Source: Peltaster fructicola
Taxonomy: Eukaryota; Ascomycota; Dothideomycetes
Reading direction: 5' to 3'
Length of the DNA: 64,000 bases
Assembly: GCA_001592805.2 (NCBI GenBank)
Contig: CP051140.1
Coordinates: forward strand, 2,357,501-2,421,500
The notes under the pieces were generated by a model. It saw only the letters and a list, made by a program, of their open reading frames with translations, did not search any database and was not told the origin of the DNA. Of this stretch, positions 1 to 64,000 are shown one piece after another. Position numbers and translations under genes: made by a program. Each line of letters opens with the position of its first letter. The stretch's first letter is position 1.

Positions 1-755
1 AATCCGACACGCCCGAGCACAGCGTAGAGAGTCTCGGTGATTGTGGGTCCTAGTTGTTTGAACATGTAGTCGGCAAAGGCACTCCCTCGGTGAGGTGTAG
101 CAACTGTTGTGAGTGATAGGATCCGGATATCATCCGGCTGCATCTTAGAGATCATGAATCTAGCATCCAGCCCGCTGTGCATGATTAGTACTTTGAGCAG
201 AGTCTTCTCTTTAGACGAACCCCTGTGAGGAAGTCAGCAAGAAAGGCCATCATAGAGCTAATGTACTGACCATACTGTGTCTAAGAATGAGTTAGTAGGC
301 AAACAACGTGATCGTAACAAACGAACGTACGCGATAACATTGACACCTCTGTTTCCAGCGGCGCTTCTGATCTTCTCAGCGAGCTTACCAGCTCTCTCCT
401 CGATACTGCCACTAGGTGGAACGGTCGCGATGATGACATCGATACCCTTGGCTGTGAGAGCTTCTGTGATACCGCTCCAGTACTGCAGGCCTGGCAGCTT
501 CCATGATCCAAAAGCTGGTATGACGTGAAGCTCGTCAAAACCCAGCAGACCATGGGCCAAGACTAAAGGATGCTTTGGTGCCTCGTATGCTTCTCTCAAA
601 GCAGCGAAGTCATCATGTATGATGCGCGCAGTCACCTCGTCCTTCAATCTTGGGTCGCTGAAGCGCTGAGTTGCAACATGAAAGCATGCTGCGTTCGAGG
701 CGCGTCTGGTGAGTTGCGCCTGTCTCAAGACAGTCGCGATAGGTCGTACTGACAT
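1..755 (-). CDS. Triacylglycerol lipase-like alpha/beta hydrolase, N-terminal part (gene runs off the left edge)
   Basis: Serine hydrolase of the fungal lipase family that would cleave acyl esters. The start at 755 gives an Arg/Ser-rich N-terminus resembling a mitochondrial presequence (inference). An oxyanion-type segment, LVLAHGLLGFDEL, follows, then the nucleophile motif. Exons by splice signals: 755-331, 280-271 (10 nt), 222-221 (2 nt), and 174 to beyond position 1. Joined, these give AHSMGGLDARF with the catalytic Ser near residue 144, followed by a region containing TTVATPHRGSAFADY, typical of these lipases. The three introns are 50, 48 and 46 nt, each with GT...AG and a good branch site (CTACTAAC, TTGCTGAC, TACTAAT). 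The catalytic Asp and His lie outside the window. Family assignment is firm; the 2-nt exon is inferred from frame and motif. Confidence 0.8.
175..330 (-). other. Three adjacent short introns enclosing a 10-nt and a 2-nt exon
   Basis: Read on the minus strand: donor GTACGT at 330, acceptor at 281, exon 280-271, donor GTCAGT at 270, acceptor CACAG at 223, exon GG at 222-221, donor GTTCGT at 220, acceptor CACAG at 175. Without the two G residues the downstream lipase frame meets a stop within a few codons. With them the conserved Ser-Met-Gly-Gly-Leu-Asp motif is complete. The layout resembles a recursively spliced or twin intron. Confidence 0.7.
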
Positions 756-973
756 ACGGACGACACATATCAATGAAGCATGAGCATGCACATGTTTGAT
801 GGTTGATGCTGTGTGAACGAAGTACGCATCGTGTAATGTTCGAGAATGGCGTTGCGGACAGGGTGACGTCAAATCAATACCAATCTCATATGCAGATTGT
901 CTATTTGTCTCAACGATGCATGCAAACAACATTTATATACACCTTGGTATTCTCCCAGAGGTCATGATAGTGG

Positions 974-1741
974 TCATGCTGTGGGCTGGTCGGTCTTGCT
1001 TGGTGGTTCTGGCTTCACATCCATGACTGCTTTTAGAAGATCGCTGATAACCTGCTCCTCGTCAGCTCGTATGCCCTGTAAAGATTCCTACCTTACCTTA
1101 GGTCCTGTATCCTTGCCGACCTTCTTGATCTCGGCTAGCTTCTTATCTGTGTCCTTGTCTGCATCTTCCTCTGCCTTCTTGTTGCCTCCTTGTTGCTCGT
1201 CCTCGTATGCCTTGAACTCCTGCTCCTTCTGCTTCTTGTAGTCCTCGACTTCCTTCTGAGCTTCCGACTTCGCGTCCTTCACTCGCTTCGTCCGGTCTGT
1301 CGGGAGTTAGTGTATGCTAGAGATCGGGCTCTCGATAAGTGCATACATTCTCGTGCTAAGATATGTCAGTCAATGTTTTCACAGACCATCATGAAGCTGC
1401 ACAGCAGCAATCGGCATGACGACTGACCTTTCTGCACAATCCTCTGTGCTTCTCGCTCTGCCTATGATACTGTGTGAGCTGATGATCACTCGGTTGCTGT
1501 GCTCAACGACAAGCGACGCTCAACGCAGGAACTACCCAGTGAGCAGTACACTAGCTCTATGTGTGGGCGCAGTGTAGATAGAGAGGGTATCGTCTGTCTT
1601 CTGAAAGGGTGCTTGGTGTTCGAGCTGCATGGGTACGTACATCGAGCAAGGTCTGTATGCCGGCCGAGTTCTGTGCCGCCTGTGATCAATATTAGCAACC
1701 TCGATTCGTAGAGCACGCAGCCACAATGGTGCCCGTACCAT
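974..1741 (-). CDS. vma10: V-type ATPase subunit G
   Basis: Peripheral-stalk subunit of the vacuolar H+-ATPase, which pairs with subunit E to hold the V1 head to the membrane sector. Six exons: 1741-1739 (start codon only), 1679-1641, 1461-1428, 1355-1347 (9 nt), 1296-1097 and 1051-974, giving 120 aa. The N-terminus reads MAAQNSAGIQTLLDAEREAQ, the classic subunit G opening, followed by a long charged helix rich in Lys/Glu. All junctions are GT...AG with branch sites (CACTAAC, GACTGAC, GAGCTGAC). The 9-nt exon supplies Arg-Glu plus parts of two codons, and without it the frame is lost. It is divergent from PET117, with 177 bp between start codons. Length and sequence match the family well. Confidence 0.88.
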
Positions 1742-1918
1742 TGTGTAAGATTGACAGGGCGATCGCTTCGAAGACTGTCCAAACCGTGCTTGTACGTTAT
1801 CTGTAGATGGAGGTCGATCATAGCTCCATCACGCCAAGCATCATCGGCAGGTCTAGCGAGGACCAGCCAAAATGGGCAGACATCTATGGAATTGACGTTT
1901 GTCACTGTCGCCAACACG

Positions 1919-2210
1919 ATGTCAACTGCAGCGAAGGCCACGCTGGCCAGCACACTCGCGGCTACTGCTGGTATCATCTACTTTGTGCACCGACAGCAAC
2001 AGCTTGACCAAGCAGTACGAGATGAGGTCTCTGAGCTCGAGACTATTGGCTGATTGTTTCTAGGCTATGCATCTTGGCGTTATTCGAGACATGGAAAGGC
2101 AACAGGCAAAGACTGATCAACAACGCGAGCGACTACTTGATTTTGAGATGCAACGACAGCTTGAAGAACAGTATCGCAAGGTTCAAAACGTATCAGACCA
2201 CAACAAATGA
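1919..2210 (+). CDS. PET117: Cytochrome c oxidase assembly protein PET117
   Basis: Small mitochondrial inner-membrane protein needed for cytochrome oxidase assembly, where it supports heme a synthase function (known for the family). Exons 1919-2014 and 2064-2210 give 80 aa. Residues about 5-24 form a single hydrophobic anchor (STLAATAGIIYFVH), followed by the conserved GVIRDMERQQ segment and a charged helix ending with EEQYRKVQ. The intron is 49 nt with donor GTACGA; reading through it would end the protein early. The gene shares a short divergent promoter with vma10 and converges on the DUF2237 gene, with 91 bp between stop codons. Confidence 0.85.
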
Positions 2211-2301
2211 GCATCAACTCCTGAAGAGCACGAATGGAATTGAGTATACTCAAAGTCCACAACATCCCTCCTGGCAGTGCTCGATGCATGCTGAAGTCGC
2301 A

Positions 2302-2728
2302 TCATCCTTCTTTGGCAGAGAAGAGCTTCAAATCGTCAACGGTCACCTTATTCAAAGCCTTCTCGTTGGTGGCATTGAGGAACACCTTCGGCACAATCTT
2401 GTCACCAGCGGGATCACTCTTTCGTGCATCGAAAGCTTCCTTCCATCTACGCTGAAGTCAGCTACAGGAACACATGGACTGTACAGCACACCCACCTCGT
2501 TACACAAAGGCACCACTTGCATCCACCCTTCATTCCGGGAATACCTCGCAGGTCATTGCCTTGACGAGCAGAAAACTCAAGGAACTCATCGGTCACCTCT
2601 GCTGCGACAGCGTGATTGCCGTAGTCGGATGGCGGTACTTCACAATAGCCGTTTCTGAGGAAGCCAGTCATGGGTGACGTCGAGTGAAGAGCTAGGGGTT
2701 GCTTGAAGATGTTGAGACTTTTCGACAT
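2302..2728 (-). CDS. DUF2237 family protein
   Basis: Conserved small protein of unknown function, found in bacteria and fungi. Exons 2728-2496 and 2446-2302 give 125 aa. Family hallmarks are PMTGFLRNGYCEVPPSDYGN near the N-terminus, the block VTDEFLEFSARQGNDL, the Cys-containing WCLCVTRWKEAF, and the C-terminal FLNATNEKALNKV. The intron is 49 nt; its acceptor is CGTAG, chosen because it restores Arg-Trp-Lys-Glu. The start at 2728 (MSKSLNIFKQPL) was preferred. Upstream in-frame ATGs would add a hydrophobic stretch that might act as a membrane anchor, so a longer form cannot be excluded. Confidence 0.82.
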
Positions 2729-3197
2729 GGCTGCGAAGTGATGCTGATGCAACGGGAGCTGGTCGTGAGCGGCGAAGACGTCGACTATCAGGAGCAAGCA
2801 GATGACCAGCACAATACTAGAGGAGCTTGCCACATGTATCATTGAGGAGTGTAGGTAATTGAACATGCATGTACCAGCTACTATCACAATGACGAGATGC
2901 CGTCATGAAATAAAAGTGGGGCAGAGCTATCTCATGCTTCAGACAGCAGTGTTTCCTTGTCATCTCAGTGTCTTCCGATGAGGCCAAATGTATTGCGACA
3001 GAGCCTGCTATGAGTCGATGCTTGCGTGGCATAGCACAGTGTTGCGGATCACAGATGCTTGCCAAGGACTCAATCGCACACCGTCTGGTGTGAGCATAGC
3101 TCCTTGGGTTCCATTACACTATCAGTACCTTCGCTATCGTGTAGACTTTCACCAGGGAGTCCGTGGCATAATGTAACAGTAAGCCTCCTATTGAAGT

Positions 3198-3229
<32 letters not shown>

Positions 3230-3855
3230 CATTAATGAGAGTCGAGATTAAACGACCAGGATGCTCAAGTTTGAACGTTCGCAGTCAGAGTCTCGCGCTC
3301 TGACGAATAGCGGAATCGACGGAGACGTTGCGTCTGATGGGCTGACGAGTCTCCAAACACCTCGTTTCTCGACAAGCTGAGTACATTGATGACAATGAAG
3401 CCCTTTCGTGATATGTCTGAGACGAAAGCAGCAGAGCGCCAGGTGGACCGTGCGTCGCTAGCACCTCTACAGCAGGAGCACCTCAGCATTGACAATCATC
3501 AGCGCAACATACAACTCACCACGCCGCCTGTAGATAGGCAAACGAGATCACGCACAGGATCTGGGAAACAACATAGCGATCACTTGTCCCTCCTCTGCCC
3601 TGCCTTTACCGCTACTCCTGCACGCTCGCGATCGTTGCGCGCCCCAATAGCCAAATCTTACATTCACCTCCTGGCATCCGCGCACCTCGACGCGACCTGT
3701 ACCATACGCAAGACTCATTCAACAGTGCGGAGAAGTCTTCCGCGACAACAGTGACGCAGGAAACGCAGCAGCAACGGAAAATTTAGCTCCGAGGAAGGGT
3801 GATTTGATCGCGTCTACACAATACACTCGAGTTGGAAAGAAGCTAGGAGGGCAAG
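2729..3855. other. Intergenic region with a (CAG)9 tract
   Basis: No gene that I can support. It contains the head of the DUF2237 gene, a CAG tract at 3201-3227, and open frames on the plus strand (for example 3386-3754) that resemble no family I know. Part of it is probably leader and promoter of the G-gamma gene. Confidence 0.5.
3201..3227 (+). repeat. (CAG)9 microsatellite
   Basis: Nine perfect CAG units followed by CAC, lying between genes. A second perfect 9-unit tract lies at 10365-10391. Confidence 0.95.
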
Positions 3856-4257
3856 ATGAACGACGGCACAACGAGCAGAAGCAAGAAGCAGTCGATGGCG
3901 GAGCTCAAACTGCGTAGACTCACAGAGCTGATCGAGCGGCTACAAGAAGACCTGAACAGACGGAGGATCACGGTGTCCGAAGCATCAGTGGAGTAAGTGG
4001 CATCAGTATCAAGTTGCACACACCGCAAGGATGTGGCGATACTCATCGAGGTCAACCTTGCTAATACACGGGCCAGTCTGATCGCGTTTACGGACAAAGA
4101 GCCCAAGGATTTCATGGTGCCTAGCCGATGGGGAGCAGTAAGCACTTAGTCTAAGCCATATGTTTGAGTAGCTGCTGACATTCGGAAACCATAGATCGAC
4201 AAGCGCGAGGATCCGTATGCACCTCAGCAGAGCACAGGGTGTTGCGAGATTATGTGA
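3856..4257 (+). CDS. Heterotrimeric G protein gamma subunit
   Basis: Gamma subunit that forms the membrane-anchored beta-gamma dimer in G-protein signalling (pheromone, nutrient and developmental signals in fungi). Exons 3856-3992, 4077-4137 and 4195-4257 give 86 aa. The helix KLRRLTELIERLQEDLNRRR is the G-gamma-like domain. The middle exon gives DFMVPSRWGAV and the last gives DKREDPYAPQQSTGCCEIM. The C-terminal Cys-Glu-Ile-Met is a CaaX prenylation box, and the Cys before it is a likely palmitoylation site. Introns have donors GTAAGT and GTAAGC, and branch sites GCTAAT and GCTGAC. Length agrees with Neurospora GNG-1-type proteins (about 90 aa). Confidence 0.9.
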
Positions 4258-6235
4258 AGCACTGGGCTGCATCGGTACGCAGGCCTGGCAAGGCATAGTG
4301 CTAGCGAAGGATGCAGCTCTGCATGGTGGACCTGCATTGTCTGCATGAGATGCGCCTCACGATGGAGTCAGGAATGCAACATCAAACGAACAAGCTTCAT
4401 CGGCTCTGACTCGTCCTGGCTGACACGCAGACGCCATGTGAGGCGGGGATGTAAGATGATCGTGTGCACAATCTAGCAGGGCAAGCACATCATCTCTGTG
4501 CACATCAATTGCTCAATATGTACTCTAACAGCGGTGTTCAATTTCCTTGCAAGAGCCAAACTCAACTTTTACAGTTTGGACAAGTGTGAGCATTCCTTTC
4601 CACGTTCAACTAAAACTCTATGCAATTACTAGTACCTCGTGAAGCTGCGTCCGTTCGAAACGGCTGCTTGTAGAGCATCCCTAAGGCGCCTACGTACACT
4701 ACTTCTTTGGCCTTAGAGTCCATGGTGGTTACAGTAGCAGCACATGTGTCAATGGCGTGTGGAAGTGTATGCTCACTAAGCTTTACTCTTCCTGCCGTCC
4801 CAGCAGTGACATACTCGAAGGTCTACTGCCTTGTGAACCATGGCTTGGTCGTGCCGTGGACTAGCATATTCGCCTGACGATCAGTTCGTTGGCAAGGCTG
4901 GCTGACTGAAGCTGCATGTATGTATAGCACAGCCAAGGATTGCTAAAGATCATCCAGCAGTAGTCACAATGGTACGCTTCTCGGACCGGGCGTTCTTGAA
5001 ATGACATGAAACGCTAGGTGTGCTCTGGGTATTTGCGATCTTGGAAAAAAGCTTGTGTAGATAGCTAAGAGTTGTGAGACGATCACTTCAGTCAAGGATC
5101 GTCGTGTTTTGCATGCGCAGAGTCGATCGCCAAGGGGAGCAACAGCGCAACGAGATCTTCGTTGGTGAAAGTTGTTGCAGGCATGGGTTGGTTATGTTAT
5201 GTACATTTCGGCTAGTTTGTAGTAACGTTAAATGATCCCGTGGGGGTTGTGTGTGTGTGTGTGTCTTGCAGTAGACAGTAGTAGGAGTAATAGTAGTAGC
5301 AGAAGTGGCAGCAGAGCCCGGCGTTGGGAAGGATTTGAATTTGGTCCAGAGCTCCAACTAAGACTGCGTCCGGGTTAATCCTTCGTGTGGCTTTTTAAGG
5401 CGGGCGCTGAGTGATAGTCAAGAGTAGTGTGAAAGATGACTGCATCGTCGTCGTCGTCGAGCTTGGAGGCGATGTTGCATCGCGTCTGAAGTGGCTGCTG
5501 CGAATAGTGTTATTTTGGCGCGAGTGAGATGAATCCTTCGACGAGGAGGGAAGACGAAGTAGAGCAGGCGGAGGTAGCGGGTTGCGCAACGCGCAAAGAG
5601 GAAGGAAAGAAGCAATTGGAGATTTTGTTGCGTATTTTGCATGGATCTAGCGCCAGAGTTTCTGCGAATCGAGGTGCCGCGAGTGTGGGTCGTCTCTCGC
5701 TCCAGCAGCAGCAGCAGCAGCAAGCGGCGGCGCCATCTGTCCCACTTTTCCACGCCATTCAGCCAGTCCAGCGGCCTGCGTTTTGCTACCGCTTCGCGAA
5801 GCACCACTTCTCATCTCACGCAGGTTACGCTATTCATCTTCTTTAGCAGCGATAATCGCAATGCTACATTGCCAGCTTCATGCCGGCAGCTGACACACGA
5901 CCATCTATCCGCCTGTCAGCAGTTCATCGACAAATCTCGCCTCTGCCCGCTACCTGCAGTGAGGCGTTTTTTTAAACAGATCCCACCTTAACCAGCATCG
6001 TCATTCACTACCAACATCCCACACCCTTGTACGGTGACAACGACCTTCTTGGGTACATCGAGCGAACATCAGTAGACTGATATACTGTGTATCGCGCAGC
6101 CATCTTACCCTCATCGGACACTTTTCCACCTCGTTCCGTTGACTCGACAAGTGCTTCATCAAACTCTTCTGCTCGACAATCTTCGCCGGCCCCTCCACTC
6201 TCGTACAATCACATGCTGTCAGGCCTTTTCGAAGG
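4258..6235. other. Long intergenic region and probable leader of the bHLH gene
   Basis: About 2 kb with no gene I can support. It holds a (TG)n run near 5248-5264, TAG/GTA triplets near 5275-5300, (CAG)6 at 5703-5720, and C/A-rich sequence from about 5850 to the bHLH start. Short open frames on both strands (for example 5529-5846 plus, 6001-6438 minus) are low in complexity or overlap the leader. Confidence 0.45.
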
Positions 6236-8500
6236 ATGAACGCTGCCACCGCGGAACAGCGCGCCTGGTCGCAGCCAGACGAAAGCGTCGACCCAATGGC
6301 ACACATGTCTGGTGACCTGGACGACCTCTCCAACATCTTCAGCATCAATGACTTCGACCTGGAAGCCATGCAGAATGTGAACGGACAGCAATACGTCGAA
6401 GCGATGCACACCACGCACGCCGAACCACATCCAACCACTCCCTACCTCGAGAATATACCTCAAGCACCTCATGGAACCGCAACGCACGATTTTGGAGGAG
6501 ATCACACAGCTTTCGGGCTCGGCACGGATGTGGATACACAACAGCAACAGTCACAGCAACCTCAGCACTTCGACGCTCACGACGAGCAGCACGGCGCAAA
6601 TCTGTATGCAGGAAATGCCATCTACCATGCACAAATCCCACAGCATTACTCACAGCATGTACACCAATCACCGTTTCCTGTCGGCGTACAGCACTACACG
6701 ACGGGAGGTCAGATACCTCCCACACCAAATAGTTACGAGATGCATGGTGAAGCTGGACGCTTCCTGCAGCAGCACTCTCAGACGCTGTTCGAGCACCAAA
6801 AGCACATGCGCAAGCTCGAGCACCAACGACAGATACACCAGCAGCATGCGCAGTTCACACCGATGGCATCACCGGACGGCACGCCGCAATATGCCATACA
6901 ATCAGAGTTCACAACCCCGGGAGCATACTTCTCGCCCTTGACCTCACCAGCTCTTCACGCACAGCTCCCTCCTGCAAATTCTCGCTCACTCATACAGCAA
7001 GCTCAGGGATATTTCACCAACCCAAGCACCGCGCCAAGCTCGAATGCGCCCAGCCCGGTGGACCTCAACAACGACATCGAAATGACTGATGGTGTTGTGG
7101 CAGACTCGAACAACAAGAGAGCCAGGCGCAAGATGGTGACGCCCAGGAGTGTTGGTCCAATTGGCTCTCGACCACGACAGAGCCCCATACAGAAGCCTCA
7201 GAAGAGAAAGTCAGGTCTGTTGACCTCTATCATACCACCGAAAGAGCTGGACAAGATGATGGCCGAAGGGCCTGGACAAGCACCGGCGTCTGCCGTGTCT
7301 CACATCTCGCAGACATTCGACAGCTCTGAAAGCGGCAGCATCTCACCAGAGCCACTCAGTGAGTCACTGATGGGACCTCCTCCACGACCGTCGCCGTCAA
7401 TCAACCCACAACTACAGAAGCCACTGAATAAGAATATGGATGCTTTCAACAAAGCTGCCGCTGCGACGCCAAAGTCAATCTTGTCCATGCGCAGCAATCA
7501 GCACTATGATGCGTCCAAGAGAAGCCCACGTCTTTCGGGACAGGCGTCCTTTGAGGAACTGCAGCTGCCCGAGGCTGCAAACAAGCAGCCTCCTCGGCCA
7601 TCATTGACCAAGATCGACATTATGGCAGCCGAACGAAGCAACGCCAGGAAGACCCTAAGCTTGGTCCTTCCAGCACGCCCTCGTCCATACGTCCAGACTC
7701 GGCATCTGCCAGCCCTGTTACGTGTTTCTCACCTCTCACCGCAAGCACTCCGTTGGGCTTGCTCAAGGACAAGAAGGCAGATGGCAAGTCTCGAACAGCG
7801 AAGAAGCGCAGCAGCATCAGCACAACTGCCTCCGCGCTTGCGTCACCTGCTCTTCGGCCGAGGATCAGTCCAAGCATCAAGCCTTTGCTACCAGAAGGAT
7901 GTGAGTTGTTTCAATTCCCTGAGAAGGGCACTGTGAATATGCTTTGCTAACAGTTCAGTAGCAACTCTTCACTCACCAACACATGCCTTACTGCTGGCAT
8001 CGAAATCGAACTACCAGAACCTGCTCGAAGGCAATCATCTGCCGGGTGTCAGCTATCCAGACTCACTTTCGACTGGACTGACGTCGAAACGAACGTCACA
8101 CAAGGTTGCTGAACAAGGTCGACGAAACCGCATCAATGAAGCTCTCAAGGAAATGCAAGCGCTCATACCATCGCCGAGCCTACTTGCCAAGCAGCAGAGC
8201 GGTGATGATGCCGGTTCCAAAGACGAAGAAGGCAGTGCAGACGCCGACGACTGCAAAGACAGCAAGGAGTCGGTTGCAGCCAAGAGCAACTCATCGAAAG
8301 CCGCCACGGTGGAGAGTGCCAACCGTTACATCCGCCTGCTCAAGGAGAGCGATGCGTCACAAAAAGCAGCAATCCTTGCGCTGAAAAAGGAAAATGAGGC
8401 TATACGCAGACGTCTGGCACATGCTACAGGCGCACCCGACTCTGAGATGACTTCGATCGAAGAGATCGACATGCAGACTTCAGATGACAGTTCGGATTGA
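6236..8500 (+). CDS. bHLH transcription factor, Pho4/NUC-1 type (one apparent frame change)
   Basis: Likely DNA-binding regulator of the phosphate-acquisition class (inference from the bHLH sequence). Exons are 6236-7900 and 7959-8500. The N-terminal 480 residues are disordered and rich in Gln/His/Ser/Pro, with a KRARRKM basic patch. The bHLH lies at the C-terminus: basic region and helix 1 are HKVAEQGRRNRINEALKEMQ, then a long acidic loop, then helix 2 KAATVESANRYIRLLKE. The loop, rich in Asp/Ser, is unusually long, as in fungal Pho4/NUC-1 relatives. The exonic length is one base short of a multiple of three. The frame changes between about 7600 and 7690, near AAGACCCTAAG, with no usable intron there. 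With that base the protein would be about 735 aa. Confidence 0.78.
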
Positions 8501-8991
8501 TGACAAAAGGTGACGGATCTATGGTGCTCTCTCTACGGTTGGATACTTTGCTTGGTTTGATGGATTGATGTGATACACCACGCAGATGACGAGGAATTTA
8601 CGATCTTGGGAGTTTATGTATGGTGTTCATGATGTAGCACGTCGTTTGGATCCATCTTTGCAATGTCAGTATTGTCTCACATGTTGCTGTTCTGTACATA
8701 TACAAGGATAGCAAAAGACAGGAGCTACGATATATGTTATGCATGATAAGTGTGAAGCATGCTTAAGTTTCCGTCGATTGTATGATCGATCTGCTGCCTG
8801 CTTGTTCTGATTCTGACAGCCAATGCTCGAGTAAAGAGAAAGGGTGCTGCTATTCGATCAGATTATGGACAAGCTGTAGGCTTATCGCGCACACGGCGAG
8901 CCATAGATAGTCTTGTCACCCATTACATTCATCGTCTTCGTCGTCGTTGTTGTTGTTGGTGTTGTTGTTGGTGTTGTCGTCGTCGTCATCG
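8501..8991. other. Convergent 3' regions with a triplet-rich tract
   Basis: No gene. It contains the 3' end of the bHLH transcript and, at about 8930-8992, an imperfect run of TCG/TGT/TTG triplets that ends at the stop codon of the next minus-strand gene. Confidence 0.6.
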
Positions 8992-9552
8992 TCACGATCG
9001 CACCTCGACCTCATAATGGCCGTCTCGCTTTCGCATTGGCTTCTTCTGTGTGAAGGTGGCATCTTGTCCTGTCATCCTGCGACCAAGAGCGCGCTCCAAC
9101 TTGGCACCCAGTGCAAGCTTGCTGACCTCCTCGCTCTTGTTACCACTCATCACATATCTTTGCTTATCCAAACGCTCATCCTGCATGCGCTCAAAGCCTT
9201 TTGACCAGGATCTGATGTCTGCGGTCTTGGGATCGGATGAGTTTGAAAGCGTGTATGTGCTGGCTGCTGCGGCAGCTGTCACATCTGTGGCGCCATAGAA
9301 CGTGGTTGGTGACTTCTCGTCGATAGGCACGTCCAGGTAGGAGAAAGTGTTACGTTGTGACATGCTGTGGGCGGTGGTGCTTTCGAGCGTAGGAGCAAGT
9401 GATGGATGTATCGAGGGTGCACCAGAATAGGTGCTGAAGCGAGCGTCAATGCGAGAAGTCTAAAGATTCCGAGGTCAGTCCCCTTTTCCCATGGCATGAT
9501 CCAGGCATAGAAGTTGCATTGTCTCAGGACAGAATCGACTCACCATTGTCAT
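8992..9552 (-). CDS. Small conserved-looking fungal protein, unknown function
   Basis: I do not recognise a named family. Exons 9552-9544 (9 nt, encoding Met-Thr-Met) and 9459-8992 give 158 aa. The protein is Ser/Thr-rich, with an Ala run near residues 65-70 and a charged C-terminal region (KLALGAKLERALGRRMTGQD) that looks like the conserved core. The two-exon model is preferred over a start at 9363, because the frame stays open upstream with sensible composition (RIDARFSTYSGAPSIHPSL) back to an acceptor TTTAG. A branch site GGACTGAC and donor GTGAGT complete the 84-nt intron. Confidence 0.6.
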
Positions 9553-10712
9553 GTGCTGCACGCGTGAGAGGAGCCCACGAACTTGCGAGTGCCAGTGATC
9601 TGCGTAGGATGGAAGATGTAGGCAGTGATATCGGTGGCTATGTGTGAGCCTTGACTAGCAAGGAATCTGGGTCAGCACCCACGTGGCTCGCGTGAGAATG
9701 GACTCCACTTACCCTCGTGGCTGAAGTGTGAGTGAACGTGGCCTGGGGACCTTAGGGCAGTACCTACTGTCCGTGACAGGGAAAAAGACTGCTCGTGCGA
9801 AGAGAGGTGTAGAGAAGGTCCAGACTTGTGTTGTAGTGGTGGTAAGTGACGTTGCGGAGGAGGTGGTGCTCGTCGGTGTTGTCACGGCCGTGCTTTTCCC
9901 TCTCCCTCGCTTGAGAAGATGCGAAAGTTGGGTGCGACAAGCAGGCTGTACGTCTGTCCTTAAAAGGTGGTTGCACCAACGCATGGACAGGCCTAAGACT
10001 CTATGCGCTCCCTACAGCATGGTGCGCCCCAACCGACATGGAAAAAAGGTGCACCGTCTATCTTTCAGCTAACTGCCAAGCTGTTGTTGCGTCCAGACAA
10101 CTCAAACAAAGGATTTCGACAGCTAGCTAATATGATCCTTGACCCACTACTCGAGAAGTGAATGGAATGTGCGAGTGAACGGCCAAAGGTACACACCCGC
10201 AACAAAACGACAGTGACACCACCAATGCAAGCATGTGTGCCAGGATATGGCCTGGTACAGATAGCGTGCTCCACCACGTGCATCTACATGATTCAATGCT
10301 TCCCAGACAGGGTACAGAAATCTCCGATATGCTGTGCAGGTGGTACGTACAGCCATTGTGCGCGCAGCAGCAGCAGCAGCAGCAGCAGCAGGCAGAGTGG
10401 GAACACAATGACACTGATCACCCAGAGGTAAAGACTAGATCTCACGATATACGCTGTATATGTTCCTATTGACATGCTAAATGCTTTGCCATAAGCCGTG
10501 AGGCTTTTGATGCGTCTTCCAGTTCTTGTACCGCTAATCGCTATGCCAACAATTGGGGGAAATATGTCGTCTTGATGTCGTTACATTAATCTCGTCAAGC
10601 GAGAGTCGGGTATAAGAAGGTCGTGATGGTGATGTGATGTGTCGTAACAGTAAGGAGGTCCAGCCTGTGCCGAAAGTAAAAGGGAAGAGAAGGGGGATAA
10701 GAGGAGAGAATA
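9553..10712. other. Intergenic region with a (CAG)9 tract
   Basis: No supported gene. It contains the promoter side of the 9.5 kb gene, a perfect (CAG)9 at 10365-10391, and the 3' flank of the methyltransferase gene. Open frames such as 9728-10072 (plus) have no recognisable features. Confidence 0.5.
10365..10391 (+). repeat. (CAG)9 microsatellite
   Basis: Nine perfect CAG units in non-coding sequence, followed by GCAG. Confidence 0.95.
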
Positions 10713-12723
10713 TCAGACGCTCATTGTCCGTCTGCAGATTTGTGTAGGCTTCTGTGCGTGACAGATGAGCAATCGAAAGCTTGTGCCTTGTACTTGACAC
10801 TCGGCAAGGAGGGCATCGTCGGCCCATATGCTCTGATCAGTACTCAGAACTTGTCTCTCGTAACATTGAGAGTACCACCATCTTCCAACTCTTGCAACAG
10901 ACTTGGTCATCTTTGCGTCGCTGCTCTCATCGACACCAGTCGGCTGCTGCTGCGCACTTTCGACGAGATTGGCCAGTGATGTGCCCTGCAGCTCGCTGCC
11001 TCGCTTTGGCGATCTGTACCCAGCAGGTGTTGTCTCTGAGCTCACACTGCCAGTGTCAGACTGCAATGCACCTCGACACATCACCGGCACTCCGATGATG
11101 CATTGCTGTACTTCGACAAATCCGCGCTTACCAACGGACTGGAGTACAAAGTCGCTCAGGCTCCTGAGACTAATGTTCTCCTCCCGCAGCTGCATTCTTG
11201 TTTTGAGTCCACGAACGGCCTTTCTAGCACGATCGCCTGCGTTGCCGAGATCGATGTCGAGCACACTAACCTCGAGATGACCTCCTGGTCGCAATACTCG
11301 CTTGAATTCGGCGATACATGAGTGATACGCTGGATCAGTCGTGGCCACTGGGAATCTGAACACAGCCGCCGTGAAGAAACCCTTGGGGAATGGTAGTGGT
11401 GCGCCAATGGAAGCATGTGCGATGTTGCGGTGGTTGTTCAGCTGTTGCAGTCCGTCTCGGTGGCCACTCGATTGTTTGCCTGATGGACCCAGGTTGTAGA
11501 TCGTGGCCTGCGGGTAGAACATGGCGACGAAGTACGACCAATCGCTTCCAAGTCCGTCGAGGATCAAGATACGAGGCTCATCAGCAAGGCGCATCTCATT
11601 GTGAGCAGGACTGAACAGTACTCTGCCAAATGACAACAGCTTACTGATCATCAGTGCCTCGAGCTTCAGGTTGACAGAAGAATGTACGCTTTGATGCACA
11701 CCACTCTGCGCCTTGATCGATTCTCGCTTGCGGGCAGCACTGGAGAAGCTTGTGTGTGAGCTCCTGACATTGGCATCGCCGAAAGATGCTGCACGAGAGC
11801 GAATGCTTATATGACTGTTGCGTGATGAATCGATGCTGGTGCCGCTGCTTGTTGATCGACGTGACAGCACGGCACGAGTCAAACCGTAAATACTTTGCTG
11901 GCCACCTTGAGATACACTTGTGCTGCTGTTCTCCCGCGAAGGTTTAGGTGGCCTGGGAAGTGCATGACTTGGCTCGCGCGTTGGAGGAGTCGAAATAAGC
12001 CGTTTCTTGCACATACAAGGACTCTTGCGGCGACTGATGCGACGAGAAACTGGCTTTGTGATATGTCGAAGGCTTGCCCAGAGCGGCATCGTCCATGAGA
12101 TCATCGTACTCGTTCCAAACGTCTTCATATTGCAGAGCTTGCATGCGAGAGTATGCCATCCAGCTTGCCGTATCTGAGCCACTGGAGTATGATGAGAGCT
12201 CAGAATTCTTGCGAGATGACCAAGAGAACAGATTCGAGGCTGATTGCATAGCATAGTCGCTACGAGATGAACGTCGGTTCTGTGTGGACGTGTATGCTTC
12301 TTGTGCTAGTTGTATCGACGGTGATTCCTGCGCAAGGGGCTCCACGGGAGTGGCAAGGTCACGGATCTGTGTGTAGAGAGCACCAGGTGGCTTGACATTC
12401 GGCCGTGGCTGTGTGTTCACAAATGGTCTGGAAAAAGAAGTGTCGGGCAACTTCCGTTCTCTGTCTCGTTTAGAAATTACTTGTGGTATGCGACCAATTG
12501 GTGACAATCGGGAGAGTCGTGGAGATTCGCCGCCGTTGAGCTCGGGAGTGTGTAGGGTTGCTTGTGGTTGTTCTGGCTTGCTGGAACCGGCAACAGCTGA
12601 CGTGCTGTTAGGGAGATCCATGGGCTGCTTTGCTTTGTCTGCTTGTGCAATGCGAGACGGCAAGCTGCTCTTGTAAGACTCTATCGGAGACGGCAGCAAG
12701 CTGCGACGACGTGGTGCCTCCAT
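10713..12723 (-). CDS. SAM-dependent methyltransferase-domain protein (C-terminal half of a likely larger gene; one frame change)
   Basis: The N-terminal 240 residues are disordered (PIGRIPQVISKRDRERKLP, SFSRPF, VWNEYDDLMDD). The C-terminal part carries a class I methyltransferase-like fold: LLSFGRVLFSPAH, then ILILDGLGSDWSYFVAMFYP (motif I-like), NLGPSG, then PFPKGFFTAAVFRFP and FKRVLRPGGHLEVSVLDID (motif IV/post-I-like). Substrate is unknown. The first part reads in one frame from 12723, the second in another from about 12010 to the stop at 10713. No GT...AG intron of reasonable size joins them without removing the conserved segment. Just upstream, in the same frame and separated only by TAA plus six bases, lies the ORF at 12730-14895. 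I believe both are one gene. Confidence 0.65.
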
Positions 12724-12729
12724 GATGGC

Positions 12730-14895
12730 TTAGTTTTCTGTCCGTGCCATCGGAGAGGTCAAGTCATCCTCAAGCACGAGCTTCTCAACCTCAATGAGGT
12801 CAATCGGCTCAATCGCGTCCATCAGGGCAGAGTGAGCTGCGTTATCAAAGTTCGTTCGATGCAGGTCAACAATCGAGAAATTGGCCATACCACCTGCTTG
12901 TCTGCTTTTCGCTGGCGACGACTGCAGACGTTGAAGGAAATTCCATTTTCGTGCTGCCTTCTTTGGCTCGATAGGTGATCGCAGCCACATGCCCTCCTTG
13001 CCATCTAACATCTCAAGAATCTCTTCTGGCTCATTATGAGAACCATGAGGTTTACCAACAGCAGAACCAGAAGTAGCGCTGACGGACGCTGATGACATGC
13101 CCTGCGATGTTTGTGGTGAGAGAGCAGCGTCCACACGTGACGGCGAGCTGTGAGATGCTGACGTGACCAGGCCAAGAGCACTGTCTATTGGCTGTCCGGG
13201 AGTTGTGCTCGATGTGTTGCTGAGTGGTAGACTTGTATTACTAGAGTGAGTACCACTTCCACGCAGCACGACCGGGCTTAGACGATCTCGTAAAAACTGG
13301 TCCAACTCGCTAGCCTTGTCACTTGCGCCGCTGCTCTTTCGACGCAGGAAAGACGAGCTCTTGGTGCTTGACAGGCTGTCGGTGCTTGGCGAGCGACCAC
13401 CGACAGAGGGCGAGACGCTACCATTCCTGTGCCCAAAGCCAAACCGTCCGTAGCGTTCATGTCCAGTACCAGCTGAGGGCATCTTGCGAGCTTCTCGCTT
13501 AGGCTTTTCCAATTTCGTGGTCTCATCTTTAGACTTCCTCGACAGAAAGCCAAAGGTTCGGGTCTTCCCCAGCGCTGGTGATGCAGCAGGAGTAGGTGTG
13601 CTGGGCTTGTGTCCGTCTGGCCTTGACTTGTGTTCACCGGAGGCGGTAATACTTCCGGCATCAGAATCAGTCGGTGACATAATCCTTCCCATGCCAGGAG
13701 AGCCGCGGTCAGACGAAGGCTTAGGTGACAGCCCAAGACGACTGCGAAAGCCTTGGCTAGCTGATGATGCGATGGAGTCACGAGACGATGTGCGTCTGTG
13801 GAACGACGCGGATGGTAGCTCGCTCTGTACGATTGGAGAAGCTGGTGATGCAATGTTGAGAGGCGGTGCACCGTCTCTGCTCGGTCGTGCAGGTCCACTT
13901 TGCTTCTTTGGCGACAAAGTGTTGAGGTGTGCAAGCTCTGGAGGATTCACCGAGCGCCTTGTTGAAGCACGAGATACAGCCTCTCCATTGATCTGTGCAG
14001 CATTTCCTCTGTACTGAGTCTTGCCAGACGTCACTAGAGTGTCTCCTGTGCAAGTCACCCGAGAGCTTGAATCTCTGGCTGGGATCATGCTTGTACGCCT
14101 AGATGCCTTCTCCTGACGCATCGCTTCCACAGGTGACATGACTGCATGTCTGCTGACCTCTCTTGACAACTTACTGCCGTCTCTTGCTGCCATGGGCATT
14201 GTGGACTGCGAAGAGAAAGAGCTTGGCGTCGGAACGTGGCTGAAGGGTGAGTCTGTATAACGAGTCGATGGAGTGTTCGAAATGTTAGTGCCAGCAGTTG
14301 TGTAAAGGCTGTCACTGTGAGCAAGCGAGTATGGTGTGTTGGATGCTGGTGTGCCGTTGTATGGCATGGCAATCCCAAACACAGAGTCGTCCATAGTCTC
14401 TGTGTAGTCATCGTTCCTGCTGTGCGTGATGGAACGCTCGTGCTCGAGCGCCTCAGATCTCTTGGTAGCCACGAACTTGCCGATGGTGGAAGGTTTACGC
14501 CGAAGTACGTTGGATCGCGGGCTTTCTACTGTAGAGATCGATGAGCCGGAGACAAGTGATGGCGTCCGTAGTATGTGAGGCGGCAGGAGGATATCTCGAT
14601 AGGGTTCAGACGCCTGCATCTGATCACGAAGTTGAGTCAAAGTGGTATTCGCGTTCGCTGCTGCTGTCATCGTTGTCTTCGACCTAGGTTGTGTTGCCGG
14701 CATAGACGATGTCGGATTCACAGGTCTTCCTTGTGTTGCCCGAGGAGCAGTAGGAAGCTTGCTGCCCTTCTTCGCCAGCTTGGACGGTTGTCGAGTGAAG
14801 CCATCGTCAGACGGCGCTTTCGTGATGCTTGGCTGAGTCGATTTCGCAGATCGCTGTGAGTTGACACTTGAGAAGTGAGCTCGAAGACCTGACAT
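12730..14895 (-). CDS. Disordered Ser-rich protein, likely N-terminal half of the methyltransferase gene
   Basis: A 721-aa uninterrupted frame with no catalytic domain. It starts MSGLRAHFSSVNSQRSAKST and contains the ordered-looking segment LTQLRDQMQASEPYRDILLP near residues 85-105, then a long stretch rich in Ser/Pro/Thr. It ends with a tryptophan-containing segment (ARKWNFLQRLQ) and an acidic tail. The terminal TAA at 12732-12730 is followed in the same frame by GCC ATC ATG and the next ORF. From memory of fungal proteins in which these segments and the methyltransferase domain occur on one chain, I infer a single gene; this was not checked against a database. Alternatives are two tightly spaced genes, stop readthrough, or a consensus error. 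Confidence 0.6.
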   Translation of the reverse strand: MSGLRAHFSSVNSQRSAKSTQPSITKAPSDDGFTRQPSKLAKKGSKLPTAPRATQGRPVNPTSSMPATQPRSKTTMTAAANANTTLTQLRDQMQASEPYRDILLPPHILRTPSLVSGSSISTVESPRSNVLRRKPSTIGKFVATKRSEALEHERSITHSRNDDYTETMDDSVFGIAMPYNGTPASNTPYSLAHSDSLYTTAGTNISNTPSTRYTDSPFSHVPTPSSFSSQSTMPMAARDGSKLSREVSRHAVMSPVEAMRQEKASRRTSMIPARDSSSRVTCTGDTLVTSGKTQYRGNAAQINGEAVSRASTRRSVNPPELAHLNTLSPKKQSGPARPSRDGAPPLNIASPASPIVQSELPSASFHRRTSSRDSIASSASQGFRSRLGLSPKPSSDRGSPGMGRIMSPTDSDAGSITASGEHKSRPDGHKPSTPTPAASPALGKTRTFGFLSRKSKDETTKLEKPKREARKMPSAGTGHERYGRFGFGHRNGSVSPSVGGRSPSTDSLSSTKSSSFLRRKSSGASDKASELDQFLRDRLSPVVLRGSGTHSSNTSLPLSNTSSTTPGQPIDSALGLVTSASHSSPSRVDAALSPQTSQGMSSASVSATSGSAVGKPHGSHNEPEEILEMLDGKEGMWLRSPIEPKKAARKWNFLQRLQSSPAKSRQAGGMANFSIVDLHRTNFDNAAHSALMDAIEPIDLIEVEKLVLEDDLTSPMARTEN

Positions 14896-17166
14896 GCTTA
14901 AAGTTGTCCAGGAGGATTATGGGTCCTGGGTCCAGCCAGCTGGAGTGTAGATATGTCGCAGATATTATTGTGTAATTGAGATGAAGCATGAGGGTTGAGG
15001 CTCACAACAACAACTTGCCGATAGTGTGGCGAGGCTCTGTGTCGAGAATTTGTATCAGCGACCGGCGCCGATTGCGATGAGGACGAATGAATGCAAGAAA
15101 GGAAAGGAAAGACGAAGTACTCGTCGGTGTAGGATGATGGCAGAATGTCTCACCTGCGCGACCGTTTCAGAGCCGCATAGAAAGCAGCACGCTATCCACC
15201 ACACGCATGCACCGCCACTCGACCTTTACGGTGTGGCCGAGATGTGCTGGCAGACTGTGATTGATGCTTTTCTGATTCTAGTCTGAGCTTGCGTGTTCGC
15301 GAAGGATATGTCTGGTAAGTATAGGCTCCGTGTTGATGTGTTGTCAGATGTAGAAGAAGCCGATCTGACTTGCATTTGGCAGTCCTTGTGACGTGAGCGC
15401 CACTTGAGGACCGTGCAGGCGCTGTGCGAGCTGGGAGCTCTAGTTTCAAGTCCGCGACGGCAAGCAGGCGTCCTTGTCGTGGTCGTTGGATGTCTCGAGA
15501 GAGCAGTGTGTAACCCAAGGTGCGAAGAGACGTGAAGGAAAAGATGAGATGACAATAAGCCAAGGGACAAGTTACCGTCTTGTCGATGGCCCGCGAACAT
15601 GCAGATAGCTGAAAGCGCACGATAGAATGAGTTAACCCCCGGGCGACTGCAAGAAGCTTGTCGCCGGTACCAGTATAGAGACGATAGAAAGGCAATAGGC
15701 CGTTGGTAAGCCTCAAGGAGACCAGTCACGAAGGGGAGTGGCAAGGTCGTACGGTCATTCGACGAGGATGGCTGCGAAGTGCAGCAGTTGCATGAAGCGT
15801 GCAGTAGGGTGAGGCTGTTGTGGGACTGATTGTTGGCCAAGCAGCTGTGCGCTTGGCTTTTTCCGCCGCACACGCTAATCGCAGCAATGCTTCCTACAGC
15901 ATGCCTGATGTGGGCTGCCTGAAGTCAAGCGTGGCCCTGTTGTGCTTCTAGCTTTCAGCAGCTTCTTGCAAGCACAATTGCCGCTTGCTCGCTTGTACAC
16001 TTTGCTGCGGCGTCCACACATAGTCCTCGTCACGACGTAAAGATCGTCGTCGTCGTGTGTCTCTTGATGCTGTGCCGCGATGCACCATCCTATCTGAGCG
16101 ACAAGCTACATCTGCGATATGATTGGCTACAGCCTGATTGCTCACAGGGTATGTGCCGGTCACGCTATGCGCCATTTTCATTTCTGTTCTCACCAGAAAC
16201 AATGTTGAACACCACTTTCAGTGCTGTCGTGCATATTGCATAGACCAAGGGCAGCGGCAGAGATATTCCATCGTCCTCGTATCAGTACATGACCGCGAGC
16301 CTTACAAGGTAAGTGCTGACATCAGAACTGTCCAGACCGTGCCGGGATTCATTATCTCAGAGGCTTCGATTCCTCTGGTACGCGCACCGAAGGCGTCGTC
16401 CCCGTCAAGCGCGTAACTTCACATCACATCGGTAGAGACGATACGAGTGGTCGGAGTGTGTGACGCTACACATTCACCCGCAGGAGTGTTTGCTCACGTG
16501 TTCGGCTACTTGATGAATGATGCGGCGAGACAGCACACCATGAGTCTCAGTTGATGTGACGAGAGCGGCTCGGTGTCGGCTGCTGTGCAGGCAATGTGGC
16601 GCCAATAGGAAGAGAAGCCTGAACTGCTCGTCGCTATGACAGGACGATCGCGAACGCAGCCTGTCGACTTTGCCAGGACGGCTGTAGATTCAAAGGTGTA
16701 CCAGACTGCGGCACAGATAGCATTGTAGCAATGCTATGTTGCAGATGGACGTCTATGAGTCTCCCTCGCTTGGATGACCATGTAGTGCATGCTTCCGGGT
16801 ACATGGTGACAGCAGTACCCTGGTGAAAGGAGAGATCATGATCTGATGCGAGGCTTGATGAGCACTACTAGACCCAGCGTTGTTGCATTGTATGGGATGA
16901 CTTCTGAACACAAGGATGGTTCTAATCACTTCCAACCGAGTCGAACAACGTCCTGCATCTCTCCCATTGAATTGGAGAGAGTACTGATTGTAGCATCGCA
17001 TCCTCCGTTCGATGTTTCAAACATGGTTGGTCTGGTCTGGTCGTTGTTGATGTCAAGGTTCTTGCGACTGGCATCATCGATGAGCGTCTGCATACGAGTC
17101 ACAACACTGCTGGATTTGCTTATTCGTCTCTGCGGCGTGGCCTTGGGACTCTTGACTTGATTGAGA
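14896..17166. other. 2.3 kb region with no supported gene
   Basis: Probable long leader and promoter of the 14.9 kb gene on one side and the 3' flank of the Rdx gene on the other. Frames such as 15226-15873 (minus) are Ser/His/Arg-rich and unlike known proteins. An open minus-strand stretch at about 16926-17222 looks coding in composition but has no start, and overlaps the Rdx 3' end. Confidence 0.45.
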
Positions 17167-17643
17167 TCAAGCGCAGTCAGTACAGCTGAATTTCTCTGTT
17201 TCTGATGTTTCTGAAGGTAGAGTAATTGTCACCTGTGCCTCTTGGGTCGACGGATTTTTCATCACAGCCTCTCGACCAGGCTCCATAGACTTCGCAGCAG
17301 CATCACTGTGGCCAAGGTCTTTCTGAGGATCGATGTGGTTGCGGATCAACTGCTTCAGCACTTTGGTCTCGGGAAAACCACCTTCAGTCTTTCGATCCCA
17401 AATCAAAACATGTGTGAGCTGCGTTTCGTCCTGGTCGTCTCCTATGACTGCTTTGTCGTAGGATAGGTTGACTTGGAAGAGACCTCCAGATGCAGGGATA
17501 AGAGCAACTTCGCCTATGGTTGCACCAAATGTCGATAGTAGCTCCTGGCCGAAATACGCTGCTCGCAGCATCCATCTGCATTGTGTACAGAATGTGATAG
17601 CAACACGAGGTAGCTTCACCTGGTTCGTGGTACTCGAGGACAT
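17167..17643 (-). CDS. Rdx family (SelW/SelT/SelH-like) thioredoxin-fold protein
   Basis: Small thioredoxin-like protein, 158 aa, single exon. The N-terminus carries a redox motif FCTQCRW with Cys19 and Cys22 after a beta strand (VAITF), the family signature; in this fungus both positions are Cys, with no selenocysteine. It is followed by LLSTFGATIGEVALIPASGGLFQVNL and the conserved WDRKTEGGFPETKVLKQLIR. The C-terminus ends in Cys-Thr-Asp-Cys-Ala, a second CxxC-type pair. The role is presumed redox; substrates are unknown. The start at 17643 was chosen over an in-frame ATG 78 nt upstream because it directly precedes the domain. Confidence 0.85.
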   Translation of the reverse strand: MSSSTTNQVKLPRVAITFCTQCRWMLRAAYFGQELLSTFGATIGEVALIPASGGLFQVNLSYDKAVIGDDQDETQLTHVLIWDRKTEGGFPETKVLKQLIRNHIDPQKDLGHSDAAAKSMEPGREAVMKNPSTQEAQVTITLPSETSETEKFSCTDCA

Positions 17644-17970
17644 CTTGACGCAGCTCTGACGCTTGTGAAGTGCAGCAAGCAATGTTATTGAATGTTTTGT
17701 GAAGCCTGTGGGAGATGGCAAGACCGCACGGAGGAGACTGCTGCCTCAGGCATCGTGCCCACAGACTCATATCAATGACCAACAAGTCCTGTTCCTGAAT
17801 CGCACGACGCTGGCTATACCATTGATTGACTACAGATTATTACTGCTACATATGTCCACGTCACTCGCACCTATTCAGCACGAGTCTTAGACAGTGACCC
17901 GTGCAGGCAAGAGTAGCGCAGAACCTCCAGGCACAATCACGACGCAACATTGAAGCAGCTCATGTAGAGC

Positions 17971-19697
17971 TTAAGCAATGGCCACGATGCTGGAGTTTCC
18001 CACGGCGTGTCTGGCGCCTTTCAGTGCCATGACCTGCAGGAACCTTGCATTGACCGGCACAACGAACTCAGTTTCGAATCCTAGTCTTGGAATGGTCGAG
18101 ACTTGGTCAAGACATGTTTCGCTCTGTCCAGTGTGAATCGAATATGCAACAATATCGGTGGCACCGTGCCAACTCACATAGCCGCGATATTGGGACCCGT
18201 TCGCACAGTAGTTGAGTTCGTCCTGTGGTGCTGCCATGTGGACCACAACATCAACAGGCTCCGAAGGAGTCGCATGCCAGTCGTTCTTGAAGGCACGGTA
18301 GGACACTGCTGTGTTGTTGTTGTTATCATAGCCGAACTGAGCAGACCACAGCACCTCGCTCCCATTCTTGTTTGGTCCAAACTCTTTCATGAATGGACGG
18401 GCGCCGAAACCGACGAAAGCATTGCCGCCGGGCAGTAGCTCATAGGAGCCTTGGGCGTAAGAAGCGATCAGCTCTGATGTGTCAATCAGCCTAGAGTATG
18501 GCCTTGGAGACGTGGCCTTGTTAGGAGGTAATTCAAGGACGATGCCTAGTGCTGATGATGTGTTGGTTTGCGTATACAACTGGTTGCTATCGTCGAACAT
18601 GGTCAAGAGCAACGACTTTGAATCATCGCCCAGACTGTGAAGGCGAACATGATGCTGCCACGACTAAGCTTTGTTAGCATCATCCGCCCTCAGACAATGA
18701 CAGGGGACTCACAAAAGCTGTCTCCTTGGAAAGCGGTCCGAAGCTGCCACCGGTCCTGCCGTTGATCTCCCACATGATTTCGCCAGATCGATTAACATAG
18801 TAAGCAGTCGAGGCCGAGCGTGAGTTGATCAAGAAGTTATCATTGAATGGTTGGATAGAATTAGTGTGGAACCAGTCGAATGGATGTGAAGCGTTATAAC
18901 CTGTGCCTTGAAGCGGTTGACCTGATACATTGACTGGAACATGAGCGAGCGGGCTCCAGGACCACAAGACCTCGTTTGTCTCAATATCGACCTCCACAGC
19001 CAGTGGGTCGATCACCCAGCCGTCCTTCGGACCGCCGAGGCTAGTGAGGTCAGTCTGTGTGAGATTGTACACTGGCAGGATCCTGTGTTGTGTTAGTTTT
19101 TAGAAGCTATCGCAGTTGACACTCTCACATAGTGTTGTTCGCCGAAATAGTAGCTTCGTGTGTATCAGCCACACAAGTCGCATTGCTACCAGGCTTCTGC
19201 TGAATATCGATCTTGGGACAGACAGTGTGGAGAATGTTGTATTGCGTGTCCATAACTCGTACAGACCCGTAGCCAGCAGTACCGGCTTCTTCAACCCAGT
19301 AGCTCAAGACCGGTCTGCCATGGAGGGTATGCACTTGGACGTTCGACGTAGCTGACTCTGGTCCCGACCAGACAAGGTCGCCATCGCTGGTCATAATCAG
19401 TGGAGCCTGTCGTGCTTCACCTGGAACATAGGCATTGCCAAGGCCGAAGAAGATGAGGCCAGGCGACAGCTCGTGCTTAGTTGTGCTATTGTGCTTTGTG
19501 ATCGCTAGTTGTGGTGGTTCAGCATGGTTAGTCTTGTACGTCCGATATGGCCACAAGCCAGTGCCATTGTCTGGGACAAGCGTGTATGAGTCCAAGGCGC
19601 AGACGTCTTGCTGGTGACCCGGAAAGGGTGAAGCATTGACGATGCTTGAGAATCTTGAAAGAGCGCACAAGAGGGCCAGAGATGTGTAAGTCGACAT
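17971..19697 (-). CDS. Secreted arylsulfotransferase-like (ASST, Arylsulfotransf_2) protein
   Basis: Exons 19697-19129, 19082-18713 and 18663-17971 give 543 aa. A signal peptide (MSTYTSLALLCALSRFSS... to about residue 22) is followed by a beta-propeller-like sequence: LSPGLIFFGLGNAYVPGEAR, APLIMTSDGDLVW, then DGWVIDPLAVEVDIETNEVLWSW, HPFDWFHTNSIQPFNDNFLI, RSGEIMWEINGR, and in the last exon FGYDNNNNTAVSYRAF. These match fungal ASST-domain proteins. Bacterial relatives transfer sulfate between phenols, but activity in fungi is not established. Several N-glycosylation sequons are present. Introns are 46 and 49 nt with donors GTGAGA and GTGAGT. A C6 transcription factor lies divergently 1.1 kb away and may or may not be related. 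Confidence 0.82.
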
Positions 19698-20813
19698 GAT
19701 GATTGGAATGCTTTGAATATTGTATGATGCTGTACACTTACCTCTTCAAATGTATCTGGGCCTTTTATACCTTCTGCGTTCTGGTGACGTCTTTTCGTGA
19801 GCCATCACTTCGGTGCTGCGCCTATACGTGAGTCCGCGCTCCCTTCGTGCTAATGCCATCTCAATGATCCTGAACGTTGGTAAGGAGAAGAAGGCGACGT
19901 AACGTTAGAGGCTGAAGAGGAATATAAAACACATCTTTACCTATTTTCAAGAGTGTGCTAGGACAGTCCTCGCACATCTAACCCATTCAAGCTCTCAATG
20001 CGATGGACCTGTGCTTTGCTCTGGCATGTGTCCTACACGTAGGTACGCAAGACGAATCCTTCGACGAGTTTGCCATCTCACGGAATTATAGCTATCCTCC
20101 AGCGCCAGGTGGTCAGTGTCGCTGGCTTTCATGAGGCAGTAGGTGGTCTCCGTCGATTGTACCTAAGATGGTCTAGAGTGCGAAATAGACGGGATGCTTT
20201 GAGTGCTAGTGTGCTCGGTAAGTCGTTTTTGTGGTTGAGAAGTGTCCACGAAGGTTCGAACTGCCTGCAAGATACTCTCGGGCGGTTCTCGGCCGCGTGT
20301 GCGGCAAGCTCGAGAGTACGAGAGCTGGGGCGAAAACAACTGCATACTCAACCCAACTCAACTCTTCTGCTCAACTAACGACGGGCCCATGGTGGCTATC
20401 GGCTGTCGATCTCATGTCGTCCAGTAGCACTCCGCATGGAGAACATTGCAATACTCCGTGGATCGATAGTAGAGATGTGCGAGCACAAGATGAAGGCTTC
20501 TGAACCATCGTGCTCAGTACGGTGAGAAGCTGAAAATCAGCAGTTCGGGACAGCGTATTCAATACCACAGCCACATTTTTATGAATATCACGAAGCTCCA
20601 CGAGTGATGACACCCTGCTGACAGAGCCAACAGGGTCTTCTCAGAAGCCTGATGTTAGCACTACAGAACGCTCAACACAGTGACAAGCAATCTCGAAAAA
20701 GCTTCTATCAACATATCGGGGACAACGTTGAATCAAGACTCAAGGACATAACGAGCTCCAACTGATAGTCCAAGGTGATCCCTACCATTCAAGCAAAGGC
20801 ATGCTTTGGTGTC
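19698..20813. other. Divergent intergenic region (ASST-like / C6 factor)
   Basis: No gene supported. It serves as upstream region for both flanking genes. Plus-strand frames at 20070-20378 and 20231-20503 show no family features. Confidence 0.5.
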
Positions 20814-21977
20814 ATGTCCTCGAAACGACCACATAGCAAATCCCGCCTTGGCTGCCAGCAGTGCAAGAAACGGCGCATCAAGTGCGACCAGAAGGTACCG
20901 TGCTGCGGCTCCTGCAACAAGAAAGGCCTAGAGTGCGAGTACAAGGAGTATGCGGGTGTGTCTCCCTACATGCCGTTGCAAATCGTTCTGCAGCATACAT
21001 CCATGAGCTCCACTCAGTCGTTAGCTGCCTCGAAAGACAATGCAGGGTTCTCTGCAGACGACATGCTCTTGATGCACCACTACACGCTCTATACCTGTAG
21101 GACCATGGGTCCTGTGGATGACTCAGTCTATCACGACTTCTGGCAGACTCGTGTACCTCCCCTGGCAGTTCAGTTTCCGTTTCTGATGCATGCTCTGTTG
21201 AGTCTCACGGCAGCTCATCGGTCTCTGTTCGATGTCTCCCGGCACCATTATGGTCAGGCCATTGTGACCTTCACCGACACTTCGGGTAATCACCTTCAGC
21301 ATGAAGGAGAGCACGCCGACGCAGTCTTCTGCTATGCTATCGTCATCATGCTCGTCACGTGGGCGCTCGAATGCACCCATTGCCCGTCACAGGATGATCC
21401 ACTTATGGGAGCGAACGACCTCTTCGGCGTCATTCGCACCGCCATTCAGATGCTGAGAACGATGCAACCAGGACTGATGAACCGCGAGATTACAGCTCAT
21501 ATGTGGCACCTACGGACCGACCCTACGCCCTCTGCAATGCCAGGGTGTGTTGCTCTTGCGATCGATCGTCTGGACAGCGCGGTCCTTGGACAGCAACATC
21601 TACATACAGTAGACGAGACTGGTGCTCTTCGCCAGACCTGTCAACACCTTCGCTGGTTCTTCAGTGTGGTGAACCTCCATCCGACGAATTCATTCTTCTT
21701 TGTTAGGTGGGTAACCAAGCTTTCGGCTGAATACCTGCAGCTACTTCGACGCAACGACAGTGCTGCTATGGTTATCTTGGCATTTTGGTGCATACCGTTG
21801 CACCACTTGCCACACCAATGGTACCTCACAGACTGGCCTCGACAAGTTGTGCTGCGAATCTCTCAGATTCTGCGAAGCACCATTTGGGCACCAATGATGG
21901 ACTGGCCCTTGTCAGAGATAGGAAATGTGACTGGAGCTGTCGGTAGTAGCCCACGAAATCAGCATCAAAGTTGTTAG
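20814..21977 (+). CDS. Zn2Cys6 transcription factor, sterol-regulator (Upc2)-like
   Basis: Fungal binuclear zinc cluster regulator. Residues about 13-40 hold six cysteines in CQQCKKRRIKCDQ and CGSCNKKGLEC (Cx2Cx6Cx6Cx2Cx6C). The remainder resembles the fungal C6 family with a short N-terminal cluster and a helical effector domain: LLMHHYTLYTCRTM, VPPLAVQFPFLMHALLSLTA, and CQHLRWFFSVV. Starting at 20814 gives 387 aa; an in-frame ATG at 20775 would add 13 residues. It ends at 21977 without obvious truncation. Targets are unknown. The nearest neighbours are the secreted ASST-like gene and a coiled-coil protein. Confidence 0.8.
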   Translation: MSSKRPHSKSRLGCQQCKKRRIKCDQKVPCCGSCNKKGLECEYKEYAGVSPYMPLQIVLQHTSMSSTQSLAASKDNAGFSADDMLLMHHYTLYTCRTMGPVDDSVYHDFWQTRVPPLAVQFPFLMHALLSLTAAHRSLFDVSRHHYGQAIVTFTDTSGNHLQHEGEHADAVFCYAIVIMLVTWALECTHCPSQDDPLMGANDLFGVIRTAIQMLRTMQPGLMNREITAHMWHLRTDPTPSAMPGCVALAIDRLDSAVLGQQHLHTVDETGALRQTCQHLRWFFSVVNLHPTNSFFFVRWVTKLSAEYLQLLRRNDSAAMVILAFWCIPLHHLPHQWYLTDWPRQVVLRISQILRSTIWAPMMDWPLSEIGNVTGAVGSSPRNQHQSC

Positions 21978-23065
21978 TCCCAGGGACTCGGTCAGGCCCT
22001 TGACAGCACAGATCGGTGAGGCTGTCGAGGGCTCATCAGGTTGGCGACGTCTGAGACTCTTGTAAAGCCGATAGTTATCGCACAATAACATCAGCACACG
22101 TTAAGGCAGTTTGCTTCCCAAGGATGACTCACAAGAGCTGCTATCTGTAAGCACTTGAATGTCCAGATTTCAGCCATTCAGCTTGCTTTCATCGTGCCTG
22201 GTCTCGGTCCACTGATGCTTCTTTGATCATGTTCGTCAGCGGGAGTACGACCTACTGCTGTGACAGCAATAACACACAGCAAAAGGCTAGCAGCAAGTCA
22301 TCCCGATTCGTGTTTCGCTCTGTAGTAATGAACTTCGAGAGTATCGGCGGCTGGCATCACTTGCGCTTTCGATCAAGCTTTACTTGCGGAATCCCATTTG
22401 AGCTGACATGATGCGTGGCCTTACTTGTCCACTGTCGAGACTTCAGTCGTAGCTTGCATGTGACGGGGGCTTCGCCGTAGTCCGGTAGTACAGGTGGCAA
22501 CAAAGAATCGTGTGGAGACTTGACTTCGTGATGAGTGATATCTCGAAGAAAGTGGCCAGGAGAGGTATGGACGCGGACTGTGGCGTCCTCAAGATCAGTC
22601 ACGCGCTGGAGACGTGCTCGTTCTAGACAGAAGAGAGGCCGTTCGTGAGGCCGACAACGAGAGTGTATAGATCTGGTGTATAGTGATGCAGTGACTATAC
22701 AGCGCGAAATCTCTCTCGTTACTCTTCTAGCGATTCTCGTCAGCTAGAGCCACAGTAGGCTCGATTTTGAAGCAGCCAGACCACTGTGACGCAGACCATG
22801 GATACATTTACTCTTGCTATGGCGAGGAATGGTTAACCTATGTCGGCGAAAGATCGAATGGTTGGTTGCACGACCCAACGCGTTATAAGTGGTGCGTGTG
22901 AGGTGAGATGTTTCACGTAAGCACGGGCCAGCATCAATAATCGATCAATTCACAAACAGACACTGTGATCGTTCTTCGCAACATCTCAGAACTCGTAGGC
23001 ATTCTGAGCAGACCTTGTGGCACAAGGAGAGTCTCTTCACGACCGCCGAGAGCATGCCCTTAAAC
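21978..23065. other. Intergenic region, no gene seen
   Basis: Roughly 1.1 kb containing the 3' flank of the C6 factor and the promoter of the next gene. Short frames on both strands have no recognisable content. Confidence 0.5.
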
Positions 23066-24512
23066 ATGGCACGTCCGTCTCTCGAGAACGAGTCCCGTTT
23101 TTATTCGCTAACCTCATGGATAGTCTGGGCGTTCTGCCATCCCAGGACCGCCGACTGACAGAGCATTGAAACGTAGAAGCCTGCTACCGCAACTCTCACG
23201 ACAAAACGCTCAAGACGAAGCTAACGAGGTAGCTAGAGCTTCGACCGACCGCACCACTACCACCACCATTACCAACGCCGAAATCGCTCTCGAAGAAGAA
23301 GGAGACGATGATGAGGCAAGCAACATATCTGAAAAGTTCTCTGCGATTCCAGCACAAAGCCGAATGAGAAGGCCATTGTCAGTGCGACTTCCAGCAAGCA
23401 AGACCACCCAGGCACAAGCACCTATTCGACCAGGCACACGCGAGTCGGACCACAGCACAGTCAATGGCTCTGCCACGAGTAGTCTAGCACTGGTCAGACC
23501 AATCAGCGAGGCCGGGCAGGCACGACATTCAGCTGTGAACCGAGTGGCAGAGACAACGCAGATGAACATGGCACAACGTGCTGGAAGCACTCGAAAACCA
23601 CATGCGCGATCAGGAAGCACCGTATCTGCCAGCACAAGGCCTGCCACTCGGCCTCAAGATGCAACGCCTGTCTCACCAACCAAGCACCTCGAGCGACAAA
23701 GCACCAAGGTAGAGCCATCGAGTAAACCCATGTCCAACACATATCAACAGCATCTCTCGACAGCCAAGACCACCGCACCGAAGCCAGCGATACCCGCAAG
23801 TAAAGCAGCCGTGATCCCGACTGTCGAAGAGGTGTCTCAGGAGATTGCAAGGCAGCAGATCGAACTCCTTCAACTGTCCTTGATGCATGAAAAGACTTGT
23901 GCAGAGATCTTTCATCTCGAGCAAGATGCGCAAGCTACTCTTCGTGACGAGCATCAACGACTGAGAAGGAGCTTAGGCCAGATCATAGGACAAGAGCTGG
24001 AGCGTGAAAGACAGACAAATCTGGTTGCAATGTCGCTCTGGCAGTCGGATCAATCGTATCTGATGGATCGACTTCGAGCTCTACAAAGCATACATCACGA
24101 AGTGATCTCGATGATACAAGAAGGAAACACTTTTGTCACCACCGTTTCAAGCTTCCGTGTGTGGGCAGCACATGCCGAAAAGCATGTGAGAGGAGAGCGG
24201 CCAGGGTTTGTTTCCGGGTTGTCGGAAGACTGGAGACATGCTCATGCATCTGCCGCACTCAGGATCAGGTCGTTACAAAGAGAGCTCGCAACATTACCTG
24301 CCGCTTCACGTCCTTCGAGTGTGTACACCCTGATGACTGCTTGCGAAGCTCTGCTGGACGGCATGCTTCGAGAGTTGGACCTCATGAGTCAGATCGAGAG
24401 GGAATTTCTCAGACAGGACAAGGGGCGTATCGATTCTGCCGTTGCATCACTTCCACATATTACCGAGGAGACTACTACGCAATGGTTGCCTCGATGGCAG
24501 AAACTACCTTGA
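23066..24512 (+). CDS. Coiled-coil protein of unknown function
   Basis: The main frame runs from an acceptor at 23145 to the stop at 24512. It has no in-frame ATG near its start, only a TAG upstream. A consistent model joins a 7-nt first exon (23066-23072, ATGGCAC) through a 73-nt intron (donor GTCCGT, branch GCTAAC, acceptor CCCAG) to give MARPPTDRALKRRSLLPQL and 457 aa. The N-terminal 200 residues are disordered. Residues about 215-300 form a predicted coiled coil (ARQQIELLQLSLMHEKTCAE). The C-terminal 150 residues are helical with SFRVWAAHAEKH and ending LPRWQKLP. I do not recognise a family; a cytoskeletal or spindle role is conceivable but unsupported. Confidence 0.6.
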
Positions 24513-24974
24513 TCCGACACGTTTATCAATTTCAAGGTGTCCGCCCTTACACGCAGAAAGCGCCAGCATCTTTGGCAGACAGCCAGTTGTAAGCCGTCGT
24601 TGCCAAAGCTGTCACACTCACTGTCCGCATTGACATACTGATGTACAGTTGCATGATTGGTATGCATAATCCCGGTAGCTTCAAAGTAGTACGACGAACG
24701 AGAGATTCCGCAGCCAATCAAACTGATGTTCGACTTCAGCAGAATAAGCCACAGATCACTACATCGCCGTTCTTGTCATTACTATCTTCCGTGTCTACAC
24801 CTACATCAGCGACAATCGACAGAACAAAATCGATTGGGCTATAGTCACTATCATTCATGCACCCGCACAAGGCACATTAGCTGATGCAGGCAATATCCAG
24901 CGGCACCCAACAATATGGCTTGTGCCACAAGCCACTACCTTGAGCTCCTCTTCTGGACGCCATGCCTGTCCAAA

Positions 24975-25279
24975 TTACGCATTGATGTCCTCGGATATCG
25001 TATCGATCTCATCAAGAATGGACTGTGCTGTACAACACGGCGTTGAAATGTCTCGTGTCTCAATTGGCTGCACAATGCGTCCAATCTTCCTGCGTGCTGA
25101 GCCATCACTGGTTTCGTGTTGGCGACATACAGATCAGACTCGAGCGCTATGATCTTTAGATAGGTCAGAGCATCTCTCTTCCCTATCTCGACCGCATCCT
25201 TCATACATTTCTCGAGCCATTTGGTGTGCACACATGCAGATTCGATCACATTGAGGCGCCTAGGGACCAAGTCGAACAC
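24975..25279 (-). pseudogene. Possible decayed reading frame
   Basis: A minus-strand stretch with protein-like helical composition: RLNVIESACVHTKWLEKCM, then DALTYLKIIALESDLYVAN in one frame, and SILDEIDTISEDINA in another frame ending at TAA 24977-24975. No ATG-led intact frame joins these parts. It may be a relic of a duplicated gene or an unrecognised gene with sequence errors. I cannot name a family. Confidence 0.3.
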
Positions 25280-25526
25280 TCCTTACAGCCATAATTGTCG
25301 CGACGACGAACACACAGGCTGCCCATATGCACCATAGAGAATTTATACATAATTCTGATCTGGGCATAGCGGACACATCACTTCAAGCCCCGAAGTTGAC
25401 ATCACAAGGGTGATTTGACAAACGCCATATCTTCAACCACATCCCGAGAAGTTACATCGCTCAACTTCATTGTTATCACAAGAATAGCTTCCGACAAGAC
25501 TAGAAACCGCACACCTGTTCCACACA

Positions 25527-26477
25527 ATGCTGTCCACAATCGTACTCACGCAGGCTGTACTGATCATGGGCTCTTCCATAGCTGTTGCTCTCGATGGTGC
25601 GGCTGATCAGCCATACGGGACACAAACAACCTTGCAAGTACGACAAGAGTCAATGACAACAACCATGTCGCGCGATGATACAACCACCACGTCAGTTACT
25701 TCGCAAAGCACTCAATCGAGCAACATTCGATTGCCTCGTCCATTCGACACCAATCTTGGCAACAACTTCACAGCTTCTTCGTGTCCGAACTTCTTTAGCA
25801 GCTTCCTCAGCGACCCTAGCTTTCAGCAATGCTCGCCGCTTTCACTGCTACTACTTGTGAGATAACAGCTTGTGAAACCATTCAAGAGCTGACCAAAGCA
25901 GACCTCCACTTCCTTCTTCTCAATGTCCAGGTCGTTAGTCCAACTCTCGGAGACAATGGATGCGGCTTGCACGGTCGACTATACAAGCTGCAGTATTCTG
26001 ATGTCGACGCTCGCACTGCAAGTGCAGCAATACACCAATTGTGGTCAGGATCTACAACTTCAGAATCCTCTGGTAGTTCAAGCATATAACGGCTTTCTGG
26101 CATACGACTCACTCTACCAGGCGGGCTGTCTGAAAGACAAGCTGGGAAACTATTGCTATGGAGATGCTGTGTCCAATAGTACGGACCCTTCAACATACTA
26201 CGTCTACTATCTGCCACTGGGCTTGCAGCTTCCACCATCGACGAAGCCTTCCTGCAATGAATGCTTGCAGAGTACGATGACTGTATTTGCAGAGAGCGCA
26301 TCCAACTCGTCCAAACCACTGAGCAAGGATTACATGGCTGCTGCGAAGATCATCAACTCGAACTGTGGTTCAGCTTTCGTCCAGGCAAACATTGTGTCAT
26401 CTGCAGCGAGCCTTACCAGCATGTGGCTTGGTGCTCGCTGGTGGATGGCATTGCTCTTGCTTCACACTTTGCTATAG
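25527..26477 (+). CDS. Secreted, probably GPI-anchored DUF7729-type protein
   Basis: Exons 25527-25856 and 25899-26477 give 302 aa. The N-terminus is a signal peptide (MLSTIVLTQAVLIMGSS). A Thr/Ser-rich linker of about 45 residues leads to a Cys-rich domain: PFDTNLGNNFTASSCPNFF, then a join at the intron giving SLLLLQTSTSFFSMSRSL, followed by TMDAACTVDYTSC, NCGQDLQLQNPLVVQAY, GNYCYGDAVSNSTDP and CNECLQSTM. This pattern matches a domain common in fungal cell-wall/GPI proteins (DUF7729, by memory). The C-terminal hydrophobic tail (MALLLLHTLL) after Ser-Ala-Ala fits a GPI signal. The 42-nt intron has donor GTGAGA and branch GAGCTGACC. Function is unknown. Confidence 0.8.
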
Positions 26478-26678
26478 TGCAGGATCTCAAGTGCTGAGGG
26501 CTGTGAATATCACTAGCATAGTGTCTGAGCTTCGATCCGATCGATGGCGCAGGTTGAATCGTCTATAGGGAATAAATTATAATTCTAATGGCTCCTCCAT
26601 CAAACGTAGAGTTCTGAGGCTCGGTGTTCGTGGACGTTATGCTTCGAGGCAGGTGCAGTGCCTGAGCCGTGCTCATCC

Positions 26679-27579
26679 TCAGCGCGAGAGGTATTTGGCA
26701 GCGTGCTCGACGTGATCGTCTGCGAATGTCGAGATGAAGAAATAAGAGTGATCATAATCTGGTTGATATCGAACATTCACCTTTTTGCCGGCCTTCTTGG
26801 CAGCTTCCTCAAAGTTCTCCGGAAGCAATTGTTTCTGCTTGTAGAAGTTGTCGCCAGTGCCAACATCGATCAAGATGTCGGTGTCATGTGGGAACTTTGA
26901 TATCAGCTCAGTCGCATCGTGCTCTGCCCAGACCTTCTGATCCTCGCCGAGATACCCTTTGAAAGCTTTCTCACCCCAAGGACACTTCGACGGGTTGGTG
27001 ATAGGTGCGAATGCAGAGACCGACTTGTATTTGCCAGGGTTCTTCAAGAACAGTGTTAAAGCGCCATGACCCCCCATGCTGTGTCCCGTTATCGAGACCC
27101 TCTTGCTGTCAAGCTCCTTGTACTGCTCGAAGAGAGCCTTTGGCAGCTCATCCGTGATGTAGCTGTACATCTTGTATCCTTTCGACCACGGCTCCTTAGT
27201 CGCATCAATGTAGAACCCTGCACCTGATCCAAAATCATAGCTCTCGTCTTCACCCTCGATCTCCAGACCTCGTGGACTGGTGTCTGGGAACACAACTGCC
27301 ATACCCTTTTGTGCGGCTTTGTGCTGGAAAAATCCCTTCTCCGCTCCGTTGTCTCCAGTGCAGGTGAGGCCGGCCAGGTAAAACAGCACAGGTGCCGGCT
27401 TTGAAGACGTCGCTCCTGGTGGTAGATAGAGGTTCAGCTTCATCTGGCATGATGTTGTGGTGGCCTGTATCTCAGTAAGTCTGTTGAGGCCGCCGAGGAA
27501 TAGTTCCACTCACTTGGTGGGCGAGCTTCAAAAGCTTACCGCCAAAGCTGGCAATGGTGCCCTGGACTTCGAATGCCAT
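26679..27579 (-). CDS. S-formylglutathione hydrolase
   Basis: Hydrolyses S-formylglutathione to formate and glutathione in cytosolic formaldehyde detoxification (esterase D family). Exons 27579-27514 and 27464-26679 give 283 aa. The N-terminus has the conserved IASFGGKLLKLAHQ, followed by MKLNLYLPP, LFYLAGLTCTGDN, and DTSPRGLEIEGE. The nucleophile elbow GHSMGGHGALT places Ser near residue 151. FAPITNPSKCPWGEKAFKGY and DVGTGDNFY with YDHSYFF provide the Asp and His of the triad. The 49-nt intron has donor GTGAGT, branch TTACTGAG and acceptor ATACAG. It converges with nothing, and its upstream neighbour is Rpb6 on the same strand, 338 bp away. Confidence 0.93.
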
Positions 27580-27917
27580 TCTGATGATGTATGAGAGCTG
27601 GAAGAGGTTGTGATGTAGCAAGTAGAAGTCAATGCCAATGTAAGAGGGGGAAATCCAAGAAAGACTGACGTAAGTGGGGGATCATCAGTGGATAACAGTA
27701 CATGTATCGTAGTCTGATACAAGAGTCTTGATCCAACGGTATTCGCTTCGGACTCATGGAGGGTTGATTGCTCCGATGCTTTTGCCATATGTCTACACAA
27801 ACGCCACGCTGAAAGACACAAGTCCAAATGCGCTGATCACAGCAGTTCCTCGCAGGTCCAATCCTCGTACCTGGTTGACAGTCAGCATGATGCCGTAGGT
27901 GAAGGACTGTATGCTTC

Positions 27918-28496
27918 TCACCAGCCATCGGGAAGGTATCTTCGAACGACCAGTGGGACCTTCTTCTCTCTGAGCTCTTTGATTGCAATCTGTAGAGGAT
28001 CCGTTTCGCCTTCGACATCCACCAACACTGGTGCGTTCATGCTAAAGCCTGTCAGCTGTACCGTAGGATTGTACGGCACATATACCTACCTGATTTGCAA
28101 TGCCCTTGTGCCAAGGATGCGCGCTCGCTCGTATTTGGTCATGTATGGTGTGCTCGTACGCTTCTCATTTGGAATGCGTTTCTCCTTGATACCCTGCACA
28201 GTGTTCAGCTTTTCCATAGCCTTCGCCGCTGCTGCTGCATCGCCTCCAACCACGACGTTGTCCTCATAGTCCATGGCATCGGTTTGTTGTTGAGCTGTCG
28301 CTTCGTCGTTCCCTGCAGCGTCTTCCTCGCCGGCATTCTCGCCGTCTTCGATGAGTTCCTCGGCATCGTCGATCAAGTTGTTGTCCTCTTCTCTGTGCTG
28401 CACTCAGTGATTGAGCAGGCAAGATGAGTTCATGAACACCTACTCGCCAGCACCAAAGTCTGCTGCGTCCTCGTCTCCTCCGCCATAATCAGACAT
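27918..28496 (-). CDS. RPB6: RNA polymerase I/II/III common subunit RPABC2 (Rpb6)
   Basis: Small subunit shared by all three nuclear RNA polymerases; it stabilises the clamp and the large subunit. Exons 28496-28444, 28392-28090 and 28041-27918 give 159 aa. The N-terminal half is acidic and disordered ([17 protein letters not shown]). The conserved C-terminal fold starts at [20 protein letters not shown], continues across the last intron to [20 protein letters not shown], and ends [11 protein letters not shown] with the universally conserved terminal Trp. Introns have donors GTAGGT and acceptors CACAG and TTTAG. It is divergent from TFIIIA with 270 bp between start codons. Confidence 0.94.
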
Positions 28497-28766
28497 GACT
28501 GCGATCGCGAGCTCACAATTTCCCTGCTATTGTACCGCCTTATTATGGAGATTCACACTAAGAAGTGGTGGGAGGCTTGCTGAACAGTTGGTGTCGAGTG
28601 CAGTGCTCGTGAAGCAACATTTCGTGAATGCCTTTCAATGCGACAACGTGCACGGGCCACGCTCCACCGAAAAGTATTTTGAGTAGGCGGACTTGACAAG
28701 TGCGCACACGACAACTTTTCGAGTGTGCCCGTGGCACTCCGCCAACAAAGCAGACAGATCCATAGG

Positions 28767-30342
28767 ATGAAACGTATCGCCGAGGACCACACAGTGGTTG
28801 CCCATGCTCCGAAGCGGGTGCGTACTGCCTCAGACGATGGTACGCGCAGTCACTATCACATGTTTCTTGCACTGATATCGTGAATTAGTCGACTCAGCAT
28901 ACGTCTCTGCAGGCACCACTTCCACAGCAACAACGCTCTCGCCATTAGGTCTAGACCACGACATCCTGGAGGCATCAGTCACGTCCACCACCAGCAGAAA
29001 GCGGCCCAAGAATCTGCCATGCTCGTATGAAGGTTGCGACAAGGTCTTTGATCGACCAGCTCGTCTCGAGATTCACGTTCGCTCTCACACTCAGGAGCGA
29101 CCATTTGTCTGCGGAGAGCCAGGCTGCGACAAGGCCTTCTTTCGTCTAGAGCATCTCAAAGCCCACACTAAGGCCAAGCATGACGACCAGCGTGACCACG
29201 TCTGCACGTATCAGCTTGGCTTTGGTGAAGATGGAAAGCCGTTGATCTGCGACAAAAGCTTTCATACCGCTACAAAACTACGCAGGCATATCGCCGCCCA
29301 TGAGGAGAAAGAACAAACGAAGTGCGAAGAATGCGGACAAATCTTCAGAAAGCAGGAAACTTTGCAACGACATATCAAGTCAGTTCACCTAGGAGAAGAC
29401 GCCTTCAGATGCGCCCACGTGCCAGCTGGTGAACTGGATGCTGAGGAATGTGGTAGGACGTTCGCTACAGTTGGTCTCCTCAAGGCACACGTGGTGCGAG
29501 AGCACTCTGGCGTGCGCTTCTTCTGTGAACAATGTCACAGCACTCAAGGTGATGCTATGGACGAACATGACAGATCCATCGGCTTCATCACTTATGCTGA
29601 GCTCCAACTCCATATGAAGACGGTGCATCCGCCGACCTGTGGCCTTTGTGGCTTCGTTGCCAATTCGAACAAGGGACTCAAGGCTCATGCGGATATCATG
29701 CACCAGACACTGTCTGATCGTCAACGCTTCCCATGCTCCCATCCCAGCTGTACTCGCAGCTTCACTAAGAAAGGCAACCTCAAGGTTCACATGCAGTCGG
29801 TTCATGCTCAAGTCAAAGCGTATACCTGTGGAGAGACAGACCTCAGCAATAGCAAGAAAGTCCAAGGCTGGAGTGGGCTCGGTTGCGGCTCCGGCTTTGC
29901 CAGTAAGGCAGGTCTGGAGCAGCATGTCCGCACGCAACATCTCGGACATTCTGCAGATGAGGTCTATTCCTACCAGCTTAAGCATAAGGATGCATCGGTG
30001 CCGAAGAAGACCCAGGCAACCAGCGAGCTCACTGGCTTTGCATATGAGGAGGACCGACCAGTTCCATGTCTCGTGGAAGGATGTGAAAGCCGATTTCGCA
30101 AGGATCACGATCTGGTTATTCATCTCGAACTGCATCACTCCTGGAACATCGACGACATCAATGATGCACTCGCCGAGGCAGCTGCTCTCCAAGGTGACAA
30201 GTTCTGGATCGGTGGTTTCGACGAGACGGATGAGCCTCTACAGCGGCATGTCTTTCACAACATTGCTGAGGCTGTTGACGTTACGTCTCGCAGCTTGCCA
30301 CCATTCGAGCCTATGGATCTTGACCCTCAGTTGCAGTCATAA
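28767..30342 (+). CDS. Transcription factor IIIA (C2H2 zinc finger)
   Basis: Pol III factor that binds the internal control region of 5S rRNA genes. Exons 28767-28839 and 28889-30342 give 508 aa. Ten C2H2-type fingers can be counted, beginning with CSYEGCDKVFDRPARLEIHV and CGEPGCDKAFFRLEHLKAH. They include irregular fingers with long Cys-Cys loops (for example CTYQLGFGEDGKPLIC), and finger 8 is CSHPSCTRSFTKKGNLKVH. Finger 10 (CLVEGCESRFRKDHDLVIHL) is separated from finger 9 by a longer linker, as in yeast TFIIIA. The basic segment RKRPKN-like (SRKRPKNLPC) precedes finger 1. The intron is 49 nt (donor GTACGC). The order Rpb6, TFIIIA, Los1 puts Pol III and tRNA functions together. Confidence 0.88.
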
Positions 30343-30836
30343 ACGCTGCTGAAGATCCCTACCCAACAGGATGGACACTCACGGTTGTTAGAATCGATAC
30401 CCGTACGGCGTACTTAGCGTGATGATATACATGAATGAACAATGTTATGCACTTGCTTGGAAAAAAAAGCCTTGCTCTCACGTGTCGACCATCATGGCTG
30501 GTCATCATATTGATGGTGGGGTTCCGCCAGCGTGCTGCTACCCTTGCATCAAATTATGCCCGCTCCCAAAAGTTTACAAAGGCACACGACTTCATCCACA
30601 AACACAAAACTAAACAGGAAACAACCTCATCCGCCAGCACCCTCCCTCCGATCGCTCTGCCGTCCAGATCAGTCACTATTAGCGAGCCGAACCACCATCT
30701 ACACGAAAATACATCGAAGACACACCTAGAACAATGGCTCACTGACAGCCATTGTTTACTAGCTGCAATGCCCGCTCGTAGCAAGGACACTCTTGCGTTC
30801 GCATCTCCAGCAATCACAACCTGAATCAACTTCAAC
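30343..30836. other. TFIIIA 3' flank and Los1 promoter
   Basis: No gene. Plus-strand frames at 30435-30824 are Thr/His/Ser-rich leader sequence. The stretch just before 30837 is C/A-rich, typical of a fungal 5' leader. Confidence 0.55.
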
Positions 30837-33800
30837 ATGGAGCAGCAGGTAGAGAACGCCATCGAGCTTGCCTTCAGCCCGACAACCGATCAAAATCTCA
30901 AGGTCCAGGCCTATGACTTCCTCAACCAGGTACGACAAGATCTCGATGGATGGAGAGTCAGCCTGGCTCTGTTTGCAAGACAGCCTCCACCGAGCGAGGT
31001 CGTAAGATTAGTATCGTTGGAAGTGGTCAATAACGCTGTACAAACACGTAATCTTGCACAGCAAGATCTGGTACACACGAAGACTTTGTGCATGGACTAT
31101 GTCAGACAACACTATACCGGTGCCGGCCAGCTGCGAGACAACGCCAGCATACAGAATAAACTGGCTCAAACCTTGACCTACCTCTTCATACAGCTTTACG
31201 ATACGCAGTGGCCGGGATTCTTCGATGAGCTCAAGGCAGTTTGTGGTTCTGAACAAGAGATTGGCATCAGTCATCCTGTGGCAACAGCATTCTTCTTGCG
31301 GATCCTTGGTAGCGTTCACGATGAGATCGCTGATGTGCTGATTCCTCGGAGTCAAGAGGAGCATAAGCGTAGCACAGAACTGAAGGATCTGGTGAGAGTG
31401 AGAGATGCCAATAAGATTGCCGTTACATGGCAGGAGATTCTGTCCAGGTGGAGACAGATCGATCTCAGTCTCGTGGAGATGTGTCTACGTACTGTAGCTA
31501 AGTGGGTGAGCTGGATTGACATATGGCTGGTGGTCAATGAAAGCATACAGACTGCTCTGCTCGATCTCGCAGGTCAGCAGGGCAGTTTTGATGCTGATAG
31601 TAAGGAAGCCAAAGTACGGGATGCAGCAATAGACACATTCACGGAGACGGTCGCTAAGAAGATGGCGCCCAACGACAAGATTGGCCTTATACGAGGCCTT
31701 AACCTTGGTGCTATCGTCGGCCAACTCGTTACCAGCTCGGGACTTGCAGCGACGAAGGGCACTTCTGTCTACGATACTGACCTCGCAGAGACAGTTGCCA
31801 AGCTCGTCAACAACATCGTCTTGGATATCGTGCGGATCCTCGATGCCGATAGCACAAATCCAGACATCAGGACTAACGCGGACGAGCTACTGCAGACCTT
31901 TATGCCATTTCTACTGCGCTTCTTCTCGGATGAGTATGACGAGGTATGCTCAACCGTCATACCTGCACTGACGGACCTCATCACCATGTTCCGACGTTTC
32001 GCCAAAGCTAAAGGTGCTCTTCTAGAACAGTACAAGAGATTGCTGCAACCAATACTCGATGCTGTCATCACCAAGATGCGCTATGATGAGACGCTATCGT
32101 GGGGCGAGGAAGATGACCAGACTGACGAGGCAGAATTTCAAGAGCTCAGGAAGCGGTTGTATGTGTTGCAGCAGACCATCGCTGCTGTCGACGAGACACT
32201 GTACATCGAAACCGTGGGCAAAGTCGTTGCACACAATCTCGAATCAGTCCACCAGGCAGACTGGAGGGATATTGACCTTGCCCTACACGAGATGTATCTC
32301 TTCGGCGAGCTTGCAGTAAAGAATGGTGGTATTTATGCAAAGAGCGTGCCATCGAGTGTGGCTTCTCAGCATTTGATCCGCATGATGGACAAGTTGGTCG
32401 AATCTGACTTGGCATCATATCCTCACCCGGCCATACAGCTCAATTATATGGAGATCTGCGTGCGCTATGTGCAATACTTCGAGCACCATCCAGATGCCGT
32501 TTCGAACAGCGTGGCCAACTTCATCAGATTAGCTCACAGCACGCACGTCAAGGTAAGGTTGCGAGCATGGTATCTATTACAGCGCTACACCAAATTCCTA
32601 CGTACAAAATTGAGCGCAGCCGCACAGGATATCGTGCAAGCACTGGGAGATCTGCTTGTTATCAAAGCTGAAGCACCCAGCGACCGAGACGATGGAGATG
32701 TCTCGTCAGAAGACAATGACCAATCTGCAGACGCAGTCTTCTCGAGCCAGCTGTTCCTCTTCGAAGCTGTCGGCTGCGTTGCATCTACTACAACGGTTCC
32801 ACTTGAGACGAAAGTGCAGGTAGCCGGTGCGGTGATAGGCCCACTCTCAGCCGACATCAAGCGCACTCTGGACCTGGCGAAGGGAGGTGACACACTCGCC
32901 GTGCTACAAATCCACCATATCATAATGGCGTTTGGCTCGCTGGCGAACGGCTACTCAGACTGGACCCCTGGACAGAAGAATGGAGGCCCTCCTGACTCAG
33001 CAGTCTCAATGAAGTTCGTCGAGGCCAGCGAAGCAGTACTTGATGCTCTTGCTGCACTCTCAGGGTCATTGGAGATTCGTACAGCTGCGAGACACTCGTT
33101 CTCACGATTCATGGGTGTCCTCGGTGTTCACATCTTTCCACAGCTGCCGCGCTGGATAGAAGGCCTTCTGTCATCCGCGTCCACGAATGATGAGATGGCC
33201 ATGTTCCTTCGACTGCTAGGCCAAGTCGTCTACGGCTTCAACACTGAAATCTTCGACATCCTCGATCAGCTCCTCTCACCTCTCCTACAAAAGGTCTTTG
33301 CTGGACTGTCCAGCCCGGTCGGTGGTACCGATGATGAGATTCAGCTCAAGGAGCTCAAGCAACAGTACCTTAACTTCCTGTTGGTCATTATGAACCACAA
33401 CCTGGGAAGCGTGCTGGTGAGCGCGGCCAACCAAGGCACATTTGATGCTCTACTGAATACAGTTATGGTCTTTGCTGTTGACCCAACAGATCCAGCCAAC
33501 GCAAGATTGGCATTCTCAGTTCTGACATTGATCACGAGTGTCTGGGGAGGTCCAGACATAACGACAGACCAAGCTTCGGCACCACAACTGGCAGGGTTCG
33601 ATGGTTTCTTGCTGTCCTCGCTCGCGCCACTACCATGGAGGCTGATCTCCTCGTCCGGCTTCAATGCAGCAGATGCGCAGATGCGCAGCGTGCTTCAAGA
33701 AGCTGCTGGCCTACAATGGACCGTGCTTCGCAAGTGTGGTGCGCGATACTCGGACCAGCTCAGGTCTGAGCTACAAGGCCTGGGAGTGCGCGATGAAGGT

Positions 33801-33884
33801 ACCGAAAGCTACATGAAGAGCATCAGTGCTGATCTGCCTGGGTTCAAGAAATTCTTTGCGGGCTTCGTGCAGTCGGCAAAATGA
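30837..33884 (+). CDS. LOS1: Exportin-T (tRNA exportin)
   Basis: Karyopherin-beta that carries mature tRNA out of the nucleus with Ran-GTP. Single exon, 1015 aa, the usual family length. The N-terminus MEQQVENAIELAFSPTTDQN leads to the importin-beta-N/Xpo1-like repeats (AYDFLNQVRQDLDGWRVSL, VVNNAVQTRNL, YLFIQLYDTQWPGFFDEL). HEAT helices run throughout, for example WKWVSWIDIWLVVN-like (AKWVSWIDIWLVVNESIQ) and NYMEICVRYVQYFEHHP. A conserved Ser/Asp-rich insert lies near residues 620-640. The C-terminus ends LPGFKKFFAGFVQSAK. No in-frame introns are evident. It follows TFIIIA on the same strand. Confidence 0.93.
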   Translation: MEQQVENAIELAFSPTTDQNLKVQAYDFLNQVRQDLDGWRVSLALFARQPPPSEVVRLVSLEVVNNAVQTRNLAQQDLVHTKTLCMDYVRQHYTGAGQLRDNASIQNKLAQTLTYLFIQLYDTQWPGFFDELKAVCGSEQEIGISHPVATAFFLRILGSVHDEIADVLIPRSQEEHKRSTELKDLVRVRDANKIAVTWQEILSRWRQIDLSLVEMCLRTVAKWVSWIDIWLVVNESIQTALLDLAGQQGSFDADSKEAKVRDAAIDTFTETVAKKMAPNDKIGLIRGLNLGAIVGQLVTSSGLAATKGTSVYDTDLAETVAKLVNNIVLDIVRILDADSTNPDIRTNADELLQTFMPFLLRFFSDEYDEVCSTVIPALTDLITMFRRFAKAKGALLEQYKRLLQPILDAVITKMRYDETLSWGEEDDQTDEAEFQELRKRLYVLQQTIAAVDETLYIETVGKVVAHNLESVHQADWRDIDLALHEMYLFGELAVKNGGIYAKSVPSSVASQHLIRMMDKLVESDLASYPHPAIQLNYMEICVRYVQYFEHHPDAVSNSVANFIRLAHSTHVKVRLRAWYLLQRYTKFLRTKLSAAAQDIVQALGDLLVIKAEAPSDRDDGDVSSEDNDQSADAVFSSQLFLFEAVGCVASTTTVPLETKVQVAGAVIGPLSADIKRTLDLAKGGDTLAVLQIHHIIMAFGSLANGYSDWTPGQKNGGPPDSAVSMKFVEASEAVLDALAALSGSLEIRTAARHSFSRFMGVLGVHIFPQLPRWIEGLLSSASTNDEMAMFLRLLGQVVYGFNTEIFDILDQLLSPLLQKVFAGLSSPVGGTDDEIQLKELKQQYLNFLLVIMNHNLGSVLVSAANQGTFDALLNTVMVFAVDPTDPANARLAFSVLTLITSVWGGPDITTDQASAPQLAGFDGFLLSSLAPLPWRLISSSGFNAADAQMRSVLQEAAGLQWTVLRKCGARYSDQLRSELQGLGVRDEGTESYMKSISADLPGFKKFFAGFVQSAK

Positions 33885-35465
33885 CACTGGAAGCTATAAT
33901 CAGCGACAGGATCAACCAAGCTTGTCTGACTTCCAGGAATGCCTCCAGGGCTAGATTTTAGATGTGCCCGGTAACAGTGCTCGCAAGTCGAAATATCAAG
34001 AACAAGTATTTGTCAAAGTGCCATATCGAATGCAGCAACAAGGTCAGGGACTATCTACACAGGCCTCAGCTCCTCGAAGGATGAAAAGTAAGCGCGAGTG
34101 AAAGATCTTCAGGCTTTCATGTAGCGGTATCATCACAGGCGATCCTGAGTGAACATTCTCCGACACGTACCTGCATTGACATGTCATCGAGCACTTGCCC
34201 GAGAAGGTCAAATGCACTGATAGAGTTGCATACTTCACACGTTCTTGACAAAGCAATGTCCTGTACGCCAAGCCTTCAGTTCTGAAATGCTGTAGGGTCG
34301 GAGGATCAGACGCGCACGCCATGTCGTCTGGAATGGCCTTATCGGCAGGCCATAGCTGGCAGGTCGGCTTGCAGCGGCTACGTCGATCATGTGTATACGA
34401 GAGAATACTGGAGTCGACGTACATGCATGGCCAGCGTCCGCACAACCATGAAGAGCTGGATCTTACGCCGCAGCAGGATGCTTTACACCCACACAGTAGC
34501 AAAGATGAGACAAGACGATTGGCGACGATCACAATGTCTCGTCGTGGCCCCAACGGTAGCAGACTGATTTGGTAATGATTACACAGCCGCGACATAAGCC
34601 GGATGAATCCAATGTCTCCTTAGGGATCCGCGGGCTGCCCTTCGCGCGAAGGCCAGTACGAAACGAACTGAGGAGGTCCACGATGGACCAGCTTCATTCG
34701 GCTTGGAATAGCCTGATAAGTAAGTAGCCCCGGCGCTGACTAACGTGGTCCGCCATTGTCCACACACACTACTCTCTCCATTCGCCTGTGCCTCTTCCGA
34801 CACACACACACACACTCTTTCTCCCTCGTTGCGCAGTAAACATTGTGTAGCGCTCGTCCCTCGGTTGGACAGAGCAGTAAGCTGTCGTCACTGCTTATAC
34901 TGCCTCCCATGGGAATGGGTCTGTCGGCAGGTCGTCTAGCTGTGAGAGGTCCTCAAAGCTGAGAGAGCATGGCATAAGATAACCCTTCGATGTCCTGATT
35001 GAATTGCAGCGTTGTCGATGTGCACTATAATCATCAAAGGTGATGAGCAATGTGTGATGTGTCAACACGCGTACGTGCGGCTTGTCAAGATCGACAGACG
35101 AGACGATCTGTCGTCAACTTTTAGCTAAAATCGGCATGCAGCGCCGTCTCGGTAGATTACGAGGTTTATGAAACCCGGTATACCTGTGCTCATAGTAGAG
35201 CTGATAATACGCTGTCTTCTCTTCTTCCGCATATTGAAAAATCCTCTTTTGGCAGCGACAGGAGCGTCGTTCTCCGGGTATGCAACAAACCGTCTGACTG
35301 GAAACTCTGATAGCTGTGCCGCTGACACTCAATGCTGGTCATCATTACTGTCCATCCACTCTCTCCAACATTGTGTCTGCGAGTCAGCCAGCGACATCGA
35401 GTATGATTATGACAGACACGAGCGCCATACACCGACAGCTTTAGCAAGCACGGCGAAAAGGAGCG
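33885..35465. other. 1.6 kb intergenic region with (CA)n
   Basis: No gene supported. It holds a (CA)n run at 34801-34815 and pyrimidine-rich sequence around 34760-34840. Opposing open frames at 35125-35328 (minus) and 35168-35650 (plus) mirror one another and match no family I know. Confidence 0.45.
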
Positions 35466-37773
35466 ATGGATTCGAAGCAGTCGCAGATGGCTGCTGTGGG
35501 CTGGCGCCAGGCTCAACCGGATGCGCGGATAAGCCCGAGAGCATCTGCACAGCACCTGGTCACTTCTGGCAAGAGCACATCTTCAAGTCCGACGTTTGCT
35601 TCGTCGACAACGCACACCCAGACGCCTATCGCAACAACCAACTCGGTTGACGCGAAGTGCACAGGAGACGTGAGACGTGCGGAGCGTCCGTCCCTGCTCA
35701 CTGAAGCATCACCAACTCGATATGCTGGCAGAAGTTGTCAATCGAGCAACGCCGAGCGATCGCTTATTTCGCCGCATACTCCGTCAACAGAGCAGTGGCA
35801 GGCCTCATCGGTTGACGATCACAATGGCTCAGAGTTGCGGTCTATAAAGGTGTCACCGCGGCACCGGAGCTCTTTCCTGTCCGGTATGACTTACGCTGCT
35901 ATGTACACAAGAAGCCACGCTGACAGCACTTAGCCGCCAGACAATCGATGGTACGATCGTCAATTCCCCCGTCAGCTCATATAGAGCGCCACGAGAAGGA
36001 TGAAAGGTATACAAGCGCGTTCGCAGCCAATCCTCCAATGTCTTTGCCTTCATTCGCAGCGTTTAGCGATGCCGCGCAGGCTCGCCAGAGCGCAGTGTTT
36101 CCTGCAACGTTGACTGCAGGGCAGGCAAAGGGTGTAGCATCTTGTTTATGTGCACATTTATCGCCTATTGTACAGATAGCTGCCGACGCTGCTCGTCGTC
36201 TCAGCCTTGCTCTGCGGGACCACATCTTACAGCTCAATGAGACGGTATGTATTTAATCAGGACACGATATCAGGACTGACTTCGCTGATAGTTTTCACAT
36301 ACCATTGAGCCACAAGTACAGCTTATGCAGAATCTTGTGGAACAGTTGTTATCGGCAGAGAAGGAGTTCACTCTTGCACAATCTGCGCCGCCACAACGTA
36401 GCGTGTGCACTAAATGCCATGCTACGCTTACCACGAGTGATAGGTCTCCAGTCAACCTCAAACGCTATGCAGACGGTGACACATCCGAGTCTCTGAAGCG
36501 GCTGCGAGTCGATACGCATAGCCATCAGCGCTCGTCGCCGCCGGCACCACTCAGCCGAGCAGATAGCAGAGAGGACGCATACAGGTCATCGTCGCCGTCG
36601 GCCATGCGTTCAGGAGACTTGGCACAACCTATACCTCGATCAGGAGCACAGAATCGACTTCTGCCTTCACCATCCTCACTGGTTCAACCACCTGTAACGT
36701 TCGCCACCGGCTCGACTATTGGCAGTCCCTCCACCGCATCCTATCCGCATTCTGGCAGTCTACATAATGCCTCGACTTCCTCCGTAGCATCACAGCATAT
36801 TGCAAACCTGGAGCATAAAGTCAGCTTGACGTCTCTATCGCTGCAAAGCCTGCAGGATGAGCATACTAGCTTGCTGAAGAAGTGGCATCGCGAACGGACC
36901 AAGATACAGACCATCGAGAAGAAATGTCAGATCTCTGACAGCGAGATCAACGAGCTGTCGGCTAGAAATGAGGAGTTGTTGGAGCAGGTCAAGACGCTTG
37001 AACTACAACTTCTCGACACTGGGAGAAAACGAGAAGATGAACTCCGCCTGGCTGCTAGAGACAAAGACCAATGGAGCAGAATGCTGGAAATGAGTCGGCG
37101 TATGCAAGCAGATGCCGAAATGAAGTCCCAACGCTTTCAGCATGATAAGTCTCGTTTGGAGGAGCGCGTACTCTGGTTCGAACAAACGAATGGCAGATCG
37201 GCAAAGGAAACGCCCACATCTGCTGGGACGACTGACATACGACCTGATGCACAACACGATCAGCAGTCCAAACAGGACGATCGGAGCAGTCACACCGTGC
37301 ACGCTTCCACCAGGCTGCGCGATAAGACTATTGCCATGCAACGTCAAATTGACGAACTCCGTGCAGCGTTGGAGGATGCACAGCGGCGGAACATAAGTAT
37401 GGACGAGAAGTTTGGAGAGCTGATCACACACCGACAAGCCCTATCACAGGTGTTGCATGATGCTCTTTCTTGTTCTAAGAAGGTCACCACCACCGAGGCC
37501 GAGCCAGTCAAATCTCAGGCTGGAACATCGCTTGAAGATCGACAAGGAGCACGATCAATTGATATTACTCCGCAGGTCATGATACCTGCAGCACCTCAAA
37601 GCACAAGCACAGTTGCGGAACGCTCCGCTGCAGCAGCTTCAGTAGAGGCCTTTCTGAACGGCGACCCTGTCATGCAAATTGGTCTCAACTTCAGTCAATC
37701 TGCAACTACATACACGCCAGAAGAAATCTGCAGCGCTCTAGGGAAGCCGTCACCATCAGTGGCAAAGCAGTGA
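35466..37773 (+). CDS. Coiled-coil protein of unknown function
   Basis: Exons 35466-35883, 35934-36244 and 36292-37773 give 736 aa. The first 150 residues are Ser/Thr-rich and disordered. Exon 2 encodes PPMSLPSFAAFSDAAQARQS and an amphipathic helix IAADAARRLSLALRDHILQL that continues across the intron into FSHTIEPQVQLMQNLVEQLL. A possible zinc-knuckle-like CTKCHATL follows. Residues about 370-560 form a long coiled coil (HIANLEHKVSLTSLSLQSLQ through QIDELRAALEDAQRRN). The introns are 50 and 47 nt (branch sites GCTGAC, GACTGAC). I do not recognise the family; the architecture suggests a scaffold or regulator. Confidence 0.65.
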
Positions 37774-38190
37774 GTAGGGGCGAATGACATCAGTAAGGTC
37801 AGACTCTTGTTCTGCAGTAGACGAATATCTACGAGGATATCCTTGCCTGAGCAGAACGAAGCAAAGTTTCCGCTGGAGACCCCCAAGACTGCTTGGTGCG
37901 AGGACGCCTCTATCATGGCTGCAAGACGCCGGAGCGTCATCATATCGTTGGCACTTTTCTTCAATTCGCGTGTGACTTATCACCTCAGGTCATGTACATA
38001 TACTGCTACCCACTCGCACGAAAACGTACAGAAGCATCACAAGTTCTAAATCCGTGTGACTGTCTGGAGCTATAAGAATCATTAAGTGTGTATAACCATC
38101 CACATGCTCCCTCGACTCCTTCGATTGACCAGATGAAATGCAATCCATGCTTGCGAGATATGGGCCGTGCCATTAGACATGCCTTATGGT
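37774..38190. other. Convergent 3' regions
   Basis: About 400 bp between the stop codons of the coiled-coil gene and the Rab5 gene; nothing else seen. Confidence 0.6.
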
Positions 38191-39029
38191 CTAGCAGTTG
38201 CACTGACCTTGACCAGCAGCACTTGTACCTGGGCCTTCCGCACGCTCGCCGAGGTTTACTCCACCAGCTCTTCCACCAGGGCGGTTCATACCACGCTGGC
38301 TCGCTTGTTCTATAGGCAACTTTCTCGCGATCGCGGTGAAGAGTTCCTTCACGTTCTCAGATGTCTTGGCTGAAGTCTCGAAGAAGAGTAGGTTGGCCTC
38401 CTTGGCGTATGCTTCTGCGTCGGCAGTCGTGACTGCACGCTTGTCGGGTTGTTCGGCGACGAGATCAGCCTTATTGCCGGCGAGTGCAATGATGATGTTC
38501 TCGTTGGCCTGTCGTTGGAGTTCTTTGACCCACGACTTGGCTTTGTCTAATGAGGACTGCAAGGACAGTTAGCACATCCACGGCTGATATGGTCCTGCGC
38601 TGTCTTACGGCTTGTGTAATATCGTAGACGACTACTGCGCAGTTGGCGTTCCTGTAGTACATGGGTGCCAGGGACTTGTATCGCTCTTGTCCGGCGGTAT
38701 CCCATATTTCAAACTTCACCGTCGTGGTGTCGTCTAGTGCGATCGTCTGTGTGAGGAATGCAGCGCCAATAGTCGACTCTCGGTAGTCATCGAATTGATC
38801 CTGTATCGCTCGTCAACATCCTTCGTCCTCCGGCTCATTGAGCATCTTTACCTTGACAAATCGAAGAACAAGCGAACTCTTTCCTACAGCAGATTCACCT
38901 GCGCTCTGTCATCAGCATCACAGCCAGGCTTTCAACATGTGTCGCAGAGACCATACCCAGTAGGACGAGCTTGAATTGTGCAAACCTGGCTCCTCCAGGT
39001 CGTCCACCCGCCTGAGCTCTTGTCGCCAT
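38191..39029 (-). CDS. Rab5-type small GTPase (Ypt5/Vps21)
   Basis: Early-endosome Rab that controls endosome fusion and vacuolar sorting. Exons 39029-38957, 38898-38852, 38800-38609 and 38556-38191 give 225 aa. The P-loop GESAVGKSS is at residues 25-33, the switch I region [15 protein letters not shown] is Rab5-specific, the switch II motif [18 protein letters not shown] starts at residue 73, and NKAD is at 132-135 with ETSAKT after it. The C-terminus ends CNC, a double-geranylgeranyl site. All introns are short with GT...AG ends. It is divergent from SAC1 with 316 bp between starts, pairing two endomembrane-trafficking genes. Confidence 0.93.
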
Positions 39030-39345
39030 GGTCGGTTAGGCAAGTGATAAGTCTCCTGAGAGTGCGAAAAGGAAGGCTGGTCGTGTGGATAGCGGAGAGG
39101 GATAATTTGTGTGGTTTGATGAGAAATTGCGCATTCACTGTATTGGCTTGAAGCGTTGCTGTGTGACGTGTGCAGCTTCGAGATAGTGATCAACCTTGAG
39201 ATGCGCGTGCCTAGAGACAGGGCCGCGGGTAGAACCGCTGGAGAGGTGAGCATCAGCCAGCCCAGCCCACTATTTTCGCCAACGTCATGTGTCTGCCACA
39301 TTCTTGACCTGCTGCCTTTCTTTTGGTCTTCGTGTCACGTACAAG
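39030..39345. promoter_or_regulatory. Divergent promoter between Rab5 and SAC1
   Basis: 316 bp separating two opposite start codons; it must hold both core promoters. I see no clear TATA box or other named site. Confidence 0.5.
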
Positions 39346-41481
39346 ATGAGCGGTACATTGCCATTCAGAGACATCAATGTCCATGCATCATCAACATACT
39401 ATGCATTCTCCTCGCCTTCTTCACCCAATGCGCCTACACTAGTCATCGACCGGCCGTCAGGAGACATCAGATTGAACGATGGCAAGCTCACTGGTGGCAC
39501 GAGAGTGTCAAGTGTTCCAGGCATTCTGGGCATCTTGAAGCTACGATTGGGTATGTCTGCGCTGCTTGATTGGTGTTGCTGGCTTACATCTAAGCAGACA
39601 CGTACATCATCACCATTGCCAAAGCTACTCTGGTTGGACGTATCAAAGGTCATCAAGTCTACAAGGTTGCTGCTACCGAGTTTCTGCCACTTCGTGAGCG
39701 TTCCGTTCGTGATCCTGACGAGGATACCTACATCGCACTCGTGAAGGAGCTGCTGCGTGTTGGTCCATTGTACTTTTCCTACTCACTCGACCTCACCAAC
39801 AGCTTCCAGCGCCAGGCAGAGAGCGATGCCAAGGAGCCTCTTTGGGCCCGCGCCGATGATCGCTTCTTCTGGAACAGGTTCATATCCTCATCTCTTATAG
39901 ACTTTAGGACCGGCAGGCGCTCCGGCCGCGCTACCGGTGCGCCTCAAGCTGCTGTTGATCCATACATCCTACCTGTCATGTTCGGTATGATGTCCATCAC
40001 GAACACTTCAGTCAAAGGCAACCCGCTCACCTTCGTCCTCATAACACGCAGATCTCGTTTCCGAGCTGGTACGCGCTACTTGTCTCGTGGAATCGACGAG
40101 GAGGGACATGTCTCTAACTTCAACGAGGCCGAGCAGACGATCGTGCTGAATGATGGTGCATCCTCAGGTACAACGAACACGAAAGAAACGCAGGTCCTTT
40201 CGTACGTGCAGACCAGAGGCAGCGTGCCGGTTTACTGGGCTGAGATCAACACCCTTCACTACACCCCAAAACTACAGGTAAGAGGTATCGACTCAGCCGT
40301 CAGCGCTGCCAAACTCCACTTCGACGAACAGATACGCCTCTATGGAGACAACTATCTTGTCAATCTGGTGAATCAGAAGGGCCGAGAGATGCGTATCAAG
40401 AACGCTTATGAGCAAATGGTGAAGATGCTGCAGACAAGTCCTAGTCAGCAAGCTGAGGCCGACCACAAGACAGACGAAGCTCTCAATGTCATCGAGAGTG
40501 ATCAGCACCAAAGCAGATACGACAAGCTGCACTATGTGTATTTCGACTTCCACAATGAAACGAAAGGACTGAGATGGGACCGGGCTGAGCTCTTACTGGA
40601 CGAGCTGAAGAGCGGCCTAGTCGCCGGAGGTTACTTCCATGGAATCGACACACCCTCCGGTGGTGTAGACATCCGCAAACGTCAAACAGCCACTGTCCGC
40701 ACAAACTGCATGGACTGCCTCGACCGTACCAATGTCGTCCAATCGATGCTTGGCCGCTGGACGCTAACAAGAATGCTTATCGACCTTGGAGTCCTCCGCT
40801 CTGGCGAAAGTGCAAAGGAAGACAATGCATTTGAACTCATCTTCCGCAATGTCTGGGCGGACAATGCTGATGTTGTCTCGAGGTCCTACTCAGGCACGGG
40901 CGCATTGAAGACAGACTTCACCCGCACAGGCAAGCGTACAAGAGCTGGTGCACTGCAAGATCTTAACAACAGCATCACCCGCTATGTGCGCAACAACTAT
41001 CGTGACGGTCCACGTCAGGACGGATTCGATATATTTCTAGGCAACTACAGAGCTGACTCTGCAAGCATCGGGTCTCAGCAGTTCGCTGATCGACGACCTT
41101 TGACCATTCAAGCAGTGCCATATGTGCTTGGCATGTGCCTTTTCTTCGTTCTCGTCAGCGGTGCAACGAACCGAGTGCCCAATTCGACAGTATGGCCGCT
41201 TCGCCTCTTTACACTCTTCTGCCTGGGTTGTGCAGGCTACACTGGTAGATTCATGTGGTCATACGGAGTATTATACGTAAGTGTTACACATGTAGTGCTT
41301 TCAACTTCATGCTCACTATAAGCAGGTGAACTGGCCAAAGCTCAATACTCCGAACTGGGTCGTTGAAAACTTCCAAGATACACTCGACAAGGCTCGAAAG
41401 GATCCTATAATCGGTCCAATGCTGGGCAGGTCTGACTCTCGCTTGGGCTACTTGGAAGAAGGTAAAAAGAGGCGAGAATAG
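39346..41481 (+). CDS. SAC1: Phosphoinositide phosphatase Sac1
   Basis: Integral ER/Golgi enzyme that dephosphorylates PI4P and other phosphoinositides. Exons 39346-39550, 39598-41276 and 41326-41481 give 679 aa. The Sac domain includes ITIAKATLVGRIKGHQVYKV, WNRFISSSLIDF, VLITRRSRFRAGTRYLSRGI and RGSVPVYWAEINTL. The catalytic P-loop RTNCMDCLDRTN has Cys439 and Arg445 (CX5R). Two C-terminal membrane segments (YVLGMCLFFVLVSGA and LRLFTLFCLGCAGY...GVLYV) form the ER hairpin. The last exon, after a 49-nt intron, ends with the basic tail EEGKKRRE, which could act as a KKxx-like retrieval signal. Confidence 0.93.
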
Positions 41482-41662
41482 GGGATACTTTTCGTCATAG
41501 AATGTACAAATGTCATTGCAGAACTGCATACTGTATCCCATACCGCCATATCAGTGTGTAGCATAGTCGCTATGCTGTTGATCCAAGTGAATGCAAGAAT
41601 CCCCACCGTCCGCATAGGCATACCATTTGATAAGCCCCGTAGAGTGTCGAAAGGACTTGAGC

Positions 41663-43670
41663 CTAGTTGTGCTTCGTAGAGCGCTTGTTGATGGGCGCCC
41701 ACCCTCTGGACGAGGCCACGCTGCTTTCCTGCGGACTTGCCGCCGTGCGAACACGATCTTGCACTATGTTGAGTTTGCTGTCCTCGGTCCCAGGAACAGC
41801 TTTTACCGTTTCGATCTCGCCAAGATGCCTCTCGACGCCTAGGTTTGGTGTCGAACCTTCTAGTGGACTCGTTTGTGGGAAGGCATCGGCTCCAAAAGCA
41901 TGGATAGCGGCAGCAGTTTCAGGAGCGAACGAGAACGTCATGCTCTGACCTGATCGAGGTAGATAGCCAGCGGATGGGCCGACCTTGCCGTGCTCAGGGT
42001 GCGGTGTCTCGGTGGAGGCGGATCGAGAGAGCGAAGCGTTTCTTGCTGCTGCGGGACGTGGTTCTTCGACGCTAAGTGCGAGCTGTGCGAAGGTTGTCCC
42101 GGGAAATGATTGTTGTGTATAGTGTTCGGACGAGGGTGTGTAGGGAGTCGTACGAGATCTGTTGAGCTATTTCGTCGCTCATGCTCGGGTGTTTCATGGT
42201 CTCCCGACTGATGATAAAACATGGTAGAGGTTAAGTGGTCTGGCAAGCCCATCTGTCGCATCATCTGCTGGTGTGAAAGTTGCTGCTGCCGTATCATTTC
42301 CTCCTGTGCTTTGGCCTGTGCCTCTCTCCACTTCTCGACTCGAATCCTGTTGGCCTCGATCTGTGCAACATAGGAAAGACAGCGCCATGGAGGCTGGACT
42401 TTGTTGTTCTGGTTGATCAGGTGGTCAATCTGCATGTAAAGCAGACGGACAGCTTTGGCAAGCTTGAGTGGCAATACCGAGTTGGCCCGAAGGCAACCAG
42501 ATTCTACCACGGCGCGGAATGCTGAGATGGCACGACCCTCAGGAGTGTCAGACGGGTCTGGCAGCTGCATATGCTGTTGGTGTCTCTCTACGTCGAAGGG
42601 AGATTGCTTGTTACCTCCGGACGAAGGTCGCTGCATTTGTTGAGCAACCTGTTGAGCCAAGCGTTGTTGCGCCCACGAATTTAGGGCGTTCATGATGAAC
42701 TGGATGCCGTGGATTAGTGCTTGGTCTTCAAAACCCGGATGTATGAGCTCCTCGAGGTTGAGAGGGAGAGTGATCTGCTTCTCGTGCGTAGGAGCTTCAC
42801 CAAACATGGCTAGAAAGTTGTCCACCGGACTTTCTTCATCTAGCAGTGAGTTAGCATTGGTAAGCGTACTGACAAGATTGAGCTCACCATCCTCTTCAAC
42901 GGGTGACTGTGGTATGTGAGGAACACCACCAAAGTCTGTCAGAGCTGCTGACAAAGACTCGAGCTTCTTGATCATGACCGGTACCGGGTCTGGATCTCGT
43001 GCGCGGATGGCGGTCAAAGCGGGTGCCATCGACAAGGATGCGGAAGGAGGATGCCACTGAGGTTGAGGACGCTGATGTTGCTGAGGGATGTCCTGACGAT
43101 AGCGGTTGGCATTCTGCCACGCCTGTCTGTCTGATGTATGCTTAGCATTTGCGCGTTGTGGCGCTTTCGTTTTGCTGGAGACGTCTGCCAGTGGCTTGTC
43201 ATTATCGTCGTCAAGGACATAGTATGACATGAAGGCGCCATAGTCATCCTTCGTAGCCGTGGTTGCAGGACACCGAGTCTTTGGCTCGTCTGCGGCAATG
43301 ATATCAGAGTCGCATGACGAAAGGTCCGACGAGTATGGTGAGTGCGGCTTGACCAGACCTCGGTCTCTGCTCGGCCGTTCTTTGTAGGCGGTGCAGTGGT
43401 AGACTGTCGTGGCCTGGAGACAGTAATGGTATCTGGGTCGGTTGGTGCTGGATTTCGCACGCTGAGCTTCAGTCGTGGCCGCTTCTTGGGTTCGAGTGAT
43501 GATGTGGACGCACTGCGCTTCAGCGGTTTGGTGTTCTCCTTTGCAGGTGCATGGCTAACCACCATTCCACGTTCAGTGGCAAGCTTATATTTGGCGATCT
43601 TGGCACTAGACACTTTTGAAGTGAAATGGAAGACAGAGACTGACGGATTGAAGTGAGGGAGTTCCGGCAT
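41663..43670 (-). CDS. Large conserved-looking fungal protein, unknown function (gene structure unresolved)
   Basis: Start MPELPHFNPSVSVFHFTSKV at 43670; end 41663. The frame changes at least twice. The first change lies near 43330-43420, between a basic region (KRSASTSSLEPKKRPRLKLS) and the acidic SPYSSDLSSCDSDI region. The second lies near 42190-42080. The latter might be an intron (donor GTACGA at 42153, acceptor CACAG at 42083), but no branch site is evident there. The central part is clearest: LESLSAALTDFGGVPHIP, LHPGFEDQ-like (EELIHPGFEDQALIHGIQFI), GRAISAFRAVVESGCL, and a helix QIEANRIRVEKWREAQAK. The last part reads SASTETPHPEHGK, then SMTFSFAPETAAAIHAFGADAFP. I do not know the family. 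It is probably nuclear, given the basic patches. Confidence 0.55.
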
Positions 43671-44220
43671 GGTCTCGGTCGTGAAGATTCTCAAGCGTCG
43701 AGGAAGCTGGAATGGAGGAGGTCTGCCAAGACTTGTTGCCTGCAATATAGATCCGTTCCACGAAGACGCAAACAACAGGCGGTCGACAGATCCATACCAA
43801 GCTCTGCTTGCGTGTTCTTGTGAACTTGTCCGATGATCTTGATGGCAGATCGTGTTGCCGGCTGTGGTTGTGATGTCTGAAGAAGTGTTGCCTTTTCCTG
43901 GAGGAAAGGACCAAGTGGGCGCGTGGTGCCTCCCGAATCTGGCTAGCTATACAATGGACGCGCATTTCTTGGCATTCACGGTTTCCGCATCTCGGTACAG
44001 GAGTCACTGAAGACGCAAGAGCATAGCTAAACCCAGGTCACTGTGTCGTAGCGAGAATGATGTGATGTGATGCTCTGTATCGTGTTATATACGTAGCATC
44101 CTCAGACCACCAAGCATCAGGAAGACTGCGCAAATGCCAAGACTTGAGCTCGGGCCACTGCTTCCCATTTGGTCTGAACAGCTAGCTGGTAAGCTTGAGC
44201 ATCAGCGTTAGCTGTCAACA
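43671..44220. other. Divergent intergenic region (unknown protein / Swp1)
   Basis: Upstream region for both genes. An upstream in-frame ATG at 43775 would lengthen the minus-strand protein by 35 residues. Nothing else seen. Confidence 0.5.
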
Positions 44221-45216
44221 ATGACTACAACTTCGCGCACCATGAAGAACCACACAAGCATACGGTGTTTGCTGATCAGCTTGTTGACGACGGTCACTGC
44301 TGCGGCAAGTTGGACCTTTGACGATGGTCAGCTTTCAATTCGTGGAAAGAATGCTGCGGTTGACAGCGGAGTCAAAGAGAAGTGAGCATACAGCACAGCA
44401 ATGATACCACAACGACTCACGTAGCTCCAGGCTATCTGCTACCAAAGCGCTGTCCTCCAATGCTATAACACTGGCACCTTCAGATGCGCTCAAGATTACG
44501 CTCACAACCAAGGAAGGTTCCTCGACGAAGAAGCCGCACCAAGCCTTCCTGTCCTTGAGAGACACTACTACCGGACTCGAGGATGCATATGCGTTCAGTG
44601 TGAAAGAGAATGGAAAGGCAAAGCTGGAGATTGTGAGTGTTGCAACAGCAGAGGAAAGAGTGAGGATAAGCTGACATGGATTCTGAAGACACAGAAGGAC
44701 ATCCCGATTGCACTGCTTGCACAGTCACGATCTCTTGAAGCATCGGTCATCATCGCTTCCTTTGGCTCAGCAACACCATATAAGCAACACGTCTTCGATC
44801 TGTCTCCGTCGTTCGACAACAACTCGCCTGCGCCATCATCGGAAGCAGCGGAGCGTTTGAGCAAGAAGGATGAGATTCATCACATCTTCAAAGCTGACGC
44901 GCGGTCTCCACCACGCCTTGTCTCACTCGTATTCCTTCTTGCAGTCTTGGGAGCGCTTCCAGTACTACTTGCCGCCTGGGCTCTCCTCGGGGCCAACGTG
45001 GACCATGCATCAGCAGCATTTGGTGAGAACCCTGTGGCGCATGGGTTGTTCTTCGGTAGCATTCTTGCCATGGAGGGTGTGTTCTTCCTGTACTACACAA
45101 GCTGGAATCTGTTCCAGCTGCTGCCAGTCGCTGCCGTTGTTGGGCTCGTTGCCTACATCAGTGGCAGTCGAGGTTTGACTGAGGTTCAGGGACGGCGACT
45201 AGCTGGAAAGCGATGA
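44221..45216 (+). CDS. SWP1: Oligosaccharyltransferase subunit Swp1 / ribophorin II
   Basis: Membrane subunit of the ER oligosaccharyltransferase complex for N-glycosylation. Exons 44221-44381, 44425-44632 and 44689-45216 give 298 aa. A signal sequence (RCLLISLLTTVTAAAS) is followed by a luminal beta domain (WTFDDGQLSIRGKN, ALKITLTTKEG, KKPHQAFLSLRD, TTGLEDAYAFSVKENGKAKL). Three membrane segments follow in the C-terminal third: LVSLVFLLAVLGALPVLLAAW, VAHGLFFGSILAMEGVFFLY and LFQLLPVAAVVGLVAYISG. A second in-frame ATG at 44242 is an alternative start. The last intron could use either of two nearby acceptors; the first (AAG) keeps TQKDIPIALL. Confidence 0.88.
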
Positions 45217-46768
45217 TGTGAAAGCAGACACACATACACACACGCACACAGATCGAGGCCCAACGCGACTCACCGCGAAACTTTTACTAAATGAGAGTTG
45301 CATGTCGGAATGGTGTTGACTGCATGCGACTCATGCATCCCATTCACCGGCGACAATTGCTTGGACAGCTTGCGTCGTACTCATGGCCGGCTGATGATCG
45401 CTGTCTTCGGAGGTTTTCAGCAGGCTCACCAACACGCACAAGCTGTCAGGATGCCATACATCAGACTGGAAGACATGCTTGAGTTCAGATCGACGAGCAG
45501 CATGGGAAGTAGCACAAGCGAAAGGAGTGCCCTTCCTTACCAGAATATCATCAATTTGATCTCTAGGCACTTGCTTTTATGATAAAGTAGTCAAAAGGGA
45601 TCTGGTCTGGTCTGCCTTTGCCCCCAAAAAAGTCAATACGCGAGCGTGTCATGATTCAGACAGACCCTGCGTTTGCGCGAGTACGACTCTCTATCGGGAA
45701 GATCGAAATGTAACGATGAGCAACATGACGAGTGTGTTGTGCATTAGCGATGAACAAGAGGGGAAGCTGACACGTTGCGGGGATGGCGTAGAAGACAGCT
45801 GATTTGATTGTTGTAATAGCTGAGGCTCCATTGCGCGGATGTGAGGCGTATACTGCTGCATGATGCAGGAAGCACGCGCTCAATTGACTGATTCAAGTGA
45901 TCGCCACAATTCTTGATGAAACAGGATTGCAGTCCGCGCGTCAGGAAGGTTACGTACAAGGCGAAAAGCGTGTGGTGTCTCTGCTATCCATGCTTGGTAG
46001 CGTGGGGGGTTGAGAGGAGAGAGTAGTAAAGTAGGACGAGTCTATGTGTCTCGCTTGGTTAATCCATACAGGCAAGAAGTACGTACATATGTCAATTCAC
46101 GTGGTGTAGGAAGATTCTTCCCTGTGGTCTTCCTGGTCAGCGCAGATTGGGCTCAACCGATCGATCGTGCTGATCAACGACCAGGAGAACGACAATATGG
46201 CTCCCAGCCATCGTCCTGTGTGATACGAGACGTATAGATGGGAACAGCCTGGCACTGCTGCTCCTGGCTGGACTGCACTCCACGCACTGCTCGACGTAAT
46301 ATTAATATTCAGCCTCGAATCGTAGTAGTGATGTGACCTGGTCTGATCGCATACGCTTACTCCTTCTCACCCAATCTCAGCACCACATCCGATGGTGATG
46401 ATCTATTTTCTGCCGCAAAGAATGTGGAGTGCAAGGCAACATAGCGTGGGGAGGACTATGCAAACGATGACTGACGACCGGTTACTTGTGTGTATGATTG
46501 GTACTTTGTTGACGTTAGCCTGCTCGATGCATATCATCGCCATGAGGCCGTTGACCCACCAGTCCTCCTCATGTGACTGACTTGCTCGACCTGGTGAATG
46601 AAGCCGAATCCCTTATATAACCGCGCATAGAGCCTCAGCTGACATAGTCACCTTCTCGTCATCGTTTGCTTTCCTTTGCTTTCTCTTCAGTTCTTGTTTG
46701 CTTGCTTGCTTGCTTGCTCGCTTGCTTGGCCAAACAACAACCACAGCAACAACACCAACGACAACAAC
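45217..46768. other. 1.5 kb region without a supported gene
   Basis: It holds a CA-rich 3' flank after SWP1 (45230-45250), an imperfect (TTGC)n run at about 46695-46728, and a CAA-rich, unstructured-looking leader from 46735 to the next start codon. No coding sequence recognised. Confidence 0.5.
46695..46728 (+). repeat. (TTGC)n tetranucleotide repeat
   Basis: Imperfect run of TTGC/TTGC/TCGC units in the presumed leader of the acetyltransferase gene. Confidence 0.85.
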
Positions 46769-47821
46769 ATGCTCGGGTACCAGACTCAGAGCCAAGGCAG
46801 TACTGCTGGTTTGACCTTGTTTGCAACGCAAAACTATCCATATGCATTACCTGTCCAGCGTTTGTTGCCAGCCGAGTCGGATAGCATACACTGGAGTGAT
46901 GCCTCGTCCTTGAGATCTCAAGAATTGTCCTCATGGGCCTCCTCTCTGAGACAATACACCCAGGACATCGGAGTGATGGAGAAGCCGGTACGACAGCCCA
47001 TGGCGGCAACGACAGCCGAACCAGCAGATCTCTCACGTCTAGTTGACATCGAGTTCGCTGCCTTTCGTGATGAGCACATCAATCATCACCTGTCGTACCG
47101 AGATGGCACGGATCCATCACATGTCAGACGGACCTTGCAATCGTACCGGAAGTACATGAACAATCTTCGTTCTGTCCCACCAGAGCAGGGCCAGAGAGCA
47201 CCAAAAGCGAGCCTGGCTCCAAGGCCGCGCTCAGATTCTGCCTGTGAGAATTCTCTAGGCTTCAGATTCCGCAAGGTTGAATCACCACTCGGTGGCGAGA
47301 TCATTGCTTTCTGCAAGTCCGAGATGACTGAGATGACGCCTGAAGAACTTGATACTCCTCTCGATGCTGGCCACGAGGGAGAACCACAGATGAATCGTGA
47401 CTGGTTCGCACTGAACGAGCGCTATCATCGGGAATACTGTGGCACACGTAAACACTGCTGTAAGTACTTGGTCTGGATTTTGTTCCTCCGTCAGGATCGT
47501 TTCGCTAATCAGTTGCTAGATTTTGGCATGCTAGCAACACACCCGGATCACCAGCACCAAGGCGCTGCAACGATGCTGATGGACGAGCTTGTAGCTGAAG
47601 CCGATCGATTAGGCGTTGAGATCTACTGTGAAGCCACTAGCGCTGGGCGTCCTTTGTATGAGAAGTACGGCTTCGTTGCCGTCAAGGAGATTGAATTCGC
47701 AACTGCTGACTACGGCCTCTCTCTTGGCGAAGAACGCCAGACTGTAATGGTTCGGGGAGCACTCCGAGATGGCCGACGATGCAAGGTGGAAAGCTTTGAA
47801 GATAGAGTGAGGTCTCTGTAA
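46769..47821 (+). CDS. GNAT family N-acetyltransferase
   Basis: Acetyl-CoA-dependent transferase of unknown substrate. Exons 46769-47459 and 47520-47821 give 330 aa. The N-terminal 100 residues are probably linker. The GNAT core begins ADLSRLVDIEFAAFRDEH. GMLATHPDHQHQGAATMLM is the acetyl-CoA-binding motif A (Q/RxxGxG/A type). IYCEATSAGRPLYEKYGFV is motif B. The 60-nt intron (donor GTAAGT, branch CGCTAAT, acceptor GCTAG) is a multiple of three with no stop, so it can be read through. Removing it gives HCYFGMLATHP, typical of fungal GNATs. The start at 46769 follows a CAA-rich leader; Met at 46977 is an alternative. Confidence 0.8.
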   Translation: MLGYQTQSQGSTAGLTLFATQNYPYALPVQRLLPAESDSIHWSDASSLRSQELSSWASSLRQYTQDIGVMEKPVRQPMAATTAEPADLSRLVDIEFAAFRDEHINHHLSYRDGTDPSHVRRTLQSYRKYMNNLRSVPPEQGQRAPKASLAPRPRSDSACENSLGFRFRKVESPLGGEIIAFCKSEMTEMTPEELDTPLDAGHEGEPQMNRDWFALNERYHREYCGTRKHCCKYLVWILFLRQDRFANQLLDFGMLATHPDHQHQGAATMLMDELVAEADRLGVEIYCEATSAGRPLYEKYGFVAVKEIEFATADYGLSLGEERQTVMVRGALRDGRRCKVESFEDRVRSL

Positions 47822-47842
47822 TAAAAGTGGCTTGAGAGGCTC

Positions 47843-49434
47843 TCAGGGCTTGTCTGGTACTTCGATCGCTTCGATCATCCGGACTTTTGACTTTCCAAGG
47901 CGTACGATCAAGGATTTGGTGTCAAGGAAACTCGGTATCTGTGCAGGCGTTTCGGTACGAACCTGCATGAACTTTGTAGCGTTAATCACGTACAAACCTC
48001 CATTCTTGATCATGCGACTTCCTTCTGATATCGTCGAGACCAGTCCTGCGTGGTGAAGCAGCTTGGGGAATGTCGACTGTGCTATAAGTGTTTCAGGCAG
48101 ACGTATGGCCTCCGAGAGCTGTAACGGTGAAGACTCCGACAGCTCTCTAATCGACTTGTGCATGTTGGCGGTCTTGACGGCTTGCTCGGCTCCATGTACT
48201 AGCTCACACACTTCGGATGCAAGAAGATGCTGTGCCTGCCGCCTGGCCGGAGTCTGGCCATGCTGCGCCACAGTCTCCTCGATAGACTCCGCTGGGACCA
48301 AGGTAAATAGCTTCAGGTATTGCTCGACATCTGTGTCAGGTGTGCGTAGGAGGAACTAAAAGATATTAGTGCAGCCACCCCTTTATCGGATGGCTTACTC
48401 ACGGCGTAGAGGTCGAAGGGAGAAGTCATGCTTCCGTCAAGCCACACTGCGTTGCCGGCACTCTTGCCAAACTTCTGGCCGCTCGAGGTCGTCAAGAGCG
48501 GAGTTGTCATTCCCATCGGTGTAGCATCTTTGCTCAGCGTGCTCCGTGCTGCATGACTTTCATCACTTTGCACGCAATGCTTGATCGTTTCTATACCAGC
48601 AATGATATTGCCGTACTGATCACTGCCACCAATCTGGACTTGGACGTTGTGATGCTGGTACATGTGCCACCAATCCCATCCCTGTAACAATGGATACGTG
48701 AACTCTGCGAATGACATACCATCGCCTTTCTCCATCTTGTTCTTGACACTTGTGGGTGTAAGTTCAAAGTTCGTGTTCACACTGAACACTACTCACGTAT
48801 CCCTGCCGAGCATTGCGCCAATCCTCATGCCACTGCCTAGTATCCTCAAAAACTCGATGATGTTCAAGCTTTGTAGCCATTCTGCGTTGTTAAGCAGTGT
48901 TCGTTTGCCTGACTGCGTATAGCCATGACGTCGCCCGTATGCTTCAGCTCTTTCCCAGATCTGACAGACTTGTCTGTGAAGTGATTCGGCATTGGTCGAT
49001 TGCGTCGATTGATCCGTCTTCGTACGCGAGACTAGGCGACCAGCAGGATCTCCGACTTGTGCAGTTGCGCCTCCGATGAGAGATATGGCGTGATGGCCAT
49101 GATTGTAAAGCCAGAAGAGGACCATCAATGGAAGTAAATGCCCGAGATGCAAAGATGGCGCTGTCGGGTCAATGCCCGCATAAAAGCCAACTTGTCGCTG
49201 TTGCAGCACATGCCTGAGGTGCTCTCGATCGCTATAACGTGTGTTCAGTCTGTGTATCTGGCGATCTTGATGAAGCATTCCCTACCCAGCGATGTCCTTG
49301 ATCAGACCTCTTTGCACAAGCACCGCAAGGACATCATGCGGAGCTGCAGAGTTCAGGCTGCGGTATGCGTGCTTGGCATGGAAGGCAACGGTAGCATGCA
49401 GCCGCGTGCGAGTCACCTTATTGACGAAGAGCAT
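47843..49434 (-). CDS. MSY1: Mitochondrial tyrosyl-tRNA synthetase
   Basis: Charges mitochondrial tRNA-Tyr. Exons 49434-49286, 49231-48797, 48748-48403 and 48355-47843 give 480 aa. The N-terminus is a mitochondrial presequence rich in Arg/Lys/Thr ([19 protein letters not shown]). Catalytic landmarks: [20 protein letters not shown] with the HIGH-type [29 protein letters not shown], and [16 protein letters not shown] with the KFGKS loop (KMSKS equivalent). The C-terminal anticodon-binding/S4-like region ends with [15 protein letters not shown]. Introns are about 48-55 nt with GT...AG. The gene converges with the GNAT gene, with 21 bp between stop codons. Confidence 0.93.
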
Positions 49435-49656
49435 GTATGGTGTTCGGAAGAGGTGTTGATCATGAGTGAGCTGCCAGTACTTTTTGACCTGTCCTCGGAA
49501 GCAATCCCGCATGGACCTTCCCTCGTGAGCTGCAGGACATTCACATCACATCAGATCAAGCAAACCTTCACCACTACCAAGCTATCCTTCCAATGAGTCA
49601 TAATGTCATGCGCTCTATACACATGCCAACTAATCTACTGTGAAGCATGACAACAA

Positions 49657-50787
49657 TCAAGCCTTTTCTTCGCTTTCGCCAGCATCCAACCTACGTCTCT
49701 CGGCATGAGACTTCGCATAGAGACTGCTGTCACTAAGTTCTTTACCGATAGAACTCATCAGATTACCACCAGAGTGAGGTAAGTGTTCAGGATCCTTGCC
49801 AATGATGGTCGAAGAGTCGCTCCTCTGTTGCGAGCGATGCATGGGTCCTCCAGCTTCCAAAGCTGTAGCGAGGCTGCCAATGTTGAAGTCGATCTCAACG
49901 TCATCTTCACCGGTCAAGTAGAGATACCAATAAGCCACTCCCACGAAGAATCCTCCACCTGCATGTCTGTTAGACATGTTGATCAAGTCACTCAAGTACT
50001 CACCAACGATGTTACCAAGTAAGGTCGGAATGAGAGACTTCCAGATGTAGTAACCAACACTGAACGGAGCGCCGCACCAGATTCCGAGAGGCATAAAGAA
50101 CATATTAGCAACAACATGGTCCAAGGCGAGACCAACGAATGTCATGGTAGGGAACCAGATCGCTAGTATCTTGCCTGAAGTGTCTCGAGCAGAAATGCTC
50201 AAGAACACTGCCATACACACAAGCCAGTTCGCGCCAATGGCCCGTAGAAAGATCTGGTGCCACTGAGGATTCACAGCTTTCTGGACAGCCAAGTTGACGG
50301 CTGCATTCCTGTATGCTGAAGTCTCCTCGAAGACGCCGCCGTAACCCATTAGAATGCAGACGAAGAACAAGGAACCTCCCAGGTTGCCAAAGAACGAAAT
50401 GACCCAGCTCTTTATAAGATCGACGATTGTGATGCGGCGATGGCAAAAGGCGACGGTCATGAACATGATATTCGAAGTGAAAAGATCCGCGCCAGTCAGC
50501 ACGATCATAACGAGGCCTACACGAGTTGTCAGCTCATTCTTCGCTGTCTGATAATCGTTCGTCCTACCTATCGGGAACATCGAAGCTCCAATCATCCTGA
50601 TCAATCCGGGTGCATTGTCTTGAAACCACGGAGCAGCGTTAGTTGACACCAGTATGGCGCAGCCAAATCCAAGAAGTGGCCCTGTCATGAACGAATTGAC
50701 AAACAGCTTATCCAGCCTCATGAATGCCTTCTTGGTGCCGATACGAGCCATCAGCTCCACGGACTGCTGGGTTGTGAACGCGTCCAT
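49657..50787 (-). CDS. Formate/nitrite transporter family channel (NitA-like)
   Basis: Pentameric FNT channel for small monovalent anions; fungal members take up nitrite or formate. Exons 50787-50568, 50516-50004 and 49958-49657 give 344 aa. Six membrane segments are visible, starting with FVNSFMTGPLLGFGCAILVS. Others include FPIGLVMIVLTGADLFTSN across intron 1 and GANWLVCMAVFLSISARDT. GNIVGGGFFVGVAYWYLYLT follows intron 2. Both introns (51 and 45 nt) are multiples of three and lack stops, so the unspliced frame looks intact, but it inserts polar residues into membrane segments. Two AGATAA sites lie upstream, fitting GATA-type nitrogen control (inference). Divergent from the PBDC1-like gene. 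Confidence 0.9.
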   Translation of the reverse strand: MDAFTTQQSVELMARIGTKKAFMRLDKLFVNSFMTGPLLGFGCAILVSTNAAPWFQDNAPGLIRMIGASMFPIGRTNDYQTAKNELTTRVGLVMIVLTGADLFTSNIMFMTVAFCHRRITIVDLIKSWVISFFGNLGGSLFFVCILMGYGGVFEETSAYRNAAVNLAVQKAVNPQWHQIFLRAIGANWLVCMAVFLSISARDTSGKILAIWFPTMTFVGLALDHVVANMFFMPLGIWCGAPFSVGYYIWKSLIPTLLGNIVGEYLSDLINMSNRHAGGGFFVGVAYWYLYLTGEDDVEIDFNIGSLATALEAGGPMHRSQQRSDSSTIIGKDPEHLPHSGGNLMSSIGKELSDSSLYAKSHAERRRLDAGESEEKA

Positions 50788-51046
50788 GATTCCGGAGGTT
50801 CAGCAATATCAAAGACAGGAAGAAAAGATGAGCAGAGCAAACAAAGAGACCACGGAGAGCATCATGTACTCTATGGTATTCGTGCATAGCCGCGACTATC
50901 AGGATCCTTCCCAATGGAAGACCAGTACCACCACGTTGATCGATCCGACGAACTCCCATCACCGATGAAAGTGTATCGATCTTGCGTCTGATGACGCAGA
51001 GAGGGATTGTGCGTCGCTATACTGGTGTGCGCGCAAAGCTAAGTTC

Positions 51047-51102
51047 TTATCTAGAGGCAGTTTGGCCCGGTGCCTCGTGGGTCGTCTAATAAGTCCTTAT
51101 CT
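51047..51102 (-). promoter_or_regulatory. Two AGATAA (GATA-factor) sites, 50 bp apart
   Basis: AGATAA occurs on the minus strand at 51052-51047 and 51102-51097, 260-315 nt upstream of the formate/nitrite transporter start. HGATAR is the AreA/Nit2 consensus, and nitrite transporters are nitrogen-regulated in other fungi. Two 6-mers can also occur by chance. Confidence 0.4.
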
Positions 51103-51505
51103 TTGACCTCTCAACTGTCTCGATCGTACCAATGCCAGATGCTCGGGGGAGCTTTCGGTATGGATCAAGACACTCCTAGCCCTGTCAAGGGATCGTAGTT
51201 GACAGGGCTTGCTCGGCGGATCGCATAGCAGCTTAGCAGTAGTGTCTACACGCTCGGAGAAGCTGTACTCTGTGTGTGTGATGGCAGAAATGGCGGCACT
51301 GCGCTGTGATGTCATTTGCTTTCACGTGCGAAGAATTTGACTTGTCCCACAACCACTTACACCTCTCGACAAGAACGCAATCGAGGCATTCACACGGAGC
51401 AGCATCTTTGACGATCGCAGCTGTTGGTGAACACCTGTGACGAGAACTAAAAGCTCCGCAACTCGTTTTCGCTCCCTCCATCGTCATATATCTACACGAC
51501 AAGAC

Positions 51506-52130
51506 ATGTCTCTCACTGCGCCAGGAGGTCCCATCAACCCTGAACATGCGGACAACTTTGAAGAGATCGAGAAGCAGTTCGCTGTCAAGGCTGTAGCACA
51601 TATGACAGTACGATCTCGCATATCCTATTACCTAACGTAACGAAGACTGACACACTGTAGACATACTGGTCAATCCTCGAGAAAATACCTGGCTCCAAGC
51701 TGAAACTCACCAAGTTCGACGATGAGATATATGACCACTTCAAGAAGACCTTCCCGGACTTCGACCTGAAAGCCACCATCAACGAGGATGAGATGAAGAG
51801 CAAGCAAGGCAAGGAACAATGGCGGGAGTTCATAAACAGCTACGAAAAAAAGATTGAGGACTTCAATTTTGGCACCATAGTACGCTCGAATCCAGCATTT
51901 GAGTATGGAGAGAAAGAGAGCATCTTTGGTGAGTATAACCTTGGTGTGCTATCTGTCTCACCCTGATCGCGTATAGTCGTACGCATGCAGTTCTATGCCC
52001 TGGAGATTGCGAGGTACGCACAATCCTCCCCATCCACTTTTCGCTTTGCTCATCATGATGCAGAAATCGCGAAGGCCTGAACGACTGGATCTACGAGCAG
52101 AACCTGACCGCCAACGAAGCTCAGGCATGA
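51506..52130 (+). CDS. PBDC1 / YPL225W-like protein
   Basis: Small cytosolic protein related to yeast YPL225W and human PBDC1, described as a chaperone for newly made eEF1A (established for yeast). Exons 51506-51607, 51661-51928, 51977-52013 (37 nt) and 52064-52130 give 157 aa. Conserved blocks are EEIEKQFAVKAVAHM, TKFDDEIYDHFKKTFPDF, NEDEMKSKQGKEQWREFIN, EKKIEDFNFGTIVR and, across two introns, FVVRMQFYALEIARNREGLND. Introns are 48-53 nt (donors GTACGA, GTGAGT, GTACGC). Despite the polysaccharide-biosynthesis name of the domain, there is no glycan enzyme here. Confidence 0.88.
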
Positions 52131-52519
52131 TCCAGAGTGCTCTCCTGTTCGATTGTTGGACGCCTGCCGACATATATCAGAACGGTCGTTTGAAGCCATC
52201 AGGTCGATGTTAGCTTACCGCGATCTTGGCGGAAGCGTCAAAACTGTCCTCTGACGACCTTGATGATATCACGAGTAATTAGGACTATTTGTGGGCACAT
52301 TATGCGTGGAGTATGATGAGCGAAGAATGTAGATCTGCAGAAATGGAGGGCGATCGACTACATTCCTGCAAAGTACAATACTAAGGACGATCATACATCC
52401 TGGACAAAGCACCAGTCCGTCATACACCACATCAGAGACAAGCAGATGCACATGTTGTTAGCACCCAGTCCTCCACCGCCCACATCAGTGCGTCCCATGG
52501 CGTTGTCTAACGCATCTTC
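52131..52519. other. Intergenic region upstream of the ABC transporter
   Basis: No gene seen; presumably the ABC transporter promoter and leader. Confidence 0.5.
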
Positions 52520-55500
52520 ATGACAGTGCCATCAACAGTACGGACCAAAACATCTGAGAAGGCTAGTAGAAAGCATCGGACATCAGTCAAGTCGCAGACC
52601 AACCCTCTGCCTGCCACTCCTTCGTGGAAGTCCCTGTTCGCTTTCACCAAGAGGGAAGACGTTCCGGTCTTGATTGTCGCATCACTCTGCTCAATCATCG
52701 CCAGTGCAGCAAGCCCTGGGCAAGCATACATCACGGGCAAGGTCTTTGATGGGTTCGTCCAATTCGCATCGCAAAGCATTGATGCAGAGACACTCATTGA
52801 GCAGCAGCGAAAATGGATACTATACCTCGTAGGCATAGCCTGTGCTAGCTGGAGTTTCCACTCGCTCGAAATGGCAACATGGATGACATTTGGAGAGCTA
52901 CAGGCTAGGAATGCTCGCGCAGATCTATTCCAAGGACTATCGAACATGGACATCGCATGGTACGATCTGTGTGAAGATGGAATTCAAGCCTTCTTGCCGC
53001 GATCGCAGACTCATATCAAAGAGTTGCAACTTGCCACATCTCAGCCGCTTGGCGGTCTCCTCTCGCTTGCATCAACGTCGCTCATTGCTCTAGGACAAGC
53101 GTTTTACAATTCATGGGACCTCACTCTAGTGACACTCGCTGGAGCGCCGCTAATCGCTGCGGCCATTATCTACTTCGGCTTGGGTATGCAAAAGGCTATC
53201 GACCATCAACAGAGCTACAGGGAAGATGCTCAAAAGCGACTGCTTGAAACGCTTTCCAACATTGAGACGGTGAAATGCTTCAATGCCCAAGAGATGGAAT
53301 GCGAGCGATACCTCAAGGACGTGTGCACTGCTGCATATTGGTATCGCAAGATAGTGCATACGAATGCGATCCAGATGGCTGTCCTCGGCTTCCTAGTGCA
53401 GGCGATGTTCGTCCAAGCGTTCTACTACGGAGGTACGCTGATCAAGAGTGGCAAGAAACAATCATCACAAGTCATTACGACATTTTTCTCGGCGATCACA
53501 GCCTTCCAAGCTATACAAAGCGTCATACCACAGATAGTGGTTTTGGAGAAGGGCCGATTTGCCGGTGCAGCACTGCGCAGTGGCATGCCTTCGACGTCAA
53601 ACCATATGAGTGACAGGCAAAGTTACACTCCCTCCGAATGCAAAGGCCACATTCAGCTGAAGTCGGTGAGCTTCAGCTATCCTTCGCGACCTCAGCAGCT
53701 GGCTTTAGACAACGTGAGTCTGGTCCTGCCCGCAGGCGATCTCACCTTCCTCATCGGCAAGAGTGGTTCTGGAAAAAGCACCATAGGACAACTCTTGGTA
53801 CGGTTTTATGATGCCAACACAGGAACAGTACTGCTTGGGGGTGAAAATCTGCTCGACCTGGATAGACAATGGCTACGGTCTAACATAACTCTTGTGGAGC
53901 AGACGAGTACGTTGTTCGAAGGTACCATACACAGTAACATAGCGCTCGGGTGCCGGAATCAGTCTGGAGCCTCAGAGGACGTCCACTCGGCCGTGGAGTT
54001 CGCCCTGCTTCAACGCATGGTTGCAGACATGCCAAAGGGGCTCGACACGAATCTCGGTCAACGAGGTGATTCAATATCTGGCGGACAACGTCAGCGGATA
54101 GCATTAGCACGAGCAAGACTGCGCGACACTCCCATTCTGATCCTAGACGAGTCGACCAGTGCATTAGATCAAATTAGTCGTGAGCTCATGATGGATGCGA
54201 TACGGCTGTGGAGGCGAGACAGAACGACTATCATTGTCACACATGATATCTCACAGATACGTCCTGACGACTATGCAATCATTCTCGAACGTGGCAGAGT
54301 GGTACAGGAAGGTTACCGACAACACATGGAAGAATGTGCTGGCTCGCCATTCTCTGCGTTCATCGTGGGAGACTCGCTCGTGTCAGATGCTGCCGAGCAT
54401 GTTCTGATTCGCAACTCTGCACCACGGCCAAGATCGAGGAGACGGCCTACAAGCTTCTTCAGCGCAGCTTCTGTGTGTATCGATACCTTGCCATTCCACA
54501 GCCTTTCTTTGTCGGCTGTACAGAACAACAGCGTCTTTAGCAGTGCTCAGCTGTATGGGTCTGTACGCCATGATTCGGAGAATGACGACTCGGCTGAGCG
54601 TCGAATGACAGAGGATGATCGCACTCTTGCACAACGCATGCAGGATTTCATGCAGGACAGTGGTCAATGGGCGCTCGCTAATAGAGTCGCTGCCACTAAA
54701 CGTCGCGGCCACGGTAAACAGAGTATTGAGCCTGAGCCGGTGAGACAGACTGACGAAGGCGAACACGGTCCAGTCGAGGCATATTCCAGCCTGCTCGGGA
54801 TGCTGTGGCAAATGCGTCGAGAACTCCCTGCAGCAAAGCAGGCATTACTCCTTCTCGGCTATCTAGGAGGCACAGTGCACGCAGCATGCTCTCCTGTGTT
54901 CGCTTATGTGCTAGCCAAGTTGCTAGCACTCTACTCTCAACCAGGAGACACCTCCCATCAATCGATTGCTTACGCTCTTGCGATCCTAGGCGTGGCCGGG
55001 GTCGATGCTATATGCATCTTTCTATACCGATATTGTGTAGAACTGGCCAGCCAAGCATGGATCGACACACTGCGAAAGCATGCTTCACGAAGACTTCTTG
55101 CTCAACCTCAAGAGTTCCACGAGTTGACCAGCAATGCTGCGAGTGTCTTCGTTGATGTGCTGGACCACCAAGCCGAGGAAATGCGCAATCTGTTTGGTCG
55201 TTTCATCGTCATGCTCTACTCTGCTGCAGTCGTGCTGCTGATCGCCTTCTTCTGGGCAATGAGCACGGATTGGAAGCTTACTTTAGTAGCAATGACTGCT
55301 CCACCGTACATCTTCGTGGTTGCGAGCATATATACACGAGTGTCTGAGAAATGGGAGCGATTCAGTAACGATGCTTCTCAGGGAGTGAACGTGGTGTTCA
55401 TGGAAGCATTCATCAAGGTGCGAACAGTCCGAACACTGCTGCTGGAGCAGTACTTCTACGACAAGTTTGCGGCAGCGAGTGCACGTACGCTGAAGACTGG

Positions 55501-56560
55501 CTGTCGTAGAGCTTGTTTATCGGGATTCTTCTATGGCTTGTCAAACTCATCGGGCGTTCTGGCGACAGCTCTTGTCTTCTATATCGGCACGAAGCTAGTG
55601 CATGACGGCACGAGTGTTGTTGCAGCGGTACAGGTCTTTACGATTATCATCATGACCATTGCAAACGTTACTGCGGTCCTAGACTATGTTCCTCAAATGG
55701 GCTCATCCAAGGAGATGAGCGAGCGTGTGCTGAAGCTTGCAGAGCTTCCAAACGAGTCACACGAAAGTACTGGCGACATGAGAATCTCAAGCGTTGGCCG
55801 TATTCAGTTCACGCGGCTTGACTTTGCTTATCCAGGCCGTCCAGACGCTTTGGTCCTCAAGGATGTCACTTTCGAGCTACGATCGGGTCTCACCACAGCT
55901 GTGGTTGGAGGATCTGGCTCTGGCAAGTCGACAGTTGCGAAGCTACTGCTCAAGCTCTATCCAACGGGTACTGACCAGCGTTGTGGTTTATCTGTGTCCG
56001 GTCGAGCGATCAGTCTTATCAACACGGAAGCTCTTCGAGGTATAACTGCGGTAGTGGCACAGACATCTGCTTTGTTCAGTGCAACCATCGAAGCAAACAT
56101 CATCTATGGTCTCACAGCCAATTCTCCGCTGGCTACTATGGCTAATGTTATTATAGCGAGCAAGCAAGCCGGTATCTATGACTTCGTGTCTAGCCTGCCT
56201 GATGGTTTCAAGACTATGGTCGGTCCCGGAGGCGTAGGGCTTTCTGGTGGACAGATACAACGCATAGCTATAGCCAGAGCTCTGGTTAGAAGTCCATCTC
56301 TACTAATCCTGGACGAGGCTACATCAGCCCTTGATGCCACATCCGCCGCGCAGGTCAGGGATACGATACGACATCTCGTGAGATTTCAGAATGACAAGAT
56401 GACCATCTTGATGATCACGCACAATCGTGAGATGATGGAAATTGCTGATCAGGTAGTTGTGTTGGACCACGGATGTGTAGTGGAGTGCGGTCGCTACACA
56501 ACATTGCTGAACAGTGGTGGTCACCTTACCAATCTACTGAGAGGTGGTGCTATAGACTGA
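52520..56560 (+). CDS. Full-size ABCB transporter, Ste6 (a-factor exporter)-like
   Basis: ATP-driven exporter with TMD-NBD-TMD-NBD order, 1346 aa, single long frame. NBD1: Walker A GKSGSGKST near residue 413, signature SGGQRQ near 520, Walker B LILDESTSALD. NBD2: Walker A GGSGSGKST near 1130, signature SGGQIQ near 1242, Walker B LILDEATSALDA. The linker between halves (about residues 620-730) is disordered with Arg-rich RPRSRRRPTSFF. The resemblance to fungal Ste6, the lipopeptide pheromone exporter, is from overall architecture and sequence feel; a multidrug or peptide exporter is the alternative. No cluster of biosynthetic genes lies next to it. Confidence 0.82.
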   Translation: MTVPSTVRTKTSEKASRKHRTSVKSQTNPLPATPSWKSLFAFTKREDVPVLIVASLCSIIASAASPGQAYITGKVFDGFVQFASQSIDAETLIEQQRKWILYLVGIACASWSFHSLEMATWMTFGELQARNARADLFQGLSNMDIAWYDLCEDGIQAFLPRSQTHIKELQLATSQPLGGLLSLASTSLIALGQAFYNSWDLTLVTLAGAPLIAAAIIYFGLGMQKAIDHQQSYREDAQKRLLETLSNIETVKCFNAQEMECERYLKDVCTAAYWYRKIVHTNAIQMAVLGFLVQAMFVQAFYYGGTLIKSGKKQSSQVITTFFSAITAFQAIQSVIPQIVVLEKGRFAGAALRSGMPSTSNHMSDRQSYTPSECKGHIQLKSVSFSYPSRPQQLALDNVSLVLPAGDLTFLIGKSGSGKSTIGQLLVRFYDANTGTVLLGGENLLDLDRQWLRSNITLVEQTSTLFEGTIHSNIALGCRNQSGASEDVHSAVEFALLQRMVADMPKGLDTNLGQRGDSISGGQRQRIALARARLRDTPILILDESTSALDQISRELMMDAIRLWRRDRTTIIVTHDISQIRPDDYAIILERGRVVQEGYRQHMEECAGSPFSAFIVGDSLVSDAAEHVLIRNSAPRPRSRRRPTSFFSAASVCIDTLPFHSLSLSAVQNNSVFSSAQLYGSVRHDSENDDSAERRMTEDDRTLAQRMQDFMQDSGQWALANRVAATKRRGHGKQSIEPEPVRQTDEGEHGPVEAYSSLLGMLWQMRRELPAAKQALLLLGYLGGTVHAACSPVFAYVLAKLLALYSQPGDTSHQSIAYALAILGVAGVDAICIFLYRYCVELASQAWIDTLRKHASRRLLAQPQEFHELTSNAASVFVDVLDHQAEEMRNLFGRFIVMLYSAAVVLLIAFFWAMSTDWKLTLVAMTAPPYIFVVASIYTRVSEKWERFSNDASQGVNVVFMEAFIKVRTVRTLLLEQYFYDKFAAASARTLKTGCRRACLSGFFYGLSNSSGVLATALVFYIGTKLVHDGTSVVAAVQVFTIIIMTIANVTAVLDYVPQMGSSKEMSERVLKLAELPNESHESTGDMRISSVGRIQFTRLDFAYPGRPDALVLKDVTFELRSGLTTAVVGGSGSGKSTVAKLLLKLYPTGTDQRCGLSVSGRAISLINTEALRGITAVVAQTSALFSATIEANIIYGLTANSPLATMANVIIASKQAGIYDFVSSLPDGFKTMVGPGGVGLSGGQIQRIAIARALVRSPSLLILDEATSALDATSAAQVRDTIRHLVRFQNDKMTILMITHNREMMEIADQVVVLDHGCVVECGRYTTLLNSGGHLTNLLRGGAID

Positions 56561-56736
56561 GGACCTCTGTATGCTACAAATGGTCTTATGATCGTACTTG
56601 TCTTCTTGCTGATGTAGTAGTCCTAAGGACTTGATTAGTCATCATCAGAATACCTCACACAAGAACGATTGGCACAACAACAACAACATCCTTGCTATTG
56701 TCTGCGAAACCGCCAAGCGCTGCTCTCTGCTCCAAC

Positions 56737-57422
56737 ATGTCTGTTGAAGAGGCGACTATCGACTCACAGATAGATCACGCTGCTGCCATCAGGTACTGGT
56801 CCGCCACCGAAGCCACTGTGTCTGGTGTTCTCGGCGGATTTCCACAAGTATCACGAATCGATTTGCAAGGCAGCAGCAACTTCCTGGCCAAGCTACGCAG
56901 AAAAGCTGGCATATCTGCCGAACACAAACTTGACCGTGCTGTCGACTGCGGTGCTGGCATCGGCAGGATCACGGACGGCTTGTTGTGCAAGCATGCCAGT
57001 GTCGTGGATATTGTCGAGCCGGTGAAAAGTTCACCGACCAGGTCAAGGCAGAGAATGTAGGCAAGATCTACAACGTCGGACTCGAAGCATGGTATCCCCA
57101 GAATGAGGGCTGCGGCCCGTATGATCTCGTTTGGAATCAGTGGTGTCTGAGTCAAATCACTGACTCTCAGGTCGTGGACTATCTCAAACGGCTGGTTCCA
57201 GTTCTGAAAGAAGGTGGCTGGATTATCGTCAAGGAAAACACCGGCGATCAACATGCCGGTGTCGATATCTACGATGATACAGACAGCAGTATAACAAGGA
57301 CGAATGCCAAGCTTCGATCATTGTTCCAACAGGCAGGCCTGAAAATCATATTGACAGAGGTACAACGAGGCATGCCAAAGGACTTGTATGTCGTACAAAG
57401 CTATGCACTTCAGCCGATCTAG
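56737..57422 (+). CDS. Alpha-N-terminal protein methyltransferase (Tae1/NTMT1-like), with one apparent frame change
   Basis: SAM-dependent enzyme that methylates the N-terminus of Xaa-Pro-Lys proteins such as ribosomal proteins. The first frame gives IDHAAAIRYWSATEATVSGV, GGFPQVSRIDLQGSSNFL and motif I DRAVDCGAGIGRITDGLL, up to VDIVEPV. The second gives EKFTDQVKAENVGKIYN-like text, then YDLVWNQWCLSQITDSQV, GGWIIVKEN and SSITRTNAKLRSLFQQAGL to the stop at 57422. The two frames meet at GTGAAAAGTTC (about 57021-57032). No intron fits, and one extra base there would restore the conserved EPV-x-KFTDQ. The total length is one base short of a multiple of three. Either a consensus error at the A run or a genuine inactivating change. 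Confidence 0.8.
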
Positions 57423-57505
57423 AATTACATTCGCAAGAGTCCATGCATTCAAGCGATCTTGTACAGTACAGACTGGTATGGTCCTGTTGAGCCGTGCACG
57501 ACGCT

Positions 57506-60408
57506 TCAGTCATAGCCAGGACCATCATTCGCTGCCGGAGTTTCGGCATTGAAAGGCGCTGGTGTCTCAGGAAAGCCGCCTGGCGTTTGGTAGTTTGCTG
57601 GCGTCTGATACTGTCCTTTGTAGACTCCAGGAGTCGCATAGTCTTGATAGTTGCCAGGTGTTGGGGCACTGTGGAAACCAGGAGTAGGAGCGTCAAGACC
57701 TCCGTAATGTGGTGTTCTGCTACCTGCATTGTATGCTGGCGTTCTATTACCAGCGTTACCATAGGATGCCTGTGTATGATTAGAACGGTCAAGGAACATT
57801 ATGAGATGCACTTACGCTGCCTGAGCCACCCCAGACCGAGCCGCCGCCATAGCTGGTTTGACCACCATTGCCTCCCTGCCCACCGTAACTTGTCTGTCCG
57901 CCATAGCTTGTCTGGCCTCCATAAGCAGTGGCTCCGCCGAATGCCGGGGTACGAGCACCAGCATCTTGTTTCCACGTTGGTGTACGACCGGCTGCAGCCA
58001 TTGCGTACGCAGGGGTGCGAGATCCAGAAAACCCTGCGGAAGGCGTCTGTCCACCTAAAGGTCTGCTTGGCGGCGCCCGAGAGCCCGTAAGGCCTCTATG
58101 GTCTGGTATGATCTCGCCAGTCTGAGCATCCACAATCTTGAGTCGTGCCTTGGCGACCTGTATCTTCTTGTTCTTGGCATGCAGCTCGATCATGGCGTTG
58201 TCCTCAGTAGTATCTTTCACAATACCGATCATGCCCTTTTGTGGTCCAGTACTGATACGAACAGTCTTGCCGATCAAATGATCTCGTCCTCGGGCCTGCG
58301 GTGGCGCCATAGGTCCAGGCGCAGCTCCATTTTGTCGCATAGCTGGGTTCATCTTGGTGAGGTCGACACCGCCATTGCCCACTCTTCCGCCCTTAGCAGC
58401 GACAGTGATGACATTGGCGCTGCGAGTAACAAAGATGCCGGAGTTCTCGGCCTTCTCCCGATTCTGCGCGAAGATATAGTTGCGGTGGACGTGCAATACA
58501 CGTCCTTGTTTCTGCTCGCCACCGTACTCACGTACAGTGTCTTCCAGCTTGATTTCATTGCCATCATGATCGATCGCAATGGCTGTCGGTCTGCGGTCAA
58601 TCTTGTTGGAGATATTGCTAGGCAGCAACGCGCGCACTGAGCCACTCTGATCCAACACCTTGACACTCTCGCGGTCAACTTTGATTACACACGCAACCGT
58701 CGACACATCAAGCTGTACGAGATCGAAGAGATCGTACTTGCTCGTGCCAACTGTGCCACCAGAGTCTGATGCTTCGCGGAGGTCCTTGCTAAAGACGGTA
58801 ATCTCTTGCTGGTTCGAGTCTGTAAGCAGTGTGACCCGGTCGTCACGTATTTTGACGACCATACCAACTTCGTCGAAGTACTTGCTGCCGCCGATGACTT
58901 TGACGTGATCACCCTCCTGGAAGAGCTTGCGGAGATCTGCGACAGGCGCCTCGATGCTCTGGCCTTGAAGCGATCCTTCGGAAACTTTGACCTTGACGAC
59001 ATCGCCGTACACTTGAATAGCACGACCTGCGACACCTCGTTGTTCACCCTTGTAGATCTCGACTTTGTCGCCAGGTAAGAAGTCACTCGCCGTGCTAGCT
59101 TTCAGTGTGGCTGCTAGTGCGACGAGATCGAGGTTCTCTGTGCCATCATCAGCACCAGCAGCAAATCTGGTGACCTCCTCGAGGGTCGGGTTGATGTTTT
59201 CGGAGATCTGTAAGGCACTGATCTTGAAGGTGTCGTGGAGCAGTCCATTGATATAGTCCTTGTTCTGGTACGTCCACATGTTGTTTGACATGCCTTGAAG
59301 ACGCTGCAGGAAGCGACTGTGTTTCTTACGAGCCTCGCTTTCGGAGAACAACTTTTGTGGTGGTCGTTGCGTGATAGGTCGTTTCCGTTTCGCTCCAGTG
59401 GCGGGATCGATCTGTGCAGATTGAGTGTCCTCAGTAAGACCGTAGTCCAATCTTGGCACCAGCTTGACAGTGACATTGACGTTGTTGGCCTCCACCTCGT
59501 CCACCTGTGCAAGATCGCCAGCATAGAGACCACGCTTGATGCGAACATACATGCCTGGCTCGAGCTGCTTGCTCTTTTTGGTGTGTAGCAGATCCGGCAT
59601 CTCTTCCACTGGTATCATCAATGGCTTGACACTCATGAAGACATGAGAAACGCCCTCGACAGCAGCAAGTATATGATCTGTGAGGCGCGCCTCGAAATAT
59701 AGATTGCCTGCCATTGCACCCTCTCTTGCAAAGACTGTGATGATGCGTATTGGCTCTCGTGTTGTCATTCTGTCGATAATCCTTTGGTTGATGGCGGCAA
59801 TGATCTCTCGTTCGTGACCAGGGCGGCACTTCATGCGGAAGATGCGAGGGTCATCGGGACCAGGCATCAACAGACGCTGATCCGTGATTGCTGTACTGCC
59901 ATCGCCAACACGAGCTTGTCGACCATAACGCTCTTTGAGTCGCTGTGCTTCTGCTTCAGCATCCTCGTGCATTTGAGCATCTCTTTGTCGGTCAAGCTCT
60001 CTGTGCATGTGATCATCGCGTTGTGCTCCAATTGGCAGCTCTTGTAAGTCGTCTGGATGGACTTCGTCGCCTGGGAGGTCGTCCTCATCGTCTTCCGGGT
60101 CTTCGTCATCCTCATCGACTTCGGCCTCCATATCAATAAATTGATTGCGACGGTTCATTCGGCGGCGCTTTCGTGAAGTCTGTTCGTCCTGTTGAAGTCA
60201 GTCTTTCGCTCCGAGTGCCATCGCACATGCGCACCTCGATATCCTCGTCTTCATCGTCTTCCTCGTCCTCCACCAACTCGTCTTTGTCCGCGACTGGTGA
60301 TCGACCAGCGTCCTCATCATCGCTGGCATCACTGCTGCGCTTGCGAGAGTTAGCCGGCGGTGGGCTCTGACTGAGCTCGCGCTCTTCGGCATCGCCTGCT
60401 GACGACAT
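57506..60408 (-). CDS. SPT5: Transcription elongation factor Spt5
   Basis: Universal elongation factor that with Spt4 clamps RNA polymerase II. Exons 60408-60235, 60188-57816 and 57769-57506 give 936 aa. The N-terminus is highly acidic (DEDEDIE..., EVDEDDEDPEDDEDDLPGD). The NGN domain starts around PRIFRMKCRPGHEREII and includes AVEGVSHVFMSVKPLMIP. Multiple KOW domains follow (MYVRIKRGLYAGDLAQVDEV, DKVEIYKGEQRGVAGRAI, DHVKVIGGSKYFDEVGMVV, KTVRISTGPQKGMIGIVKD). The C-terminal repeat region has Gly-Ser-Arg-Thr-Pro-Ala-Tyr-type units (SRTPAY, ARTPAF, NRTPAY), then a Gly-Gln-Thr-Ser-Tyr run. Introns are 46 nt each. Divergent from Tho1. Confidence 0.94.
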
Positions 60409-60729
60409 TGTGTATGTGAAATAAAGGAAGACTCCGTATAAGATTGTTTGGTGTCATAAAGACGGCTCGAAGCAGCATAATCGTAGGCACGAATCGGCAG
60501 ACTTGCCGCCATCGTTCAATTCCTTGTGGCGCGCAGAGCTTCATTGAGCGCGTCAAGCTCACACTGGCTTGTGCTTCAATAGCATGTGAGCTTCTTCTAC
60601 AACATTCATTCCATTGCTAGGGCTTACACAATCACGATTATATTCCTGTCGCTGGCCTGTCGCTGATCACAGCTGATCACAGCTAATTACTCGTTGCATC
60701 AATTCAGCGCGTCACAGAGCCCACCCGTC
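60409..60729. promoter_or_regulatory. Divergent SPT5-THO1 promoter with tandem GCTGATCACA
   Basis: 321 bp between opposite start codons. At 60662-60681 the 10-mer GCTGATCACA, containing the palindrome TGATCA, occurs twice in tandem, followed by GCTAATTAC. It could be a paired binding site; no factor is assigned. Confidence 0.45.
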
Positions 60730-61455
60730 ATGGCAGACTACGCGAAGAAGAAGAATGACGAGCTTGCGGCCATATGCAAAGAGCGCGGCCTGCCACATAC
60801 CGGCAAGAAGGCGGATCTTGTCAAACGACTAGAGGAACATGACAGCAGCGCCTCTGCCAATGCGCCAGAGGAGAATGCACCTGAGGAGAATGGTAAGGAA
60901 GCAGATGCAAATGCCCTGGGAACTGCGAACGGTAAGACGCCCCAATAACTGGTCCATACCTCGATACTGAGACTTCGTATAGGTACGGTAGCAGCAGAGG
61001 ATCCTGCAGTAACAGCAGACGACAAGATAGAGGCACAACCTAGCGAAGAAAAGGCCCCGGCGCAGGACTTCAGTCTCGGACTCGCCGAGCGGACTCTTGA
61101 AGAGGAGATCGAGAAGCGCAAGAAGCGAGCTGCAAAGTTCGGGCTCGATCTGAAGGACGACGAAACCTTGAAGCAGCTCGAACGTGCGAAGCGGTTTGGT
61201 ACGAACGATTTACCTGGCATGCTGAACCAGGCATTGCCAGAACGTGCAGAGCGTAACAAGAAGCGAGGCAGGGAAGGTAAGGATGAGAAGGAAGACAAGG
61301 GAGATCGGAAGAGGAGCCGTCAACGTCCAGTGCAGAACAAGGACAGCAAGACGGAGGCCAAGGGTGATGACAGTAGTGCTCACCCAAAGTGGATGAACGC
61401 GAAAGATCGTGAGGCAGCAGATCGAAGAAAGGCAAAGTACGCGGCTGCACAGTGA
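60730..61455 (+). CDS. SAP-domain protein Tho1 (mRNP biogenesis)
   Basis: DNA/RNA-binding protein acting in co-transcriptional mRNP assembly, related to yeast Tho1 and human SARNP. Exons 60730-60931 and 60983-61455 give 224 aa. The SAP domain lies at about residues 5-38 (KKNDELAAICKERGLPHTGK then ADLVKRLEEH). A Glu/Ala-rich linker follows, then the conserved RAAKFGLDLKDDETLKQLER and ERAKRFGTNDLPGML, and a basic tail (RGREGKDEKEDKGDRKRSRQ). The intron is 51 nt. It starts 321 bp from SPT5 on the opposite strand; both act on nascent transcripts. Confidence 0.88.
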
Positions 61456-61978
61456 AGCTATGTGCTTTGAGGACACTTCGACAAGGGATTGTCTGCTGCA
61501 CAACGATGCAGCAATGTAACGATAACAGGCTTCTGATCATGCAGGCAGTTTGGTGTGCTACAGTACAACAGGAGACGAGTCGGCAGTAGAATATGCCACT
61601 ATCGGCGTGAAGCGTTCTTCTTGTTCAAGCCTGAAGGCAGTAAGGAAGGACAACCAGAACAATCGCCAGCTGCACCTAGCTAGAGAGGGAGCGCGAGCGA
61701 GCGAGCGAAACTAGAGCACTGCGAGGCCACCGAGCATTGTTTGAAGCCACCACTTTTAGCTATCAGAGAGCTGTCCAACATCATCGGAGCTCGAAGCGGT
61801 CTGCATCTCAACACTATCCACTTTTCCAAGCTGTGACGCTGCTCATGAGAGATGAATGACGCACAAATACGTTGCACGACACTGCTGTGGGGTCAATGCC
61901 CTGGCGTATATGATGCGATCGACGTCCCAGTTTGGCAGCTATCTATTTCATGAATAGCTTCGAAAGACTTGACTAACA
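61456..61978. other. Intergenic region
   Basis: 3' flank of THO1 and upstream region of the small membrane protein gene. A short GAGC-type repeat (about 61686-61708) is the only visible feature. Confidence 0.5.
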
Positions 61979-62566
61979 ATGTCTCTTGTTGACGTGAGTG
62001 CATGGTGCTTGCACACTTGCACCGTGACTGACTCATTGGCAGACTTATCATGCGTACTTCTTCGGCACTGCCTTCTGGTATGGCTTGCGAGGTATGGCTC
62101 GTGTCACTGATCCAGCTCGCGTGAGCAGCTGGTTCAGACCACCGGCACAGCCTTCTTCGCCAAACGGTGAACATACTTGCTAGATGCCATACGCCTGACT
62201 GATTCAAAGCCAGATCTCGAGCTGTACACAATCTGGACGGATGGCTTCCAGCTGTTGACCCTGGCTATGATCATGGTCGTCTTTGCTGCTGCGGTGCCGT
62301 TACCTACTGAGATCTTTGGCTCATTCTCAGGGAGTGCTGCCACGCAGAAGGCATTGAAACCCTTCGCCCGAGCGCTGATCCTGGCCACCCTGTTTCATCA
62401 CATCACTACAGGGATAGGTGCTTACACACATTGGGTGAGGCCATCACACCACACCGTGGCTATGGACATCGGCGTGTACGGCAATGTTGGTTTGACATTG
62501 CTCGGAATTGCTGCTCTGGTATCAGGACTGAGGGAGCCATCAAGCTCAACTAAGAAAGTGTCGTAG
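61979..62566 (+). CDS. Small multi-pass membrane protein, unknown function
   Basis: Exons 61979-61993 (15 nt: MSLVD), 62043-62166 and 62214-62566 give 163 aa. Membrane segments are seen at about residues 55-75 (GFQLLTLAMIMVVFAAAVPL), 95-118 (ARALILATLFHHITTGIGAY) and 130-150 (DIGVYGNVGLTLLGIAALVSG). The N-terminal exon-2 part (YHAYFFGTAFWYGLRGMARV) is amphipathic. The acceptor for exon 3 (AAAGCCAG) was chosen because it gives Asn-Asp-Leu-Glu-Leu in frame. Introns are 49 and 47 nt with branch sites (GACTGACTC, GACTGATTC). Fungal homologues seem likely but I cannot name the family. Confidence 0.7.
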
Positions 62567-62708
62567 TCGAGGTTGAAGAGCAAAATCCAGATGGTCCCCT
62601 TATTGGAATGTGCAGAGTTGAGTAAGTGGCCCTGCGCTCCGGTCGAAACAGTCACACTGCCTGGACGGCAAGTAGAACATCTTGTAGCAAGTTCCTCTGC
62701 GTAGCATG

Positions 62709-64000
62709 CTACGGCGTCCAGAGCACCAGCTTGTGGTCGAATCCACCACTTACCAGCCGTTCTGCCGTTTCACTTTGCTCCGAAGTGTTGCCTGCCCAAA
62801 GCGTACGAACTTTCGATCCGTTCTCATGTCCTTTGAGCTCAGACACGACTTTGCCAGACAATATGTCGATGCCTCGGATGATGCCATCGTCGCTATTGAC
62901 CCAGACACCCTTGCCATTGGGTCGCCAAACAACCAAAGGCGTAGAATATGGTGTTTGAGTAGACATGGTGTTACAGTGCAGCTTGATAGCTTCGTGCTCC
63001 CGATCAGCACGGGCTTGTTGTGCCAGAGCTACTTCTCGGGGTGTTTGAGGTGTCGTAACAGCACGTCCCTCGACAGTAGGGAAAAGTAGTCTCACAATGA
63101 GGAGTTTCATGTGAGGTGTCGAGTTCGTGGCAGCCGCAATTGTTGAGCCATCTGCTGGACATAGTGCTATAGACGCAGGAGTGAATGCTACCCAGGCATT
63201 CGAATGTGGTGCGAGGTTCTGTTGACCGAGCATGACTGAGTCCTTCTCAGCCGAGTAGAAGAATAAATGGCTGGAATCCGTTCTTGTGAGGACCAGAATC
63301 GGCTGATTTGACAAAGGATGCTTTGCAAAGAGTATACTTTCTGGCTTCGTTGGTAGTTTGATGCTAGTAAGCAGTTCGCATGTCAGGCTTTCGGCCACAT
63401 CGAGAGTATAGATATTGACGACGTTGTCCCAGCCAGCTGACGCGAGTAAAAGGGACTCGGCGGCGTCGTACGGTGCTAGATCGACGATGTACTTGGTGTG
63501 ATCTTTCCGTCTGACAATAGTCTTGCCTGACTCGACATCTGCCATGACCAATGATCCAGACATTGATGCTGAAACATGATACTTGCCACGCAAGAGTAGC
63601 TGCGAAAGTACTGGCGCATCCTGCACGTCTGACCACGATGCGCTAAGTGTCTTTGCTGGGAGATCGATGATATTGATCCTACGATCAGATGTGCTTGCGA
63701 TAAGTCGGGCCTGATTCGAGTCCGCTGCTGCATCAACGAGTACATTCAGCACGTTGGTCCGACTAGGCAAAGTCTCTATGACATGAGCCGAGGATGGTGC
63801 TGTGACCGGTCAGCAACATAGGCTAAACAGGGACTCTACATACCTGAGGTAGCCCAGCCTTGGTCGTTGTCATCGCTCGACAAGTTGAGCTTCTCGAAAT
63901 TGGCACTCTGATCGTAGAGTCTCTTCTCCTCCAAGAGTCGCTCAAGTGTCAGTCCAGAAGATGTGACATCTCCAGCATCTTCTGAGAGACCTGCCTCTTG
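62709..64000 (-). CDS. WD40-repeat protein (N-terminus beyond the right edge)
   Basis: Partial gene; exons 64000-63844 (open at the right edge) and 63799-62709. The upstream part contains LTLERLLEEKRLYDQSANFE, a helix like those following a LisH domain. The second exon carries at least five WD-type units, for example DRRINIIDLPAKTLSASWSD, HVSASMSGSLVMADVESGKT, LLLASAGWDNVVNIYTLD, VVWRPNGKGVWVNSDDGIIR and ERLVSGGFDHKLVLWTP at the C-terminus. The intron is 44 nt with donor GTATGT and branch TTGCTGACC. Function is likely a scaffold; no partner can be inferred from the window. It converges with the small membrane protein gene, 142 bp apart. Confidence 0.8.

Follow-up and report, generated by a model that had tools for sequence, protein, structure and literature searches.

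Predicted 10-nt and 2-nt exons at the catalytic serine of a lipase gene in the ascomycete Peltaster fructicola

A lipase gene at the start of the window (the whole 64,000-nt stretch of Peltaster fructicola contig CP051140.1 that was analysed) is predicted to contain two ultra-short exons, of 10 nt and 2 nt, which together encode H-S-M-G, the nucleophile elbow, and which lie among three introns packed into 156 nt (330-175). We give a probability of roughly 0.88 to the reading as a whole, namely that ordinary introns surround the H-S-M-G exons, that they are recognised by intron definition and removed sequentially, and that this ancestral layout has been misread by gene predictors. The analysis shows directly the sequence, the near-uniqueness of the splice solution and the clustering of gene-model breaks at these codons. 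The gene and its parts are as follows, in window coordinates, with negative numbers for positions past the window start.

755..1 and on past the window start, minus strand: lipase gene, DUF676/alpha-beta hydrolase, 'lipase 2'/TGL2-like, ATG at 755
281..330, minus strand: intron 1, 50 nt, GTACGT...TTAG, branch-like TACTAAC at 297-291, splitting the Ala142 codon GC|A (phase 2)
271..280, minus strand: predicted 10-nt exon ACACAGTATG, last base of Ala142 followed by His143 Ser144 Met145
223..270, minus strand: intron 2, 48 nt, GTCAGT...CACAG, branch-like CTGAC (in TGCTGAC) at 237-233, after Met145 (phase 0)
221..222, minus strand: predicted 2-nt exon GG, bases 1-2 of the Gly146 codon
175..220, minus strand: intron 3, 46 nt, GTTCGT...CACAG, branch-like CTAAT (in TACTAAT) at 188-184, within the Gly146 codon (phase 2)
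-359 to -406, minus strand: fourth intron, 48 nt
-432 (L002:4568), minus strand: stop codon

Intron 3 is followed by the last base of the Gly146 codon (C|GGG CTG GAT), and the mature mRNA would read ATCGC-ACACAGTATG-GG-CGGGCTGG, with ATCGCACACAGTATGGGCGGGCTGG as the predicted spliced junction. GG (222-221) lies between two GT-AG introns with ordinary signals, as an ultra-short (micro) exon would. The coordinates, the lengths of 50, 48 and 46 nt, the GT...AG ends and the 10-nt and GG exons all agree with those of the first-pass annotation.

With the three clustered introns and the fourth one taken out, the gene encodes 331 aa without a stop, and its remainder is intact and in open frame. The fully spliced protein has the marks of a DUF676/family I-like lipase: its DUF676 score of 30.9 bits exceeds the Pfam cut-off (20.3 bits), and it passes the Abhydrolase_1 cut-off as well. 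It shares 53-62% identity over 82-100% of its length with 119 relatives among the best 120 of 4,126 matches, which are fungal wherever an organism is given and many of which are named lipase. A profile (A2) built from the 331-aa product and 13 relatives matched solved bacterial lipases (e.g. 1cvl) across the GHSxGG, NDGLVS and HLDxIN blocks; HSMGG, NDGLVS and HLDLIN of the product align with these, forming a GxSxG-like elbow with Asp and His blocks, in which the elbow motif begins with Ala, not Gly. We take the Ser, Asp and His of these blocks to be the catalytic residues, as in other lipases, and Ser144 is accordingly the predicted nucleophile. A search of the P. fructicola genome for a second copy of the lipase found none, and an Rfam search of the window gave no match. 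The published assembly is reported to comprise 18.99 Mb on five chromosomes, and its introns to have a median length of 50 nt (PMC7181583).

The adjoining gene, encoding V-ATPase subunit G, also has a short exon, the 9-nt CACGAGAAT (1355-1347), which is flanked by introns of 72 and 50 nt (window 1427-1297, minus strand), and its joined product matches PF03179 with 114.6 bits. In Aspergillus hancockii, model P0254 is a V-ATPase G fused to the lipase, which suggests that the genes are neighbours there too, in the same order as in window 1670-1.

Splicing between 420 and 100 was explored exhaustively with 370 GT/GC-AG candidates of 25-220 nt, combined in sets of none to three with the last intron fixed. 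Only 3 of 79,541 frame-keeping sets were open and encoded HSMGGLD, and all three contained 270-223, GG and 220-175, so that the conserved segment was rebuilt only with the GG exon; the solution with the donor at 330 yields NVIAHSMGGLDAR. The earlier claim that AHSMGGLD depends on the full splice set is therefore upheld for these elements and refined in one respect, other open frames existing without the motif, and the stop predicted upon skipping GG alone does appear, within five codons. Among the eight retention states, the frame stayed open only when intron 2 was removed or when all three were; retained introns 1 and 3 amount to 96 nt, i.e. 32 codons without a stop. Merged removal of 330-175 (156 nt, both tiny exons skipped) was open too, giving NVIA-GLDAR, and so were 67 of 125 single-intron frame-keeping solutions. 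An open frame was therefore rejected as proof of the GG exon by itself: since two other patterns also stay open, it is homology, not the frame alone, that requires the 2-nt exon.

Splice-site matrices were derived from 88 introns of 269 kb by open-frame bridging, with the lipase locus excluded; against this RNA-unverified and somewhat noisy set, introns 1, 2 and 3 scored at the 49th, 98th and 26th percentiles. The strong branch sites of the first-pass annotation were recovered as TACTAAC, TGCTGAC and TACTAAT, 10-11 nt before the intron ends, the mode of this distance in the 88 introns being 10. Equally scoring GT-AG pairs (40-65 nt) occurred at 0.51, 0.006 and 0.94 per kb per strand for introns 1, 2 and 3, respectively, so introns 1 and 3 are individually unremarkable, and intron 2 had the top score of the three, branch and acceptor included. 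A survey of the 269 kb for chains of tiny exons returned 12. Some were variants of the lipase locus, and the others were two-intron candidates from three further places; every one, the lipase locus included, was flagged as having a simpler open solution. As it demands 40 open codons on each side, this survey misses genes with short exons (among them the 9-nt exon of V-ATPase G) and says little on rarity.

Comparison of protein models from related fungi points to the same 12 nt. We classified 285 relatives from three overlapping protein searches (the best 120 of 4,126, 1,398 and 3,072 matches), leaving out P0001, the database model of the present gene. In the first search, which used an intact query, 28 of 41 Dothideomycete and Eurotiomycete models were broken at the serine motif versus 0 of 37 Leotiomycete and Sordariomycete models among the best 120 of 4,126 (Fisher test 2.6e-11, with species that are not independent); none of the 39 proteins without an organism name was broken in this list, and its 2 lichen fungi were intact. 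Over the three lists, of which the second and third came from broken queries and are biased toward broken matches, 78 of 92 Dothideomycete models were broken (54 without exactly HSMG, 13 leaving the motif right after Met, 11 otherwise), as were 78 of 102 Eurotiomycete models (36, 29 and 13, respectively). Exactly HSMG, the loss expected from joint skipping of the 10-nt and 2-nt exons, was thus missing in 90 of the 194 Dothideomycete and Eurotiomycete models listed, and 38 of the 194 were intact, so some species of these classes may be without part of the layout. Elsewhere in the three lists, breaks were found in 0 of 19 Leotiomycetes, 0 of 20 Sordariomycetes, 0 of 46 proteins without an organism name, 2 of 5 lichen fungi and the single Xylona model (1/1). 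Vezdaea, counted here as a Lecanoromycete, stands in its own order taxonomically, which leaves the groups compared above unchanged.

Models of one and the same species can differ at the motif. Ten pairs were compared: A. niger P0237 and P0232 are identical in all 254 of 254 other aligned residues and differ only at the motif, P. nodorum P0018 and P0136 agree in 380 of 382 other aligned residues, and the remaining pairs are 74-100% identical, the Pfam matches changing accordingly. P0031, an uninterrupted frame on a contig, matches the Pyrenochaeta model P0153 at 98% identity, with HSMG present in P0031 only and two other residue differences, which would fit P0031 being a spliced cDNA. Many of the HSMG-less Dothideomycete and Eurotiomycete models probably share one common gene-model error. 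The motif is lacking from database lipase models P0008, P0071, P0100, P0105, P0136, P0153, P0232 and others; the four tested of these (P0105, P0136, P0153 and P0232) reached no Pfam cut-off.

The way in which the models break bears on whether relatives have one tiny exon here or two. If they had a single 12-nt exon, models should either hold or skip HSMG; instead, 44 models keep HSM and depart after Met. In 23 of 23 models with one residue between AHSM and GLD, that residue is Ser (13) or Arg (10), and among broken models keeping GLD, Ser or Arg precedes it in 45 of 56, the 11 exceptions being C (5), N (2), G (2), I and T; 12 further broken models are without GLD altogether. Both residues can be encoded by AGN, as if the predictor had joined the acceptor AG to the third base of the Gly codon. 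Judged from these protein models, the intron 3 acceptor seems to be at the same phase in relatives, with two bases missing after ATG. The clustering of breaks at these 12 nt and the Ser/Arg replacements make it probable that the 2-nt exon is old and widely shared, the DNA layout in relatives being deduced from their protein models. A contig search with one protein found no locus in a fungal relative, a search of viral contigs found none either, and the 80 loci kept of 487 in a search with A2 were all titled as bacteria or archaea.

The model P0001 has a different structure: of the three introns only intron 2 is removed, introns 1 and 3 are read through, and GG is not a separate exon. The serine motif is missing from it, and it stays below all Pfam cut-offs (DUF676 11.3 bits versus 20.3). 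The published P. fructicola annotation is reported to have used RNA-seq (PMC7181583), so the pattern of P0001, which counts against the GG exon, would be RNA-seq-informed if P0001 is that annotation. Very small exons are reported to be difficult for automatic pipelines (PMC12940212), and the form of P0001 is therefore what an automatic model could produce; the top score of intron 2 fits its being the first to leave and also fits a predictor picking the best single intron. In one alternative, the cluster would be an old splicing switch kept since the Dothideomycete/Eurotiomycete ancestor: removal of the 156 nt in one piece or retention of introns 1 and 3 leaves open frames lacking the catalytic serine, through which a stable, dead lipase could be made in place of an active one. 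We regard this as unlikely. That the gene is simply as in P0001, with splicing confined to intron 2 and the last intron, coding sequence in place of introns 1 and 3, and a 363-aa variant without the serine motif as product, appears very improbable. P0001 has exactly this form, the 32 added codons hold no stop, and with so many single-intron solutions open (67/125) it is an easy choice for an ab initio predictor; however, the 363-aa product falls below every Pfam cut-off, introns 1 and 3 have full intron signals, and the residues missing from it are intact in all 37 of 37 Leotiomycete and Sordariomycete models among the best 120 of 4,126 matches.

In the preferred reading, with ordinary introns around the H-S-M-G exons, three U2-type introns of ~50 nt each would be recognised singly across their own length. 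In Pezizomycotina, the pairing of splice sites reportedly takes place across introns, i.e. by intron definition (PMC6616335), and exon length would set no limit because recognition spans introns. The objection that a 2-nt exon is far below what exon recognition allows holds under exon definition, but it loses force in Pezizomycotina, which are reported to be intron-defining, and a 1-nt Fusarium exon has been published. The intron 3 donor lies two bases past the AG of intron 2, and the two sites would hardly be bound by spliceosomes at once; the donor region GGG|GTTCGT overlaps that AG by one base, which makes removal in turn likely. Intron 2, having the strongest signals, would probably leave first. 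Actual splicing and the order of removal are what we infer here, and neither order is forced, because the donor GTTCGT is already whole while intron 2 is still present, and the three bases upstream of it are GGG whether or not intron 2 has been removed. The layout was probably present in the common ancestor of Dothideomycetes and Eurotiomycetes and would have been misread by predictors in many genomes.

The first-pass annotation had likened the cluster to spliceosomal twin introns (stwintrons); its 10- and 2-nt exons, lipase assignment and catalytic-serine motif are supported, but the likeness to stwintrons does not hold. Stwintrons are nested such that a splice element of the external intron is split by the internal one (PMC5639578). 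Here none of the three introns has a split element, the intron 3 donor is complete in the primary transcript, and 270-175 taken as a single unit loses GG and runs into a stop; on our own reading of the definition, a stwintron has no exonic bases between its introns, and GG is required. Recursive ratchet splicing, in which an acceptor is juxtaposed to a donor (PMC8605326), was likewise set aside, CAG-GG-GT having two exonic bases. An obligatory order of the stwintron or ratchet type, favoured by an AG and a GT only two bases apart and unlikely to be used simultaneously, is accordingly very improbable. An assembly error or pseudogene, by which two exon bases were lost from what is truly one ~96-nt intron, is scarcely credible: a 2-nt slip is conceivable in long-read data in principle, but the published P. 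fructicola assembly, if the DNA is taken from it, went through three polishing rounds using Illumina and Nanopore reads (PMC7181583), the remaining gene is open, the branch and acceptor of intron 2 score highest of the three, and the models of many other genomes look as though the same two bases were missing.

Ultra-short exons have been described before. The closest case is the 1-nt exon of Fusarium CYP621A, shown with RNA reads and in 20 Fusarium orthologues, for which, according to the methods of that study, all automatic transcripts except one had errors at the motif (PMC12940212). As here, an ultra-short exon in a short-intron ascomycete supplies part of a Gly codon in a conserved motif; that exon, however, is a single one within Fusarium, whereas the lipase has a 10 + 2 nt tandem at the catalytic serine with signs of sharing by two classes. 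An Arabidopsis 1-nt exon (PMC4674806; gene APC11 as cited in PMC12940212) is similarly too short for exon definition, but it is a single tiny exon in a plant, and exons of 2-5 nt are known from other kingdoms, as cited by PMC12940212. Dactylellina lipS has two 3-nt exons (PMC5639578) and, like the present gene, is a lipase-type gene of a fungus with tiny exons, but it belongs to another family (Pfam07859) and is described from one species. The small exon of Trichoderma Xlr2, also from a filamentous fungus, differs in its regulated inclusion in a transcription factor (PMC11121469); regulation of the lipase exons would be only speculation. The stwintrons [D1,2] and [D5,6] are likewise clustered short Pezizomycotina introns, removed stepwise as is probable for the lipase introns, but they are nested with an interrupted splice element, whereas the lipase introns are adjacent, complete and separated by exonic bases (PMC5639578, PMC6616335). 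A record-level literature search on tiny fungal exons, in which subscription journals were thinly covered, found among the records listed neither the tiny exons of this lipase nor any fungal 2-nt exon. The GG exon is no size record, 1-nt exons being published (PMC12940212, PMC4674806); unusual are the 10 + 2 nt tandem, its location in the nucleophile elbow and the signs that two classes share it, and new here is that models of relatives break at the same 12 nt.

In Aspergillus, Penicillium, Alternaria, Cercospora and Parastagonospora, a number of lipase models are without all or part of the catalytic-serine motif, so that activity predictions and domain counts for this lipase family are unreliable there. 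If confirmed by RNA, the GG exon would be shared unusually widely for an exon so short, would show that intron-defining fungi can keep a 2-nt exon for long, and would make it possible to study in nature how splicing copes with an acceptor and a donor only two bases apart.
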